Origin: Sulfurihydrogenibium sp. YO3AOP1
GTDB lineage: Bacteria; Aquificota; Aquificia; Aquificales; Hydrogenothermaceae
Assembly (NCBI RefSeq): GCF_000020325.1
Contig: NC_010730.1
Span: 1,075,501 to 1,139,500 of the forward strand
Direction of reading: 5' to 3'
DNA: 64,000 nt
Shown: one piece after another, positions 1 through 64,000 of the stretch
How the letters are laid out: the number at the start of each line of letters is the position of its first letter
Numbering within the stretch: position 1 is the stretch's first letter
Notes under the pieces: model-generated
The model's input: the letters and a program-made list of their open reading frames with translations, nothing else
Database searches by the model: none
What the model was told of the DNA's origin: nothing
Program-made: the position numbers and the translations under genes

Positions 1-1727
1 AAACTGCTTGCCTCTTCATAGCTATTTTGGACGATATTTATAAACGCTTGTTTTAAAAGCTTTAAATCTCCTTTTGTCTTAAAATTATCCTCACACTCAA
101 TAGAAATACTAAATTTTTCATCTTTATAGCTTTCCGTAATCTCTCTTAGAAGGTTGCATAAATCAATTTCTTGAAGGTTTAATCCAGACAAAGAATTTCC
201 AAACTGATTAAACTCTCTTACAAGATTTGATAAATAGTCTGTCTCTTGATTGATTATTTTTACCGAATTTTCAACGATTTCGTCAAAGTTTGGATTTTGT
301 TTTTTCCAGCTTCTTAGTATTCTTTCTGCTGATAGCTTTATTGGGGTCAATGGATTTTTGATCTCATGGGCTATTCTTTGTGCCACATCTTTCCACATAC
401 TTAGCTTTTGTGCTGCGATTATATCTGTAATATCATCAAAAACTATAACATAACCTTTATCTCTTATGTTGCTAACCTTAACTATAAGCGTTCTGCCGCC
501 TTTTTCTATTATCTGCTCTTTTTTACTATCAAGATTTACATTTAAAAACTTTGCAAATTCCTGAATATCACTTTTTCTAAAATTTAAAACATCTTGACCT
601 AAAATAATGGTTGCTGCATTGTTTATATTTTCAACTTTGCCATCTTCTGATGAGTATATTACTCCGGTGCTAATGTTATTTAAAATTGTTTCTAAATATT
701 CTTTATTCTTCCTTAAGACAGCGTTCCTTTCTTCAAGTTTTTTATACAGTAGATTTAATCTTTCAACCATTCTATTGAATTCTTCAATCAAGATGCCAAA
801 CTCATCTTGAGACTTAAGATTTATTTTTACGTTTAAATCTCCTTCTGAAAGTCTTTTTGCTCCTTCTACCAATGCTTCAACAGGTTTTGTGATGTTATTG
901 ACAATAAACCTACTAAACCAAACAGTGGCAAAAATTACAGCCATTGTAATTGTAAGTAAAATTAAAATGTAGCTTATTCTTATTGGTGTTTTGTAGTTTT
1001 TTAGGTCATTATAAATCTGCAAAATTAAAGCTGTGTCTTCTTTTGACAATAAAAGCTCTTTTGGAAATTCATAAACAAGGATTATTTTCTGATTTGTTTT
1101 TAGTTTACCATTGAAAACTATTTTATTTTCATAAACGCTAAAACCTTCTTTGTACAATGCATCAAAAACTTCTTTATCGTAAGGCTTTCCATAAAATTGA
1201 ATCAATCTTCCGCCGGTGTCATAGATGGTTAATGTTCTTAGATTAAAGATATCAACTGCATCTTTTGGGTCTATTTTATTCTCATCAATTAGTCTATAAA
1301 CTCTGTAAAGCCAATCTTGATTGGATTGAATGTTTTGGCTTATTATCTCATCTAACTTCCCAAGGGCATTGCCAACTTTTCCGGCAAACCATAAGTTTGT
1401 TGCACTTGAAATTATTGATACCGACACTGTAAAAAGTATTAATGAAGGTATAACGACAAACGAGATTAAAATCAGTGTAAGTTTTATTTTTAACTTTCCT
1501 TTAATTCCTTCTTCAAACAGTATTTTTATAAGATATCTTAGAGTATACGCAAAAATGATGATAAAAAAGATTAGGTCAAGATTTAGTATGAAAAGAAAGA
1601 CATATGGATTTAAAACGTCTTTGACCTTTTCAAGCTTTCCAAAAATATAGTAATTGCCTGCTATAAAAAGAAATAAAGAAGCTGAAAATATTATTAAGTT
1701 TCTTTTTAGATTTTCTCTTTCAGTCAA
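1..1727 (-). CDS. ntrY: NtrY-type sensor histidine kinase (3' end cut by window edge)
   Basis: Membrane sensor kinase of the NtrY group, expected to phosphorylate an NtrC-like sigma-54 activator. The frame is open from a TTG at 1727 to position 1 (about 575 residues), so the catalytic ATPase end lies outside. Reading inward I see two hydrophobic segments near the N terminus, a third near residues 95-120, an extracytoplasmic stretch, another membrane segment near residue 250, a HAMP region (NITKPVEALVEGAKRL), a PAS-like segment, and the H-box AQRIAHEIKNPLTPIKL with His at about residue 454. That H-box wording is characteristic of NtrY. The TTG overlaps the stop of the upstream citryl-CoA lyase-like gene (TTGA), which suggests translational coupling. 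The partner regulator should lie beyond the left edge. The family is clear; the exact signal is unknown. Confidence 0.9.
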   Translation of the reverse strand, partial: MTERENLKRNLIIFSASLFLFIAGNYYIFGKLEKVKDVLNPYVFLFILNLDLIFFIIIFAYTLRYLIKILFEEGIKGKLKIKLTLILISFVVIPSLILFTVSVSIISSATNLWFAGKVGNALGKLDEIISQNIQSNQDWLYRVYRLIDENKIDPKDAVDIFNLRTLTIYDTGGRLIQFYGKPYDKEVFDALYKEGFSVYENKIVFNGKLKTNQKIILVYEFPKELLLSKEDTALILQIYNDLKNYKTPIRISYILILLTITMAVIFATVWFSRFIVNNITKPVEALVEGAKRLSEGDLNVKINLKSQDEFGILIEEFNRMVERLNLLYKKLEERNAVLRKNKEYLETILNNISTGVIYSSEDGKVENINNAATIILGQDVLNFRKSDIQEFAKFLNVNLDSKKEQIIEKGGRTLIVKVSNIRDKGYVIVFDDITDIIAAQKLSMWKDVAQRIAHEIKNPLTPIKLSAERILRSWKKQNPNFDEIVENSVKIINQETDYLSNLVREFNQFGNSLSGLNLQEIDLCNLLREITESYKDEKFSISIECEDNFKTKGDLKLLKQAFINIVQNSYEEASS

Positions 1728-2491
1728 AGCTCTCTTGGTGGGTTTCCTAAGTATTCTATTTCCGTTTCTTCATCAAGTCTTCTAAAAATAACTCCTTCTG
1801 TTAGCTCTTCAAATGCGTGTGCAACTAAACCGGGTATTCTTCCGATTATAAAAAATCCTTTTCCAAGTTTGTAATCAAAACCCATATCTGATGTAATGGC
1901 TGCAATTGCTCCATCTACGTTTAAAACAAGCTTTTTTCCTTTTATTTTTTCTATTGCATCTTCTAAGGCTACAGCAAACTCACAAAGTTTACCATAAAAT
2001 CCAAGTTCTTTTGCCAAATCTAATAATTTTTTGCTTCTTGGGTCAAAATCTTTGTAATACTTATGTCCATAGCCGGAGATTCTCCATTTTTCTTCTACAG
2101 CTTTTTTAGCTATTCTTTCTGCAAGTCCATAAATATCTTCTTCATCTTTTGCGTATTCTTGAAAGAATTTCATGGCATCTTCTAAAGCTCCACCATGATA
2201 CTCTCCGAAAGCTAAAACACCTGCTGCAACACCAACGTGAAGTTGATTTCCACCGGAGATTACATTTCTAAGTGCTACAACAGATGGTGGTGCTACTCCA
2301 TGGTCTATTACAGATGTAAAGATTGCATCAAACATCATTCTTTCATTTTCTGTTGGAAGTTCTCCTTTTAACAAAAGATAAATGCTTTCTGAAAAAGTAA
2401 GCTTTCCAATCATCTGAGTTAACGGATAGCCTCTAATATAGGTCTCTTCTTTTGTGTTTAATGTAATTTTAGTTTGCCATTTTTTCGCCAT
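1724..2491 (-). CDS. ccl: Citryl-CoA lyase-like short citrate synthase family protein
   Basis: A 255-residue protein of the citrate synthase fold, much shorter than the roughly 430 residues of true citrate synthase and close to the size of Hydrogenobacter citryl-CoA lyase, which cleaves citryl-CoA to acetyl-CoA and oxaloacetate in the reductive TCA cycle. Visible active-site motifs are DHGVAPPSV (residues 63-71), SGYGHKYY with His143, DFDPRS with Arg152, and NVDGAIAAI. It resembles the C-terminal domain of the ATP citrate lyase large subunit at 20352-22202. The gene sits directly upstream of the NtrY-like kinase, with a 4-base overlap. A free-standing copy is odd here because complete ATP citrate lyase genes are also present. 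It may be a relic, a second route, or a lyase for another acyl-CoA. Family assignment is strong; substrate is inferred. Confidence 0.82.
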   Translation of the reverse strand: MAKKWQTKITLNTKEETYIRGYPLTQMIGKLTFSESIYLLLKGELPTENERMMFDAIFTSVIDHGVAPPSVVALRNVISGGNQLHVGVAAGVLAFGEYHGGALEDAMKFFQEYAKDEEDIYGLAERIAKKAVEEKWRISGYGHKYYKDFDPRSKKLLDLAKELGFYGKLCEFAVALEDAIEKIKGKKLVLNVDGAIAAITSDMGFDYKLGKGFFIIGRIPGLVAHAFEELTEGVIFRRLDEETEIEYLGNPPREL

Positions 2492-2538
2492 GGTTAGCTC
2501 CTTTTTGACTTTAATCTTTATTTGTATAATTTATATTC

Positions 2539-2717
2539 ATATGTTGAGTGAGAAATTCAATAAAAACATGAGATTCTTCGCTTTGCTCAGAACAACGGAA
2601 TAAGATTATTCCTTTTCTGATGCTTATCATTCAACCTTTCTCTGTCATCCTGAGGACTTTAGGCCGAAAGATCTCCTCTTTTATTCTACAAAAATTGCCA
2701 ATTTCCTGTCAAAATTG
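2539..2717. repeat. Decayed MITE-like element with hairpin modules B and A
   Basis: The left terminal repeat ATATGTTGAGTGAGAAATT is at 2539-2557. A degenerate module B (GAGATTCTTCGCTTTGCTCAG) starts at 2570, and module A in inverted orientation is at 2643-2676. The right end (AATTTC near 2699-2705) is decayed. It fills the gap between the citryl-CoA lyase-like gene and the HAD phosphatase. Confidence 0.75.
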
Positions 2718-3349
2718 TTATATAAACTTTAAACTATCTAATACATAATCCGGATTTAAAGATAATGCAAGCTCTTTATTTCCATAACCTTGTAAAACTA
2801 ATGCCGTTTTTATTCCTGCATTTTTTCCTGTTAAAACATCAGTTTCACTATCACCTATGATTATACTTTTATCTTTATCGGATTTTAGCTTTTCCAATGT
2901 GTAAAAAACCGGCAATGGATGAGGCTTTTTTTCTGATGTTGTATCAGCTCCTACTACTAAGTCAATATAATCAATAACATTTAATTTTTTTAAGATTTCA
3001 ATAGATAAGGCTTCATATTTGTTTGTTACAACTGCAACTTTTTTTGAAAGCTCTTTCAATTTTTTTAATGTCTCTTCAGCTCCATCATAAAGTTTTGAAT
3101 ATATTACAGGATTTGAATAGTAAAACTCTTTAAAGTATTCCAATGCTTTATCTTTAATTTCTTGTGGATATTCTGGAATTAAGTCTTCTATAAGCTTTTT
3201 TGCTCCGTACCCAACCTTTGAGATTATCTCTTCCTCTGAAAATGTTTTAAGATTCAACTTTTCAAATGCGTAGTTTGCTGCTAAGGCTATATCTTTTCCT
3301 GAATCGAGAAGTGTCCCATCAAGGTCAAAAATGCATAACTCTAAGTGTT

Positions 3350-3353
<4 letters not shown>
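2718..3353 (-). CDS. gph: HAD-family phosphatase, phosphoglycolate phosphatase-like
   Basis: A 211-residue HAD hydrolase, probably a soluble phosphatase acting on a small phospho-metabolite such as 2-phosphoglycolate. Motif I is FDLDGTLLDS near the N terminus (nucleophile and general-acid Asp). Motif II is the VVTNK segment. The Lys is in SEKKPHPLP, and motif III is IIGDSETDV. The cap between motifs I and II is helical, as in the Gph/PpaX subgroup. The start overlaps the stop of the FtsB-like gene by 4 bases, so it is the last gene of the lysC-to-gph operon. Substrate specificity within this subgroup cannot be read from sequence; pyrophosphatase or other sugar-phosphate activity is possible. 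Confidence 0.8.
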
Positions 3354-5018
<1,665 letters not shown>

Positions 5019-5031
5019 TTAAGACCTCCTT

Positions 5032-6531
5032 TTATAGTCTATGATATGCTGCTAATGCTCCTGCTATTGCTGCAACTAAATCTTCAATATTTCTCTCTTG
5101 CTCTTTTAAGTTAAAAGTTGGTAATTTTTCATCTATGTATTTTGTTGTAAATTTACCATTTATAAAATCTTCGTCTCTGACGATTGCTCTAAGAAGTGGA
5201 AGGTTTGTTGGCACACCTCTAACGATAAACTCATCTAATGCTCTTCTTGCTCTATTTACCACATCTTGCCATGTTAAAGCCCAAACAGATAGCTTAGCTA
5301 TCATAGAATCATAGTATGGTGGAATTACGTAATCCTTATAAACTGCCGCATCTACTCTAACACCCGGTCCACCTGGAGAGTGGTAAGATGTAATAAGTCC
5401 AACCGATGGTGCAAAGTTTTTAGCCGGGTCTTCTGCGTTTACTCTAAACTCTATTGCGTATCCTCTCATGGATATATCTTCTTGTAAGAAAGGTAGCTTT
5501 TTACCTTCAGCAATTTCTATCATTTTTTGGACAATATCTATTCCTGTTACCATTTCTGTAACTGTATGCTCAACCTGAAGTCTTGTATTCATCTCAATAA
5601 AATAAAAATTATTGTTTTCATCTACTAAGTATTCAATCGTTCCAACGTTTTCATACCCAACTTTAAACATTGCTTTAACAGAAGTTCTGTAAAGCTCTTT
5701 CTTTACTTCTTCATCTAACGATGGAGACCTTGCTATTTCTACTATTTTTTGATGTCTTCTTTGTATAGAACAGTCTCTTTCTCCAAGATGAACTACGTTT
5801 CCATACTTATCAGCCATTATCTGAATTTCTATGTGTCTTGGATTTTCAACGTATTTCTCTATAAAGACATCACCTTTTCCAAAAAATTTTTTAGCTTCAT
5901 TGTAAGCAGACTGGAATAAGGTCTCAAATTCAGATTCAGACCTTACGATTCTCATACCCCTTCCGCCACCACCATAGGCAGCTTTAAGAATAACCGGATA
6001 TCCTATCTCATTTGCTATTTCTTTGGCTTTTTTCATATCAGATATTGGTTCATCGCTACCTGGCAGGATTGGAACACCAAGCTCCCTCATCTTTTTCTTT
6101 GCTGCCATCTTGTCGCCAAAGAGCGCAATATGTTCCGGCTTTGGACCAATAAATATAATTCCTTGTCTTACACAGTACTCTGCAAACTCTGGGTTTTCTG
6201 ATAAAAATCCGTATCCTGGATGAATTGCATCGCACTTAGTTTGTTTTGCTAAATCTACTATTCTAAAATAGTTTAAATAAGCTTGGATTGGGTCTCCTGG
6301 AATCAGATAAGCTTCGTCAGCTTTTTTAACATAGATACTTTTTGCATCTGCTTCTGAATAGATTGCTACCGTCTTTATTCCAAGCTCTTTACATGCTCTA
6401 ATTATTCTCGTTGCTATCTCTCCTCTGTTTGCAACAAGGACTTTTTTAATCTCTCTTGGCATTACCTTCATGTATTCTTTCTTTGAAGAAATTTTTTTAA
6501 CTGATTTGTAAAGTGGATTATCTTTACTCAT
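5032..6531 (-). CDS. Biotin carboxylase subunit (pyruvate/2-oxoglutarate carboxylase or acetyl-CoA carboxylase type)
   Basis: ATP-dependent carboxylation of biotin on a carrier protein. About 499 residues, slightly longer than a typical AccC. The core begins at [15 protein letters not shown] after an N-terminal extension of about 25 residues. ATP-grasp motifs are [14 protein letters not shown] and [14 protein letters not shown]. The C-terminal tail ([17 protein letters not shown]) resembles the tails of pyruvate carboxylase A subunits rather than AccC. In Hydrogenobacter a related protein is the small subunit of 2-oxoglutarate carboxylase, so an anaplerotic or reductive TCA role is plausible. 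The ATG at 6531 is preferred over the GTG 12 bases upstream because GGAAGGTGAT lies about 7 bases before it; it overlaps the lysC stop by 8 bases. No carboxyltransferase gene is in the window; accB is at 28041. Confidence 0.85.
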
Positions 6532-7759
6532 ATTGAATATCACCTTCCATGTTTTCTATAAATGCTTCATGTAAAGACCTTACTGCAAGCTCTGCATACT
6601 TTTCATCTATTAAAACTGATATTTTTATCTCTGATGTTGAGATTGCATATATATTTATACCTTCTCTAGATAAAACTTCAAACATTTTTGCTGCTGTTCC
6701 TGCATGGGTTTTCATTCCAAGACCAACGATAGAAACTTTTGCAATTTTATCATTTCTTTCAACTTCTTCAGCTCCTATTTCTTGTGCTACTTCTTTTGCT
6801 ATTTCTTCTGCTACATCCGCATCTGTTTTGTTTACTGTAAATGATATATCAGTAAAACCTTTGTGTGAAACGTTTTGAACTATCATATCAACAACAATGT
6901 TTCTATCTCCAAGGGCTTTGAATAACTTAGCTGCAACGCCTGGCTTGTCGGGGACTCTTACTACAGTAATTCTTGATTCTTTTAATTCGTGAGAAATTCC
7001 TCTAACAATCATTTTTTCCATTTCTTCATTCTCCTCCACTATCCAAGTTCCTTCTTCGTCGTTAAAAGATGACCTTACATGTATTTTAACACCATACTTT
7101 GCCCCAAATTCTACAGACCTAATTTGCATAACTTTTGAACCAAGAGAAGCCATCTCCATCATCTCTTCATATGATATAACCGGTATTTTTCTTGCATTTT
7201 CAACAATTCTTGGGTCTGCTGTAAAAACACCCGGTACATCTGTATAAATTTCACATACATCAGCTTTTAAAGCTGCAGCTAAAGCAACGGCAGAAGTATC
7301 AGAACCACCTCTACCAAGAGTTGTAATGTCTCCCCCTTCTGTAACACCTTGAAATCCTGCAACTATAACAACCTTTCCCTCATCTAAATGTTTTCTTATT
7401 CTATGTGTATCTATTTTTTTAATTCTCGCCTTTGTATGTACATCATCGGTAATTATCGGAACTTGCCAACCTGTTAAACTAACAGCATCTATTCCAAGCT
7501 CTTTTAATGCAATAGCTACCAATCCTATTGCTACCTGCTCACCTGTGGAGACTACCATGTCTTGTTCTCTTGGGTCAGGTCTTGATGATAACTCTCTTGT
7601 TAAACCAAGCAGTCTATCTGTCTCTCCACTCATAGCAGAAGAGACAACTACGACTTTATTCCCGGCATCTACTGCCTTTTTTATTTTTTTTGCAACATTT
7701 TTAATTCTTTCTATATTCCCAACAGATGTTCCGCCATACTTTTGAACTATTAAAGGCAA
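6524..7759 (-). CDS. lysC: Aspartate kinase
   Basis: Aspartokinase, first step of the lysine, threonine and methionine pathway, 411 residues. The N-terminal kinase domain starts [11 protein letters not shown]. It carries [25 protein letters not shown] and [15 protein letters not shown]. Two ACT domains follow (from about residue 265, [14 protein letters not shown], and about 345, [13 protein letters not shown]), as in feedback-regulated enzymes. The start is a TTG with GGAGGT upstream. It is the first gene of a five-gene minus-strand operon (lysC, biotin carboxylase, eno, ftsB-like, gph) with gaps or overlaps of 13 bases or less. thrB for the same pathway is at 29444. Confidence 0.97.
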
Positions 7760-7794
7760 TTAAAGAGACCTCCATACATAAAAATGTTTAGTTT

Positions 7795-7800
7795 ATTATA
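7795..7800 (-). promoter_or_regulatory. Candidate -10 element upstream of lysC operon
   Basis: A perfect TATAAT on the minus strand lies about 36 bases before the lysC TTG. No good -35 match is visible at normal spacing, so this is a weak call. Confidence 0.3.
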
Positions 7801-8238
7801 ACAAAAGCATTATTTTTTTGCTTAATTATAAATGATGAGAAAATGGGTAGATTTATAATTCCCCATATGCTTGATAATAAACATCTGTCTATCATTCAAA
7901 ATCTAAGGCTAAAATCTCATTTTACAAATTTAGATAATTTTTCATAAGAGTTATGTAAACTTTAGCTGAGTTTAAAAATTGATCAATCTTTTTAATTGTC
8001 ATTCTACAGTCGTGCAAAGAATCTCCTCTTCTCACTCTCTCACATCTCACTTTCTTACTTTTTTAAAAGAGGAGATCCTTCACTTCGCTGCTGGATGACA
8101 GAGAATTTTCAAAAGTGCCATTCTGAGCGTTAGCGAAGGATCTCCTTTTTTGTTCTCAAAAAGTTAAAGCAAGGGATCTTTCAGACTAAAAACCTTGGGA
8201 TGATGAGGAAAGATAAGCAATAAAATTTTAGAACACTT
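7801..8238. repeat. Intergenic cluster of hairpin modules
   Basis: The first 190 bases hold nothing I recognise. Then four modules follow: B-like 7997-8026, A/B hybrid 8071-8100 (GGAGATCCTTCACTTCGCTG), B-like with GATC 8116-8145, and a degenerate A at 8173-8206. The cluster ends with AAATTTTAGAACACTTTC, a type-2 terminal repeat, at the 3' end of the nucleotidyltransferase gene. Confidence 0.75.
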
Positions 8239-9663
8239 TCACTTACCCTTAAACTCTTTGACAAACTTGGTAGCTTCTGCTTTGGTCTTTACTTTTCCAC
8301 TAATCTGGGCTTTAATCAAACTGTCTTTTATAATTCCAACTTCCTTAGAAGGCTTGAGATTTAGTAATTTCATTATCTCCTCACCGCTTAACAACGGCTC
8401 TTCAACAATGTTATTTTTATAATTGTTTTCATAGTGATTTATCAATCTCAAAATGAAATCTTCTAAGTTTTTATTAATGCTATAAGAAAGTAAAAAGCAG
8501 TAATCACTTGCATTTTTAAACTTATACCAAAACCAATTAAGCTCAAAATCAGATGGGTTATTTTTTGAGATTGATAGTAAATACTCTGTTGCTTGGATTA
8601 TATCCTCTATAAACTTTGAAATTTTTACAGGAAGTAATAACTTTTCTTCTAAAATTTCCTTATAATCTTTAAGTGTGTACAAAATCGCAGCAAGTTTTAA
8701 AAAAGTGATACTACTGAAATTTTGATAAAGTTTTATTTCTTTTAGTTTTTGAACGTCTACAAATTTAAGTTTTTTTTTTATGTTTTCTTCCAAGCTTTCA
8801 TAGAGTTTTAAATCTTTTAGATTTTTTGAAATAACTTTTTTCAGAATTTTGTTTTCAAGAAGCTTGTTTAATGTGTCTTTCGAATTCTCATTAGAAATTA
8901 TCTTTAAAAGCTCATCTCTGATTCTTTCTTTTGGAGATTTTTCTATTAGATTGGGATTATTTTTTACAAACTTCTCAAATTCTTTATCTATTGTAAAATC
9001 AAGCTCTAAAGCAAGTCTATAACCTCTTAAAATTCTTACCGGGTCTTTTATGATATTTTCAATAGATATTGGTCTAATGATGCCATCTTGAAGGTCTTTA
9101 AATCCGTTTGACGGGTCTATTAAAACAGTTGTTGAGGCACTTAAGCTTGATGTATCATCAAAATTTACTGCTATTGCGTTTATTGTAAAATCTCTTTCTA
9201 ATAAATCTTTTATAAGTCTTTCTAAAATTAGCTCTTCTTTTTGATAAAAGTCTATATCCGGATTTGAAAGTATATCAGAAATATCAAGATAGGAGAAATC
9301 AAATCTGTAGTTATAATTATTTTCTTTAAACAAAAATGTCGCTACTTTTTTCTCTTTTTCAAATTGGAAGATATCACCTTTGATAAATTTTTTTAAATTG
9401 TTTACAACTTGGAGTGGGTCTGCTGTGATAATAAAATCTATATCTATATTCTCACCGATTGGTCTGTTTATGATCCTATCCCTCACCCATCCACCTACAA
9501 GAAAACAAAATGAACCTTTTGGAAGAGCTTTTGCTACATAGTCAAAATAAGAGTTGTAAAATATCAGCCCATGAATGTAATTTTCTTTTATTTCTAAATC
9601 TTCTAACTTCTCATCTTTTTGTTTGTTAAAAATTTTATTTAATAGTTTGTCTATCCCAAACAT
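8239..9663 (-). CDS. tRNA nucleotidyltransferase / poly(A) polymerase family protein
   Basis: Class II nucleotidyltransferase that adds part or all of the 3' CCA to tRNAs. 474 residues. Motif A is GGWVRD (57-62) followed by DIDF with the catalytic Asp74 and Asp76. The segment LLERDFTINAIA and the RNA-binding PVRILRGYRLA and KSPKERIRDELLKI are also present. Aquifex splits CCA addition between a CC-adding and an A-adding enzyme of this family, and I cannot tell from sequence which activity this one has. The C-terminal half is helical and Lys/Leu rich. It starts 2 bases after the upstream hypothetical gene, so the two are probably cotranscribed. Confidence 0.85.
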   Translation of the reverse strand: MFGIDKLLNKIFNKQKDEKLEDLEIKENYIHGLIFYNSYFDYVAKALPKGSFCFLVGGWVRDRIINRPIGENIDIDFIITADPLQVVNNLKKFIKGDIFQFEKEKKVATFLFKENNYNYRFDFSYLDISDILSNPDIDFYQKEELILERLIKDLLERDFTINAIAVNFDDTSSLSASTTVLIDPSNGFKDLQDGIIRPISIENIIKDPVRILRGYRLALELDFTIDKEFEKFVKNNPNLIEKSPKERIRDELLKIISNENSKDTLNKLLENKILKKVISKNLKDLKLYESLEENIKKKLKFVDVQKLKEIKLYQNFSSITFLKLAAILYTLKDYKEILEEKLLLPVKISKFIEDIIQATEYLLSISKNNPSDFELNWFWYKFKNASDYCFLLSYSINKNLEDFILRLINHYENNYKNNIVEEPLLSGEEIMKLLNLKPSKEVGIIKDSLIKAQISGKVKTKAEATKFVKEFKGK

Positions 9664-9665
9664 AA

Positions 9666-10100
9666 TTAAACCTTATATATATCCACTTCTTTTTTAAGAT
9701 TTTCTATAAATGTGATTAGTTTTTGAGCTTTATCTATCCAATTTTGAATAATCCATGCCGATTTTGGATATTCTTCTTGGAGTTGTTTGTACTGGTCTAT
9801 TTTGTGCTGTGTAAATTGAATTAACAAGTCTAAATACTCTTTCATTTTGTTTAATTGTTTTGCATAGAAGAATAAATCTTTCAGCATCTCTTTTCTTTCT
9901 CTTACATTAACATCTACACCAAGAGCTAATGCAATACTTCTTATATCAAATCTTGAAAGATATATGCCACTTTTTGCTGGAACTGTGAGAATTTTTAATA
10001 TTCTGTCAAACTCACCTTCTTCTTTGAGAAAATCATACTGTTGTTCGAATTTTGTATTGGTCATAAATGGATTTCTCATCAGATCATCTTTATTAAACAT
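9666..10100 (-). CDS. Conserved hypothetical protein, helical, 144 residues
   Basis: I do not recognise this family. It is a soluble, largely alpha-helical protein with charged amphipathic stretches (KEMLKDLFFYAKQLNKMKEY and a C-terminal WIDKAQKLITFIENLKKEV). It has no signal peptide, membrane segment or cysteine motif. The ATG follows a GAGG-like site. It lies 2 bases upstream of the tRNA nucleotidyltransferase gene, so it is likely cotranscribed with it, and a role in RNA metabolism is only a guess from context. Codon usage looks like that of its neighbours. Confidence 0.7.
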   Translation of the reverse strand: MFNKDDLMRNPFMTNTKFEQQYDFLKEEGEFDRILKILTVPAKSGIYLSRFDIRSIALALGVDVNVRERKEMLKDLFFYAKQLNKMKEYLDLLIQFTQHKIDQYKQLQEEYPKSAWIIQNWIDKAQKLITFIENLKKEVDIYKV

Positions 10101-10295
10101 TTCTAACCTCTTTATATAGAATTTTAAGTATTATAACAGAAGTGAGAAGTAAAAAGTAAAGAGTTAAATATGTAGTATTTAGAATTTAGAAATCTGAACT
10201 GTAATTCTTCACTGCTAAGTGTCAAGTATAGATGACGCATATCCTTCAAAATGTATAAAACTTAAAAAATCATCACTTCTCACTATCTCGACTAC

Positions 10296-10802
10296 TCACT
10301 TTTTTACTTTTTCATTTATATACTCTAAAACTTTGTGCGGGTCAGATGCTGGGTCTACGCCTCTATATATTTTTTCAACTTTACCCTCTGGATTTATAAG
10401 AATTGTATCTCTTGAGCATAGTCCAAAGAATGTTTTAACACCATAAGCTTTAACTACTTCTCCTTTTGGGTCTGATAGTAAGCTGTGTTTAAAGCCATAT
10501 TTTTCTTTAAATTTTTTTATTGATTCTATATCGTCAGTACTTATGCCAAATACAACTGCATTTAATGAAACAAATTTATCGTATAACTTTGAATATTCTT
10601 TGCCTTGTGTGGTACAACCTGGAGTGCCTGCTTTTGGATAGAAGTATAAAATTACCCATCTTCCTTTGTAATCAGAAAGCTGAATCAACCTGTTAGATTC
10701 ATTATAAAGCTTGAAATTATAAGCTGGCTGTCCTTCTTCAATTGCCATTCCTGATTTTACAATTCCAAGCAAAATTAAAATCTTTACTAAAAAATTTTTC
10801 AT
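10296..10802 (-). CDS. Exported peroxiredoxin of the PrxQ/Bcp type
   Basis: Thiol peroxidase, 168 residues. An N-terminal signal peptide (KNFLVKILILLGIVKSGMA, cleavage likely after Ala20) indicates a periplasmic location, which is unusual because most Bcp proteins are cytosolic. The peroxidatic Cys63 sits in AGTPGCTTQ, and Cys129 (FFGLCSRDT) is a candidate partner. The core pattern (FKLYNESNRLIQLSDYKGR and ILYFYPKA) is that of AhpC/TSA. It stands alone between two repeat-bearing gaps, so it is probably transcribed singly. A detoxification role for peroxides from microaerobic respiration fits the cytochrome bd oxidase in this window. Confidence 0.88.
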   Translation of the reverse strand: MKNFLVKILILLGIVKSGMAIEEGQPAYNFKLYNESNRLIQLSDYKGRWVILYFYPKAGTPGCTTQGKEYSKLYDKFVSLNAVVFGISTDDIESIKKFKEKYGFKHSLLSDPKGEVVKAYGVKTFFGLCSRDTILINPEGKVEKIYRGVDPASDPHKVLEYINEKVKK

Positions 10803-10820
10803 TTTTTACTCCTTACTTTA

Positions 10821-11025
10821 GAGTTCCAAAAATCAATATCGTCATTCTAAAGTCATACAAAGAATCTCTATAAAGAATCTCTATCATTTTACATCTCACT
10901 CATTTATTGTATGGGCAATTCATGAATTGCCTCTACTTTCTTTCTTGCTTTTTGAAAGAGGAGAACCTTCGGACTTACGTCCTCAGGATGACGAGGAAAG
11001 GCAAACTTATAAAAATTTTGGGACT
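10821..11025. repeat. MITE-like element, type 2 (GTTCCAAAAATC ends)
   Basis: The left end is GAGTTCCAAAAATC (10821-10834) and the right end is AATTTTGGGACTC (11013-11025), inverted to each other. Inside are a degenerate module B (10841-10868), the palindrome GGCAATTCATGAATTGCC (10914-10931), and module A (10960-10993). It separates the peroxiredoxin gene from folE. Confidence 0.8.
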
Positions 11026-11040
11026 CTCTAATCCTCATTC

Positions 11041-11604
11041 TCACATCTTTTTGTGAGAATTTATCAAATTCAAAAATTCCTCTCTTGTTTTTTGACACTC
11101 TAAGAATCTTCCTGTAAGCTTGCTTGTTACTGTGATAGATTCTGGATTTCTTACTCCTCTCATTGCCATACAAAGGTGAACTGCCTCCATTACAACGGCT
11201 ACACCTTTTGGCTGTAATTCTTTTTCAAGATATTCAGCAATTTCCGCCGTCAATCTTTCTTGAACTTGCGGTCTGTAGGAAAATTTGTTTACAACTCTAA
11301 CAATTTTAGACAATCCGCATACTTTTTTATCCGGAATGTATGCTACGTGCGCTTTTCCAAAAAAAGGAAGTAAATGATGTTCGCATAAAGAATAAAATTG
11401 AATATCTCTTACAACTACCATCTCATCGTAGCTTCCTACTTCTTCAAAGATGGTCATGTTCATTTCTCTATAACTTTCAAACTCTTCCCACATTTTAGCA
11501 ACTCTTTTTGGCGTGTCTCTTAAACCTTCTCTGTTTGGGTCTTCTCCAATACCTTCTAAAAATAATCTTATTGCCTGTTCAATCTTATTTTTGTCTATTA
11601 CCAT
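11041..11604 (-). CDS. folE: GTP cyclohydrolase I
   Basis: Converts GTP to dihydroneopterin triphosphate, first step of folate (and possibly other pterin) synthesis. 187 residues. The zinc ligands Cys74, His77 and Cys145 keep exactly the spacing of the E. coli enzyme ([12 protein letters not shown] and [11 protein letters not shown]). The family signature [20 protein letters not shown] is intact. It is the last gene of a minus-strand run (repeat protein, mtaB, CoA-binding protein, folE) with a 15-base gap upstream and a GGAG-type ribosome site. The folate enzyme FolD is at 33411-34268. No anomalies. Confidence 0.97.
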
Positions 11605-11619
11605 TATTTTTTCTCCTTT

Positions 11620-12036
11620 TTATAGTAATCTTTGACATTCTACTTTCATACATTTGTTTGCAACTACGTTAAAACCTTTTTCTATAAGCATTTTAGCTAC
11701 TTCTTCATTATAGGTTTGAGGCTGAAACCAAAATGTTTTAAAACCTTTCTTTATAGCCTCTTCTGCTGAATATCCAACATCTGCCGGTCTTCTAAAAACA
11801 TCTACAATATCAATCTCATCCGGAATATCTAATATAGATTTATAAACCTTTTCACCAAGTATTATCTGACCTTCATATTTTGGATTTACTAAATAAATTT
11901 TAAATCCGTAGGATTTCACAACTTCTGTCACAAAATAGCTTGGTTTATGTGGTTCTGGTGAAATACCAATTACCGCAACTGTTTTACTTGATTTTAAAAC
12001 ATTTCTTATCTCTTCGTCGGTTGTCAACAATGGCAT
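11620..12036 (-). CDS. CoA-binding domain protein (YccU-like)
   Basis: 138-residue single-domain Rossmann-fold protein of the CoA_binding family. The nucleotide-binding loop is VAVIGISPEPHKPSYFV, followed by YLVNPKYEGQIILGEKVY and the family block VDVFRRPADVGYSAEEAI. Members bind CoA or a related nucleotide, but the reaction is not established. It lies 3 bases after mtaB and 15 bases before folE, so it is cotranscribed with both. A C-terminal MKVECQRLL ends the protein. No membrane segment is visible. The family call is strong; the biological role is unknown. Confidence 0.88.
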   Translation of the reverse strand: MPLLTTDEEIRNVLKSSKTVAVIGISPEPHKPSYFVTEVVKSYGFKIYLVNPKYEGQIILGEKVYKSILDIPDEIDIVDVFRRPADVGYSAEEAIKKGFKTFWFQPQTYNEEVAKMLIEKGFNVVANKCMKVECQRLL

Positions 12037-12039
12037 AGC

Positions 12040-13356
12040 TTATACCTCTACTGCTGTATTTTCTTCTCTTTCTTTTCCTATTTCTGTTAGGTTTGCTTTA
12101 ATTATTGTGTTGATAGCCTTTTCTGTCTTTATTTTTGCATGAATGTAATTTCCTGTAACTGCTATTTTATAGTCATCTCTTTCAGAGATAATTAAAAATT
12201 CCAAATCTTTGTTTATAAATCTCTTTCTAAATTCATAGTTTTTCTGATAGCTTATCTCTCTGAGTATTCTTGTCCTTTCTTTCTTTTCTTCTGGAAGGAC
12301 TTTATCTCCAAATTTTACAGCTGTTGTTCCATCTCTCTGAGAATATGTAAACACATGTATGTATGCAAAAGGAATATTATTTATTGTCTTTACAGTGTTT
12401 AAAAATGCCGTTTTATCTTCTGTTGGAAATCCTGTTATTATATCCGTTCCAATTGCTGTTTCTGGTCTTTTTGATATTATCTTTTCTACTTTTTCCATAT
12501 ACTCTTTTACTGTATAGTTTCTTTTCATATCTCTTAAAACTTTGTCATCTGCTGACTGGATGGATAGGTGAAAGTGTGGTGCTATTTTTTCTTCTGATGT
12601 TAAAAAGTCTATAAATTTATCATCAAGCTCATTTATTCCCATAGATGAAAGTCTAATCCTGTATAGATTTTCTATCTTGACAAGATTTTTTAAAAGGTCA
12701 TAAAGGGTTCCTTCTTTATGGTCGTATCCGTATTGAGATAGCTGCGTTCCTGTTAGAACAATCTCTTTAAATCCTTTGTCTACTAATATTTTAACTTGAT
12801 TTACTATCTCATCTATTTTTGCACTTCTTACCTTTCCTCTTGCAAATGGAATGATGCAAAAACTACAAAAGCTATTACAACCTTCCTGGACTTTGATTAT
12901 AGGTCTTGCTCCTTCAAAAAAGGTACTGATTTGAAAGGTTTTAAACTGATTTTCTCTAAATATGTTTTCTATAAAAACTTTGTTTTCAAATTTTTCATTT
13001 ATATAATTTTCTACTATCTCAAAAACAGCGGTTTTATGAGAATTGCCTATAACCAAGTCTATCTCTTCCATCTTTGCAAGCTCTTCTGGAGATACCTGGG
13101 CATAACAACCTGTAGCAACTACAACTGCATTAGGATTTCTTCTTTTTGCCTGTCTTATAATTTTTCTTGAAGTTCTATCTGCATCGTTCGTGACAGTGCA
13201 TGTATTTATTACATATATATCTGCTACATCTTCAAAGTCTGTAATACTATAACCTTTTACTTGAAATTGTTCTTCCAATGCAGATGTTTCAAATTGGTTC
13301 ATTCTACAACCAAGGGTTGCAAAAGCTACCTTCAAACCTTTATTTTCCAATTTCAT
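12040..13356 (-). CDS. mtaB: tRNA ms2t6A37 methylthiotransferase (MtaB-type radical SAM)
   Basis: Radical SAM methylthiotransferase that converts t6A37 to ms2t6A in tRNA. 438 residues. The N-terminal domain holds the cluster cysteines Cys17 (ATLGCRMNQFE), Cys53 (NTCTVTNDAD) and Cys84 (ATGCYAQV). The radical SAM cluster is CNSFCSFC (160-167). A C-terminal TRAM-like segment (LEFLIISERDD onward) follows. The start LGCRMNQFETSALEE points to MtaB rather than MiaB or RimO. The ATG overlaps the upstream repeat-protein gene by 17 bases, and the downstream gene begins 3 bases later. Complete and ordinary. Confidence 0.93.
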   Translation of the reverse strand: MKLENKGLKVAFATLGCRMNQFETSALEEQFQVKGYSITDFEDVADIYVINTCTVTNDADRTSRKIIRQAKRRNPNAVVVATGCYAQVSPEELAKMEEIDLVIGNSHKTAVFEIVENYINEKFENKVFIENIFRENQFKTFQISTFFEGARPIIKVQEGCNSFCSFCIIPFARGKVRSAKIDEIVNQVKILVDKGFKEIVLTGTQLSQYGYDHKEGTLYDLLKNLVKIENLYRIRLSSMGINELDDKFIDFLTSEEKIAPHFHLSIQSADDKVLRDMKRNYTVKEYMEKVEKIISKRPETAIGTDIITGFPTEDKTAFLNTVKTINNIPFAYIHVFTYSQRDGTTAVKFGDKVLPEEKKERTRILREISYQKNYEFRKRFINKDLEFLIISERDDYKIAVTGNYIHAKIKTEKAINTIIKANLTEIGKEREENTAVEV

Positions 13357-13987
13357 CTACTGCCTTTTCTAAATCTCCATGTTTTAGTATTTCAATTAGT
13401 TTATGTTCATCAAATTCTTTTGTCAATCTTTCACCTGTTTTTAGGTCAAAGATATAAAAGATCTCATTTCCAAAGCTTCCAACGAAGTAGGTTCCTCTTC
13501 CAATTATAACGCCTGCAATGACCGATGATTTAAAATCTTCTGTAAGCTTTTCTCCTGTCTCTACATCATAGATTGCATATTTGCCGTTCTTCTTGCCCCA
13601 AAAGTATTTACTTTCTCCTGTCAAAGCTCCTCTATCTCTTATCTTTTCAAAATCATCTGTCTTTTTACCTTCTAATGTGTATAGAGCTTCCATTCCATCT
13701 TTTAAAGCCAAATAATAAGGAGATTGATTTTTAACAATTCCTTTTGTGTATATCCAATCAAAACTATCTGATACTGGATTTAAAGCTTTGTTAAATATCT
13801 GCCATTTAAGATTTTTTAAATGTTTAAGACAGTCTGGTTTGTCTTTGACTATTTCTTTTGATGCAACAAAAAAATCAGATTCACCTTTTGCCAATCCTTC
13901 TTTAAAAACGTATCCAAATTTAACATCTGGATTTGTATCAAAGTAAAAATAAAGCTCTGTTTCTATAAGTTTCAAACAAACCTCCAT
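13340..13987 (-). CDS. Hypothetical protein with WG-like repeats
   Basis: 215 residues, no signal peptide or membrane segment. The second half is built of about three degenerate units of roughly 40 residues, each with an aromatic-rich strand and a turn like YDVETGEKLTEDF or FDLKTGERLTKEF, separated by G-x-Y-F blocks. The pattern resembles WG or beta-propeller-type repeats. I do not recognise the family with certainty. It overlaps mtaB by 17 bases and heads that operon. The ATG has no strong ribosome site. A scaffold or binding role is a guess from the repeat architecture only. Confidence 0.65.
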   Translation of the reverse strand: MEVCLKLIETELYFYFDTNPDVKFGYVFKEGLAKGESDFFVASKEIVKDKPDCLKHLKNLKWQIFNKALNPVSDSFDWIYTKGIVKNQSPYYLALKDGMEALYTLEGKKTDDFEKIRDRGALTGESKYFWGKKNGKYAIYDVETGEKLTEDFKSSVIAGVIIGRGTYFVGSFGNEIFYIFDLKTGERLTKEFDEHKLIEILKHGDLEKAVDEIGK

Positions 13988-14278
13988 GATAGAATATTTG
14001 ATTATTTTAAAGAAATTAAGAGTTTATTTTTATGTTTTACAGCATAAGGAAAAGACTATAGTCCGAAAGATCTCATCTTTTAGAAGAGGTGAGAAAGTGA
14101 GTAAGCGAATAAGTGAGAGGTAAAAGGATGGAGATTCTTTACTTCGTTCAGAATGACAGATAAAAGGTTAATTAATTTTTGGACTTAGTTGAAATTTGGA
14201 ACACCCTCGCATAAAGATAAAAAGACTTTTAAATCTTGAAACTTTCATCTCAACTCACTTCTCACTTACTACCAATAA
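13988..14278. repeat. Hairpin-module remnants upstream of the type-2 element
   Basis: Degenerate module A around 14046-14074 (ACTATAGTCCGAAAGATCTC), module B at 14130-14158 (GAGATTCTTTACTTCGTTCA), and type-2 end fragments (AATTTTTGGAC and GAAATTTGGAACACCC) around 14174-14207. I see nothing else in this stretch. Confidence 0.65.
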
Positions 14279-14479
14279 GAGTATGTTCTAAAATTTTTTA
14301 ATGTCGTAGAATGTATATGAAAACTTCACCTTTGGCTGTCATCCTGAGGACTTTAGTCCGAAGGATCTCCTCTTTTTAAAAGGTGAAAAAGTGAGTAAGT
14401 GAGAGGTAAAAGGACGGAGATTCTTCGCTTCGCTCAGAATGACCGATCAAAAGGTTATTTAAATTTTAGAACATCCTCT
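14279..14479. repeat. MITE-like element, type 2, nearly complete
   Basis: The left end is GAGTATGTTCTAAAATTTTT (14279-14298) and the inverted right end is AAATTTTAGAACATCCTC (14461-14478). Module A is at 14337-14370 and module B at 14416-14443, in inverted arrangement. It ends about 55 bases before glyQ and may set the 5' border of that operon's promoter region. Confidence 0.8.
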
Positions 14480-14535
14480 CATCATTAAACTATGTTAAAA
14501 TATTTTAACCTTAATTATCAAAATGGAGATACTAA

Positions 14536-15429
14536 ATGACATTTCAAGATATAATTATGACTCTCCAAAAATTCTGGGTAGAAAAAGGCTGTATTTTATG
14601 GCAGCCTTATGACATAGAAGTTGGTGCTGGAACGATGAATCCGGCAACCTTTTTAAGAGTTCTTGGACCTGAGCCTTGGAATGTTTGCTACGTTGAACCA
14701 TCAAGAAGACCAAAAGACGGAAGATACGGAGAAAATCCAAACAGACTTCAACATTACTATCAATTTCAAGTAATACTAAAACCAACGCCGGAAAATCCAC
14801 ATGAGTTATACCTTGAAAGTTTGCAAGCTCTTGGTATAGACCTTACAATGCATGATATTAGATTTGTTGAAGATGATTGGGAAAGTCCGACACTTGGAGC
14901 TTGGGGGCTTGGTTGGGAAGTTTGGCTTGATGGTATGGAAATAACTCAATTCACATACTTCCAGCAAGCAGGAAGCTTAGATTTACCAGAAATTAGCGTA
15001 GAAATTACCTACGGACTTGAAAGAATAGCAACCTATTTACAAGGCAAAGATAGTGTTTATGACATAGTTTGGGCAGAAGGTTTAACATACGGAGATATCT
15101 ATAAAGAAGCAGAAAGACAATGGTCTATTCACAACTTTGAAGTTGTAGATGTAGATTTTCTTATTAAAACCTTTGATATGTATGAACAGGAAGGATATAA
15201 ACTTATATCTTTAAACCTACCTATCCCGGCTTATGATTATGCTTTAAAATGTTCACATACATTTAACTTGCTTGATGCAAGAGGTGCATTATCTGTTAAC
15301 GAGAGGGCAAGATATATTGCGAGAGTAAGAAATCTTGCAAGAGAATGTGCAAAAGCATTTGTAAAACACAGAGAAGAGCTTGGATATCCGTTAATAAAAA
15401 GGAGAGATGATGAAGTCTTATCTACTTGA
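14536..15429 (+). CDS. glyQ: Glycyl-tRNA synthetase alpha subunit
   Basis: Catalytic alpha subunit of the heterotetrameric bacterial glycyl-tRNA synthetase, 297 residues. Diagnostic blocks are [56 protein letters not shown], and [18 protein letters not shown]. The ATG at 14536 follows GGAG. It overlaps glyS by 20 bases, so the two subunits are translationally coupled, and ppsA follows. The C-terminal end ([19 protein letters not shown]) is intact. No anomalies. Confidence 0.98.
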
Positions 15430-17446
15430 AATAGGGTGCGAAGAGCTTCCACCAAAAGCTATATTAACGTACAAAGAATTTTTAAAAGAATACGCACACC
15501 AGACATTTAAAGACTTTTTTATTTACAATTCTCCAGAAAACATAAAAATATACGCAACGCCAAGAAGATTAGCAGTCTTAATAAAAAATCTCAAAAAAAA
15601 GCAAGATAATCAAAAAATTACATTAATTGGACCTCCATACAAGGTAGCCGTTGACAGCGAAGGTAAATTTACAAAAGCAGCATTATCTTTTGCAGAAAAA
15701 AACAATATACCGCTTGAAAAGCTTGAAAAAATCACAACAGAAAAAGGCGAGTACTTAGGAGCCACCATAGAAAAAGAAGGAGAAAGCTTAGAATTATTTA
15801 TCAAACACAAAATCCCACAGCTGTTTAATCAATTTCCACAGCTTAAATCTATGAAATGGAACAACTCAGATTATAGATTTCCAAGACCAATAAGATGGAT
15901 AGTGTCTTTGCTAGATGATAAAGTTATAGAATTTGAAGTTGCATCAGTAAAAACAGATAGGTTTACACATCTTCACAGATTTATGACAAAGCCAATTGGA
16001 AGAGGAGAAAGAAAAGATATAAACCATGCAAATGACTATGAAGAAATCACAAAGCTTGGATACATAATAGCAAACTTTGAAGACAGAAAACACTCAATTA
16101 AAACCCAGTACGAAGGCTTTGCAAGACAGTTAAACGCAAGCATTATAGAAGATGATGAGCTTATCGATGAAATAACATGTTTAACAGAGTTCCCGGTTGG
16201 CATAGTAGGAGATTTTTCACCTGAATATCTTACACTTCCAAAAGAAGTTATCATTACAGTTTGCAAGCACCACCAAAGATATCTAAACTTTGAAAAAGAT
16301 GGAAAGCTAATTCCAAAATTCCTTGCTTTTTCAAACAATGCAGTAAAAGATAGGGATATAGTAAAAAATGGCTATGAAAAAGTTTTAAGAGCAAGATTAG
16401 AAGATGCTTTATTCTTCTACAAAGAAGACTTAAAGAAAAAACTTGATGATAATATAGAAAAGCTTAAAGGTATTCAGTTCCATGAAAAGCTTGGCTCTAT
16501 GTATGACAAAGTATTGAGAAACTTAGAACTTGCTTTAAAATTAGCTGATTTAACCGGATACAAAGATGCTGAAAAAATAAAAAGAGCAGTTATGCTTTCT
16601 AAGGCTGATTTACTTACAGAAATGGTAAAAGAGTTTGACGAGCTACAAGGCATAATGGGAATGTATTACAGCCAAAAACAAGGAGAAGAGGAAGAAATAT
16701 CAAAATCAATCTATGAGCACTACCTTCCAAAAACAGCAGAAGACAACATTCCAGAAACAAACCTTGGAACGCTTCTTGCATTAGCAGACAAACTTGATAC
16801 TGTAATTTCTTTCATAAAAATTGGAGAGCTTCCAAAACCATCAGCCGACCCATTTGGAATAAGAAGAAACGCAATAGGAATAGTAAGGCTTTTAGTTGAG
16901 AAAGAGATAGATTTAGATTTAAGGAAAGTCATAGATGATGAAAGTATTTTAGATTTTATACTGTCAAGATTAGAAAGCTATCTTCAGTCAAAAGGCTACA
17001 AGACTGACATCATAAATGCTGTACTATCTCTAAAAGATGGAAATATATACAGAAATTATCTAAAAGTAAAGGCATTATCACAGCTAAGAAACCTACCGGA
17101 CTATGAAAACGTGATAATGGTATTTAAAAGAGTTGGAAATATCATTCCAGAAGATTTTAAATTTTCAAACGTTGATGTAAACTTATTAGTATCACAGCCA
17201 GAAAAAGAACTTTACAAAAAATTTATAGAAATTAAAGATAAATTTAAACGGTTTATTGAAAACAAAGATTACGATAAAGCCTTAGGATTATTGCTTGAAT
17301 TAAAGCCATACATAGACAGATTTTTTGACAATGTTATGATAATGGTAGAAGATGAAAAACTTAAAAATAACAGACTAAGTCTGCTGAAAGAAATCAACGA
17401 TTTATTTAGAAATATAGCAGATTTTACAAAATTAATTGGAGGTTAA
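15410..17446 (+). CDS. glyS: Glycyl-tRNA synthetase beta subunit
   Basis: tRNA-binding beta subunit paired with GlyQ, 678 residues. N-terminal [48 protein letters not shown] and [17 protein letters not shown] are typical. The C terminus carries the helical anticodon-binding-type domain ([18 protein letters not shown]). Two ATGs are in tandem (15407 and 15410); I chose the second because AAGGAG then has a 5-base spacer. It overlaps glyQ, and ppsA starts 5 bases after its stop. Confidence 0.97.
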
Positions 17447-17451
17447 TCAAT

Positions 17452-19881
17452 ATGGCTGAAAAGCTTGTAATGTGGCTTAACGAAGTGGGTATGGAGGACA
17501 TAGAGTTAGTAGGTGGTAAAAATGCATCTCTTGGTGAGATGATAAAAGGACTTTCATCTATCGGTGTAAAAATTCCAATGGGGTTTGTTGTAACATCTAA
17601 AGCTTATCATTACTTTATTGATTACAACAATCTAAGAGACAAAATTCGTGAAATTTTAGCAGGTTTAGACCCAAATAACATTGAAGACTTATCAAGAAGA
17701 GGTTTAACAATAAGAGAACTAATTAAAGGTGGACGTTTTCCGGAAGATTTAAAAAATGAGATACTAAAAGCGTATGAAGAATTAAGCAAAATGTATGGTC
17801 AGTTTAGAGTTGACGTTGCTGTAAGGTCTTCTTCTACTGCTGAAGACTTACCAAATGCATCCTTTGCGGGTCAGCAAGATACATACTTAAATATCAAAGG
17901 CGATGAGACATTACTATCAGCTATAAGAAGCTGTTTTGCTTCTTTATTTACAGATAGAGCTATTTCTTACAGAGAGGCATTTAAATTTGACCATTTTGCA
18001 ATAGGGCTTGCTGTAGGCGTACAAAAGATGGTTAGGTCTGACCTTGCAGCATCCGGTGTTTCATTCTCCATAGACTCTGACAGTGGATTTAAAGATGTAG
18101 TTTTAATAAATGCATCTTACGGACTTGGTGAGATGGTAGTACAAGGTGCAGTTACTCCGGACGAATTCTTAGTATTTAAACCAACTCTAAAAGAGGGATA
18201 CGAAGCAATTATAGAGAAAAAACTTGGAAGAAAGACACACAAAATGGTTTATGGAACAGACCCAGATGAAAGAACAAAAATTGTAGCAGTTTCTAAAGAA
18301 GAACAGGCTAAATTCTGCCTTGAAGACCATGAAGTTTTAAAGCTTGCAAAATGGGTAACGTCAATAGAAGAGTACTATACAAACAAATATGGAAAATGGA
18401 CACCTATGGACGTAGAATGGGCAAAAGATGGAGAGTTAAATGAGTTGTTTGTAGTTCAGGCAAGACCGGAGACAATCCATTCAAGAAAAGACCATTCTAA
18501 GATAATCACATATAAAATAACAGAACCCTACGAGGAAAGAATTAAGAAAAGAATCTTAGAAGGTATAGCGGTAGGTGATAAAGTAGCCTTTGGAAAAGTA
18601 AGAATATTACATGATTTAGAAGATGCAAAAGAGTTTCAAGCAGGAGAGGTTCTTGTTACAGATATGACAGACCCGGACTGGGAACCAATCATGAAAAAAG
18701 CGGCTGCAATAGTAACAAATAAAGGCGGAAGAACTTGCCACGCAGCAATTGTAGCGAGAGAGCTTGGCGTTCCGGCAGTAGTTGGAACAGGAAATGCAAC
18801 AGAAGTACTTGAAAACGGAAGAGAAGTTACTGTTTCTTGTGCAGAAGGTGAAAGAGGCTATGTATACGAAGGAAAAATAGAGTTTGAAGTAGAAGAGTTT
18901 GACTTAAAAGATTTACCAAAAACTAAGACTCCGATAATGATGAACGTGGCATCACCGGAAGGAGCGTTTGACCTTTCATTCTTGCCAAACGCAGGCGTTG
19001 GTCTTGCAAGAGAAGAGTTTATTATCAATAACTACATCTCAATCCACCCATTAGCTTTAATAAAATTTGATGAAATCAAGCAGAAAGACCCGGAATTAGC
19101 TGAAATTATTGAAGATAAAACATTTGGATATGAAAACAAAGAAGAGTACTATGTTAAAAAACTTTCCTATGGTATAGCTAAGATTGCTGCTGCTTTCTAT
19201 CCTAAGCCGGTTATTGTTAGGTTCTCTGACTTTAAATCAAACGAATATGCAAACCTTATAGGTGGAAAATACTTTGAACCAGAAGAAGAAAACCCAATGA
19301 TTGGATTCAGAGGAGCTTCAAGATATTATTCCGAATTTTTCAAACCGGCATTTGGACTTGAATGTAAAGCAATTTTAAGAGTAAGAAACAAAATGGGTCT
19401 TAAAAACGTCATCGTAATGGTTCCATTCTGTAGAACACCGGAAGAAGCTAAGAAAGTTTTAGAAGTCATGGAAGAGTACGGACTTAAAAAAGGTGAAAAC
19501 GGATTACAAGTTTATGTAATGTGTGAATTACCATCAAACGTAATCTTGGCTGACCAGTTTGCTGAATACTTTGATGGATTTTCTATCGGTTCAAACGACT
19601 TAACACAACTCACACTTGGATTAGATAGAGACTCTTCACTTGTTGCACACTTATACGATGAAAGGAATGAAGCTGTAAAAAGAATGATTTCTCAAGTAAT
19701 TAAAACAGCAAAAGAAAAAGGAAAGAAAATCGGAATCTGCGGTCAAGGTCCTTCTGACTTCCCAGACTTTGCACAGTTCTTAGTAGAACAAGGAATAGAT
19801 ACAATTTCAATTAATCCCGACTCTATTATCAAAACAACGAAAGCAATCTACGAAATAGAGAAAAAACTCGGCTTAAATTAA
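17452..19881 (+). CDS. ppsA: Phosphoenolpyruvate synthase
   Basis: Makes phosphoenolpyruvate from pyruvate and ATP, with AMP and phosphate as products. 809 residues. The N-terminal ATP-binding domain has LVGGKNASLGEM and VRSSSTAEDLPNASFAGQQD. The phosphohistidine domain has GGRTCHAAIVARELG with His430. The C-terminal PEP/pyruvate domain has GFSIGSNDLTQLTLGLDRDS and IGICGQGPSD. In a reductive TCA autotroph it links pyruvate to gluconeogenesis, working with enolase. It is 5 bases behind glyS and is followed by a strong terminator. Complete. Confidence 0.97.
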   Translation: MAEKLVMWLNEVGMEDIELVGGKNASLGEMIKGLSSIGVKIPMGFVVTSKAYHYFIDYNNLRDKIREILAGLDPNNIEDLSRRGLTIRELIKGGRFPEDLKNEILKAYEELSKMYGQFRVDVAVRSSSTAEDLPNASFAGQQDTYLNIKGDETLLSAIRSCFASLFTDRAISYREAFKFDHFAIGLAVGVQKMVRSDLAASGVSFSIDSDSGFKDVVLINASYGLGEMVVQGAVTPDEFLVFKPTLKEGYEAIIEKKLGRKTHKMVYGTDPDERTKIVAVSKEEQAKFCLEDHEVLKLAKWVTSIEEYYTNKYGKWTPMDVEWAKDGELNELFVVQARPETIHSRKDHSKIITYKITEPYEERIKKRILEGIAVGDKVAFGKVRILHDLEDAKEFQAGEVLVTDMTDPDWEPIMKKAAAIVTNKGGRTCHAAIVARELGVPAVVGTGNATEVLENGREVTVSCAEGERGYVYEGKIEFEVEEFDLKDLPKTKTPIMMNVASPEGAFDLSFLPNAGVGLAREEFIINNYISIHPLALIKFDEIKQKDPELAEIIEDKTFGYENKEEYYVKKLSYGIAKIAAAFYPKPVIVRFSDFKSNEYANLIGGKYFEPEEENPMIGFRGASRYYSEFFKPAFGLECKAILRVRNKMGLKNVIVMVPFCRTPEEAKKVLEVMEEYGLKKGENGLQVYVMCELPSNVILADQFAEYFDGFSIGSNDLTQLTLGLDRDSSLVAHLYDERNEAVKRMISQVIKTAKEKGKKIGICGQGPSDFPDFAQFLVEQGIDTISINPDSIIKTTKAIYEIEKKLGLN

Positions 19882-19894
19882 CTATAAATGACAC

Positions 19895-19922
19895 GGAGAC
19901 CTAAACGGTCTCCATTTTTTTT
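19895..19922 (+). terminator. Rho-independent terminator of glyQ-glyS-ppsA
   Basis: Perfect 7-bp stem GGAGACC / GGTCTCC with a 5-base loop, followed by A and eight T, 13 bases after the ppsA stop. Confidence 0.92.
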
Positions 19923-20036
19923 AATAATTTCAAAATTAACAATTGCATAAAATAATCCACCTAAGCTAATGAAATCATCAGAAGAAAAGCAAAAGAATTA
20001 TCTAAGACTTTAACAAAGATTGTCTCAAATTCTAAC

Positions 20037-20213
20037 AAGAGTGTCTCAAAATTCTCGTAAGCTTACCTTTCTGTATCATCCTGAGGCTTGCAAGCCAGAG
20101 GATCTCCTCTTTTAAATAAGGCGAGAAGGTAAGTAAGTGAGAAAATGAGAGGTAAAGGTGGAGATTCTTCGCTTCGCTCAGAATGACGACGATGTTGGTT
20201 TTTGGAACGACTT
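20037..20213. repeat. MITE-like element, type 2
   Basis: The left end is AGAGTGTCTCAAAATTCT (from 20037) and the inverted right end is GGTTTTTGGAACGACTT (20197-20213). Module A variant at 20073-20107 has inner stem GGCTTGCAAGCC; module B at 20160-20188. A fragment of another module A and a type-2 end (AAACTTACAAAAATTTTAAAAC) follow to about 20284. Most of the gap between ppsA and aclA is this material. Confidence 0.78.
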
Positions 20214-20317
20214 CCAAATTCTAACTTCGCACTAAAGTCCTCACGATGACTGGTAAATGTAAACTTACAAAAATTTTAAAACAGTTTTATACTTTTAATC
20301 TGAATTTAAACAAGACA

Positions 20318-20337
20318 GGGCAGGATTAATCCTGCCC
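20318..20337 (-). terminator. Hairpin after aclA, probable terminator
   Basis: Perfect palindrome GGGCAGGATTAATCCTGCCC 15 bases past the aclA stop. The following bases in the aclA direction are TGTCTTGTTT, an imperfect T tract. Confidence 0.7.
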
Positions 20338-20351
20338 CAGAGATTTATATG

Positions 20352-22202
20352 TTATATACCTTCTGGTCTTTTAACGTCGTAGAGTATATCGTCTGTTGGA
20401 TGTCTGTATAATGGCATATCTAAACGTTTTTCATCTAAGTAATGACCGATAAATCCGATAGACCTTCCAAGAACGAAAAATGAGTTAAATGCGCCAGCTT
20501 CAATTAATTTGTCTATATCTTCGTTTGAGTAGCCTATTTGCTTAAACAGGTCAACAAGTAAAACTCCAATGGTTCCATCAACGTTTAAGATTAAGTTTTC
20601 TTTCTTAGAAGTTGTAACTTTTTCTACTTCTAAAGCATAATCTAAAAGTTCAACCTTAGGAAAGTTTCTTCTTGCGAAGTCCTTAAGTAGTTCAACTCTT
20701 TTATCCGGGTTTTTGGTTGATTTAATTCTATGTCCAATACCAGGAATTGGTATTTTCTCAACATTTTTCATATATTCAACAAATTCATTTGGAGACATAT
20801 TTTTCTCATATGCCATTTTAAAGTATTTAGCTGCCCCATCAATCGCACCACCAAATCTTGGACCAATTGCAAGAATACCAGTAGTAAGAGCAGACATTAA
20901 ATCCTTTCCGGCTCTTGCTGTAACTTTAACATTATGAGCACCTGCAACTGCTGGTCCGTGGTCTGCAACAACTCTGATAACCATATCTATAAATTTAGAT
21001 GCCCAATCTGGGAATTTTTGTTTAAACCAAAGCAATCCTATAACATCTGCGATTGATAGATTTTTTTCAATAACTTCACTTATAGGAACGCCGCAATATG
21101 TAGCTTCTTCTCCTCTATCATCAGAGATTGTACAGATAAAGTTTGTTGGTTTTCTTACTTTTCCTTCTCTTATTGCTTTAGATAAGTCCTCTGGAATAGG
21201 TGGAACTTCTGGCTCAACGATAGGCTGAATTTTACCCTCACCTCTTAGCATTTCATAAATACCTTTTATTACATGAGGAAGCTCGTTAAAGTTGTTTGGA
21301 ACATGAATACCAACCTCTTTCATTGCCCTATTTTTAGCATCTGCTGTCTCTCTATCTGTCCCTGCTTTTGCGCCGGCATGTCCAAACTGAACTTCTCCAC
21401 CAAAGAATTTAGAAATTGTACCAATACACCAACCAATGACTGGTTTAGTGATTAAGCCATTTTTTACAGCTTCTACAACTTTATACTCCGCTTCTCCACC
21501 AACTTCACCAAGTAAAATCATAAACTTAACTTGTGGATTTTTTTCAAATCTTAACATGTGGTCCAAGAAATCCGAACCCGGGAATCTATCACCACCTATC
21601 GCTATACCTTCTGCAACACCATCGGCATTTCTTGCGATTATGTTAGAAAGCTCATTAAATAATCCACCGGACCTTGTGACTAACCCAACAGAACCAGGTC
21701 TGTGAAGTTTAGAAGCAATGATATTTTCAATTGTTCCACCAGTATTTGCTATTCTAAAAGCTCCCGGTACAATACCACCAACTGTTGCAGGTCCGATTAT
21801 CCATTTTCCAAGTTGTTTTGCTTTAATTCTCATATCTCTTGCATATCTTTCAGGAATACCTTCAGCAGTGATAACTATGGTTCTGATTTGTGGAATTTCA
21901 AAGGCTTCTAATGTTACTAGATATGCTGTTCTGAAAGATGCAAAGTTTAAAAGCACATCAGCTTCTGGGTGAAATTTTGCAGCATCTTTTGTAGATTTAT
22001 AAATAGGAATTATTATTTCTTTTGTTCCATAGAAAAATTTTTCAAAGCTTCTTTCAGAAGTTGGTGCAACGATTGCAGCAATACTTGGAGACCTTCCTAC
22101 TACATAATCATAATCTAACATTCTTTGAATTGCACTTGTGTTTAAGTTCCAGAAAATTGCTTTTGTATTTTTGTCAAATAATAAATATTCTGGTTTGCTC
22201 AT
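20352..22202 (-). CDS. aclA: ATP citrate lyase, large subunit (citrate synthase-like and CoA-ligase domains)
   Basis: Large subunit of ATP citrate lyase, which cleaves citrate with ATP and CoA to acetyl-CoA and oxaloacetate, a key step of the reductive TCA cycle. 616 residues. The N-terminal two thirds match the succinyl-CoA synthetase alpha fold with GPATVGGIVPGAFRIAN, VGLVTRSGG and the phosphohistidine loop VQFGHAGAKAG (His275). The C-terminal domain is citrate synthase-like, with DHGPAVAGAHNVK, GPRFGGAIDGAAKYF, IPGIGHRIKSTKNPD and NVDGTIGVLLVD. It lies 17 bases behind aclB, the order known from Chlorobium. ACL rather than separate citryl-CoA synthetase and lyase is reported for Hydrogenothermaceae. 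Confidence 0.95.
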   Translation of the reverse strand: MSKPEYLLFDKNTKAIFWNLNTSAIQRMLDYDYVVGRSPSIAAIVAPTSERSFEKFFYGTKEIIIPIYKSTKDAAKFHPEADVLLNFASFRTAYLVTLEAFEIPQIRTIVITAEGIPERYARDMRIKAKQLGKWIIGPATVGGIVPGAFRIANTGGTIENIIASKLHRPGSVGLVTRSGGLFNELSNIIARNADGVAEGIAIGGDRFPGSDFLDHMLRFEKNPQVKFMILLGEVGGEAEYKVVEAVKNGLITKPVIGWCIGTISKFFGGEVQFGHAGAKAGTDRETADAKNRAMKEVGIHVPNNFNELPHVIKGIYEMLRGEGKIQPIVEPEVPPIPEDLSKAIREGKVRKPTNFICTISDDRGEEATYCGVPISEVIEKNLSIADVIGLLWFKQKFPDWASKFIDMVIRVVADHGPAVAGAHNVKVTARAGKDLMSALTTGILAIGPRFGGAIDGAAKYFKMAYEKNMSPNEFVEYMKNVEKIPIPGIGHRIKSTKNPDKRVELLKDFARRNFPKVELLDYALEVEKVTTSKKENLILNVDGTIGVLLVDLFKQIGYSNEDIDKLIEAGAFNSFFVLGRSIGFIGHYLDEKRLDMPLYRHPTDDILYDVKRPEGI

Positions 22203-22219
22203 CTTATATCCTCCTTATT

Positions 22220-23527
22220 TTATGCAGCTTTTTCTTCTTCTAAAGCTTTTCTAACTATATCTGTCATGTGTAATTCTGGTCCATAAACTTCAATCGGTAG
22301 TCCAAGCTCTTCTGCAGCTTGCTTTATTCTTTTCAATCCAACTTCATAGTTTGGTCCACCTCTTCTGACATATATTCTTACACCTACTTGTCTCATTTTA
22401 TCAGCGTATTCTTTAAATGCATCAATTATTCCGTCAAATGTTTTAGCTACGTCAGTAAAGTTAGCAATTGCTCCACCGATCAAAAGTATTTTTGGCTTTC
22501 CGGAAGGATGTTTGCTTCTTGTCATTAAGTCAAGGACTGTTTTAACATACTCTCTTGTTTCTGTTCTTGTTGGATTTCCTGAGTATTCACCGTAGTTTGC
22601 AAGATCATTTACATATCCCATATCTGCAACCGTATCTGCATATACAACAGAAGCACCACCACCGGCAACAAGAGTCCAAATTCTACCTTCTGGATTAAGT
22701 ATTGTTAATTTTAATGATGAGCCAGACTTCTCATCCAATTCTTTAATGTATTTTTCTTCCGGTGTTAAATCTCTTCCAAATCCTGATGGAAACTCTAATT
22801 CTCCCCATTTTTTACCAACAACAAAACCGGCTGTATCATCAACCTTTCCAACAAAGTCTAATAAGTAAACGTTATTGTCAACCATTACGAGTGGGTTTAT
22901 TTCAAAATATACAAAGTGCAAATCTCTAAACATTTTATAAGCTCTAACAACAAAATCTCCATATTTTTCTCTATCTTTAATCTCTTTTGGAACATTAGCT
23001 TTTATTAGTTTTTCAATCTCTTCGTCAGAAGCTGTTGGTGGGATGTGAACTTCTACTACTTTATCCCAGTTTTCTTCTACATCTATACCACCAAAAGCGG
23101 ACATGTAAACAGTATCGTAATCGTCGCCCATTGAGAATGAGACATAGTACTCTTCCTCCGGTTTATGTGGAACAAATGGCTCTATTAAAAAGTGTGTTAA
23201 ATGTCCTTTAACTCCATTAATTTCCACTTCTTCTTGCATTTTTTGTTTTATCCATTTAACCGCATCTTCGTATTTAACATCACCTGGTTTTTCAATTTTG
23301 TAAAGGACTAATCCAAGCTTTCCTCTCTTACCAAATAGCATATCCGGCTTTGCTACTAATGGAGTTTCTTTTAACCATGGATATTGCTCTGGAAGTTTGT
23401 CGAAATCTGTTTCTGGTGTAACGAGAACAGATTTAAACTCATAATTAAAAGCATCACCAAAGTAATCCTTCCAGTTTTGCGCGATGATTCTTTTACCATC
23501 GTATTCTCTAATTCCCCTTTGTGCCAT
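22220..23527 (-). CDS. aclB: ATP citrate lyase, small subunit (ATP-grasp)
   Basis: ATP-grasp subunit of ATP citrate lyase, 435 residues. It resembles the succinyl-CoA synthetase beta subunit. The N-terminal half carries AQRGIREYDGKRII and PWLKETPLVAKPDML, then FVYFEINPLVMVD, RIWTLVAGGGASVVYAD, and the C-terminal ILLIGGAIANFTDVAKTF. The ATG follows GGAAGGTT. The gene is first in the aclB-aclA operon with a clear promoter and a structured leader upstream (23542-23654). No anomalies in length or motifs. Confidence 0.95.
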   Translation of the reverse strand: MAQRGIREYDGKRIIAQNWKDYFGDAFNYEFKSVLVTPETDFDKLPEQYPWLKETPLVAKPDMLFGKRGKLGLVLYKIEKPGDVKYEDAVKWIKQKMQEEVEINGVKGHLTHFLIEPFVPHKPEEEYYVSFSMGDDYDTVYMSAFGGIDVEENWDKVVEVHIPPTASDEEIEKLIKANVPKEIKDREKYGDFVVRAYKMFRDLHFVYFEINPLVMVDNNVYLLDFVGKVDDTAGFVVGKKWGELEFPSGFGRDLTPEEKYIKELDEKSGSSLKLTILNPEGRIWTLVAGGGASVVYADTVADMGYVNDLANYGEYSGNPTRTETREYVKTVLDLMTRSKHPSGKPKILLIGGAIANFTDVAKTFDGIIDAFKEYADKMRQVGVRIYVRRGGPNYEVGLKRIKQAAEELGLPIEVYGPELHMTDIVRKALEEEKAA

Positions 23528-23541
23528 TTCTAACCTTCCAT

Positions 23542-23617
23542 CTGTAGCTTTTTTTGCTACAGGCTGGGATATTTGTATTCCGCCAAAATAAAAAACACCC
23601 CAGCAGGCGGTAATTAT
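23542..23617 (-). promoter_or_regulatory. Structured 5' leader of aclBA
   Basis: The predicted leader of about 90 bases contains a 7-bp hairpin CTGTAGC-A7-GCTACAG (23542-23562) 14 bases before the aclB ATG. Upstream are two mutually exclusive pairings: CCGCC with GGCGG, and GCTGGG with CCCAGC. The pairings are visible in sequence; any switching role is inference. Confidence 0.45.
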
Positions 23618-23624
23618 GATTTTA

Positions 23625-23654
23625 ATTATAACATAGTTTTAAATAGAAAATCAA
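23625..23654 (-). promoter_or_regulatory. Sigma-70-type promoter of aclBA
   Basis: On the minus strand a -35 TTGATT (23649-23654) and a perfect -10 TATAAT (23625-23630) are separated by 18 bases. Expected start near 23617. Confidence 0.7.
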
Positions 23655-24120
23655 ACAGTGTTTTATTTTTAAGTGAAAAGTATTTTAAAGTTTTTTCCAT
23701 ATCACATATAACTCATCACTTGATTTGTGTAAAAGTCATACCAATTTGAGAAAATTAAAAAAGAAGATCCTTTAGTTTTGAAGTCTCAGGATAACAGAGA
23801 AAATTAATAAAATATCATTCTTCCAAAGCTACAGCAAAGAATCTCAATAATTCTTTATTAAAAATGTATTATACATGTTCCCTACTTCTTCGAAACTGTT
23901 CCAAAAAATCCACATCATCATTCTGCAACCGACGAATAATCTCCATCCTTTTAACTCTCACTTATTCAATGTACGGGCAATTCATTAATTGCCTTTACTT
24001 TCTTGTTTTTTAAAAGAAGAGATCCGTCGGACTAAACTCCTCAGAATGGCACAAAAAGTAAACCTACAAAAATTTTTACAACACTCTCTCTACTTCTTTT
24101 AACTTATACAGTGTAAAAAT
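23655..24120. repeat. Hairpin modules and a type-2 MITE-like element
   Basis: A degenerate module A is at 23763-23797. A type-2 element spans about 23891-24090: left end CGAAACTGTTCCAAAAAATC, decayed module B 23914-23944, palindrome GGCAATTCATTAATTGCC 23976-23993, module A 24017-24052, and right end AAAAATTTTTACAACACTC. It ends just before the recJ stop. Confidence 0.75.
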
Positions 24121-25845
24121 TTACTTAACAATCTTTAAATCATCTACCACAAAATCTAAATTTTCAAAACCTTTATAATAATTAATCTCTGGAGTATAGA
24201 CGATATCTATTATCATACCAACGCTTAATTTATCCAATAATTCCTTAGCTTTCCAACTTTTGGCATTATAGATATTTTTATTTTCATCTTTTAAGTTTAG
24301 AATTAGCAAATTCTTAGCCGGATTTGTAAAGAACTCAATCTTTAAATTTCTTGCTAAGAATTTCGGTATGGGGTTTTTCTCTCCAAATGGTTGTAAGTTA
24401 TAAATTTCTTTAACTTTTTCAGTAGTCCAATAGGATAGTTCAACTTCCATGTCTATCTCTTTAACTGCCCATGGTTTTTCTTCTGCAACCTCTTCAACTG
24501 CTTGGTTTAATCTTTCTTTTAATTCTGGTATCAAATTTGTTTTTAAAGACATTCCTGCTGCCATTGAATGTCCACCAAATTTATCAAATAAATCTCTACA
24601 TTTATCCAAGGCTTTATATATATTTACTTTTGAAACGCTTCTTGCTGAACCTACTGCTTTTCCGTTGTTTACAGATAAAATCACAGAAGGTAATTTATAC
24701 TTTTCTGTTAATCTTCCTGCCGCTATTCCAACTACTCCACTATGCCAACCTTCCTTTCCTATTACTATCACATTTTTTAAATCTTGCTTCAGCAGTTCTT
24801 TTTCTGCTTCAGATATTACATTGTCTGTAAGTTTTTGTCTTTTTTTATTTAGATTTTCAAGCTCTATTGCCAATACATTTGCTCTTGATTGGTCTCTTGT
24901 GACTAAAAGCTTTACAGAATTTCTCGCATCTGCCAATCTTCCCGATGCATTAATCCTTGGTCCAATTATAAAGCCTATATCCTGAGATGTTAACTCTTTT
25001 TTTACTCGTGCAACGTTTAAAAGCTCTTTAATTCCAGCTCTTTTTTGCTTGTTTAACTCTTCAAGACCGATTTTTACCATAACTCTATTTATAAAAGACA
25101 TAGGAACAACGTCTGCTACAGTTCCAATTGCCACAATATCTAAATAATCTCTAAGCTTTATATCAATATTTAAAAGTCTTCTTGTAATCGCTATTAAGTA
25201 AAATGCTATTCCTACCGTTGCTAAATGTTTAAAAAGTGGATTTATTTGTTCATCTGAATAAAATTTTGGATTTATGATATTTATTTTTTCACTTAAAAAT
25301 GGTGGTGTGTAGTTTTGCCAAAGATAGGAAGGTTCGTGATGGTCTAAAACAAACACTTCAAGCCCTAAGCTTTTTGCATAAAAGAGTTCATCAAAAGCAT
25401 TGGTTCCACTATCACATACGATTAATACCTTACCATGCTCGGACAGCTTTTTAATAGCTTCTTTATTTAGTCCATAGCCTTCAGAAAATCTGCTTGGAAT
25501 ATAGTATTTTGCATTTACGCCCAAATCTTTGAAAAAGTTTATAAGTAATGATGTGCTTGTAATACCGTCTGCATCATAATCTCCATATACAACGATTGGG
25601 GTTTTTCTTTTGATATGCTCTGCAAGTTTTATAGCTGCCTCTTCAAGGCTGTGAAAGTAAGAAGGATTTACAAGATTTTTTAATTCTGGAAAGATGTAAT
25701 CTTGAGAAAAATCTTTATCAAATAGATCTCTCCTATTGTATAAAACCTGTGCAAATATTTCTCCATACTTTTTTACTAAAAAGTCCGGTGCTGGGTTTGT
25801 TTTTGATAAATCTATCCACTGATAGCCTGAAATTCCTATTTCCAT
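24121..25845 (-). CDS. recJ: Single-stranded-DNA 5'-3' exonuclease RecJ
   Basis: DHH-family exonuclease of recombination and mismatch repair, 574 residues. Motif I is VVYGDYDADGITST (GDYDADG 88-94), then LIVCDSGTN, the DHH motif LDHHEPS (LDHH 167-170), VAIGTVADVVP, and the DHHA1 motif GKEGWHSGVVGIAAGRLTE with GGHSMAAGMSL. The C-terminal OB-like domain is present. The ATG overlaps the preceding small gene by one base. It is the last gene of a run beginning near 27287. Confidence 0.95.
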   Translation of the reverse strand: MEIGISGYQWIDLSKTNPAPDFLVKKYGEIFAQVLYNRRDLFDKDFSQDYIFPELKNLVNPSYFHSLEEAAIKLAEHIKRKTPIVVYGDYDADGITSTSLLINFFKDLGVNAKYYIPSRFSEGYGLNKEAIKKLSEHGKVLIVCDSGTNAFDELFYAKSLGLEVFVLDHHEPSYLWQNYTPPFLSEKINIINPKFYSDEQINPLFKHLATVGIAFYLIAITRRLLNIDIKLRDYLDIVAIGTVADVVPMSFINRVMVKIGLEELNKQKRAGIKELLNVARVKKELTSQDIGFIIGPRINASGRLADARNSVKLLVTRDQSRANVLAIELENLNKKRQKLTDNVISEAEKELLKQDLKNVIVIGKEGWHSGVVGIAAGRLTEKYKLPSVILSVNNGKAVGSARSVSKVNIYKALDKCRDLFDKFGGHSMAAGMSLKTNLIPELKERLNQAVEEVAEEKPWAVKEIDMEVELSYWTTEKVKEIYNLQPFGEKNPIPKFLARNLKIEFFTNPAKNLLILNLKDENKNIYNAKSWKAKELLDKLSVGMIIDIVYTPEINYYKGFENLDFVVDDLKIVK

Positions 25846-26093
25846 TAATTATCTCTCTTTTTTGTAAATTTCAAAAGTTCTCCATTATTTGCGTCAATAG
25901 TTGCGTATCCTTTATCTCCGTAAACTTTAAAATAACACTCACCTTTTCTTGATTTGCTTAATTTTACAGAATGTATAGTTCCAACGTATGGACTTGCAAT
26001 ACCTTCAACCTTAGATACACTTAGATTTGGCTTACATTCTTCAGCGTTTACAGAAAAAGCTAAAATGAGTACTGCAAGAATTTTTTTCATCAC
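25845..26093 (-). CDS. Small exported PepSY-like protein
   Basis: 82 residues with a clear signal peptide (MMKKILAVLILAFSVNAEE, cleavage near Ala17). The mature part of about 65 residues ends YFKVYGDKGYATIDANNGEL, which resembles the final strand and DA-x-x-G turn of PepSY domains. Two cysteines (CKPN and GECYF) could pair in the periplasm. It abuts recJ with a one-base overlap and follows the YkgJ-like gene by 39 bases. Function unknown; the PepSY resemblance is weak. Confidence 0.65.
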   Translation of the reverse strand: MMKKILAVLILAFSVNAEECKPNLSVSKVEGIASPYVGTIHSVKLSKSRKGECYFKVYGDKGYATIDANNGELLKFTKKRDN

Positions 26094-26132
26094 GAGATGA
26101 TACCTCTCAAGGATTTTGCATATAATAGAATA

Positions 26133-26777
26133 TCATATTTTAGAGATAAACTTTTCAGCAAGCTTGTGAGGTTTTAGTTTTAAGTTTCCATTTTCAGACG
26201 TAAGAATAAAGGTATCAAATAAATTTACAAAAAAGTTGTTATCTTTGTGATTAAAACTAATATTTTTTATAGATGTTTTTGTGTTAAAAAGCGAAATAAA
26301 TTCATCTGAGAGAATATTTATCTTTTCTTTAATATCTTCGATGATTTGATCAAGAATCGGCGGAAATTCAAAGGGTGTTTTTGTTTTGCAAAGATTTTTA
26401 TCGTAAGATGAAAAAGTTCTACATACAAAAGGTCTTGATAGATATACTACACAAAGATTGTTGTCTAAAAATGGGCATGGTTGGTTAGTTATATCTTTAA
26501 GTCTTTTATAATCTTCCAATCTTTTAGCTGTTTTGATTTTTTCATCATCTGATAAATTGTTTAAAGATTTTATAAAATCCAACAATTCTGAAAAAGTTAG
26601 TTTAACTTCCCAGCCATAACAACAATAACTACATCCTTTTTCACAGGCTATTTTTGTATCTATTTTTAGTTTATTATCTATGTGTTGATTTAAATCCCTC
26701 TGAAATTCAATGACCTCTTCAAAAAGCTCTGGATTTTTGTATATCAAAATAAATGCTAACAATAAATCTTCTTTCAT
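26133..26777 (-). CDS. YkgJ-family cysteine-cluster protein
   Basis: 214 residues. It has the conserved cysteine pattern of the zinc/iron-chelating YkgJ family: CEKGCSYCCYGWEVKLT near residue 45, PCPFLDNNLCVVYLSRP, and FVCRTFSSYDKNLC. The family binds a metal or cluster, and its biochemical role is not established. No membrane segment. The C-terminal 60 residues are less conserved in appearance. It lies 13 bases behind a frameshifted coiled-coil gene and upstream of the PepSY-like gene and recJ. Confidence 0.8.
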   Translation of the reverse strand: MKEDLLLAFILIYKNPELFEEVIEFQRDLNQHIDNKLKIDTKIACEKGCSYCCYGWEVKLTFSELLDFIKSLNNLSDDEKIKTAKRLEDYKRLKDITNQPCPFLDNNLCVVYLSRPFVCRTFSSYDKNLCKTKTPFEFPPILDQIIEDIKEKINILSDEFISLFNTKTSIKNISFNHKDNNFFVNLFDTFILTSENGNLKLKPHKLAEKFISKI

Positions 26778-26790
26778 TGTTTACTGTCTT

Positions 26791-27287
26791 CTATTTCACG
26801 ATACCGGCTTCATTTTGTTTATCCACTTTTTCCCTAATTTCCTTAATCTCTGATACGATTGATTCTAATTTGTCTAACATAATTATGTTTAATCTTTTTT
26901 GCAGCAGAATATCCTCATTGCTTCCAATTTTACTTTCAAAGTTTTTAATCAAGTCTTTTTGATAGACTTCATTTCTTACTTGCGAAAACTCTTTTGATAC
27001 TTCCTCTCTTGCTAACGAAATTTCTTCTCTATTCTTTAATAAATCTTCTCTTAGCTTTACTATTTCAAATGTAAGCTCATTTTTTGTGTCGGTCAATCTA
27101 TTCCATACTTTTAATATTTCATTTGATAATTGACTTCTTGTGTTTGATAAATCTTCTCTCAAATTTAATATGACCTCAGCAGTTTTATCAGCTTTATCTT
27201 TATCTTTAATCTCTTTTGTTCTGTTCTCTCATCCACTAACTTATATAATATTTCCTTCAAAGACTTATCTATTCCAAACAAATCCAT
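26791..27287 (-). pseudogene. Coiled-coil protein gene with a one-base frameshift
   Basis: From an ATG at 27287 the frame reads MDLFGIDKSLKEILYKLVDE and stops about 45 codons in. A second frame, open after a TGA near 27230 and continuing to 26791, encodes a 123-residue heptad-rich coiled coil (KLREDLLKNREEISLAREEV) ending IREKVDKQNEAGIVK. Adding one A to the CAAAAG tract at about 27213-27218 joins both frames into one protein with EQKEIKDKDKADK at the junction. This is either a real indel, a sequencing error in a short homopolymer, or a programmed slip. I know no function. It would head the operon ykgJ-like, PepSY-like, recJ. Confidence 0.65.
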
Positions 27288-27391
27288 ATAAAACTCCGAA
27301 AATTTTTTACAAGGTTTTGTGAAATTATTATATTACGATTTATAAATCTTTAAAAATTTTTACATCTAAATCTCACTTTTTGGCTACATGT

Positions 27392-27397
27392 TATAAT
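27392..27397 (+). promoter_or_regulatory. Candidate -10 element of the efp operon
   Basis: TATAAT 34 bases before the efp ATG. No convincing -35 at standard spacing. Confidence 0.35.
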
Positions 27398-27430
27398 AAT
27401 ATTTTAAAAAATTTTTATATGGAGGATTTA

Positions 27431-28003
27431 ATGGGCGTTAAAATTGATATCAACAGAATAGCAAGAGACCAGTTTATCTTAGTTGATAATCAACCTTATA
27501 AAGTAGTTAGCTATGAACACGTAAAACCAGGTAAAGGTCAAGCATTTGTTAGAGTGAAAGCAAAAAACATGAGAACAGGAAACGTTACAGAATTTACTTT
27601 TAAATCTTCCGACTCAATTGAGCTTGCGGACTTTGAGCAAAGATTTATGAACTACTCTTACACAGATGGTACCTACTACTATTTCTTAGATACAAACACA
27701 TATGAAACGTTTGCTGTTCCTGCTGAAGCTATGGAGCATGAAGCACAGTTTTTAAAAGAAGGAATGCAGGTAGTTGTATTTTTAGATAGAGGAAACCCAA
27801 TCGGCATAGAACTTCCAAAGCATGAAGTTTATGAAGTAATAGAAACAGAGCCAGGATTTAAAGGTGATACAGCTACTAACACATTAAAACCTGCGAAAAT
27901 AGAAACAGGTGCAACAGTTCAAGTGCCATTATTTATAAACGTTGGAGATAGAATTAAAGTAGATACAGAAAAAGGAACGTACATAGAAAGAGTAAATAAA
28001 TAA
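27431..28003 (+). CDS. efp: Translation elongation factor P
   Basis: Relieves ribosome stalling at proline stretches. 190 residues. The ATG at 27431 with GGAGG 5 bases upstream is preferred over an in-frame ATG 51 bases earlier, and gives MGVKIDINRIARDQF. The three-domain layout is complete: the KOW-like domain with the tip loop HVKPGKGQAFVRVK (modifiable Lys35), the central OB domain with TYYYFLDTNTYETF, and the C-terminal OB domain with TGATVQVPLFINVGD and VDTEKGTYIERV. It heads the plus-strand run efp, accB, hldD-like, thrB; the efp-accB pairing is common in bacteria. Confidence 0.97.
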   Translation: MGVKIDINRIARDQFILVDNQPYKVVSYEHVKPGKGQAFVRVKAKNMRTGNVTEFTFKSSDSIELADFEQRFMNYSYTDGTYYYFLDTNTYETFAVPAEAMEHEAQFLKEGMQVVVFLDRGNPIGIELPKHEVYEVIETEPGFKGDTATNTLKPAKIETGATVQVPLFINVGDRIKVDTEKGTYIERVNK

Positions 28004-28040
28004 ACTTTTACCTTCTTCGCTTTAGAAGATTGGAGGAATC

Positions 28041-28508
28041 ATGGATAAAGAATTTATTTTTCAATTAATTGAAAAAATTAAAGACACTAAGATTGAAGAA
28101 ATAGAGCTTTCTACAGAAGAATACAGTGTTTATATCAAGCAGTATTTAGGACCAAAAGAAGTTATATCTCAATCTCCTGCTTCTCAGATTGTTAACATTC
28201 CAGCTAATCCAGTTGTAGAAGTGAAAGAAGAAGTTAAAAAATCTGAAATTAAAGAAGAACAAAAACAAAAATATCATGTTATAAAATCGCCACTTGTTGG
28301 AACATTTTACAGGTCTCCATCTCCAGGAGCTCCTCCGTTTGTTGAAGAAGGAGATATGGTATCAAAAGGTCAGATTTTATGTATCATAGAAGCTTTAAAA
28401 GTTATGAATGAAATAGAGTCTGATGTAGATGGTAGAGTTGCTAAAATTTTAGTTGAAAATGGTCAGCCCGTAGAATACGGACAAGAACTCTTTTACATTG
28501 AGGTGTAA
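28041..28508 (+). CDS. accB: Biotin carboxyl carrier protein of acetyl-CoA carboxylase
   Basis: Carries biotin between the carboxylase and transferase steps of fatty-acid precursor synthesis. 155 residues. A short N-terminal domain ([17 protein letters not shown]), a Pro/Lys/Glu-rich linker, and a C-terminal biotinyl domain starting [16 protein letters not shown]. The biotinylation site reads EALKVMNEI with Lys120, against the usual EAMKMMN; the Met to Leu and Val changes are conservative but worth noting. It lies 37 bases behind efp and 4 bases before the hldD-like ATG. Confidence 0.93.
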
Positions 28509-28512
28509 TCGA

Positions 28513-29451
28513 ATGTATCAAAACATACTTATTACAGGTGGTGCAGGATTTATTGGCTCTAACCTTGCTTTAAAACTACAAAAAGATTATCCAAACAGCA
28601 AAATCTTAGTTTTAGATGATTTTTCAAGTGCTAATTTTAAAAATTTAAAAGGTTTTAAAGGAATAGTTTATTCCTGTGATGTATCAACAGATGAGCTTTT
28701 TTTTAAGGTGGAAGATTTTAAGCCAGATGTAATTTTTCATCTTGCATCTATCACAGATACAACAGTAACTGACCAAGAGTATATGATGAGAAGAAATGTT
28801 GACGGTTTTAAGAATATATTAGAGTTTGCTTACGATAATGAATGCATTGTAGTGTATGCATCATCTGCTTCTGTGTATGGAAATGTAAAGGAGCATGTAC
28901 CATTAAAGGAGGATAGAGAAAAATCTCCTGAAAATGTGTACGCTTTTTCTAAATACATCATGGATAACCTTGCACAAGAGTTTAGCGATAAAACAGGACT
29001 AAAAATCGTAGGCGTTAGATACTTTAACGTTTATGGTCCAAGGGAAGCCCACAAAGGAAAGTTTGCAAGCATGATTTATCAGCTTTATTTACAGATGAAA
29101 CAAGGAAACAGACCAAGAATTTTCAAATGGGGTGAACAAAAAAGAGACTTTGTATATGTTAAAGATGCAGTAGATGCTACTATTTTAGCAGCAAAAGCTC
29201 CAAAATCTACTGTTTATAACGTCGGAAGTGGAGAGGCAACATCTTTTAACGATGTAATTAAATATTTAAATCAAGCACTTGGAACAAATTTAGAGCCAGA
29301 ATATTTTGACTGTCCTTACGATTTTTATCAAGAGTACACCCAAGCAGATATGACTAAGATTAAAGAAGAGCTTGGATTTGTGCCAAGATATAGCATACAA
29401 AGAGGCATCAAAGAGTATGTTGATATTTTAGAAGGAAGAATAAATGACTAA
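28513..29451 (+). CDS. hldD: NAD(P)-dependent sugar-nucleotide epimerase, ADP-heptose epimerase-like
   Basis: Extended short-chain dehydrogenase, 312 residues. NAD-binding GGAGFIGSNLALKL near residue 9, catalytic SSASVYGN and YAFSKYIMDN (YxxxK), and RYFNVYGPREAHKGKFASM, which is typical of ADP-L-glycero-D-manno-heptose 6-epimerase of lipopolysaccharide core synthesis. The ATG at 28513 is preferred over an earlier in-frame ATG inside accB because GAGGTG lies 8 bases before it. It overlaps thrB by 8 bases. Another UDP-sugar epimerase specificity cannot be ruled out. Confidence 0.82.
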   Translation: MYQNILITGGAGFIGSNLALKLQKDYPNSKILVLDDFSSANFKNLKGFKGIVYSCDVSTDELFFKVEDFKPDVIFHLASITDTTVTDQEYMMRRNVDGFKNILEFAYDNECIVVYASSASVYGNVKEHVPLKEDREKSPENVYAFSKYIMDNLAQEFSDKTGLKIVGVRYFNVYGPREAHKGKFASMIYQLYLQMKQGNRPRIFKWGEQKRDFVYVKDAVDATILAAKAPKSTVYNVGSGEATSFNDVIKYLNQALGTNLEPEYFDCPYDFYQEYTQADMTKIKEELGFVPRYSIQRGIKEYVDILEGRIND

Positions 29452-30355
29452 GAAAATTGTCAAAGTAAGAGTTCCGGCTACGACGGCAAACTTAGGTGCA
29501 GGCTTTGATACATTCGGTCTTGCTTTAACACTTTACAATGAGTTTGAAGTAGAAGAAGCAGATGATGTATTTATAGAATCTTATCCAGAAAATGAATTTT
29601 TGAAAAATCCTGAGAATAACCTTTTTATAAAAGTAGTAAAGTATTTATGTGAAGCAGAAGGAAAGACATTTCACGGTGCAAAGTTAAAACAGACTGTCAA
29701 TATACCAGTAGCAAGAGGACTTGGTAGTAGTGCAACAGCAATAGTTGCAGGCATCTTAACAGGTTTTGCAGTCCATAAAAAACCGCTGACAGATGAAGAA
29801 TTTTTTAAAGTAGCATATCTATTTGAACCACATCCAGACAACCTTTTACCAGCTTGGAAAGGTGGCTTTATCACAGCATTAAAAACAGAAGATAAAACAT
29901 ATTACAGTAAAATAGATTTTCCACAAGAGTTAAAAGCAGTTGTTGTAATACCTGATTTTGAGCTATCAACAGAGCTTGCAAGGTCAGTACTACCAAAAGA
30001 AATACCATTAAAAGATGCAGTATTTAATATTCAAAGAGCATCATTATTTATAAGAGCATTGCAAGAAAAAAGATTTGATTTATTAAAAGTAGCAATGGAA
30101 GATAGATTGCATCAACCATACAGAAAAAGCCTAATTCCAAACTTTGATAAGGTTATACAGTATGCTTACGACTCAGGAGCAGTTGGTGCATCCTTAAGCG
30201 GTGCAGGTAGTACAATGTTAGCTCTTGCCTTGGATAATTTTGACAAAATTGGTCAGGCAATGGTATCAGCCTTTTCAGAAGCGGGCATAAATGCGAAATA
30301 TCTTGTTTTGGACGTAGATACGGAAGGTGCAAAGGTTGAGATAGTGGAGAAGTAG
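29444..30355 (+). CDS. thrB: Homoserine kinase
   Basis: GHMP-family kinase that phosphorylates homoserine in threonine synthesis, 303 residues. The N-terminal VRVPATTANLGAGFDTFGLA, ATP loop PVARGLGSSATAIVAGIL and C-terminal GASLSGAGSTMLAL blocks are intact. It overlaps the hldD-like gene by 8 bases. Its pathway partner lysC is at 6524-7759, far from it, so the threonine genes are scattered, as often seen in Aquificota. No anomalies. Confidence 0.96.
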   Translation: MTKKIVKVRVPATTANLGAGFDTFGLALTLYNEFEVEEADDVFIESYPENEFLKNPENNLFIKVVKYLCEAEGKTFHGAKLKQTVNIPVARGLGSSATAIVAGILTGFAVHKKPLTDEEFFKVAYLFEPHPDNLLPAWKGGFITALKTEDKTYYSKIDFPQELKAVVVIPDFELSTELARSVLPKEIPLKDAVFNIQRASLFIRALQEKRFDLLKVAMEDRLHQPYRKSLIPNFDKVIQYAYDSGAVGASLSGAGSTMLALALDNFDKIGQAMVSAFSEAGINAKYLVLDVDTEGAKVEIVEK

Positions 30356-30620
30356 GTCTAATTGAAGAGTTACCAGCAAGTGAGAATTAAAAATAAGAAA
30401 AGATGTAAGGGCGATTCATGAATCGCCCTCAATAATAAGATACTGAAAGTAGGTGAATCATTAGAAATTGAATAGGTGAGGAATTAAAAATCAGGATAGT
30501 TAAATTATTATTCTGAAGCCGGCGAAGAATCTCCTTCCTTTTTAAGAAAGGAGACCCTTTGGACTAAAGTCCTCGGGATGATGGAAGAAGGCAAGAAAAA
30601 ACTTAAAAAAGGAGTATTAC
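30356..30620. repeat. Palindrome and hairpin modules between thrB and the glycosyltransferase
   Basis: Perfect palindrome GGGCGATTCATGAATCGCCC with one extra A/T pair on each side (30408-30429), module B variant at 30507-30534 with inner stem GCCGGC, and module A at 30549-30583 (GGACTAAAGTCC). The gene that follows starts 37 bases later. Confidence 0.75.
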
Positions 30621-31859
30621 ATGGAAGAAAATAAAATCACCAAACCAAGAGTTGTATTTTTAAAAACTCCAGACCCAAAAAATATGGTTGAGAATATCAT
30701 AGATGGATTGAGTAAGTCTGTTTCTGCAAGAAATTTTGAAACAAAAGTTGTAGAAATCAACGCAGACAATCTACAAGAAGTTATCAATCAAATAGTTGAA
30801 TTTAAGCCATTATTTACATTTGATATAAACTTGGACGGTATGATTTATGCAGAAAATGAAGGACAAAAACAACCATTCTGCGACCTGCTTGGAAACATTC
30901 ATATCACATGGTTTATAGATGATCCATTGATCCATTTTACAAAATTAAAACCAGTTATTCAGTCAAATCAAATACTTTATGCAACCATTGATATAGAACA
31001 TCTTCAATGGCTTAGAACTCTTGGAAAAAATGTTGCATTAATACCAGCAGGCACTAATCCAGCTAAAATTCCACCACCAAAAGAAAAAGAGTTTGAAGTG
31101 GCATTTGTTGGACCCCTGACAGACCCAATCCTTATAGAAAATGATTGGCAACAAAGATTTGACCCAAATTTATTTGGCTTTGCTGTTGAACTTGGAAGGC
31201 TTATTTACAGAAACCCAGACATGCCAATTAGATTTGCATCGGGATATTTATTATCTCAATTAAGCCCAGAATTTCAATCTGCATTAATACAGTTCCAGCA
31301 AGAAAACGAAGAAGAATTTTCAAATCTTCTTATAGAAATTGGCCTGTATGCTATGCATCTAAGAAGATGGAATATAGTTGATTCAATAGAAAATTATGAA
31401 GTTAACATTCTTGGTCCGGTAAACGGAGAAGTTAAAGATAATGTAGTAGTTTTTGAAGAAATTTATACTCAAAAAGATGTGATAGATTTTATCTCTAAAT
31501 CAAAAATATCATTACTAAGTCAACCACCATTCATCCCATCAAGTCTTGGGTTTACAGTGTTTGACAGTGTCGCAACAGGAACTTTAACACTTGTTGAAGA
31601 AAGACTTGCTTCAAAATCTTTCTTTGAACCAGAAAAAGAGATAATTACATACCATCCAATAGATTTTATAGAAATAGAAGGAAAAATTGCTTATTATCTT
31701 GAAGAAGCTCTGGATGAAAGAGAAGAGATAGGAAAGGCAGGAAGAGAAAAAGCATTAAAAGAGCATACAATCTACTCAAGAGGCGAAATCTTAGCCAACA
31801 TTATGGAAGACATAATCAGACAATCTATTCAAGAAGAAAAAAAACCGGAGGAAAAATAA
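30621..31859 (+). CDS. CgeB-like glycosyltransferase family protein
   Basis: 412 residues, soluble. The N-terminal half has the DUF3880-type pattern (FKPLFTFDINLDGM, GNIHITWFIDDPLIHF, ATIDIEHLQWLRTLGKNV, LIPAGTNP). The C-terminal half looks like a glycosyl transferase group 1 domain (VAFVGPLTDP and, near the end, SSLGFTVFDSVATGTLTLVE followed by KAGREKALKEHTIYSRGE). Such proteins act in cell-surface glycan or protein glycosylation, and the acceptor here is unknown. It runs directly into purH, whose TTG is the base after its stop. Confidence 0.78.
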   Translation: MEENKITKPRVVFLKTPDPKNMVENIIDGLSKSVSARNFETKVVEINADNLQEVINQIVEFKPLFTFDINLDGMIYAENEGQKQPFCDLLGNIHITWFIDDPLIHFTKLKPVIQSNQILYATIDIEHLQWLRTLGKNVALIPAGTNPAKIPPPKEKEFEVAFVGPLTDPILIENDWQQRFDPNLFGFAVELGRLIYRNPDMPIRFASGYLLSQLSPEFQSALIQFQQENEEEFSNLLIEIGLYAMHLRRWNIVDSIENYEVNILGPVNGEVKDNVVVFEEIYTQKDVIDFISKSKISLLSQPPFIPSSLGFTVFDSVATGTLTLVEERLASKSFFEPEKEIITYHPIDFIEIEGKIAYYLEEALDEREEIGKAGREKALKEHTIYSRGEILANIMEDIIRQSIQEEKKPEEK

Positions 31860-33398
31860 TTGAAAAGAGCTTTGATATCTGTTTCTGATAAAACAGGTGT
31901 ATTAGAATTTGCAAAAGAGCTTAAAAATCTTGGATATGAGATTATATCCTCTTCAGGAACTGCAAAATATTTAAAAGAAAATGGCATAGATGTTATAGAA
32001 GTTTCACAAATAACAGGATTTCCAGAAATACTTGATGGTAGAGTAAAAACACTACACCCAAAAATTCATGGCGGAATTTTAGCCATCAGAGACAACCAAG
32101 ACCATATGAAACAGCTTCAAGAAAATGATATTAAACCAATAGATATTGTAGCTATAAATTTATATCCATTTGAAAACACAGTTAAAAAAGGTGCTGATTT
32201 AGATGAGATTATAGAGAATATAGACATTGGCGGTCCTGCAATGGTAAGAGCATCTGCTAAAAATTATAAATACGTTGCCATAATAACAGACCCAAAAGAT
32301 TATAGCGATATAATCAACGAGCTTAAAGAATACGGAGAAATAAGCATAAATACAAAGAAAAAACTTTCATTAAAAGCATTTAGACATACAGCCTTTTATG
32401 ACAGTATAATTTCACAAGTTTTAAATGAAAAATTTGAAATAAACGAAGATTTTCCAGAAAGTTTAACCATTCCAATGAGACTAAAATCCGGGCTAAGATA
32501 TGGAGAAAATCCACATCAAAAAGCATCTCTTTACATAAACCCACTTGAAAATGGCATTTCTGTTGCAGATAGTGAGATATTACAAGGTAAAGAAATGTCT
32601 TTTAACAACTACTACGACGTTGATTCTGCTGTGCTTTTGGTTAAAGAGTTTGAAGAACCAGCCTGCGTTATAGTGAAGCATAACAACCCTTGCGGTGTTG
32701 CAGTTGCAGAAAATATAAAACAGGCTTACACCTTTGCCCTTGAAACAGACCCAAAATCAGCATTCGGCGGAATTGTAGCATTTAATAAAGAAGTTGATGA
32801 AGATACAGCAAAAGAACTTACAAAATTATTTTTAGAGGTTGTAGTTGCACCTTCATTTTCAGATTCAGCGTTGGAAGTATTAAAAACTAAGAAGAATTTA
32901 AGAGTTGTAAAAGTTAAAAACTTTGATAAAAAATTAGAAGGAAAAGATATAAAAAGAATCTCGGGCGGTTATCTACTCCAAGACAGAAATTTAGGTCTCT
33001 ATACAGAGTTAAAAGTAGTTACAGATAGACAGCCAACAGAAAAAGAGTTGGAAGATTTAATATTTGCTTTAAAAGTTGTTAAGCATGTAAAATCTAATGC
33101 GGTTGTGATAGCAAAAGACAAAAGAACTGTTGGCATTGGAGTAGGACAAACTTCAAGAGTAGATAGTTTAGAAACTGCAATCAAAAAAGCAAAAGAATTT
33201 AATCTACCATTAGAAGGAAGCGTTCTTGCATCAGAAGCATTTTTCCCATTTAGAGATAGCATTGATACAGCAGCAAAAGAAGGAATAAAAGCTGTTATAC
33301 AACCAGGTGGTTCAATCAGAGACCAAGAGGTAATAGATGCATGTAATGAGCATGGAATTGCTATGATATTTACAAACATGAGACACTTTAAACATTAA
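31860..33398 (+). CDS. purH: Bifunctional AICAR formyltransferase / IMP cyclohydrolase
   Basis: Last two steps of IMP synthesis, 512 residues. The N-terminal cyclohydrolase domain begins RALISVSDKTGVLEFAKEL and has DGRVKTLHPKIHGGIL and NLYPFENTV. The C-terminal formyltransferase domain has RYGENPHQKASLY, VKHNNPCGVAVAE and SEAFFPFRDSID and ends GIAMIFTNMRHFKH. The start is TTG behind CCGGAGG. FolD, which supplies the formyl-folate pathway, follows after 12 bases. Complete and ordinary. Confidence 0.97.
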   Translation: MKRALISVSDKTGVLEFAKELKNLGYEIISSSGTAKYLKENGIDVIEVSQITGFPEILDGRVKTLHPKIHGGILAIRDNQDHMKQLQENDIKPIDIVAINLYPFENTVKKGADLDEIIENIDIGGPAMVRASAKNYKYVAIITDPKDYSDIINELKEYGEISINTKKKLSLKAFRHTAFYDSIISQVLNEKFEINEDFPESLTIPMRLKSGLRYGENPHQKASLYINPLENGISVADSEILQGKEMSFNNYYDVDSAVLLVKEFEEPACVIVKHNNPCGVAVAENIKQAYTFALETDPKSAFGGIVAFNKEVDEDTAKELTKLFLEVVVAPSFSDSALEVLKTKKNLRVVKVKNFDKKLEGKDIKRISGGYLLQDRNLGLYTELKVVTDRQPTEKELEDLIFALKVVKHVKSNAVVIAKDKRTVGIGVGQTSRVDSLETAIKKAKEFNLPLEGSVLASEAFFPFRDSIDTAAKEGIKAVIQPGGSIRDQEVIDACNEHGIAMIFTNMRHFKH

Positions 33399-33410
33399 GG
33401 AGTAGAAGGC

Positions 33411-34268
33411 TTGATTTTATTAGACGGAAAATCCTTAGCAGAGAAGATAAAAAATCAAATAAAACAAGAAATAGACCAGTTAACACAAAAAGGCTATAGA
33501 CAACCTGTTTTATCTGTGATTCTTGTCGGAGAAAACCCAGCAAGTCAGATTTATGTAAATAAAAAAATTAAAGATTGTGCATCGGTAGGAATTAAATCAA
33601 AACCGTTTTTCTTACCTGAAAATATAACCCAAACGGAGCTTTTAGAGCTTATTGGAGACCTAAACGGAGATGAAGAGGTTGATGGAATTTTAGTCCAGCT
33701 TCCCCTACCATCTCATATAAACACGCTTGAAATAATAGAAGCTATAAACCCATACAAAGATGTTGACGGATTTCACCCAATAAACGTTGGAAAGCTTGCA
33801 ACAGGAAGAAATGATGCAATACTTCCATGTACACCCTATGGAATAATGAAACTTTTACACGAGTACAATATTGACCATTTTGGAAAAGATGTTGTAGTTG
33901 TGGGAGCAAGCAACATAGTAGGAAAACCAATGTCTTTATTATTTTTAAAAGATGAAAAATCAACTGTAACAATATGCCATAAAAATACAAAAGACTTAAA
34001 GTCTCATACACTTAAAGCAGACATATTAGTCGTAGCAGTAGGAAAGCCGAAATTAATCACTGAGGATATGGTTAAAGAAGGTGCTGTTGTTATTGATGTA
34101 GGAATCAATAGAGTTGATGGTAAAATCGTTGGTGATGTAGATTTTGAAAACGTAAAGAAAAAAGCCTACGCAATTACTCCAGTCCCCGGCGGCGTTGGTC
34201 CAATGACCGTCGCTATGCTTTTATATAATACACTAGAAATTTATAAAAGAAAATTAATTGAAATATGA
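33411..34268 (+). CDS. folD: Methylenetetrahydrofolate dehydrogenase / cyclohydrolase
   Basis: Bifunctional folate enzyme, 285 residues. [77 protein letters not shown] and the C-terminal [15 protein letters not shown] are all present, including the catalytic Lys in YVNKKIK. The start is TTG with GGAG 10-12 bases upstream. It pairs functionally with purH just before it. No anomalies. Confidence 0.97.
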
Positions 34269-34545
34269 GATGTAAGAGGTGATGGTGATTTAAAATTTTG
34301 ACTAAGCCTAAAAATAATTAACCTTTTGTTCAGCCATTCTGAATAAAGTAAAGAATTTTCTGCTTTTTTACCTCTTACTTTTCACTTCTTATTTCCTCGC
34401 TTTTTAAAAGAAAAGATCCTTCAGACTTACGTCCTCAGGATAACGGGAAAAGGTTGAATGATAGGTATCAGTTAAAGAGTGGCTTTATTTATTATTCTGC
34501 AGCCAGCGAAGAATCTCATATTTTTTGAATTTCTCGCTCACTGTA
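34269..34545. repeat. Hairpin modules between folD and the cysteine-rich gene
   Basis: Decayed module B 34332-34360, module A 34412-34445 (ATCCTTCAGACTTACGTCCT), module B variant 34491-34518, and a type-1 end AATTTCTCGCTCACTGTAT that reaches the stop of the next gene at 34546. Confidence 0.72.
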
Positions 34546-35082
34546 TTATCTCAAAAATACAAATTTACATTTTTGATTTTCATAATCTCTTTCTTCCCAC
34601 TTAATACCTTTTACCCCTTCCTCTAAACCTCTTACAAAAGCCTCTATAAATCCCCATCCACACCAGCATACACAATGCTCAATTGGTCCAAGTCCTCTTG
34701 GTTTTAAAGCTCCCTCATAAAATACACAATTACAAATATAAGCTTCATTACTATTTCTTTCTATTTTATACGCAAAGCCAAAAGCATTTAAAGATTTTTC
34801 AAGTAAATCTTCCCACTCTTCCTTTGGATGCTTTTCCATTAGAGATTTGGCAACTTCCCTTCCAAGCTGTCTAATTATTGCATATCCACCTTTCTGACCA
34901 AACATGTTTTGAACTTCATCTGCAAAAGCAAAAACAATATCTCTTCCAGTACAGTTTTCTTTGTTTTTCTCCATAACAGATTTCACTATATTATCTACAG
35001 CCTTTTCTCCAATGATCGCTTTGGTCAGATCTATCAAAGTATTAATAACTTCCTGATTTATCTCACCTTTTATCTCTGCCAT
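34546..35082 (-). CDS. Hypothetical protein with cysteine-rich C terminus, possibly V4R-like
   Basis: 178 residues. An ATG at 35082 with GGGGGATT upstream is preferred over an ATG 39 bases earlier. The N-terminal two thirds are helical (INTLIDLTKAIIGEKAVDNI, GGYAIIRQLGREVAKSLM). The C-terminal third has several cysteines: EAYICNCVFYEGALKPRG and EHCVCWCGWGFIEAFVRGL. The overall pattern recalls V4R-type small-molecule-binding domains, but I cannot confirm it. Metal or heme binding is possible. It stands alone next to the insertion-sequence region. Confidence 0.6.
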   Translation of the reverse strand: MAEIKGEINQEVINTLIDLTKAIIGEKAVDNIVKSVMEKNKENCTGRDIVFAFADEVQNMFGQKGGYAIIRQLGREVAKSLMEKHPKEEWEDLLEKSLNAFGFAYKIERNSNEAYICNCVFYEGALKPRGLGPIEHCVCWCGWGFIEAFVRGLEEGVKGIKWEERDYENQKCKFVFLR

Positions 35083-35370
35083 GTTAATCCCCCAAAAATT
35101 ATTCATAATAATTATATACATATAAATTATAGAAAAATTAGAAAATATATTAAACCCAAATTACTATATTATCAAGATAATGTATAAGTTATAGCAGTTT
35201 GGGAAAATTAAAAAAATGAAGAAAACTATGAGACTTTTCAGTTTGTTGCTTACTGACAAAGCTCCTCAACGGTGTCATTCTGAGCGAAGCGAAGAATCTC
35301 CTGTTTTCTCTATTATTTCTTTCAAACAAATAACATTAAAAAAGAGATCCTTCGGCTTTGCAGCCTCAGA
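35083..35370. repeat. Hairpin modules at the left border of the IS110 element
   Basis: Module B at 35273-35301 (TGTCATTCTGAGCGAAGCG) and a module A starting at 35343 (inner stem GGCTTTGCAGCC), which is interrupted at its end TCAGA|ATG by the IS110 element at 35371. The first 190 bases hold nothing I recognise. Confidence 0.8.
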
Positions 35371-35791
35371 ATGTTCTATGTTAAATGTCAAGTACAAAAA
35401 TTTTCATCAAATGGTCTTCTGCTTTTTAATACACCATATGCTTGCCTTAATAACTTATGTGCTACAGCTACTAATGCTAACTTTTTAGCCTTACCTTTAC
35501 TTACTAACCTCTCGTATAATTCTCTGCAGTATTTGTTAAACCTTATTGCTGATAATGCTGCCATGTATAGTATCTTCCTTGTATATGGACTTCCCATCTT
35601 CTTTATCCAGCCACTTTTCTTTACACTCGTTCCACTTTCATGTATACCCGGACTGATTCCTATAAAACTTGATGCATCTTTTACACTCTTAAATCTTTCA
35701 AAATTTCCATATACTGATATTATCATTCCTATAGTCCTATCACTTATACCGGGTATACTTTTTAAAAGTTTATACTCTTCTTGATAATTCT

Positions 35792-35799
35792 TCTTAGAC
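35792..35799. repeat. Target-site duplication of the IS256 copy, left
   Basis: TCTTAGAC, identical to 36987-36994 on the other side of the IS256 element. Confidence 0.9.
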
Positions 35800-36986
35800 G
35801 GGAGTTAAAATAATGTTGTGTCTAAATAAAATTATAAGGAGGAGTAGTAATGAATAAAAAAGAATACTTTGAAAAAGTGTTAGACAGATCAACTGAAGAA
35901 TTAGTAAAAGAACTTTTCCCAAACGGTATAACAACTCAAGAAAAGATAGGTATAAGAAAACTTTTAGAATCTGTTGTGGAACTGATTATGAATCAGGAAA
36001 GAAATTTCTTCCTTGAAAATGATAAAGACAACAAAGCAAATGGATATTATGAAAGAAGCCTAAATACTGGTTCTTTCAAGCTTAACATAAATGTTTCAAG
36101 AGATAGAAAGGGTAAATTTAGACCACAAATATTACCTGACCCTTACAAAAGAGTTGATGAAGATTATATAGACCTTCTTATGAGTTTGGTATCCAATGGA
36201 TACTCAGAAAGCAAGATAGATTCTACATTAAAAAGCTTGGGCTTAAACTACTCAAAACAACATATGGATAAAATCAAAAAAGAGCTTATAGAAAGACTTA
36301 ATGATTTTAAAACAAGAGAGCTTCCATCGGATGCATTTGTACTGTATATAGATGCATACCACTGTGATATAAAAGAGAAAAACAAAATCAGAAAAGCTTC
36401 TGTCTATGTAGTTCTTGGAGTGGACTTACAAGGAAATAAAGATATATTTGGATTTTATACATTTTTCAGTAGTGAAAACAAAGCAGACTGGATAAAAGTA
36501 TTCAATGATTTAATAGATAGAGGACTAAAAAGAGTAATGCTTATAGTAAGTGATGATTTTCCTGGGATAACAAAAGCCATAGAAACACTATTTCCTTATA
36601 CAGACCATCAGCTATGTTTAGCCCATTTACAAAGAAACGTTAGAAATCAGATGGATAAAGAAGATTCACAAGTATTTAACAAAGAATTAAAAAACATAAA
36701 AGAAAACAGCTTAGATTATGAAGATGGATTAGAAAAATTAGATGACTTATGTAGCAAAAAATACAGTGGAAAGTGTTAATAGTACGATAGAGAAAGTAAG
36801 AATAAATTTAGGTGGATATTTTCAATCTGTGGACATTCTTGAGATAAATCTGCTTATACAAAGAGACAATTTAAAGAATGGAAAATGGAAAAAGCCTATA
36901 CCTGCTTTTAAAGGAGTCTCTTATGAAATTTTACAATTGTTTAATAAAAAGTTTTCAATCCAGACACAAAATTATTGACAAGTCTC
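35800..36986 (+). mobile_element. IS256-family insertion sequence, internally deleted
   Basis: 1187 bp, bounded by the 8-bp direct repeat TCTTAGAC. The ends are imperfect inverted repeats: GGGAGTTAAAATAATGTTGT at the left and, read from the right end, GAGACTTGTCAATAATTTTG; both continue into GTGTCT. It carries one broken transposase gene. Removing it with one repeat copy joins the IS110 transposase frame exactly. Confidence 0.92.
35850..36978 (+). pseudogene. IS256-family (Mutator-type) transposase, deletion and frameshift
   Basis: The first 304 or so codons from the ATG at 35850 (AGGAGGAG upstream) give a normal N-terminal and catalytic start: the first Asp is in VLYIDAYHCD, the second in LIVSDDFPGI, and DHQLCLAHLQRNVRNQM is the family block. 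After LEKLDDLC the sequence jumps, out of frame, to KNTVESVNSTIEKVRINLGG, which contains the expected catalytic Glu and runs to 36978. About 40-50 residues of the usual protein are missing at the join. The copy cannot encode an intact transposase; it might be mobilised by an intact relative elsewhere. Confidence 0.92.
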
Positions 36987-36994
36987 TCTTAGAC
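36987..36994. repeat. Target-site duplication of the IS256 copy, right
   Basis: TCTTAGAC, matching 35792-35799; it lies within the IS110 transposase reading frame. Confidence 0.9.
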
Positions 36995-37499
36995 AATTCT
37001 TTTATCTCTTTCTCAAGTTCTTTTATGTTCTTTTCTATTTTTCTGATTATCTCATCATAATATTCCAAGTTCTCTTTCAATTTTTTCATGGTACATGACT
37101 TAATGATTCTCTTTGATTTCTTAGCATTGTAAGCTGTTTTTGTAGGTCTTCCAATATCTTTAGTTTTACTTCTATTTCTTTTTCTACATCTGATTTTGGT
37201 TTATAAAGCTCTCCATCAAAAAACATTCTTCCATATTCTGCTGTTGTAGTATGAATCAGCTTTATCTGTTTTTACTCCCGCATGTTCCATTATGATAAGC
37301 ATATCTGACTGCTTAAACTTCTTCAAAAATGGCTTTATTTTCATTTCAAACTCTACCGGGTCTGATTTAACTTCAAAATTTTCTTTCTTGTTATCATACA
37401 AAACTGTAGCAGTGAATGAGTTTTTAGATACATCAACTCCTATAACAATTTTGTAGTTATTCATATGAGCACCTCCTTTTTTAAAATACTTGACATGAA

Positions 37500-37665
37500 A
37501 GAACTTCCTGATAACCTATCATCGTGGTTAAATACAGGCTTAAAAGCCTAATGTTCTTACTGCAGGTTTTAGGAAGTAGAGGAAGGACAGTCTAAAACAT
37601 TCTGATCGGTCTTAAAAGACAAATGACAGTCACTTGATCTGTCCTTCCATTTTTCTCCCATGTCT
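37500..37665 (-). ncRNA. Candidate IS110 bridge RNA with target- and donor-binding loops
   Basis: Transcribed from the left end of the IS110 element toward the transposase. First loop: a 10-bp stem GGAAGGACAG/CTGTCCTTCC (37639-37648 with 37581-37590), symmetrical 18-base internal loops, and an apical hairpin GTCTT-TT-AAGAC (37609-37620). Its left side contains TGTCATT (37622-37628) and its right side encodes the complement of CATTCTGA (37598-37605). Together they specify TGTCATTCTGA, the hairpin-repeat sequence. Second loop: stem ACTTCCT/AGGAAGT plus AACC/GGTT (37503-37577), apical AGGCTT-TT-AAGCCT (37536-37549). Its left side AGAACAT (37551-37557) equals the element's right end, and its right side ACGATG pairs with the left end CATCGT. 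Predicted length of about 165 bases is close to the IS621 bridge RNA. Confidence 0.82.
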
Positions 37666-37671
37666 ATAATT

Positions 37672-37700
37672 ATTATAAAACTTATTCTCTTATAGTTTAA
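37672..37700 (-). promoter_or_regulatory. Promoter candidate for the bridge RNA
   Basis: Minus strand -35 TTAAAC (37695-37700), 17-base spacer, perfect -10 TATAAT (37672-37677). Start expected near 37665, just before the first RNA stem. Confidence 0.6.
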
Positions 37701-37730
37701 AAAAATTTTTAGTATATTTAATATACGATG

Positions 37731-38075
37731 ACCAGGAAGAAACAATATTCCTCGGACTTTCATACTCGGTATGACAAAAAACCTACCAATGGTGTCATTC
37801 TGAGCGTAAGCGAAGAATCTCCTGTTTTTCTTTTCAAAACACTTAAGTAAGGGTTCCTTCAGCCTTCTGCTTAAGGATGGCGGGCAAAGGTAAAGTTATA
37901 TTTACATATACACTCTACAGCTTACAAAAGTTTTAGAATACCCTCACAGGCATATTGACTTATGATGAACAAGATTATGAGTAATATAGAAATTAAAAAT
38001 GTGGCAAGTAATATATGATGTTTAAGAGATTTTAAAATACCCTTTACGCTCTAACTTTCTTACATCTTTTAAAAT
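37731..38075. repeat. Hairpin modules right of the IS110 element
   Basis: A decayed module A (ATTCCTCGGACTTTCATACT, 37747-37775), module B 37793-37822 (TGTCATTCTGAGCGTAAGCG), a decayed module A 37851-37882, and a type-2 end around 37921-37947 (AAAGTTTTAGAATACCC). The rest up to the glnA terminator is AT-rich without features I recognise. Confidence 0.7.
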
Positions 38076-38100
38076 CAAAAAACCCTCCCATTAGGAGGGC
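38076..38100 (-). terminator. Rho-independent terminator of glnBA
   Basis: Stem CCCTCC/GGAGGG with a short loop, followed in the glnA direction by six T (A tract at 38077-38082), 12 bases past the glnA stop. Confidence 0.9.
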
Positions 38101-38111
38101 ATTATAATTAA

Positions 38112-39539
38112 TTAAACGTCAAAGTAAAGTTCAAATTCTTTTGGATGTGGAACTAATCTGATTGCATCTTGCTCTGCTTGTTTTGTTTCAATCCACATAT
38201 TGATAAAGTCTTTATCCATTACGCCACCTTTGAGTAAAAACTCGTTGTCTTCTTTTAATGCATCGATAGCTTCTTGGAGAGATCCTGGAGTTTGTGGAAC
38301 GTTTGCAAGCTCTTCTGGTGGTAATGAGTAGATATCTTTATCAAGAGGTTCGCCTGGATGGATTTTATTTTCAATACCATCAATAGCAGCCATCAATAAA
38401 GCTGTAAACGTTAAGTATGGGTTAGAAGATGCATCCGGGAATCTTACTTCAATTCTTTTAGCCTTTGGAGATGCTTCACCAACAGGAATTCTGATCGCAG
38501 CAGACCTGTTTCTTGCAGAGTATGCAAGTCTTACAGGAGCTTCAAATCCAGGTACTAATCTATGGTAAGAGTTTGTAGTTGGGTTAGAGAATGCACAAAT
38601 AGCTTTTGCATGTTTAATGATTCCACCAATAGCATAGAGAGCTATTTCTGATAATCCACCGTATCCATTACCAGCAAACAGGTTTTGTCCGTTGTTCCAG
38701 ATTGAGAAGTGGCAGTGCATACCGCTACCATTATCGCCTGCTAATGGTTTTGGCATAAATGTTACGAATTTTCCATATCTGTATCCAACGTTTCTAAGTA
38801 CATATTTGTATTTTAATATGTTATCACCTGAACCAATGATATCTGAAAATCTGAAGTTGATTTCTCCTTGTCCTGCTGTTGCTACTTCATGGTGTTCTCT
38901 TTCTACTGTAATACCTACTTCTTCAAGTGTTTTAACCATATCCATTCTTATATGATGAGTTTTGTCCAATGGAGAAACTGGGAAGTATCCTCTTTTATAA
39001 GGTATTTTATATCCAAGATTTGGGTTTTCTTCTCTTGCAGTATTCCACCATGCTTCTTCAGAATCTACTTGGTAGTAAGCATGGTTAGGTCCTGAGCTGA
39101 ATCTAATATCATCAAAAATAAAGAATTCTGCTTCTGGACCAAAGTAGGCTATATCACCAATACCTGAAGATCTCAAAAATTCAAGAGCTTTTTTAGCAAT
39201 TTGTCTTGTGTCTCTTGAGTATGGCTCTTTAGTTATTGGGTCAACAACATCGCAGATTAAAGATAAAGTTGGTTCTTCTATGAATGGGTCGATGAATGCT
39301 GTTTTTGGGTCTGGAATTAATAACATATCTGATTCTTGAATACCTTTCCAACCTCTTATTGATGAACCATCAAACGGAATTCCGTTTTCAAATGAATGGA
39401 GACCAAACTCATGAGTTGGGATTGTTAAATGTTGCCACTGACCAAATGGGTCTGAAAACTTAAAATCAATAAAGGCAATACCTTTTTCTGAAATTACACG
39501 CATCACATCATCTGGTGTTTGACATTGAATCATTGCCAT
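38112..39539 (-). CDS. glnA: Glutamine synthetase, type I
   Basis: Ammonia assimilation: glutamate, ammonia and ATP to glutamine. 475 residues, the dodecameric GSI size. Visible blocks are DFKFSDPFGQWQHLTIP, FDGSSIRGWKGIQESDM, the metal ligands in YFGPEAEFFIFDDI, KPLAGDNGSGMHCHFSIW, and RSAAIRIPVGEASPKAKRIE. A Tyr in DKDIYSLPPEE near residue 400 matches the adenylylation site of the regulated GSI-beta form. It follows glnB by 40 bases and ends in a strong terminator. NtrC-like sites lie upstream of glnB. Confidence 0.97.
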   Translation of the reverse strand: MAMIQCQTPDDVMRVISEKGIAFIDFKFSDPFGQWQHLTIPTHEFGLHSFENGIPFDGSSIRGWKGIQESDMLLIPDPKTAFIDPFIEEPTLSLICDVVDPITKEPYSRDTRQIAKKALEFLRSSGIGDIAYFGPEAEFFIFDDIRFSSGPNHAYYQVDSEEAWWNTAREENPNLGYKIPYKRGYFPVSPLDKTHHIRMDMVKTLEEVGITVEREHHEVATAGQGEINFRFSDIIGSGDNILKYKYVLRNVGYRYGKFVTFMPKPLAGDNGSGMHCHFSIWNNGQNLFAGNGYGGLSEIALYAIGGIIKHAKAICAFSNPTTNSYHRLVPGFEAPVRLAYSARNRSAAIRIPVGEASPKAKRIEVRFPDASSNPYLTFTALLMAAIDGIENKIHPGEPLDKDIYSLPPEELANVPQTPGSLQEAIDALKEDNEFLLKGGVMDKDFINMWIETKQAEQDAIRLVPHPKEFELYFDV

Positions 39540-39579
39540 TTTAAAAAACCTCCTTTATAAAAAATTAATTGTTTTTAGA

Positions 39580-39933
<354 letters not shown>

Positions 39934-39942
39934 TTATTATAA

Positions 39943-39957
39943 GAAAATTTCATGCCA
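39943..39957 (-). promoter_or_regulatory. Sigma-54-like -24/-12 promoter of glnBA
   Basis: Minus strand TGGCATG-AAAT-TTTC, against the consensus TGGCACG-N4-TTGC: the -24 box is good, while -12 has TTTC in place of TTGC. The predicted start would leave a leader of only about 14 bases. An overlapping TATAAT-like sequence is also present, so this call is tentative. Confidence 0.4.
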
Positions 39958-40019
39958 AATCTTTATTTCTTGATTTTACTAATACTTAAATATTTTAACA
40001 TTTTTAAAATCTATAGATA

Positions 40020-40038
40020 TTGCATATTTTCAGTGCAA
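40020..40038. promoter_or_regulatory. NtrC-like site 1
   Basis: TTGCATATTTTCAGTGCAA. On the minus strand this is TGCAC-N7-ATGCA, the 17-bp geometry of enterobacterial NtrC sites. It lies about 63 bases upstream of the -24 box. Confidence 0.6.
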
Positions 40039-40063
40039 TTTATTATTAATAAATTTAAAAATA

Positions 40064-40094
40064 TGATCCTTCGGACTAAAGTCCTCAGGATGAC
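40064..40094. repeat. Solitary hairpin module A inside the glnB control region
   Basis: GATCCTTCGGACTAAAGTCC followed by TCAGGATGACA, a perfect inner stem. It lies between NtrC-like sites 1 and 2. No partner module B is visible. Confidence 0.8.
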
Positions 40095-40148
40095 AAACAA
40101 CTAAAAACGTTATCTGAGGAATATCACTATTTTCAAACCTCTAATATA

Positions 40149-40167
40149 TTGCATATTTTAAGTGCAA
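40149..40167. promoter_or_regulatory. NtrC-like site 2
   Basis: TTGCATATTTTAAGTGCAA, differing from site 1 by one base. Confidence 0.6.
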
Positions 40168-40180
40168 CTCATATTTTATT

Positions 40181-40199
40181 TTGCATATTTATTGTGCAA
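40181..40199. promoter_or_regulatory. NtrC-like site 3
   Basis: TTGCATATTTATTGTGCAA, 32 bases (about three helical turns) from site 2, between the aldehyde dehydrogenase stop and glnB. Confidence 0.58.
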
Positions 40200-40210
40200 T
40201 AAATAAACAG

Positions 40211-41638
40211 TTAACCCAAATCAAAAGCTACAACCTTTATTTCTGTATAATCTTCTATTGCAAACTTTGGACCTTCCCTACCTATACCGCTTCCTTTAAC
40301 TCCACCATATGGCATATTATCAGCTCTAAACGTTGGAATATCGTTTATAATCACTCCACCAACATCTGCATTTTCTATCACTTTCCAAGCATTTTTTAGG
40401 TCGTTTGTAAACACTCCAACTTGTAAGCCATAATTTGTTTTATTGACAAGCTTTATAGCTTCATCTATATCTTTAAACCTTCTTACTGCAACAACAGGAG
40501 CAAAGGCTTCTTCATAGAAAAGTTTAGACTCTTCCGGCACTTCTGAAACTATTGTTGGTGGAATTATTGGTTTATCTTTTGATTGTATTCCTCCAAGTGA
40601 TATTTTACCGCCTTTCATAACTGCTTCATTAATCCAAGTTTCAATTCTATCAACTTCACTTATAGAGATTACAGGACCTACGTCTGTATCTTCTTCTAAA
40701 GGATTTCCATATTTTAACTTTGAAGCTTCTACTTTTAAAAGATGTTCAAATTCATCAGCTACACTTTCATGAACAAATACCCTTTGAACTGATATACAAA
40801 CCTGACCTGCTAACGCAAACCCTCCAAGAACTGATTTTTTAGCTGCAATTTCTAAATTTGCTGTTTTATCAACAATTACAGCTGAGTTTGACCCAAGCTC
40901 CATTACTATTTTTTTCAACCCTGCTTGTTTTGCTATTATTTCTCCAACTTTTAAGCTTCCTGTAAAAGAGACGACTCTAACATCTGGATGTGTAGTCATT
41001 GCTTGACCTACATCTGCAAATCCCGGTATAACAGAAACAGCCTCTTCCGGAACACCTGCTTCAAGGAAAAGTTGACAAAGCATTATTGGAGATAGTGGAG
41101 TTCTTTCACTTGGTTTTAATATAAACGGACAACCTGCTGCAATAGATGGTGCTATTTTATGTGCAGTAAGATTTACAGGAAAGTTAAAAGGAGTAATTGC
41201 AGAAACTATTCCGGCCGGGACTCTGTAATAAAATCCTTTCTTTCCTCTACCGTTTGGAGATGCATCAAAATGCACATACTCGCCATGAATTCTTTTTGCC
41301 TCTTCTGCTGAAAAAGTAATTGTATTTATAGCCCTATCTACTTCTATTCTTGCTTCTCGGATAGTTTTTCCTGTTTCTAAGGTTATAGTTCTTGCAAACT
41401 CTTCTTTTTTACTTTCTAAAAGATTGGCTATTTTTAACAAAATTTTATATTTTTCATAAGCTGTAAGTTTTTTTAGTTTTTCAAGACCTATTTTAGCTTT
41501 TTCTATAGCCTGATAAACATCTTCAGGAGAACCCTTTACAGCCTCACCTATTTTTTCTTGGTTGTAAGGAAAAATTACATCGATAATCTCATCCTTCCAA
41601 ACCTCCTTGCCGCCAATTATCATCGGTAGCTTAATCAT
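40211..41638 (-). CDS. NAD(P)-dependent aldehyde dehydrogenase (lactaldehyde / non-phosphorylating GAPDH type)
   Basis: 475 residues. The ATG at 41638 behind GGAGGTG is preferred; an upstream open stretch to 41860 runs into a repeat element and is not coding. Cofactor-binding VSAITPFNFPVNLTAHKIAP and VVSFTGSLKVGEIIA, the catalytic Glu in VMELGSNSAVIVD and catalytic Cys in ALAGQVCISVQRV are visible. The family resembles archaeal lactaldehyde dehydrogenase and non-phosphorylating glyceraldehyde-3-phosphate dehydrogenase; substrate is not determined by sequence. It precedes the glnB control region, and read-through into glnBA is possible since no terminator is obvious. Confidence 0.88.
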   Translation of the reverse strand: MIKLPMIIGGKEVWKDEIIDVIFPYNQEKIGEAVKGSPEDVYQAIEKAKIGLEKLKKLTAYEKYKILLKIANLLESKKEEFARTITLETGKTIREARIEVDRAINTITFSAEEAKRIHGEYVHFDASPNGRGKKGFYYRVPAGIVSAITPFNFPVNLTAHKIAPSIAAGCPFILKPSERTPLSPIMLCQLFLEAGVPEEAVSVIPGFADVGQAMTTHPDVRVVSFTGSLKVGEIIAKQAGLKKIVMELGSNSAVIVDKTANLEIAAKKSVLGGFALAGQVCISVQRVFVHESVADEFEHLLKVEASKLKYGNPLEEDTDVGPVISISEVDRIETWINEAVMKGGKISLGGIQSKDKPIIPPTIVSEVPEESKLFYEEAFAPVVAVRRFKDIDEAIKLVNKTNYGLQVGVFTNDLKNAWKVIENADVGGVIINDIPTFRADNMPYGGVKGSGIGREGPKFAIEDYTEIKVVAFDLG

Positions 41639-41746
41639 AGATACACCTCCGAATATAATTAAAAAGAATTTTAACATAATAGTAAGATTTGAGAGAATGA
41701 TTGTGTAAGCTATTTTATTTTCGGAAATATGTAATAGCTGAAAATA

Positions 41747-41943
41747 ATACGCAGGTGAGAAATTAGTGATTTTTATAGAGTTTAAAAAGGAGATCCTTCG
41801 GACTAAAGTCCTCAGGATGAAAAATAAAGTGGAGAAGCGGAAGAGTAGGGGGCGATTCATGAATCGCCCTTACGAAAGTGAAGTTATCATTCTGAAGCCG
41901 GCGAAGAATCTCCTACTTTTATTGAATTTCTCATCCGACATAT
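41747..41943. repeat. MITE-like element, type 1, complete
   Basis: The left end is ATACGCAGGTGAGAAATT (41747-41764) and the inverted right end is AATTTCTCATCCGACATAT (41925-41943). Module A is at 41789-41820, the palindrome GGGCGATTCATGAATCGCCC at 41850-41869, and module B variant at 41885-41913. It lies between the aldehyde dehydrogenase and cydB. A flanking direct repeat is not convincing here. Confidence 0.85.
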
Positions 41944-41982
41944 GCAATATCATTTAGAAATAGTTTGTATTTCAAGAGGAAC

Positions 41983-42007
41983 CCCCACCAGCTTAAAACT
42001 GGCAGGG
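41983..42007 (-). terminator. Hairpin after cydB
   Basis: Interrupted stem CCC-CCAG / CTGG-GGG around an AT-rich loop, 10 bases past the cydB stop. No T tract follows, so it is only a possible terminator or a 3' stabilising hairpin. Confidence 0.4.
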
Positions 42008-42016
42008 ATTTAGATA

Positions 42017-43054
42017 TTAATGATAGTAGCTTGTGTCTCCTTTTACTTTTCCAGCAAAAACTTTATATGCATATCTTGTGTAGTAAATAACCAATGGCAT
42101 AAAGATAATTGTGACGATTAACATAACTTTTAATGTTAATTCTGAAGATGAAGAATTAAACACAGTTAAGCTATATTCAGGATTGATTGTTGACCTTATA
42201 AATACCGGGAATGATGCAAGAGCAACGTTTAAAACTGTAGCTCCACTTAACACGCTTGATACAAAAACCATCTTTTCATACTTACCAGATTTTAAAAATT
42301 TTAAGTACACAATCCATGAAATTAACATTATAGCAGGAACGATAAAGAAGATTGGATATTTTAAATAGTTTTCATACAAATATGGAGCTTGGATTAAAGC
42401 TAATACGTTTGTTAAGATAACTGCAGCCAGGTATCCAAAGGCACTTATAACAGCATATTTTTTAGCCATTTCAAAAACTGAGCCTTCTGTTTTTCTAAGT
42501 AAATATGCAGCTCCATGCATTGCAAACATAAATAAACCAACAAGTCCCATTGCAAGTGGTACAGGTCTTAAAAGTGTGAAAAAATCTCCTAAGTATGCAC
42601 CATCTTTATCAATAGGAACGCCTACAACTGCATTACCTACCGCAACACCAAAAAGAATGGCCGGAAGAACATTGCCAATCCAGTAGATAAAATCAAAAGT
42701 CCTTCTCCAAGTTAAAGATTCGGATTTGTTTCTGTATTCAAATGCAATGGCTCTACCAATTAAAGCCCAAAGAACCAATAAAATTGCAATATAGAAGCCG
42801 GAAAAAGAAGCAGCATAAACAGCTGGAAATGCTGCAAAAAGCATACCTCCACCGGCTATAAGCCATACTTCATTACCATCCCAAACAGGTGCAATTACGT
42901 TGTATAAAACGTTTCTATCTTCTTCATTTTTCATAAAAATCATAGGAAAGCCTGTCCCAAGGTCAAAACCATCGGTAACTGCATACCCTATCAAAAATAT
43001 ACCTCCTAAAACAAACCATAAGCCTTGAAGTGTAAAAAGCTCCATTGGTAGCAT
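42017..43054 (-). CDS. cydB: Cytochrome bd quinol oxidase subunit II
   Basis: Membrane subunit of the high-affinity terminal oxidase, 345 residues with about eight hydrophobic helices. The N-terminal WFVLGGIFLIGYAVTDGFDL and the block APVWDGNEVWLIAGGGMLFA are diagnostic. The ATG at 43054 has GGAGGTG six bases before it; a GTG nine bases earlier is less likely. It follows cydA with the ribosome site inside the cydA end (AAGGAGGTGTTTAATATG). Ends in SYYH. With cydA it allows respiration at very low oxygen, fitting a microaerophile. Confidence 0.95.
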   Translation of the reverse strand: MLPMELFTLQGLWFVLGGIFLIGYAVTDGFDLGTGFPMIFMKNEEDRNVLYNVIAPVWDGNEVWLIAGGGMLFAAFPAVYAASFSGFYIAILLVLWALIGRAIAFEYRNKSESLTWRRTFDFIYWIGNVLPAILFGVAVGNAVVGVPIDKDGAYLGDFFTLLRPVPLAMGLVGLFMFAMHGAAYLLRKTEGSVFEMAKKYAVISAFGYLAAVILTNVLALIQAPYLYENYLKYPIFFIVPAIMLISWIVYLKFLKSGKYEKMVFVSSVLSGATVLNVALASFPVFIRSTINPEYSLTVFNSSSSELTLKVMLIVTIIFMPLVIYYTRYAYKVFAGKVKGDTSYYH

Positions 43055-43055
43055 A

Positions 43056-44591
43056 TTAAACACCTCCTTTTGTATCTTTTGAATACATTCCTACTTGAAC
43101 AGTACTTGGTCCAGTTTCATAATCAACTACAATGTCTTTTTCAGCATACTCTTGAACTGATTTTTTCATAGCTTTTACATAGACAATAACAATGCCTGTA
43201 TAAATTAAGATAAATGTAATTACTGAGAACAACACATTAGCAGAAGTATTAAAGTAAGTTACACCATCAGCTGTTTTTAACATTCCTTGAACTAACCATG
43301 GCTGACGACCGACTTCAGCTGTAAACCAACCAAGCTCTGATGCTATAAATGGAAGTGGTATTGAGTAAAGAACTGTTTTTAAGAATGCTGTATTTTGATA
43401 AATAGTTCCTTTTTTGAGCAAGTATAGACCCCATAGAGAGATAAACACAAATAAGAAGCCTAAACCAATCATAAAGTGGAAAGATTGGAACACTACGTTA
43501 ACACTTGGTAAATCTGCATGAGAAATATTATAAGCCTTTGTATATGCTTTGTATTCTGCTAACTGTTGCTTTAACTCTGGAGTTGGATTTACAGCATATT
43601 GTTTTTCTAACTCTGCTACTTTTGATTCATAATCTTTTGCTTTTTGCTGATATTCTTTAACAAGGTCGTTAATTCCTTTTACTTCTGCGTTGAAATCATG
43701 GTATGATAAGAATGAAGCCATACCTGGAATAGCTATAGGTGCATAAGTTTTTTGTTCTTTTTGATCCACCCAACCGATAGGTATAACAGGAGCTCCTTTT
43801 TCAGTATTCCAAATACCCTCTGCCATAGCAAGCTTTAATGGTTGATATTTTGCTACATAATAACCATGAATATCACCAAATATGATAGCTAACACTGATA
43901 CTATTGAAGTATAGATTAAAGCTGCTTTCATACCTAATTTTGCCATCTCAACATGTTTTCTTTTGAGTAAGAAGTATGCCAATACACCCAAGACAAAAAA
44001 TCCTGCTGTAATTTGACCGCCGTTAACTGTGTGAAGAAATCTTATTATTGTTGTGTGATTTAAAACTGCAGCCCAGAAATCTGTAAGCTCTGCTCTAATT
44101 CCTTGTTGAGTTTCAACGATTTTATAACCAGCAGGTGTTTGCATCCAAGAGTTAGCAATTAAAATCCATAATCCAGAAAGATTGCTACCAAGAGCTACCA
44201 TCCATGCTGAAAATGTGTGCATAGCTTCCGATATTCTTCCTCTACCGAATAAGAAAATACCCATAAATGTAGATTCTAAGAAGAATGCCATCAAACCTTC
44301 AATAGCCAATGGTGAACCAAAGATATCACCCACAAATTTTGAATACTGGAACCAGTTAGTACCAAATTCAAATTCCATCGTTAAACCAGTTGCTACACCC
44401 GCGGCAAAGTTGATAGCAAAAAGCTTCATCAAGAACATAGAGAGCTCGTCATACAATGGATTTTTGGTTTTTAGATAAAGAGTTTTGATGATGGCGATGA
44501 ACACAGACAAACCGAGCGTTAATGGAACGAAGATGAAGTGCACGAAGGCTGTGAACGCAAACTGAAATCTGGACAAAGCTAACAAGTCCAT
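43056..44591 (-). CDS. cydA: Cytochrome bd quinol oxidase subunit I
   Basis: Heme-bearing subunit, 511 residues. It starts LLALSRFQFAFTAFVHFIF with the conserved helix I His, then LTMEFEFGTNWFQYSKFVGD, EGLMAFFLESTFMGIFLFG, NSWMQTPAGYKI, the quinol-loop region near 290-350 rich in Lys/Glu (EYQQKAKDYESKVAELEKQY), and ELGWFTAEVGRQPWLVQGML. The extended charged loop resembles the long Q-loop type. The ATG has GGAGG upstream. A palindromic motif GTTAATATTTATTAAC lies 31 bases before it. Confidence 0.96.
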   Translation of the reverse strand: MDLLALSRFQFAFTAFVHFIFVPLTLGLSVFIAIIKTLYLKTKNPLYDELSMFLMKLFAINFAAGVATGLTMEFEFGTNWFQYSKFVGDIFGSPLAIEGLMAFFLESTFMGIFLFGRGRISEAMHTFSAWMVALGSNLSGLWILIANSWMQTPAGYKIVETQQGIRAELTDFWAAVLNHTTIIRFLHTVNGGQITAGFFVLGVLAYFLLKRKHVEMAKLGMKAALIYTSIVSVLAIIFGDIHGYYVAKYQPLKLAMAEGIWNTEKGAPVIPIGWVDQKEQKTYAPIAIPGMASFLSYHDFNAEVKGINDLVKEYQQKAKDYESKVAELEKQYAVNPTPELKQQLAEYKAYTKAYNISHADLPSVNVVFQSFHFMIGLGFLFVFISLWGLYLLKKGTIYQNTAFLKTVLYSIPLPFIASELGWFTAEVGRQPWLVQGMLKTADGVTYFNTSANVLFSVITFILIYTGIVIVYVKAMKKSVQEYAEKDIVVDYETGPSTVQVGMYSKDTKGGV

Positions 44592-44621
44592 AGCTAAAAC
44601 CTCCTATTAATATATAAGTTA

Positions 44622-44637
44622 GTTAATATTTATTAAC
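44622..44637. promoter_or_regulatory. Palindromic operator candidate before cydA
   Basis: GTTAATATTTATTAAC, perfect 7-base arms, 31 bases upstream of the cydA ATG. Related to the motifs at 44763 and 44973. Confidence 0.5.
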
Positions 44638-44686
44638 TTTTCTCAATAAAACACTATGATAAAAATCATTGAAATTGAAGGATTAT

Positions 44687-44708
44687 TTAGTAAGTAAGCA
44701 TTTACTAA
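44687..44708. promoter_or_regulatory. Related inverted repeat in the cydA upstream region
   Basis: TTAGTAA-N8-TTACTAA; its right half (ATTTACTAAC) resembles the cydA operator candidate. Confidence 0.4.
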
Positions 44709-44751
44709 CTTTGAAATGTAATTATGACGTAAATCATTTTTAAAAAGAAAT

Positions 44752-44780
44752 GGATGTAATAAGTTAGTATTTATTAACCT
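44752..44780. repeat. Left direct repeat flanking a type-1 MITE-like element (includes operator copy)
   Basis: 29 bases nearly identical to 44961-44990 (two substitutions and one gap). It contains GTTAGTATTTATTAAC at 44763-44778. Confidence 0.8.
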
Positions 44781-44960
44781 ATACCTTGGGTGAGAAATTA
44801 GTGGTTTTTATAGAATTTAAAAAGGAGATCCTTCGGACTTACGTCCTCAGGATGACAGCGAAAGACTGATTGATAAACATTAAAGGAAGGATAACATAAG
44901 ATGTCATTCTGAGCGAAGCGAAGAATCTCCTACTTTTACTGAATTTCTCACCTGACGTAT
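44781..44960. repeat. MITE-like element, type 1, complete, with long direct repeats
   Basis: 180 bp. The left end is ATACCTTGGGTGAGAAATT (44781-44799) and the right end AATTTCTCACCTGACGTAT (44942-44960). Module A is at 44823-44856 and module B at 44902-44930. It is flanked by direct repeats of 29-30 bp. Confidence 0.88.
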
Positions 44961-44990
44961 GAATATAATAAAGTTAGTATTTATTAACCT
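44961..44990. repeat. Right direct repeat, with operator candidate before the NifX-like gene
   Basis: Matches 44752-44780. The motif GTTAGTATTTATTAAC (44973-44988) lies 21 bases upstream of the NifX-like ATG. Confidence 0.8.
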
Positions 44991-45009
44991 ATTTTTGAAG
45001 GAGAGAAAA

Positions 45010-45474
45010 ATGATAGCATTAGACTTAAACCAAAGCAAAGAAAACCAAGGAAAATACAATGGTTATGTGGCAATCCCTATTAAAGCTCCACGAGAAAACC
45101 AACCAATCAAGATTTCTCCAGCATTTGGAAAAGTTAAATTTTTTGCATTATACGACAAAAACTCAAAGAAAATTGAAATTGTAGAAAATCCAGCAGATAA
45201 TGGCGGTGAAGTGGTTAGATTTCTAAACAGCCTTGGTATAAAAGAATTAATTACCCTTCATATGGGAAAAGGTGCATACAATATAGCTTTGGCTTGTGGG
45301 ATGAAAATCTATTTTGCTAAAGATGATAAACAAACTTTAGATGAAGTGATAGCTAAATTTGAATCAAATCAACTTCCATTAATTACAGAAGAGAATTTTG
45401 AACTTTTATCACAATTTGGTTGTGGCAGTCATGACCATCACCACCATGAACATCATGACCATCACCATGATTGA
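45010..45474 (+). CDS. NifX/NifB-type dinitrogenase cofactor domain protein with His-rich tail
   Basis: 154 residues; the ATG at 45010 behind GGAG is preferred over one 51 bases upstream that lies in the repeat. The domain is the small Nif-Mo-Co/NifX fold (YVAIPIKAPRENQ, ISPAFGKVKFFALYD, EVVRFLNSLGIKELITLHMG, GACK-like KGAYNIALACGMKIYFA). The last 20 residues are a metal-binding tail (GCGSHDHHHHEHHDHHHD). Stand-alone members are common outside nitrogen fixation and are often linked to metal handling. It shares the operator-like motif with cydAB. Function inferred only. Confidence 0.8.
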   Translation: MIALDLNQSKENQGKYNGYVAIPIKAPRENQPIKISPAFGKVKFFALYDKNSKKIEIVENPADNGGEVVRFLNSLGIKELITLHMGKGAYNIALACGMKIYFAKDDKQTLDEVIAKFESNQLPLITEENFELLSQFGCGSHDHHHHEHHDHHHD

Positions 45475-45873
45475 TTTTTAATGATTAAGCACACCAAATA
45501 AGAAATTCAGAATATAAGAAGTTCAGAATAAGGGAATTCGTTGCCATTTATAGATAACAAACAGATTTTGATTATCAAGCATTAGATGAGGGATAATCTA
45601 CTTAGCCATCCTAGCAAATGGGAGAAATTTCATGCTTTTTTTTGAAGTTCTCACTGAGGCTGTTCCAAAAATCTGCATCGTTATTCTGAGCGTTAGCGAA
45701 GAATCTCCTGCTTTTATGAATTTCTAACTCGACATATTTAAATATCAATGAATAATTCTCTATCTCTTTTTCATTATGAACGTAAGTTGAAAATCCAATA
45801 ATTTTCAATTTCTCACCCTAAGGGTATGGTATATAATATTTAAGAAACATAAAACTTTGCAGGAGCTTGAAAA
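45475..45873. repeat. Chimeric MITE-like remnants
   Basis: Type-1 start fragment (GGGAGAAATTTCATGC near 45620), a type-2 start GAGGCTGTTCCAAAAATC (45656-45673), module B variant (TTATTCTGAGCGTTAGCG, 45680-45708), and type-1 end TTTCTAACTCGACATAT near 45721-45737. A second type-1 end fragment (CAATTTCTCACCC) lies near 45809-45821. No gene is visible. Confidence 0.65.
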
Positions 45874-47256
45874 TTGTTTGATAAGATTTCTCAATCTAAA
45901 TGGAAGAATATTGTTTTATTTATAACAGTGTTTGCATTTGTAGCTACGTCTATAGTAGCTATAATTGTTTACAAATTAAGTGGAGAAATTAATGGTGTGG
46001 CAGAAGTAAACGGTAAAGAAATTCCATTTTATGAATTTAATTATGCATACGAAATGACAGCAAGAAATATGCAAATGCAAAATCTTGATATTTCTAATTT
46101 AAAAGACCAAATAAAGAAAGAAGTTGTAAATGATTTGATAGAAAAAGAACTTTTATATCAAGAAGCGGAAAAGGAAGGAATAACAGCAACTTCAGAGCAG
46201 GTAAAAAATGAGATTTTAAAAATTTCTGCATTTCAAGTCAATGGTAAATTTGATAAACAAACATACTTACAAATTATAAACTCTTTTGGGTTAACCCCTG
46301 ATGCTTTTGAAAATATTTTAAGAAAAGAACTATCGGTCAATAACTTGAAAACAATTTTACTGTCTACAATCTATGTTAGTGATGAAGAGATTGAAACCTT
46401 TACTAAAAAACAACTTACAAGAGTGAGCGGTGAAGCTACTATAATAAAACCAAATACTCCAGAAATTACAGAAGAAATGATAAAAAAGTTTTACGAAGAG
46501 CATAAAAAAGATTATTTAGCACAAACAGGGAAAAATATAACAGTTTATAAAATAGATATCCAAAAATTAGGTGATGATAAAGCACAGCAGTTAGCAAAAC
46601 AGCTATTTACGCAAGCAAAAAGTGGAAATTTGCAGTCTGTCCCGGCAGAAGTTGAGAAAGTTTTTGAAGGAGATGTTTTTTCTAACCAAGAAATTCAAAA
46701 CTTACCAAAAGAAATTCAGGAAGATGTGAATTCCTTAAATAAAGACAAAAAAGTTTCATTCACTAAAACACAAAACGAGTATTACATTTCGGTATTTAAT
46801 GGAGAATCTTTAAAATCAATACCTTACGAACAGGTTAAAAATGAAATTAAACAAAAATTAGAAAGAGAGTTATCACAAAAAGCTTTACAAGATATGCAAA
46901 AAACCACTGATATAACACAGCTATTAAAGCAAAATAAAACAGAAAAACAAACTATTTCTGATAACACAATTCAAGAATTGGTTGTCAAATTTGGAATAAA
47001 AAGAGAAGATTTAAATAAACTTGCTAACTTAAAAGTCGGGGAGATATCCAAACCAATCTCGACAGAAAATGGAATTTTAATATTTAAACTAACTGAAATA
47101 AAAGAACCGGATAAATCTCAGGTTGATGAAACGAAAAGAACAATTCTTCCTTTCATAAAATCTCAAAAATTCAACGATGTATATCAAATGTACGTTGATA
47201 GCTTAAAGAAAAAAGCAAAAATAAAAATTAATAAAACAGTATTAGAAAATGGATAA
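45874..47256 (+). CDS. PpiD/SurA-like membrane-anchored periplasmic chaperone
   Basis: 460 residues from a TTG with AGGAGC upstream. One membrane anchor near residues 12-34 (KNIVLFITVFAFVATSIVAI) then a periplasmic SurA-N-type domain (VNGKEIPFYEFNYAYEMTAR, KEVVNDLIEKELLYQEAEKE). A C-terminal segment of parvulin-like pattern includes LANLKVGEISKPISTENGIL and IFKLTEIKEPD. Such proteins assist folding of exported and outer-membrane proteins. It precedes an HD-like gene (8-base overlap) and a secretin, so helping secretin or pilus biogenesis is plausible. Prolyl isomerase activity is uncertain. Confidence 0.82.
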   Translation: MFDKISQSKWKNIVLFITVFAFVATSIVAIIVYKLSGEINGVAEVNGKEIPFYEFNYAYEMTARNMQMQNLDISNLKDQIKKEVVNDLIEKELLYQEAEKEGITATSEQVKNEILKISAFQVNGKFDKQTYLQIINSFGLTPDAFENILRKELSVNNLKTILLSTIYVSDEEIETFTKKQLTRVSGEATIIKPNTPEITEEMIKKFYEEHKKDYLAQTGKNITVYKIDIQKLGDDKAQQLAKQLFTQAKSGNLQSVPAEVEKVFEGDVFSNQEIQNLPKEIQEDVNSLNKDKKVSFTKTQNEYYISVFNGESLKSIPYEQVKNEIKQKLERELSQKALQDMQKTTDITQLLKQNKTEKQTISDNTIQELVVKFGIKREDLNKLANLKVGEISKPISTENGILIFKLTEIKEPDKSQVDETKRTILPFIKSQKFNDVYQMYVDSLKKKAKIKINKTVLENG

Positions 47257-47704
47257 AAGTCCGTACGCATTAGATTTTTTACTTCACCAGTTAGAGCTGA
47301 TAAAAAGTAATATTAGAAAACCCAAATACAAAGAACTAATAAAAGAAATGTTTGAAAACAATAAACTTTATGAAAAGTTTTTAATAGCCAAAGATAAAAA
47401 ATCAAGAAATTATAAACATGGAGTTCTTGAAAGAGTTGCATCAACAGGCTCGTTGGCACTTTGTATTTATGATAATTATCCAACAATAGACATAGATCTA
47501 TTATTATCTGCTATAATTTTATCTGGATTTAGAGATGCAGTAGGAAGACCATTTTTTTACAAAAATGTTAAAGATTATCCAGAAATAGCAGAAATTCTTT
47601 ATAAAAAGAACCGTCAAAAGCCAAAAATAGAGTACTTTTTGTTTGATGAAATAATAAAAATTGACGAAAGAGTTAAAATAAGGGAAAGTAATAAAACTTT
47701 TTAA
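47249..47704 (+). CDS. Hypothetical protein with degenerate HD-like fold
   Basis: 151 residues. The centre (KHGVLERVASTGSLALCIYD, then IDIDLLLSAIILSGFRDAVG) has the spacing of HD phosphohydrolases, with HGxLER and a hydrophobic helix, but the catalytic HD pair is replaced by SGFRD. It is therefore probably inactive as a phosphohydrolase, or not an HD protein at all. No membrane segment. It overlaps the PpiD-like gene by 8 bases and precedes the secretin. I know no function. Confidence 0.6.
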   Translation: MDKSPYALDFLLHQLELIKSNIRKPKYKELIKEMFENNKLYEKFLIAKDKKSRNYKHGVLERVASTGSLALCIYDNYPTIDIDLLLSAIILSGFRDAVGRPFFYKNVKDYPEIAEILYKKNRQKPKIEYFLFDEIIKIDERVKIRESNKTF

Positions 47705-47765
47705 TCTTTAATTAAATTTTGACGAAATGATAATTATTAAAATAATTCGTTTTATGGAGTATAAG

Positions 47766-49574
47766 ATGAGGAAGAAAAAAAAGTTAATTGTAGCATCAAT
47801 GGTAGGCTTAACTATAAGTGTTAATATAGGCTATGCAGAAAGATTATCTGCGGAATTTACAAATGCTAAATTGTCAACAGTTGTTGATGCTTTATCTCAA
47901 ATTTCTAATTTTAATGTTATCTGGGATAAGGATGCTATTGGACAAAAAGATAAATTAGTATCTCTTGCTATAAGAAAACCTATAGAGGCTGAAAATCTTT
48001 TTAATTTAGCTTTGCTTGAAAATGGCCTTATTCCGGTTAAAGAGGGAGGGATTTATAGAATTAAAGTTGCTGATGAGTATTTTGTATCAGTTCCACCAGA
48101 AATAATAAAAGCATTTGGAAAAGATATGTTTGATGGTCTTGTTACACAGGTTAAAAAGTATACATCCCCAGCTGCATCGATAAAAATAGATAATACAACT
48201 TATACAATCATTGTTAAAGATGATAAAGATAATATAAATAGATTGAAGAATGTTATCACTTCTTATTTAGACTCTATTAAGAAACAGTCTGAATATCTTG
48301 CAAAAATTCAAGAAAAAGAAGGTCAATTTATAAAAAAGGAATTTAGTATTTCATATGAAACTTTTAAAACCATTGAAGATAAGATTGCTGAAAACTTAGG
48401 AATGTATGGAAAATATGATTACGATAAATCAAAAGAAAAATTAATTGTTTTTGATACAAAAGAAAATATAACAAAAATATCAAGAATAGTAGGTGAAGCA
48501 ACCCAAGAGAAAATAGAGACAAAATGTTTTTATGCAAGAGGATTAGATCCAGGTGAATTAATAGAAAATATTAAAGAAAAAGAGCTTTCTGAAAATGGGA
48601 CAATAGTATTCAAATCTAAAGAAACAATTCAAACAGGAGGTACTGAAACCAGAGAAATTTCAACAACTGGCCAATCATCTCCAGTTGGTACCACAGCTGG
48701 TATTACAAAATCATCTTCTACACCAGCAACTATAATAACTAATCTTCCTAAAATATGTATTACAGATACACCTAAGGTTATAGAAAAGATTAAATATAAA
48801 TATGCAGATTACCTGCTTGATAGACCTTATCAAATAGCCATAGAAGCAAGAATAGTTCAGGTAAGTACGAGTAATTTAAAAGACTTGGGTATTCAATGGG
48901 GAGGCAGCGCAACTAATATCGATAATAATAATACAAAAATAATTACAGGCGGTGGATCTACAAGTGTAATTAGCGGTGGAAGATATGCAGTTGATTTTCC
49001 TTCAAGTTCCGCAACGTTTCCGGGTGGATTTGCTATTGGTTTTGTTTTTGGAGGATTGCAGAATTTTCTTGATGTAAGATTATCGGCATTGCAAAGTATA
49101 GGAAGGTCTAAAATACTTTCTAAACCACAAATCGTAACAATAGATGGCGAAACAGCAGAAATTTCTCAAGGATACGAGGTTCCATATACAACTGCTGTGG
49201 CAGCTGGCGGTGGTACTGTATCTTCAGTTTCATTTAAAAAAGCTGTATTAAAATTAAATGTGACACCAAGAACTACTGCTGATGGAAATATTATCATGGA
49301 TATAATAATTACTCAGGATATACCAGACTTTAAAAATTTAATTTTAGGTAACCCGCCTATTCAAACAAAAACTGTGACAAGTAAGGTAGTTGCTAAAGAT
49401 GGTTCTGTTATTGCAATCGGGGGAATTTTAGAAAAAACGGAAGATTTAAAAGACAGTGGAGTACCAGGTTTAATGAATATCCCTATCCTTGGATATTTAT
49501 TTAAAGAAAACTACAAACAAGAAAAAACAAATGAACTTTTAATCTTTTTATCACCAAGAATAGTATATGAATAA
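47766..49574 (+). CDS. Type II/IV secretin (PilQ/GspD family)
   Basis: Outer-membrane secretion pore. I chose the ATG at 47766 with GGAG six bases before it, giving 602 residues and a signal peptide (KKKKLIVASMVGLTISVNIG, cleavage near Ala24). The N-terminal segment AEFTNAKLSTVVDALSQIS is the secretin/TonB short domain. A low-complexity Thr/Ser region (STTGQSSPVGTTAGITKSSS) sits in the middle. The C-terminal secretin domain has ARIVQVSTSNLKDLGIQWGG, LSKPQIVTIDGETAEISQG, KLNVTPRTTADGNIIMDI and the final IPILGYLFK and LIFLSPRIV. It is too short for a full PilQ. No pilus genes are visible nearby. A terminator follows. Confidence 0.88.
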   Translation: MRKKKKLIVASMVGLTISVNIGYAERLSAEFTNAKLSTVVDALSQISNFNVIWDKDAIGQKDKLVSLAIRKPIEAENLFNLALLENGLIPVKEGGIYRIKVADEYFVSVPPEIIKAFGKDMFDGLVTQVKKYTSPAASIKIDNTTYTIIVKDDKDNINRLKNVITSYLDSIKKQSEYLAKIQEKEGQFIKKEFSISYETFKTIEDKIAENLGMYGKYDYDKSKEKLIVFDTKENITKISRIVGEATQEKIETKCFYARGLDPGELIENIKEKELSENGTIVFKSKETIQTGGTETREISTTGQSSPVGTTAGITKSSSTPATIITNLPKICITDTPKVIEKIKYKYADYLLDRPYQIAIEARIVQVSTSNLKDLGIQWGGSATNIDNNNTKIITGGGSTSVISGGRYAVDFPSSSATFPGGFAIGFVFGGLQNFLDVRLSALQSIGRSKILSKPQIVTIDGETAEISQGYEVPYTTAVAAGGGTVSSVSFKKAVLKLNVTPRTTADGNIIMDIIITQDIPDFKNLILGNPPIQTKTVTSKVVAKDGSVIAIGGILEKTEDLKDSGVPGLMNIPILGYLFKENYKQEKTNELLIFLSPRIVYE

Positions 49575-49606
49575 TTAACTTTTGCCATTTAAAGAAAATT
49601 TTTTAT

Positions 49607-49631
49607 GGGTGGCTTAAGTGCCACCTTTTTA
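49607..49631 (+). terminator. Rho-independent terminator after the secretin gene
   Basis: Stem GGTGGC/GCCACC with a 6-base loop and five T, 33 bases past the stop. Confidence 0.9.
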
Positions 49632-49871
49632 TTTTTAATAGATCATCCAATGTTATTTTCTTAATAAAAACTCTCTTTAAATTAAAGGTAAACTTTTTGT
49701 TCTATGTTCAAATGATAAAATCAGTAATCATATTATCACTTTAAAGTTAAGTATAAGCTTTGTTTTTTAAAGTATTTCATCAATAGAGTTTATTCTTAAA
49801 CAAAGCAATTTAATTTTTAAAAAATAACTTGGTATAAAATATTAATCAAAATCTCTTAGGAGCCTTTGTAA
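49632..49871. other. AT-rich gap without recognised features
   Basis: About 240 bases of AT-rich sequence with no hairpin modules, open frame or clear promoter. It is one of the few gaps free of the repeat family. Confidence 0.6.
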
Positions 49872-50549
49872 ATGAACAGCTATATTATCAATGAAATGAA
49901 AAAAGAAGAATCTTGGAGGTTATTTAAAATAATTGGAGATTTTATCGATGGATTTGAAGTTATGCCAAATTATCTACCTTCTGTTACTATTTTTGGTTCT
50001 GCAAGGGTAGAGGAAGGAAACAAATACTATGAAGCTGCAAGAGAGTTAGCTTTTAAACTTTCTAAAAAAGGATTTTCGATTGTAACCGGCGGTGGACCGG
50101 GAATTATGGAAGCTGCAAACAGAGGAGCATTTGAAGCAGACGGAAATTCGATCGGTTTAAACATAAAACTTCCAAAAGAGCAAAAACCAAACAAATACCT
50201 TACAGAAATCTTAAATTTTAATTATTTTTTTGCAAGAAAGGTTATGTTAGTAAAGTATGCAACAGCATTTGTCCTATTTCCAGGAGGGTTTGGAACCCTT
50301 GATGAGATAACGGAAACATTAACTTTAATACAAACAAAGAAGCTTAAACCTTTTCCAGTTATACTATACGGAAATGAATATTGGAATGGATTTGTACAAT
50401 GGCTTAACGATGTGGTAGTAAAAGATGGATATATTGATAAAGAAGATACGGAGCTATTCAAACAGATGGATGACATTGATGAAATTGTTGATTATATTGA
50501 CCAGTGGTATATTAAAAATAGTACAAAATTGATAGGAGAAAATGATTAA
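49872..50549 (+). CDS. LOG-family protein (TIGR00730-type)
   Basis: 225 residues. Rossmann-like lysine decarboxylase-like fold with SVTIFGSARVEEGNKYYEAA, the loop VTGGGPGIMEAANRGA and the signature FPGGFGTLDEITETL (PGGxGTxxE). Characterised relatives release nucleobases from nucleoside monophosphates (cytokinin-activating phosphoribohydrolases) or cleave AMP-like substrates. ATG behind AGGAGC. Its stop overlaps the start of the flavin reductase gene by one base (TAATG). Bacterial substrate unknown. Confidence 0.87.
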   Translation: MNSYIINEMKKEESWRLFKIIGDFIDGFEVMPNYLPSVTIFGSARVEEGNKYYEAARELAFKLSKKGFSIVTGGGPGIMEAANRGAFEADGNSIGLNIKLPKEQKPNKYLTEILNFNYFFARKVMLVKYATAFVLFPGGFGTLDEITETLTLIQTKKLKPFPVILYGNEYWNGFVQWLNDVVVKDGYIDKEDTELFKQMDDIDEIVDYIDQWYIKNSTKLIGEND

Positions 50550-51163
50550 TGGAATTTGATGTTAAAAATTTAAACGAAACTCAAATATATAAACTTATGA
50601 TAAGTACTATTGTTCCAAGACCTATTGCTTGGGTTTCCACTGTATCAAAAGATGGAATATTTAATATAGCACCTTTTAGCTTTTATATGGGAATATCTTC
50701 AAGCCCACCTCTTATTGCAATCTCTATTGGGAAAAAAGATGATGACAGAAAAAAAGACACTTGGAAAAACATTGAAGAAGTGGGAGATTTTGTCATAAAC
50801 ATAGTGACCTATGACCTTGTCGAAAGAATGAACATTACCGCATCACCGTTTGATGAAAATATAGATGAATTTAAAGAAGCAAATCTTACACCTATAAAAT
50901 CTGATTTAGTAAATTCCCCGAGAATTGCTGAATCACCTATTAATATAGAATGTAAAAAGTTTATGATTTTAGAAATTGCAGATATGGGACTAATTTTTGG
51001 AGAGATTTTGAAATTTCATATAAAAGACCAGCTACTTAACGAAAAAGGATACGTAGATAATAAAAAGTTAAAAGTAGTTGGAAGACTCGGTGGAGCTGAT
51101 TATTGTTTGGTTGATGAAAGTAATATATTTAATCTTATCAGACCGGATTTAAAAAAGAGGTAA
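50549..51163 (+). CDS. Flavin reductase-like domain protein (DIM6/NTAB family)
   Basis: 204 residues with the FMN-binding split-barrel pattern: STIVPRPIAWVSTVSKDG, NIAPFSFYMGISSSPPLIAI, the KKDTWKNIEEVGDFVINIV segment and GRLGGADYCLVDE near the C terminus. Members bind FMN and reduce flavin or act in redox metabolism; the exact reaction is not clear. It overlaps the LOG gene by one base and lies 3 bases before the Fur-family gene. Confidence 0.85.
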   Translation: MEFDVKNLNETQIYKLMISTIVPRPIAWVSTVSKDGIFNIAPFSFYMGISSSPPLIAISIGKKDDDRKKDTWKNIEEVGDFVINIVTYDLVERMNITASPFDENIDEFKEANLTPIKSDLVNSPRIAESPINIECKKFMILEIADMGLIFGEILKFHIKDQLLNEKGYVDNKKLKVVGRLGGADYCLVDESNIFNLIRPDLKKR

Positions 51164-51166
51164 ATC

Positions 51167-51601
51167 TTGATTAACAAAGAAGAGCTTATAAAAAAGCTAA
51201 AGCTAAAAAATTTTAAACTTACGAAGCAAAGATTAGAAATAATTGATGAGATATTAAATTTTAATGGTCATTTTGAAATAGAAGATTTAGTTTTCAAATC
51301 AAGAGAAAAAAATCTTAAAGTATCACGTTCGACCATCTATAGAACATTAGCCATACTGAAAGATTTGGGATACATTGAAGAAGTAATTAAGCTTAACAAT
51401 AAAACATTTTACGAAGTTGCAAACAAAGAACATCATGATCATTTAATCTGTCTAAGCTGTGGAAAGATTATAGAATTTCACGATGAAAAAATAGAATCTA
51501 TTCAAAATGAAGTATGTAAAAAATACAACTTTAAACCGGTTTATCACAGATTAGAAATCTTTGGAATTTGTGAGGATTGTCAGAAAAAGGAAAAAGTATG
51601 A
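51167..51601 (+). CDS. Fur/PerR-family metal-dependent transcription regulator
   Basis: 144 residues from a TTG with AAGAGG upstream. Winged-helix DNA-binding domain (KLTKQRLEIIDEIL and VSRSTIYRTLAILKDLGYIE), then the dimerisation domain with metal ligands EHHDHLICLSCGKIIEFHDE and the second cysteine pair GICEDCQ. The HHDHLIC motif is typical of Fur and PerR. Regulon unknown; the Fur-type fold could sense iron, peroxide or zinc. It overlaps the downstream glycosylase start by 4 bases (ATGA). Confidence 0.92.
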   Translation: MINKEELIKKLKLKNFKLTKQRLEIIDEILNFNGHFEIEDLVFKSREKNLKVSRSTIYRTLAILKDLGYIEEVIKLNNKTFYEVANKEHHDHLICLSCGKIIEFHDEKIESIQNEVCKKYNFKPVYHRLEIFGICEDCQKKEKV

Positions 51602-52251
51602 TAGATAAAAATTATCTTAAAGTTTTAAAAGAGCTTGGTTTTGAAGAAATTATTTTAGATAAACCCATCTTAAATCAAAAATCAAGTAATCAAATAGATA
51701 AAATAGAAGAGTTAAACAAGATTTATGAAGAGATTAAAGTTTGCACAAAATGTGATTTACATAAAAGTAGAACAAATCCTGTTTTGGGTGAAGGCAATAT
51801 TAATGCTAAAATTATGTTCATCGGAGAAGCTCCCGGAGAGGAAGAAGATAAGCAAGGAAGACCTTTTGTTGGAAGAGCAGGAAAACTACTTACAAAATGC
51901 ATAGAAAATGCAGGGCATATAAGAGAAGAGGTTTATATTGCTAACATCAATAAATGTAGACCACCTAACAATAGAACACCAACCATAGAAGAGCAGGAAG
52001 CTTGCATTCCTTTTTTATTAAGACAGATAGAAATAATCAATCCAAAAGTTTTATGCTTACTTGGAGCTACTGCATACAGAGGAATTTTTAAGAAGGAAGC
52101 AAAAATTACAAAAGAAAGGGGAAGTATATTAGAGTTTATGGGCAAAAAGGTTTATATAACATACCATCCGGCTTATGTTCTTAGAAATCCAAAGGAAGAA
52201 GAAACTTTCTGTCAAGATATAAAAAATGTTTTTAAATTAGCGGGAGAATAA
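51598..52251 (+). CDS. Family 4 uracil-DNA glycosylase (iron-sulfur type)
   Basis: Removes uracil from DNA, important in thermophiles where cytosine deaminates quickly. 217 residues; the ATG at 51598 overlaps the fur stop by 4 bases and has AAAGGAAA upstream. The 4Fe-4S ligands are Cys49 and Cys52 ([11 protein letters not shown]), Cys120 (NKCRPPNNR) and Cys136 (EACIPF), with family spacing. Active-site [20 protein letters not shown] and the C-terminal [11 protein letters not shown] are intact. The rRNA methyltransferase gene follows immediately. Confidence 0.95.
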
Positions 52252-52252
52252 T

Positions 52253-53419
52253 TTGACATATAAAAAGGTGGAAATAACAAAAGAAGGTTATGAAAAAATA
52301 CTATCTAAAAATCCTTTGATATACAACAAAGAAATCAAAAAAATACCAAAAGAGATTACGCCCGGAGAATTAGTAAAGGTTTATTTTAAAAACACTTTCT
52401 GCGGAGTTGGATACATAAATCCAAAGAGCAAGATAACTATAAGAATTTTATCCTTTGAAGATGTTCAAGTAAATGAAGATTTTATAAAAGAAAAGATTGA
52501 AAAAGCTTTTGATAAAAGAAAAGAGCTGTTAAAAATAACAAATGCGATTAGATTAATTCATGCAGAAGCAGATGGATTGCCCGGCTTGATAGTTGATTAT
52601 TATGATGGTTATTTATCATTGCAGATTAATACATACGGAATGGAAAGGTTAAGAGAAAATATTCTAAAGTCTTTGATTGATATAATTAAGCCTAAAGGAA
52701 TAATAGAAAAGTCTGATGAAAAAGCAAGAGAAAAAGAAGGTCTGCAAACGGAAAAGAAAGTACTTTTTGGAGAAGTACTAGAAAAGATTTTGATTTTTGA
52801 GTATGATGTTAAATTTTTAGTTTCTTTACAAGAAAGTCAAAAAACAGGTTTTTATTTAGACCAAAGAGCTAACAGAAAGTTAACTTCTGAATATGTAAAA
52901 GAAGGATTTAAAGTATTAGACTTATTTTGTAATGCAGGAGGATTTGGGATTCATGGTGGTAAAAAAGGAGCTGAATTTATAAAATTTGTAGATATTTCAA
53001 GCTTTGCTTTATCACAAGTCGAAGAAAACGCAAGGTTAAACAATTTAAAGAATTACGAGATAGTAAAAGATGATGTGTTTGATTTTTTAAAGAAAGAAAA
53101 AGATAAATATGATTTGATAATCCTTGACCCACCGCCTTTTGCAAAGAGTAAAAATGAAAAACATGATGCACTTAGAGGTTTTAAATATTTAATCTTAAAC
53201 AGCTTAAAACTGTTAAATCAAAATGGATATCTTGCCATTTTCTCTTGTTCACAAAATATTACATTAGAAGATTTGATAAACACTACATACGACAGTTTAA
53301 AAGATACTAAAAATATGGCAGAATTTGCTTTGTTCTTTACTCAAGACAAAGACCATCCATACATCTTAAACATTCCAACATCTTTTTATTTGAAAGGTTT
53401 GATGATTAGAAAGGTGTAA
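52253..53419 (+). CDS. Class I SAM-dependent rRNA methyltransferase (RlmI-like)
   Basis: 388 residues from a TTG. The N-terminal PUA-like domain (ISKNPLIY-type start, ELVKVYFKNTFCGVGYINP), a central EEHGLSF-type domain (HAEADGLPGLIVDYYDGY) and a C-terminal Rossmann methyltransferase with LDLFCNAGGFGIHGGKKGA and the catalytic-type DLIILDPPPFAKSK. This architecture matches RlmI/YwbD 23S rRNA m5C1962 methyltransferases. It lies 1 base after the glycosylase stop, last gene of the run. Target base inferred from family. Confidence 0.9.
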   Translation: MTYKKVEITKEGYEKILSKNPLIYNKEIKKIPKEITPGELVKVYFKNTFCGVGYINPKSKITIRILSFEDVQVNEDFIKEKIEKAFDKRKELLKITNAIRLIHAEADGLPGLIVDYYDGYLSLQINTYGMERLRENILKSLIDIIKPKGIIEKSDEKAREKEGLQTEKKVLFGEVLEKILIFEYDVKFLVSLQESQKTGFYLDQRANRKLTSEYVKEGFKVLDLFCNAGGFGIHGGKKGAEFIKFVDISSFALSQVEENARLNNLKNYEIVKDDVFDFLKKEKDKYDLIILDPPPFAKSKNEKHDALRGFKYLILNSLKLLNQNGYLAIFSCSQNITLEDLINTTYDSLKDTKNMAEFALFFTQDKDHPYILNIPTSFYLKGLMIRKV

Positions 53420-53960
53420 GAAATTGAAAAGTAAAATAGTAATTGTAATTATAATGCTTACAAAAATCAATATCGTCATTCTGTTGCCTACGAAGAATCT
53501 ACTGTTTTTCTTTTCAAATTAAAAAATCAAAAAAGGAGATCCTTCGGACTTATGTCCTCAGGATGACACGGAAAGGTAAACTTACGAGAATTTTGGAACA
53601 CTCTTACATCGTTATTCTGCAGCCTACTAAGAATCTTATTTTTGCCCCCTTCCTTTCAAATAATAACAAAAAATGATACTTTAGCCTTCGGCTTCAGGAT
53701 GATAGCTAAAGATTGATTGATAAGCATTGGAGTAAGGATAACCCTCCTTATTCGTCATTTTGAAGTTATGCGAAAAATCTCATACTTTGCACCTCTACAG
53801 TATCATTTTCTGAGCAAAGCAAAGAATTTTCGTTCTTATTGCCTCTCACTTACTCACCTTATTAAATTAAATCTTATAAACAGCCTCTAATTCTATCAAA
53901 AACAGACTTAAACAAATGATATAATAATATTTTTAAAATTTTGCCGGAGGTGTCTCAAAA
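53420..53960. repeat. Large cluster of hairpin modules before ileS
   Basis: Six modules: B 53474-53500, A 53535-53567 (GGACTTATGTCC), type-2 right end 53588-53604 (AATTTTGGAACACTC), B variant 53611-53637, a decayed A 53672-53706, B-like 53753-53782, and B-like 53800-53832. The last 120 bases hold the AT-rich ileS upstream region with TATAAT-like sequence near 53921. Confidence 0.75.
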
Positions 53961-56780
53961 TTGGAATTTAAAGATACATTGAATCTGCCTCAAACTGAGT
54001 TTCCTATGAAAGGTAATCTACCAAATAAAGAGCCTGAAATATTATCTTTTTGGGAGAAAATAAATCTTTATCAGAAACTTAGAGAAGATAGAAAAGGAAA
54101 AGATAAATATATTCTTCATGACGGACCGCCATATGCAAACGGACATATACACATCGGACATGCTTTAAACAAAATTTTAAAAGATATTTTAGTTAAATAT
54201 CAATCCATGAAAGGAAAAGATGCACCTTTTGTTCCAGGCTGGGATTGTCATGGGCTTCCGATAGAACAACAGGTAGAAAAAGAGTTAAAAGAGAAGAAAA
54301 TCAAAAAAGAAGACCTTTCTAAATCTGAGTTTAGAAAGCTATGCAGAGAATACGCTTTAAAGTTTGTAAACATTCAAAAAGAAGAGTTTAAAAGACTTGG
54401 TATTATTGGAAATTGGGAAAAACCTTATCTTACAATGAGACCATCCTATCAAGCACAGGAAGTTTTAGAGCTTGGAAGAGTGTTTAACAAAGGTGTTGCA
54501 TATAGAGGTAAAAAGCCTGTTTATTGGTGTATCTATGACAAAACAGCAGAAGCAGAAGCGGAAATTGAATATTACGACAAAAAAGACCCATCTATCTATG
54601 TAAAGTTTAAAATGAAAGATTCTGATGATACCTATCTTGTAATTTGGACTACTACTCCTTGGACGTTGCCTGCAAACCTTGGTGTAATGGTTCATCCAGA
54701 GTTTGATTATGTTTATTTCAAAACAGGTAAAGGAACTTTGATAGTTGCCAAAGAATTACTTGAAAACTTTAAAGAAAAGACCGGATTAAATGGAGAAGTA
54801 ATAAAGCAGGTTAAAGGAAAAGATTTAGAGTTTAAAGAGTATTATCATCCATTTATAGATAGAGTTTCAAAGGTTTATCTCTCTGAGTTTGTTGAGCTTG
54901 GCACCGGTACAGGATTGGTCCATATGGCACCAGGACATGGTCAAGAAGACTATATCATCGGTCAAAGATATGGTGTAGATGCCTTTGCGCCTGTTGATGA
55001 TGAAGGAAGGTTTATACAAGAAGCACCCGATTGGCTTAAAGGAATAAGGGTTTTTGATGCAAATGATTTAATCATTGAAAAATTACAAGAAGTAGACGCG
55101 TTGATATATAAAGAAGTGATAAGCCACTCTTATCCCCACTGTTGGAGATGTAAAAATCCGGTAATTTTTAGAGCAACTCCCCAGTGGTTTATATCTATGG
55201 AAGCAAAAGTTAATGAAAATCAAACTTTGAGAGAAGCAGCATTAAAAGAGATTGAAAGGGTAAAATGGATACCCTATTACGGACAAAACAGAATAAAAAG
55301 CATGGTAGAAAACAGGCCGGATTGGTGTATTTCAAGACAGAGAAGCTGGGGTGTTCCGATAACTGTATTTTACTGTGAAAACTGCGGTGAAATCGTTAAA
55401 GATATGGAAGTTTTTGAGCATGTAGCTAATCTAATTAAAAATGATGAGTTTGGGGCTGATATATGGTTTGAAAAATTAGTAAAAGAATTGCTTCCGGAGG
55501 GTTATAAATGTAAAAAATGCGGCGGGCAAGAGTTTAAAAAAGAAGAGGATATACTCGATGTCTGGTTTGATTCTGGCGTGTCCCATGCAGCAGTTTTAAA
55601 GTACGGAGAATGGGAAGAGTTAAGATGGCCTGCCGATATGTATTTAGAGGGTTCAGACCAGCATAGAGGTTGGTTCCAGTCTTCACTTCTTGAATCGGTA
55701 GCATCTTATAACAGAGCACCTTATGACACAGTTTTGACACATGGATTTACACTTGACGAAAAAGGCAGAAAAATGTCTAAATCTGCCGGAAATGTAGTAG
55801 CACCGGAAAAGGTTATAAAAGAGTATGGAGCTGACATACTAAGACTTTGGGTTGTTACAGAGGATTATACAGAAGACATAAAGATAGGTTTTAATCTTAT
55901 AAAAAGAATTGCAGAAGATTACAGAAAAATAAGAAATACATTTAGATACTTCCTTGGAAATCTTTACGACTTCAATCCAAACCAGGACTATGTTCCTTAC
56001 GAAAATCTATTAGAAATAGACAGGTGGATGCTTTCTAAACTTCAAAATATCATACAAATAGCCGACAAATCTTATGAAGAAGGCAAGTTTCATAAAATCT
56101 ATCACACGATTAAAAACTTTGTAATAGTAGACCTTTCAGCAATATATCTTGATATTTTGAAAGATAGACTCTATGTTTACGCACCAAAAAGCTTAGAAAG
56201 AAAGTCGGCACAAACTGTATTGTGGGAATTACTTTTATCATTAAACAAAATCCTTGCACCTATCATCTCATTCACAGCAGAAGAAGTTTGGCAGTATGTA
56301 AGAAAAATCGATTCAAATATAAAAGAAAGCATTCATCTTGAAATTATGCCTGTTGTAAATGAAAAATTTATAGATAAAAATTTAGAAGAAACCTACGAAA
56401 AACTTTTAGAGGTAAGAGACGATATACTAAAAGCGATAGAAGAGGCAAGAAAACAAGACTTAGTAAGGCATCCATACGAAGCAAGAGTAATTTTAAAACT
56501 ACCGAAAGAGTATAAAGAAATTGTAGAAAAAAGATTAGATTGGATTAAGTTTTTCTTTACTGTTAGCCAAGTAGAGCTTTCAGATAATCCTGAAGGCGAT
56601 GTAGTAATTAATGGCGAATCTGTAAAAGACTCTGTTATAGCTGTTAGCAAAGCAAAAGGTGAGAAATGTCCAAGATGCTGGATCTATGATGAATCTGTTG
56701 GTAGGAATGGACAACCTGTTTGTGATAGATGTAAAATTCAGCTTGAAATTATGAATATCAAATTGGAGGAATTAGCATGA
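53961..56780 (+). CDS. ileS: Isoleucyl-tRNA synthetase
   Basis: 939 residues from a TTG with GGAGGT upstream. Class I catalytic domain with HDGPPYANGHIHIGHALN (HIGH-type motif) and KMSKSAGNVV (KMSKS). The editing domain has TTTPWTLPANLGVMVHPEF and GTGTGLVHMAPGHGQEDY. The C-terminal zinc segment reads CPRCWIYDESVGRNGQPVCD with a further RC. It overlaps the HU-like gene by 4 bases (ATGA). Complete bacterial-type enzyme with no anomalies. Confidence 0.98.
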   Translation: MEFKDTLNLPQTEFPMKGNLPNKEPEILSFWEKINLYQKLREDRKGKDKYILHDGPPYANGHIHIGHALNKILKDILVKYQSMKGKDAPFVPGWDCHGLPIEQQVEKELKEKKIKKEDLSKSEFRKLCREYALKFVNIQKEEFKRLGIIGNWEKPYLTMRPSYQAQEVLELGRVFNKGVAYRGKKPVYWCIYDKTAEAEAEIEYYDKKDPSIYVKFKMKDSDDTYLVIWTTTPWTLPANLGVMVHPEFDYVYFKTGKGTLIVAKELLENFKEKTGLNGEVIKQVKGKDLEFKEYYHPFIDRVSKVYLSEFVELGTGTGLVHMAPGHGQEDYIIGQRYGVDAFAPVDDEGRFIQEAPDWLKGIRVFDANDLIIEKLQEVDALIYKEVISHSYPHCWRCKNPVIFRATPQWFISMEAKVNENQTLREAALKEIERVKWIPYYGQNRIKSMVENRPDWCISRQRSWGVPITVFYCENCGEIVKDMEVFEHVANLIKNDEFGADIWFEKLVKELLPEGYKCKKCGGQEFKKEEDILDVWFDSGVSHAAVLKYGEWEELRWPADMYLEGSDQHRGWFQSSLLESVASYNRAPYDTVLTHGFTLDEKGRKMSKSAGNVVAPEKVIKEYGADILRLWVVTEDYTEDIKIGFNLIKRIAEDYRKIRNTFRYFLGNLYDFNPNQDYVPYENLLEIDRWMLSKLQNIIQIADKSYEEGKFHKIYHTIKNFVIVDLSAIYLDILKDRLYVYAPKSLERKSAQTVLWELLLSLNKILAPIISFTAEEVWQYVRKIDSNIKESIHLEIMPVVNEKFIDKNLEETYEKLLEVRDDILKAIEEARKQDLVRHPYEARVILKLPKEYKEIVEKRLDWIKFFFTVSQVELSDNPEGDVVINGESVKDSVIAVSKAKGEKCPRCWIYDESVGRNGQPVCDRCKIQLEIMNIKLEELA

Positions 56781-57076
56781 AAAAACCGGATATTGTTAAA
56801 TATATAAAAGAAAAACATCCTGAAATGGATTTAAAAAGTATAAAAGATGTTGTTGATGAAATCTTTGAAGTGATGGCAGAAGCTTTAGCAAAGGGTGAAA
56901 AGATAGAAATTAGAAAGATAGGTTCTTTTAGAGTTTTAAAAAGAAAGAAACCACTCAAAGGAAGAAAGAGAGTTAGTTATTCGAAAACTGTTCATTTCAA
57001 GCCGGGTAAAGTATTAAAAAGAGCATTAAAAAGTGTATCCTTAGAAGGTGAAAAAAATGCAAAATCCAAAAAATGA
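56777..57076 (+). CDS. HU/IHF-family DNA-binding protein
   Basis: 99 residues. The helical dimer core (VKYIKEKHPEMDLKSIKDVV), the beta-arm (IEIRKIGSFRVLKRKKPLKG) and the C-terminal tail are those of the HU/IHF family. GRKRVSYSKTVHFKPGK takes the place of the usual GRNPRTGE...FKPGK segment, which is an unusual arm. It bends or stabilises DNA; HU versus IHF cannot be decided. It overlaps ileS by 4 bases and hemE by 20 bases. Confidence 0.88.
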   Translation: MKKPDIVKYIKEKHPEMDLKSIKDVVDEIFEVMAEALAKGEKIEIRKIGSFRVLKRKKPLKGRKRVSYSKTVHFKPGKVLKRALKSVSLEGEKNAKSKK

Positions 57077-58103
57077 TTTATTTTTAAGAGCTTGCAGAAG
57101 ACAAAAAGTAGAAAGAACACCAATCTGGCTAATGCGTCAAGCCGGCAGATACATGAAAGAATACAGACAGTTAAGGGAAATAGCAGGAAGCTTTAAGAAT
57201 TATTATAAAAATGTAGATTTAGCTGTAAAAGCTTCTATTTTACCGTACACTTTGCTTGGTGTTGATGCAATAATCATTTTTTCTGATATACTTACACCAC
57301 TTGAATCAATCGGAATGAAATTTGATTTTAAAGAAGGAGAAGGACCGGTTTTTGAAAATCCTATCAAAGGCAAAGAAGACATCCAAAGCCTAAAAGAGTT
57401 TAACGCTGAGGATGTTTATTTTGTTGGAGAAATCATAAAAGGTGTTAATCAAACTATCAACAGAGAAATTCCGGTGATTGGGTTTGCTGGAGCGCCTTTT
57501 ACGATAGCAGCATACATGATAGAAGGCAGAGGTTCAAAGGACTTTAAAAAAACAAAATCTTTTATGTATAACAACCAAGAAGATTTTAAAATACTTCTTG
57601 ATAAAATCGCAGATATGACTATAAAGTATTTAAGCTTTCAGATAGAGTCCGGAGCTGATGCTGTTCAAATCTTTGACAGCTGGGCCGGTCATCTTTCACC
57701 TAAAGATTATAAAGAGTTTGTACTGCCGTCAGTTAAGAAAGTAATAGAAAATCTTAAACATTACAACAAACCAATCATACACTTTACAAAAGGCGTTTGT
57801 GGATTTATGGACTTTATTCTCGATTCTAATGCTGATGTATACAGTATAGATTGGATGATAGACATCAAAAAAGCAAAAGATTTAATCTATCCAAAGGCAT
57901 CTGTTCAAGGAAATTTAGACCCTATGGTGTTGTATGCTGACAAAGACATTATAAAAAAAGAAGCAGAGTATATAATTAAATCATGGGGAGAGGATACAGG
58001 ACATATATTTAACCTTGGTCATGGTTTGATGCCGGATATGGACGCAAGTAAAGTTAAATTTTTAGTTGATACTGTAAAAGAAATTTCAGTTAGAAGGCGG
58101 TAG
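57057..58103 (+). CDS. hemE: Uroporphyrinogen decarboxylase
   Basis: Heme biosynthesis enzyme converting uroporphyrinogen III to coproporphyrinogen III, 348 residues. N-terminal IWLMRQAGRYMKEYRQLRE, IIFSDILTPLESIGM, GFAGAPFTIAAYMIEG and the C-terminal HIFNLGHGLMPDMD are characteristic. The ATG at 57057 with AGAAGGTG upstream lies inside the HU-like gene end. The stop abuts the DNA methylase ATG. Supplies heme for cytochrome bd among others. Confidence 0.97.
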   Translation: MQNPKNDLFLRACRRQKVERTPIWLMRQAGRYMKEYRQLREIAGSFKNYYKNVDLAVKASILPYTLLGVDAIIIFSDILTPLESIGMKFDFKEGEGPVFENPIKGKEDIQSLKEFNAEDVYFVGEIIKGVNQTINREIPVIGFAGAPFTIAAYMIEGRGSKDFKKTKSFMYNNQEDFKILLDKIADMTIKYLSFQIESGADAVQIFDSWAGHLSPKDYKEFVLPSVKKVIENLKHYNKPIIHFTKGVCGFMDFILDSNADVYSIDWMIDIKKAKDLIYPKASVQGNLDPMVLYADKDIIKKEAEYIIKSWGEDTGHIFNLGHGLMPDMDASKVKFLVDTVKEISVRRR

Positions 58104-58898
58104 ATGAGACCTTTTTTAAAGTGGGCAGGCAATAAATATAAGATTGTAGAAGATATAAAAAGGCTATTACCGGTCGGCAATAGACTTATAGAGCCTTTTG
58201 TAGGCTCTGGCGCTGTTTTTCTTAACGCTGATTATAAATCTTATCTTCTTGCAGACATTAATGAAGACCTGATAAACCTTTATCGTACATTGGGAGATTA
58301 TGGCAAAGATTTTATAAGCTTTACAAAAACGTTTTTTACGCCAGAAAACAACACAAAAGAAAGATACATGGAGCTAAGGGATGTATTTAACACTACAAAC
58401 GACAAAGTTTTAAAGTCTGCATTATTTGTATATCTTAATAGACATTGTTATAACGGACTGATTAGATACAATCAAAAAGGAGAGTTTAATACACCTTTTG
58501 GAAGATACCAGAAGCCTTATTTTCCCGAAGAAGAAATGCAACTATTTTATAACAAGCTTAAAAAAACTGATGTAGAGTTAAGAGTTTCAAGCTATGAAGA
58601 AACTTTAAAAGATGTTTTTTATGGAGATGTGATATACTGCGACCCGCCCTACATACCTATTTCAAAGACTTCAAACTTTACCCAGTATTATCAAGAAAAA
58701 TTTACAATCTTAGACCAGCTGAAGCTCATTCAAATTTTAAAAGATTTGGCAAAAAAGGGGATTCCGTCGGTATTAAGCAATCATTATAACAATCTTATAA
58801 TAGACCACTTTGAAGATTTTGAGACTTTAGATGTAAGAAGGATAATATCTTGTAAGTCAAGAGAAAAAGTAAAAGAGATTTTAGCGGTAATAAAATGA
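58104..58898 (+). CDS. DNA adenine methylase (Dam/D12 class)
   Basis: 264 residues. Motif I RPFLKWAGNKYKIVEDIKRL with FVGSGAVFLN, and the catalytic DVIYCDPPYIPIS (DPPY). The TYHCYNG-type block HCYNGLIRYNQKGEFNTPFG is typical of Dam-like N6-adenine methylases. No restriction endonuclease gene is adjacent, so it may be a solitary regulatory methylase rather than part of a restriction system. Recognition of GATC is likely from the family but not proven. It starts the base after hemE and overlaps the next small gene by 4 bases. Confidence 0.9.
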   Translation: MRPFLKWAGNKYKIVEDIKRLLPVGNRLIEPFVGSGAVFLNADYKSYLLADINEDLINLYRTLGDYGKDFISFTKTFFTPENNTKERYMELRDVFNTTNDKVLKSALFVYLNRHCYNGLIRYNQKGEFNTPFGRYQKPYFPEEEMQLFYNKLKKTDVELRVSSYEETLKDVFYGDVIYCDPPYIPISKTSNFTQYYQEKFTILDQLKLIQILKDLAKKGIPSVLSNHYNNLIIDHFEDFETLDVRRIISCKSREKVKEILAVIK

Positions 58899-59101
58899 AT
58901 GGAAATACTTTTAGAGATGCAGTGAAAGATTACATAGTTTTACGCAGAAATGGAAAATTCTTAGAAATAAAATGTAAGTATAAAGAATTGCTTAAAAATG
59001 CCTTGAGTGAGAAATTGGCGATTATTGTAGAATTTAAAAATAAGATCCTTCGGCCTTACGGCCTCAGGATGACAAAGAACGACCCAATGGTGTCATTCTG
59101 A
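58895..59101 (+). CDS. Small gene whose 3' end is replaced by a MITE-like element
   Basis: An ATG overlapping the methylase stop (ATGA) starts a 68-residue frame. The first 35 or so residues (NTFRDAVKDYIVLRRNGKFL) look coding. From 59003 on, the frame reads through the repeat element. The direct repeat right of the element (59151-59178) continues as a possible original C terminus, KCKFKNWLKMF then stop, close in sequence to KCKYKELLKNAL at the left. It seems the insertion split the original gene end. Function unknown. Confidence 0.55.
   Translation: MNGNTFRDAVKDYIVLRRNGKFLEIKCKYKELLKNALSEKLAIIVEFKNKILRPYGLRMTKNDPMVSF
58969..58997. repeat. Left direct repeat flanking a type-1 MITE-like element
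   Basis: 29 bases matching 59151-59178 at about 24 positions with one gap. Confidence 0.72.
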
Positions 59102-59150
59102 GCGTAAGCGAAGAATCTCCTATTTTTATTGAATTTCTCACTCAACGTAT
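58998..59150. repeat. MITE-like element, type 1, with long direct repeats
   Basis: 153 bp. The left end is ATGCCTTGAGTGAGAAATT and the right end AATTTCTCACTCAACGTAT, a good inverted match. Module A is at 59042-59073 (inner stem GGCCTTACGGCC) and module B at 59091-59120 (GAGCGTAAGCG). Confidence 0.88.
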
Positions 59151-59178
59151 AGAATGTAAATTTAAGAATTGGTTAAAA
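59151..59178. repeat. Right direct repeat, upstream of smpB
   Basis: Copy of 58969-58997; it sits 20 bases before the smpB ATG, next to the ribosome site GAAGGTG. Confidence 0.72.
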
Positions 59179-59197
59179 ATGTTTTGAAGGTGAAAAT

Positions 59198-61272
<2,075 letters not shown>

Positions 61273-61301
61273 TGGTAAATTAATGGAGGTTTAAAATAAA
61301 A

Positions 61302-62465
61302 ATGAACTTTGAAGAAGCAGATAAATATTTATTTCCAAATTATGCAAGACTTCCTTACTCTTTTGTAAAAGGTGAAGGATGTTATTTGCATGACGAAAAT
61401 GGTAAAAAATATCTTGATATGCTTTCAGGTATTGCGGTAAATCAGCTTGGATATAATCATCCAAAATTGACTGAAAGTATCTGCAGACAAGCAAAAGAAA
61501 TAATTCATATATCAAACCTTTTTTACATTAAGCCACAGTATGAAGTGGCAAAAATTTTGGTTGAAAACTCCTGCGGTGATAAAGTTTTTTTCTGTAATTC
61601 AGGAGCTGAAGCAAACGAAGCACTGATAAAACTCATTAGAAGATACTTTTACGATAAAAAAGAAAACAGATATGAGATAATCACTTTTGAAGGAAGCTTT
61701 CACGGAAGAACCTTAGCAACGATTACAGCAACAGCTCAGCCAAAATACCAAGAAGGATTCCAGCCATTACCAGAAGGGTTTAAATATGCAAAGTTTAACG
61801 ATATAGACTCTGTAAAACAATTAATAAACGATAAAACAGCAGCAGTATTAATAGAACTTGTTCAAGGAGAAGGTGGCGTAAATCCGGCAGATAAAAAGTT
61901 TATAAAAGAGCTTTACTCTATATGCAGAGAAAATGGAATATTATTTACAGTAGATGAGGTCCAAACAGGAATAGGAAGGACAGGAAAGCTTTTTGCATAC
62001 CAGCATTACGATATAGAACCGGATATAATATCATTAGCTAAAGGTCTTGGCGGAGGCGTTCCTATAGGTGCCGTCATTGCAAAAGACGAAATAGCAAAAT
62101 CATTTGTTCCAGGTACCCATGCATCAACCTTTGGCGGAAACTATTTAGCAACAGCTGCTGCTAAGGTTGTGTTAGAAGAGATATTATCTGATGGATTTTT
62201 GGATAAAGTTATTAAAAATGGAGAATATTTAAAAGAGGGATTAAAAACTTTTGGCTATCCGGTAAAAGGGTTAGGTCTTATGATAGGCATGGATTTACCG
62301 GAAGAAATTTCAGCAAAAGAGATAATGAAAAAAGCATTAGAAAATGGATTGATAATTGGAACAGCAGGAAAAAATACACTAAGATTTGTTCCACCATTGA
62401 TAATTCGAAAAGATGACATAGATTTAGCAGTAAATATTTTAGAAAAAGTTTTGGGGGAGAAGTAA
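61302..62465 (+). CDS. argD: Acetylornithine aminotransferase
   Basis: PLP enzyme of arginine synthesis, possibly also acting on succinyldiaminopimelate in lysine synthesis. 387 residues. FFCNSGAEANEALIKLIRRY, FEGSFHGRTLATITATAQ, LFTVDEVQTGIGRTGKLFAY and the PLP Lys in LAKGLGGGVPIGAVIA; HASTFGGNYLATAAA follows. ATG behind GGAGG. The rnr GTG starts on the base after the stop. No anomalies. Confidence 0.95.
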   Translation: MNFEEADKYLFPNYARLPYSFVKGEGCYLHDENGKKYLDMLSGIAVNQLGYNHPKLTESICRQAKEIIHISNLFYIKPQYEVAKILVENSCGDKVFFCNSGAEANEALIKLIRRYFYDKKENRYEIITFEGSFHGRTLATITATAQPKYQEGFQPLPEGFKYAKFNDIDSVKQLINDKTAAVLIELVQGEGGVNPADKKFIKELYSICRENGILFTVDEVQTGIGRTGKLFAYQHYDIEPDIISLAKGLGGGVPIGAVIAKDEIAKSFVPGTHASTFGGNYLATAAAKVVLEEILSDGFLDKVIKNGEYLKEGLKTFGYPVKGLGLMIGMDLPEEISAKEIMKKALENGLIIGTAGKNTLRFVPPLIIRKDDIDLAVNILEKVLGEK

Positions 62466-64000
62466 GTGGAAATAACACAAGCCGCCATCGTAGATTTTCT
62501 TAAAAATCAAAAAAAACCTGTCTATCTTAAACAAATTTTAAAAGCCTTTAATTTAGACAAAAAAGAAGATAAAAAATTAGTCAGAAGACTGCTTAGAAAA
62601 CTTCAAAAAAATAAAATTGTTCTTTATAAAAACGGTGGTTATATCTTAAAAAGAGAAATTCAAGAAAAAGAAAATCTTATAAAAGGAAAAGTAGAAGCAC
62701 ACGAAAGCGGTTTTGGATTTTTAATCAGAGAAGATGGAGAACCAGACCTTTTTATTCCACCTATTGAAATGAAGTATTTATTTGATGGAGATATTGTTTT
62801 AGCAGAAGAGAAGATTTACAGAGGAAAAAAAGAGGCAAAAATTGTAAAAGTCTTAGAAAGAAGAGTAAAAACAGCGGTCGGAAAATTAAAGCAAGAAGGT
62901 AATAGATATTTTGTTTATCTGCTTGACTTTGTAATACCGCATAAAATATACGTTGATAAAAAAGAAGCAAAAAAATATGAACTTGATAACTACGTAGTAG
63001 TTGAAATTTTAAGATATCCAGAGCCAAAAGTAGAAGCAAAAGGAAGAATAATAAAAGACCTTGGAAAAGTCAAAAACACCCAAACTGTCGCAGAAATAGT
63101 AGCAAGAAAGTATGACTTACCACTTACCCACTCTCCGGAGGCCTTAAAAGAAGCAGAAAAACTTCCTTCTGTTGTAAAAATTACAAAAAATAGAAAAGAC
63201 CTAACAAAACAGATATGTTTTACCATAGACCCGGAAAGTGCAAGAGACCATGACGACGCAGTAGCGATAGAAAAAGAAGGAGACAAATATAGACTATATG
63301 TTCACATTGCTGATGTCTCCCACTACGTTAAAGAAGGTTCTGTCATAGATAAAGAAGCATTCCAAAGAGGAAATACCTACTACCTTCCGGAAAGAGCGCT
63401 TCATATGCTACCGGAAAGGCTTGCAAGCCAGCTTTGTAGTTTAAAACCTCGCGAAAAAAGGTATGCATTCACATGCGAGATGCTTATAGACAAAAAAGGG
63501 AACGTGGTTGAGTATGATATATATGAAAGCGTTATAGAAAGCAAAGCAAAGCTTACATACGACCAAGCACTTGGAATAATCCTTGGACAGCCAGAGCTTG
63601 AAAAAGCCTTTCCATACTTAGTCAAGCCACTTAAACATATGAAAGAGCTTGCAGAAATTTTAATGAAAGCCAAAGAAAAAAGAGGAAGTATAGACTTTGA
63701 CATGCCGGAGTCTCAAATACTGTTTGACCAATACGGTAATCCTTATGATGTTGTACCTTACGAAAGACATTTAGCCAACAGAATCATAGAAGAGTTTATG
63801 ATAATAGCAAACGAAACAGTCGCTAAACATATGGAAAAAAACGGATATCCATTTATCTATAGGGTTCATGAAAAACCAAAATTAGAAAAAGTTATGGCAT
63901 TTGTAGATTTAATAGCAGGTCTTGGCTACAAAGTAGAGTATCCAAAAAAAGATGTAGACTCTAAATTTATTCAAAAAATTATAGAAATGGCAGTAGGAAC
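62466..64000 (+). CDS. rnr: Ribonuclease R (3' end cut by window edge)
   Basis: Processive 3'-5' exoribonuclease. The GTG at 62466, right after the argD stop and behind GGGGGAG, opens a frame to the window end (about 512 residues). An N-terminal winged-helix segment (VYLKQILKAFNLDKKEDKKL) leads into cold-shock domains (GKVEAHESGFGFLIREDGE), then the RNB domain with ICFTIDPESARDHDDAVAIE, which holds the catalytic Asp cluster, followed by YVHIADVSHYV, NTYYLPERALHMLPERL and RYAFTCEML. The S1 domain lies beyond the edge. Confidence 0.95.
   Translation, partial: MEITQAAIVDFLKNQKKPVYLKQILKAFNLDKKEDKKLVRRLLRKLQKNKIVLYKNGGYILKREIQEKENLIKGKVEAHESGFGFLIREDGEPDLFIPPIEMKYLFDGDIVLAEEKIYRGKKEAKIVKVLERRVKTAVGKLKQEGNRYFVYLLDFVIPHKIYVDKKEAKKYELDNYVVVEILRYPEPKVEAKGRIIKDLGKVKNTQTVAEIVARKYDLPLTHSPEALKEAEKLPSVVKITKNRKDLTKQICFTIDPESARDHDDAVAIEKEGDKYRLYVHIADVSHYVKEGSVIDKEAFQRGNTYYLPERALHMLPERLASQLCSLKPREKRYAFTCEMLIDKKGNVVEYDIYESVIESKAKLTYDQALGIILGQPELEKAFPYLVKPLKHMKELAEILMKAKEKRGSIDFDMPESQILFDQYGNPYDVVPYERHLANRIIEEFMIIANETVAKHMEKNGYPFIYRVHEKPKLEKVMAFVDLIAGLGYKVEYPKKDVDSKFIQKIIEMAVG

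What the first reader, a model, noticed from the sequence alone, without database searches (positions are those of the whole stretch)
37500..37665. Bridge RNA whose target loop spells the genome's own dispersed hairpin repeat
Upstream of a dead IS110 transposase is an RNA with two stem-loops, each with a long stem, wide internal loops and a small apical hairpin, as known for IS110 bridge RNAs. The first loop carries TGTCATT on one side and the complement of CATTCTGA on the other; merged they read TGTCATTCTGA, the start of hairpin module B found many times in this window. The second loop carries AGAACAT, equal to the right end (35371-35377), and a segment pairing with CATCGT at the left end. 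Four guide segments match the observed junctions, with a shared CAT core. This resembles IS621 targeting REP elements in E. coli, but here in an Aquificota with an unrelated repeat.
Basis: partly seen in the sequence, partly recalled or inferred. Interest (0 to 1): 0.95.

Follow-up and report, generated by a model that had tools for sequence, protein, structure and literature searches.

The report
Jumping gene guided to REP hairpins
A bacterial jumping gene (an IS110 element) from a hot-spring Sulfurihydrogenibium carries a guide RNA whose target loop spells the start of a short hairpin repeat present about 300 times in the same genome, and all but a few degenerate copies of the element that could be checked, in three related genomes, sit at that spot; this is a well-supported new case of a recently discovered mechanism.

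Summary
The finding holds up. The window's dead IS110 copy (left end near 37732, right end 35371, minus strand) is one of about 20 in this genome, with many more in two sister Sulfurihydrogenibium genomes. Nearly all of about 50 left ends follow GTCAT and nearly all of about 60 right ends precede YCTGA, in different surroundings; the exceptions are a few degenerate copies. The target is TGTCAT|YCTGAG, the head of the dispersed hairpin (294 intact copies here). The left-end RNA folds into two stem-loops: loop 1 matches both target strands, loop 2 matches the element's own right and left ends, and segments fitting IS621-type handshake pairing are present. Natural variation supports guiding: S. 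yellowstonense copies carry A in the right guide and sit in T sites (12 of 13); the other two genomes mostly carry G and sit mostly in C sites (34 of 46; P = 2e-5). The transposase is homologous to IS621 over its full length. The repeat fits the TGTC/CGTC-tagged REP superfamily, and some head-to-head dimers ride on a MITE-like unit sharing ends with an IS982-like element. New member of a known kind; no expression or activity data.

The parts
35371..37732 (-). IS110 element, window copy, left end to right end, interrupted by another IS
   Evidence: Aligned with about 20 copies in the genome; ends fixed by where similarity stops and flanks differ
37488..37660 (-). predicted bridge RNA (two stem-loops; true 5' and 3' ends unknown)
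   Evidence: MFE -49.2 kcal/mol, z -3.3; two-loop fold conserved
37622..37628 (-). left target guide TGTCATT (may extend about 3 nt upstream)
   Evidence: Matches the left target; the three nucleotides upstream match the cognate flank more than permuted pairs, P = 0.006
37598..37605 (-). right target guide TCAGAATG, complement of CATTCTGA
   Evidence: Perfect match to the window's own right target; A/G variation follows the T/C of occupied sites between genomes
37596..37598 (-). possible handshake guide of the target loop (GUU pairs donor AAC)
   Evidence: Read from the sequence by analogy with IS621 (PMC11208158); not tested
37551..37557 (-). left donor guide AGAACAT
   Evidence: Identical to the right end at 35371-35377; nearly invariant in copies
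37520..37525 (-). right donor guide ACGATG, complement of CATCGT at the left end
   Evidence: Sequence; nearly invariant in copies
37517..37520 (-). possible handshake guide of the donor loop (GAUA pairs target TGTC with one G-U)
   Evidence: Read from the sequence by analogy with IS621 (PMC11208158); not tested
37086..37464 (-). remnants of the N-terminal half of the IS110 transposase (two short ORFs)
   Evidence: DNA aligned to intact copies
35388..35726 (-). C-terminal part of the IS110 transposase (PF02371)
35850..36779 (+). Mutator/IS256-type transposase gene of the IS that interrupts the element
   Evidence: PF00872, E = 3e-55
37728..37734 (-). left junction: GT of the target, then core CAT, then the left end CGTATATT
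35344..35373 (-). right junction: core CAT, then TCTGAGGCTGCAAAGCCGAAGGATCTC, the rest of the split hairpin
44780..44960 (.). example of an intact head-to-head REP dimer inside a MITE-like unit with terminal inverted repeats and a long flanking direct repeat

Best explanation
The feature is the bridge RNA of an IS110-family insertion sequence. It is encoded in the left end, on the transposase strand, upstream of the gene. Its first loop pairs with both strands of the target TGTCAT-YCTGA, which is the unpaired tag and first stem bases of a TGTC-tagged REP-like hairpin; its second loop pairs with the right-end/left-end junction of the excised circle (AGAACAT-CGTATATT). The DEDD/serine recombinase then joins the two at the AT core, so each copy splits a hairpin as GTCAT|YCTGAG. 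Shown: the insertion site, the four guide matches, the conserved fold, homology to IS621, and covariation of guide and occupied sites between genomes. Inferred: expression of the RNA, the circular intermediate, handshake pairing and catalysis.
For: Nearly all junctions in three genomes are GTCAT/YCTGA with different flanks; the exceptions are degenerate or rearranged copies. Four ordered guide matches, 0 of 20000 shuffles. Occupied sites C:T = 19:7 and 15:5 in the two genomes with mostly G guides but 1:12 in the genome with A guides, against unoccupied pools of 158:136, 82:126 and 125:114 (P = 0.07, 0.004, 0.003; between genomes 2e-5). Left guides match their own flanks better than permuted ones (P = 0.006). 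Target-loop guides vary while donor-loop guides are nearly invariant. Homology to the IS621 transposase over nearly the full length, E = 5e-37; NCBIfam IS110 family RNA-guided transposase, 206.8 bits. The IS110 occurs only in the three of seven genus genomes that carry hundreds of the hairpins.
Against: No RNA-seq or activity data. No Rfam match. No compensatory base changes in the stems. Copies with a TGTAGAATG loop and a known right flank sit in C sites in 4 of 5 cases in this genome, so pairing within single copies is not significant (P = 0.12). Related copies are not independent, so the P values are optimistic. A divergent left end (L096) fits neither target nor donor guides.
Confidence: 0.93

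Rival explanations
1. The transposase itself recognises the hairpin shape or sequence, and the matches in the left-end RNA are incidental or regulatory (a 5' UTR structure or sRNA as reported for ISPpu9).
For: The target is a hairpin; ISPpu9 has regulatory sRNAs around its transposase gene (PMC8450116, abstract listed).
Against: Both strands of target and donor are matched in bridge-RNA order; the guide base follows the occupied sites between genomes; the closest solved relatives are the IS110-type transposases IS621 and ISCro4, and IS621 is shown to be RNA-guided (PMC11208160, PMC11208158).
Confidence: 0.04
2. The IS110 copies spread passively inside the MITE-like repeat units, so the constant junction reflects descent from few insertions and not target choice.
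For: Several copies lie inside MITE-like units, and some flanks are similar to one another.
Against: Flanks differ widely, with both GTCAT|CCTGAG and GTCAT|TCTGAG and different apical loops; only a few pairs of right flanks are alike beyond the hairpin; hairpins without the terminal repeats are occupied too.
Confidence: 0.03

Closest known systems
IS621 and its bridge RNA (E. coli; PMC11208160, PMC11208158)
   Same: Homologous transposase, RNA in the left end, target loop before donor loop, left guide of about 9 nt including the core, segments that fit handshake pairing, insertion into an abundant REP
   Different: AT core in place of CT; a TGTC-tagged repeat in place of the E. coli REP; a hot-spring Aquificota host; no activity shown
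REP-targeting IS110 elements ISPpu9, ISPpu10, ISPa11, ISRm19 (PMC1525189)
   Same: IS110-family elements inserted into REPs of their host
   Different: Different repeats and hosts; guide RNAs were not known when they were described
CGTC-tagged REP superfamily (PMC3733652), for the target repeat
   Same: Unpaired TGTC tag, stem beginning with AT, nine pairs and a 4-nt loop in the C-type hairpin, head-to-head dimers, hundreds of copies
   Different: GA/GA internal loop, tail CTC and not CCA, a phylum not listed there, tail-to-tail neighbours as common as head-to-head, and dimers partly carried on a unit with terminal repeats

Membership tests
IS110 family with left-end bridge RNA | DEDD RuvC-like N-terminal domain and Transposase_20 C-terminal domain in intact copies | tested here: met
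   PF01548 81.3 bits, PF02371 78.6 bits
IS110 family with left-end bridge RNA | Catalytic D, E, D, D and S aligned with IS621 | tested here: met
   Alignment read against the residues named in PMC11208158
IS110 family with left-end bridge RNA | Long non-coding left end upstream of the gene, short right end | tested here: met
   About 250-270 nt before the start codon; 17 nt after the stop (read)
IS110 family with left-end bridge RNA | RNA with two internal loops, target before donor | tested here: met
IS110 family with left-end bridge RNA | Guides complementary to both strands of target and donor | tested here: met
IS110 family with left-end bridge RNA | Compensatory changes supporting the stems | tested here: inconclusive
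   No two-sided changes; copies too similar
IS110 family with left-end bridge RNA | Circular intermediate and transcribed RNA | not testable with these tools
   Needs PCR or RNA sequencing of living cells
CGTC/TGTC-tagged REP superfamily (target repeat) | Unpaired CGTC or TGTC tag at one end | tested here: met
   TGTC unpaired in the folds of two of three hairpins tried; criteria
CGTC/TGTC-tagged REP superfamily (target repeat) | 8-9 bp stem starting with AT, loop of 4-5 nt | tested here: inconclusive
   Met with a GA/GA internal loop in the C-type hairpin; weaker in the others
CGTC/TGTC-tagged REP superfamily (target repeat) | Head-to-head dimers predominant | tested here: not met
   Head-to-head dimers are frequent but not predominant: 51 head-to-head and 52 tail-to-tail neighbours within 200 bp in the 464 kb examined

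The most novel reading that the evidence does not exclude
Three mobile layers are stacked: an IS982-like element with unusually long target duplications (24 bp in the copy read) mobilises a 145-190 bp MITE carrying a head-to-head TGTC-tagged REP dimer, and the IS110 bridge RNA has adapted to the REP head spread by that MITE, its right guide shifting between species with the T or C form of the hairpin it exploits. This would give CGTC-type REPs a mobilising transposase, which they were said to lack (PMC3733652).
Probability: 0.5. Interest if true: 0.65.

Novelty: new member of a known kind. Interest (0 to 1): 0.5.

Why it matters
It is an independent natural test of bridge-RNA guidance: many junctions, one element family, and a guide base that differs between sister genomes together with the sites they occupy. 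It extends REP-targeting IS110 elements to a hot-spring lineage, where a thermostable RNA-guided recombinase could be useful. The target repeat being carried partly on a MITE-like unit bears on the open question of how CGTC-type REPs spread.

Tried and rejected
Rfam searches gave nothing. A literature search for the repeat sequence gave nothing. Structural covariation was uninformative. Per-copy guide/target pairing was not significant, so only the genome-level test is relied on. The neighbourhood of the window copy in two sister genomes gave no clean empty site, nor did the L027 locus; the L016 locus showed an empty site, but one lacking the whole MITE-like unit and not only the IS110. The two IS110 relatives in G039 could not be used to infer guides. 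A chance-match reading was rejected on the shuffle test.

Full report
The window lies in a 1,838,442-base single-contig genome. By its nearest relatives, one of which is S. yellowstonense SS-5, it belongs to Sulfurihydrogenibium (Aquificota). PF01548 gives 20 matches in it.

Anatomy. The window copy runs on the minus strand from about 37732 (left end) to 35371 (right end). Its transposase is broken, and a Mutator/IS256-type transposase gene lies inside it at 35850-36779. Intact copies elsewhere encode 332-334 residues by the ORF search used, with PF01548 and PF02371, and match the IS621 transposase of PDB 8wt6 over nearly the full length, E = 5e-37. Length without nested insertions is about 1.27 kb.

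Insertion site. The oriented copies of this genome begin after GTCAT, and where the right end was found it is AGAACAT (once AAAACAT) followed by YCTGA or, once, CCTTA. In two sister genomes the same holds for nearly all ends. The exceptions are degenerate or rearranged: left ends L096 and L126 (no GTCAT), L114 and L128 (GCCAT), L124 (GTCAT with a repeated CGT), and right flanks L091, L104 and L114 (a base lost or changed) and L137 (a repeated right end). Joining the flanks of the window copy gives GGTCATTCTGAGGCTGCAAAGCCGAAGGATCTC, one copy of the dispersed hairpin. The genome holds 294 intact GTCATYCTGAG and none of the reversed control; the two sister genomes hold 208 and 239, and four other genomes of the genus 0 or 1. 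The same four lack this IS110 (G099 has one weak 26-base match, and G102 has a distant IS110 relative at 32% identity).

Bridge RNA. The left-end strand folds at -49.2 kcal/mol, z = -3.3. Loop 1 holds TGTCATT and TCAGAATG; loop 2 holds AGAACAT and ACGATG. None of 20000 dinucleotide shuffles had the four in order. In 16 left ends from three genomes 95.8% of the pair cells form, with no two-sided changes, so the fold is conserved but not proven by covariation. Variation concentrates in the target loop; the donor-loop guides hardly vary. By analogy with IS621 (PMC11208158) the bases after the right target guide can pair with the donor, and those after the right donor guide with the target; this was read from the sequence and not tested.

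Guide and target. Copies in this genome and in G101 mostly carry CAGGATG and sit mostly in C sites (19:7 and 15:5, C:T). S. yellowstonense copies carry an A at that position (CAGAATG or, once, TGTAGAATG; the divergent L096 apart) and sit in T sites (1:12). Unoccupied sites are 158:136, 82:126 and 125:114. Fisher P = 0.07, 0.004, 0.003, and 2e-5 between S. yellowstonense and the other two. The occupied counts were made by hand from the flanks, leaving out L091 and L104, where the base is ambiguous; in the two draft genomes most right ends could not be joined to their own left ends. Copy by copy the association is weak (P = 0.12), because four of five TGTAGAATG copies with a known right flank sit in C sites; mobilisation in trans by other copies' RNA is one possible reason. 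Left guides match their own flanks at the positions upstream of GTCAT more than permuted pairs (P = 0.006 for positions -2 to -4; several position sets were tried). Copies are related, so these P values are optimistic.

The repeat. C-type hairpins fold with an unpaired TGTC tag, a stem starting AT, nine pairs with a GA/GA internal loop and a four-base loop, which fits the TGTC form of the CGTC-tagged REPs of PMC3733652. In 464 kb (20 stretches that I chose, partly around known repeats, plus the window) 51 head-to-head and 52 tail-to-tail neighbours were found, and 15 of the 51 head-to-head dimers had the terminal repeat GGTGAGAAATT on both sides, against 4 of 52 tail-to-tail. An IS with the same terminal repeat encodes a 241-residue protein with a weak IS982 match, 34.8 bits against a cutoff of 130, and is flanked in one copy by a perfect 24-base direct repeat; several MITE-like units have long direct repeats too, but others show none above chance. 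At one locus both sister genomes lack the whole unit in which an IS110 copy sits here. This part is suggestive only.

Verdict. This is a well-supported new REP-targeting IS110 with a bridge RNA, in a hot-spring lineage. The mechanism was known; the natural guide variation and the partly MITE-borne target are the added value.

Noticed in passing
window 44780-44960, 58995-59150; L150 about 1498-2342: MITE-like units with terminal repeats ATACCTYGGGTGAGAAATT carry head-to-head REP dimers; an IS with a weak IS982-like transposase has the same ends and a perfect 24-base flanking repeat, long for IS982 as I know that family.
   Followed up: partly
L187 and L188 compared with L016: In both sister genomes the orthologous intergenic site lacks the whole MITE-like unit; in this genome the unit is flanked by a direct repeat of about 15 bases and holds an IS110 copy.
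   Followed up: partly
L011, L013, L014, L018, L019, L020, L028 and window 35800-36979: The same IS256-type element sits inside many IS110 copies, at several points within a stretch of about 50 bases and, in the window, at a different point.
   Followed up: no
L127: A solo fragment of about 60 bases of the left end lies directly between GTCAT and CCTGAG of a hairpin, as if most of the element had been deleted.
   Followed up: no
L096 (G103:C210:12985): A divergent left end (76% identical) whose target and donor guides fit neither its flank nor its ends.
   Followed up: no
L014 and L022: Two distant copies share similar left flanks but have different right flanks, which suggests recombination between IS110 copies.
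   Followed up: no
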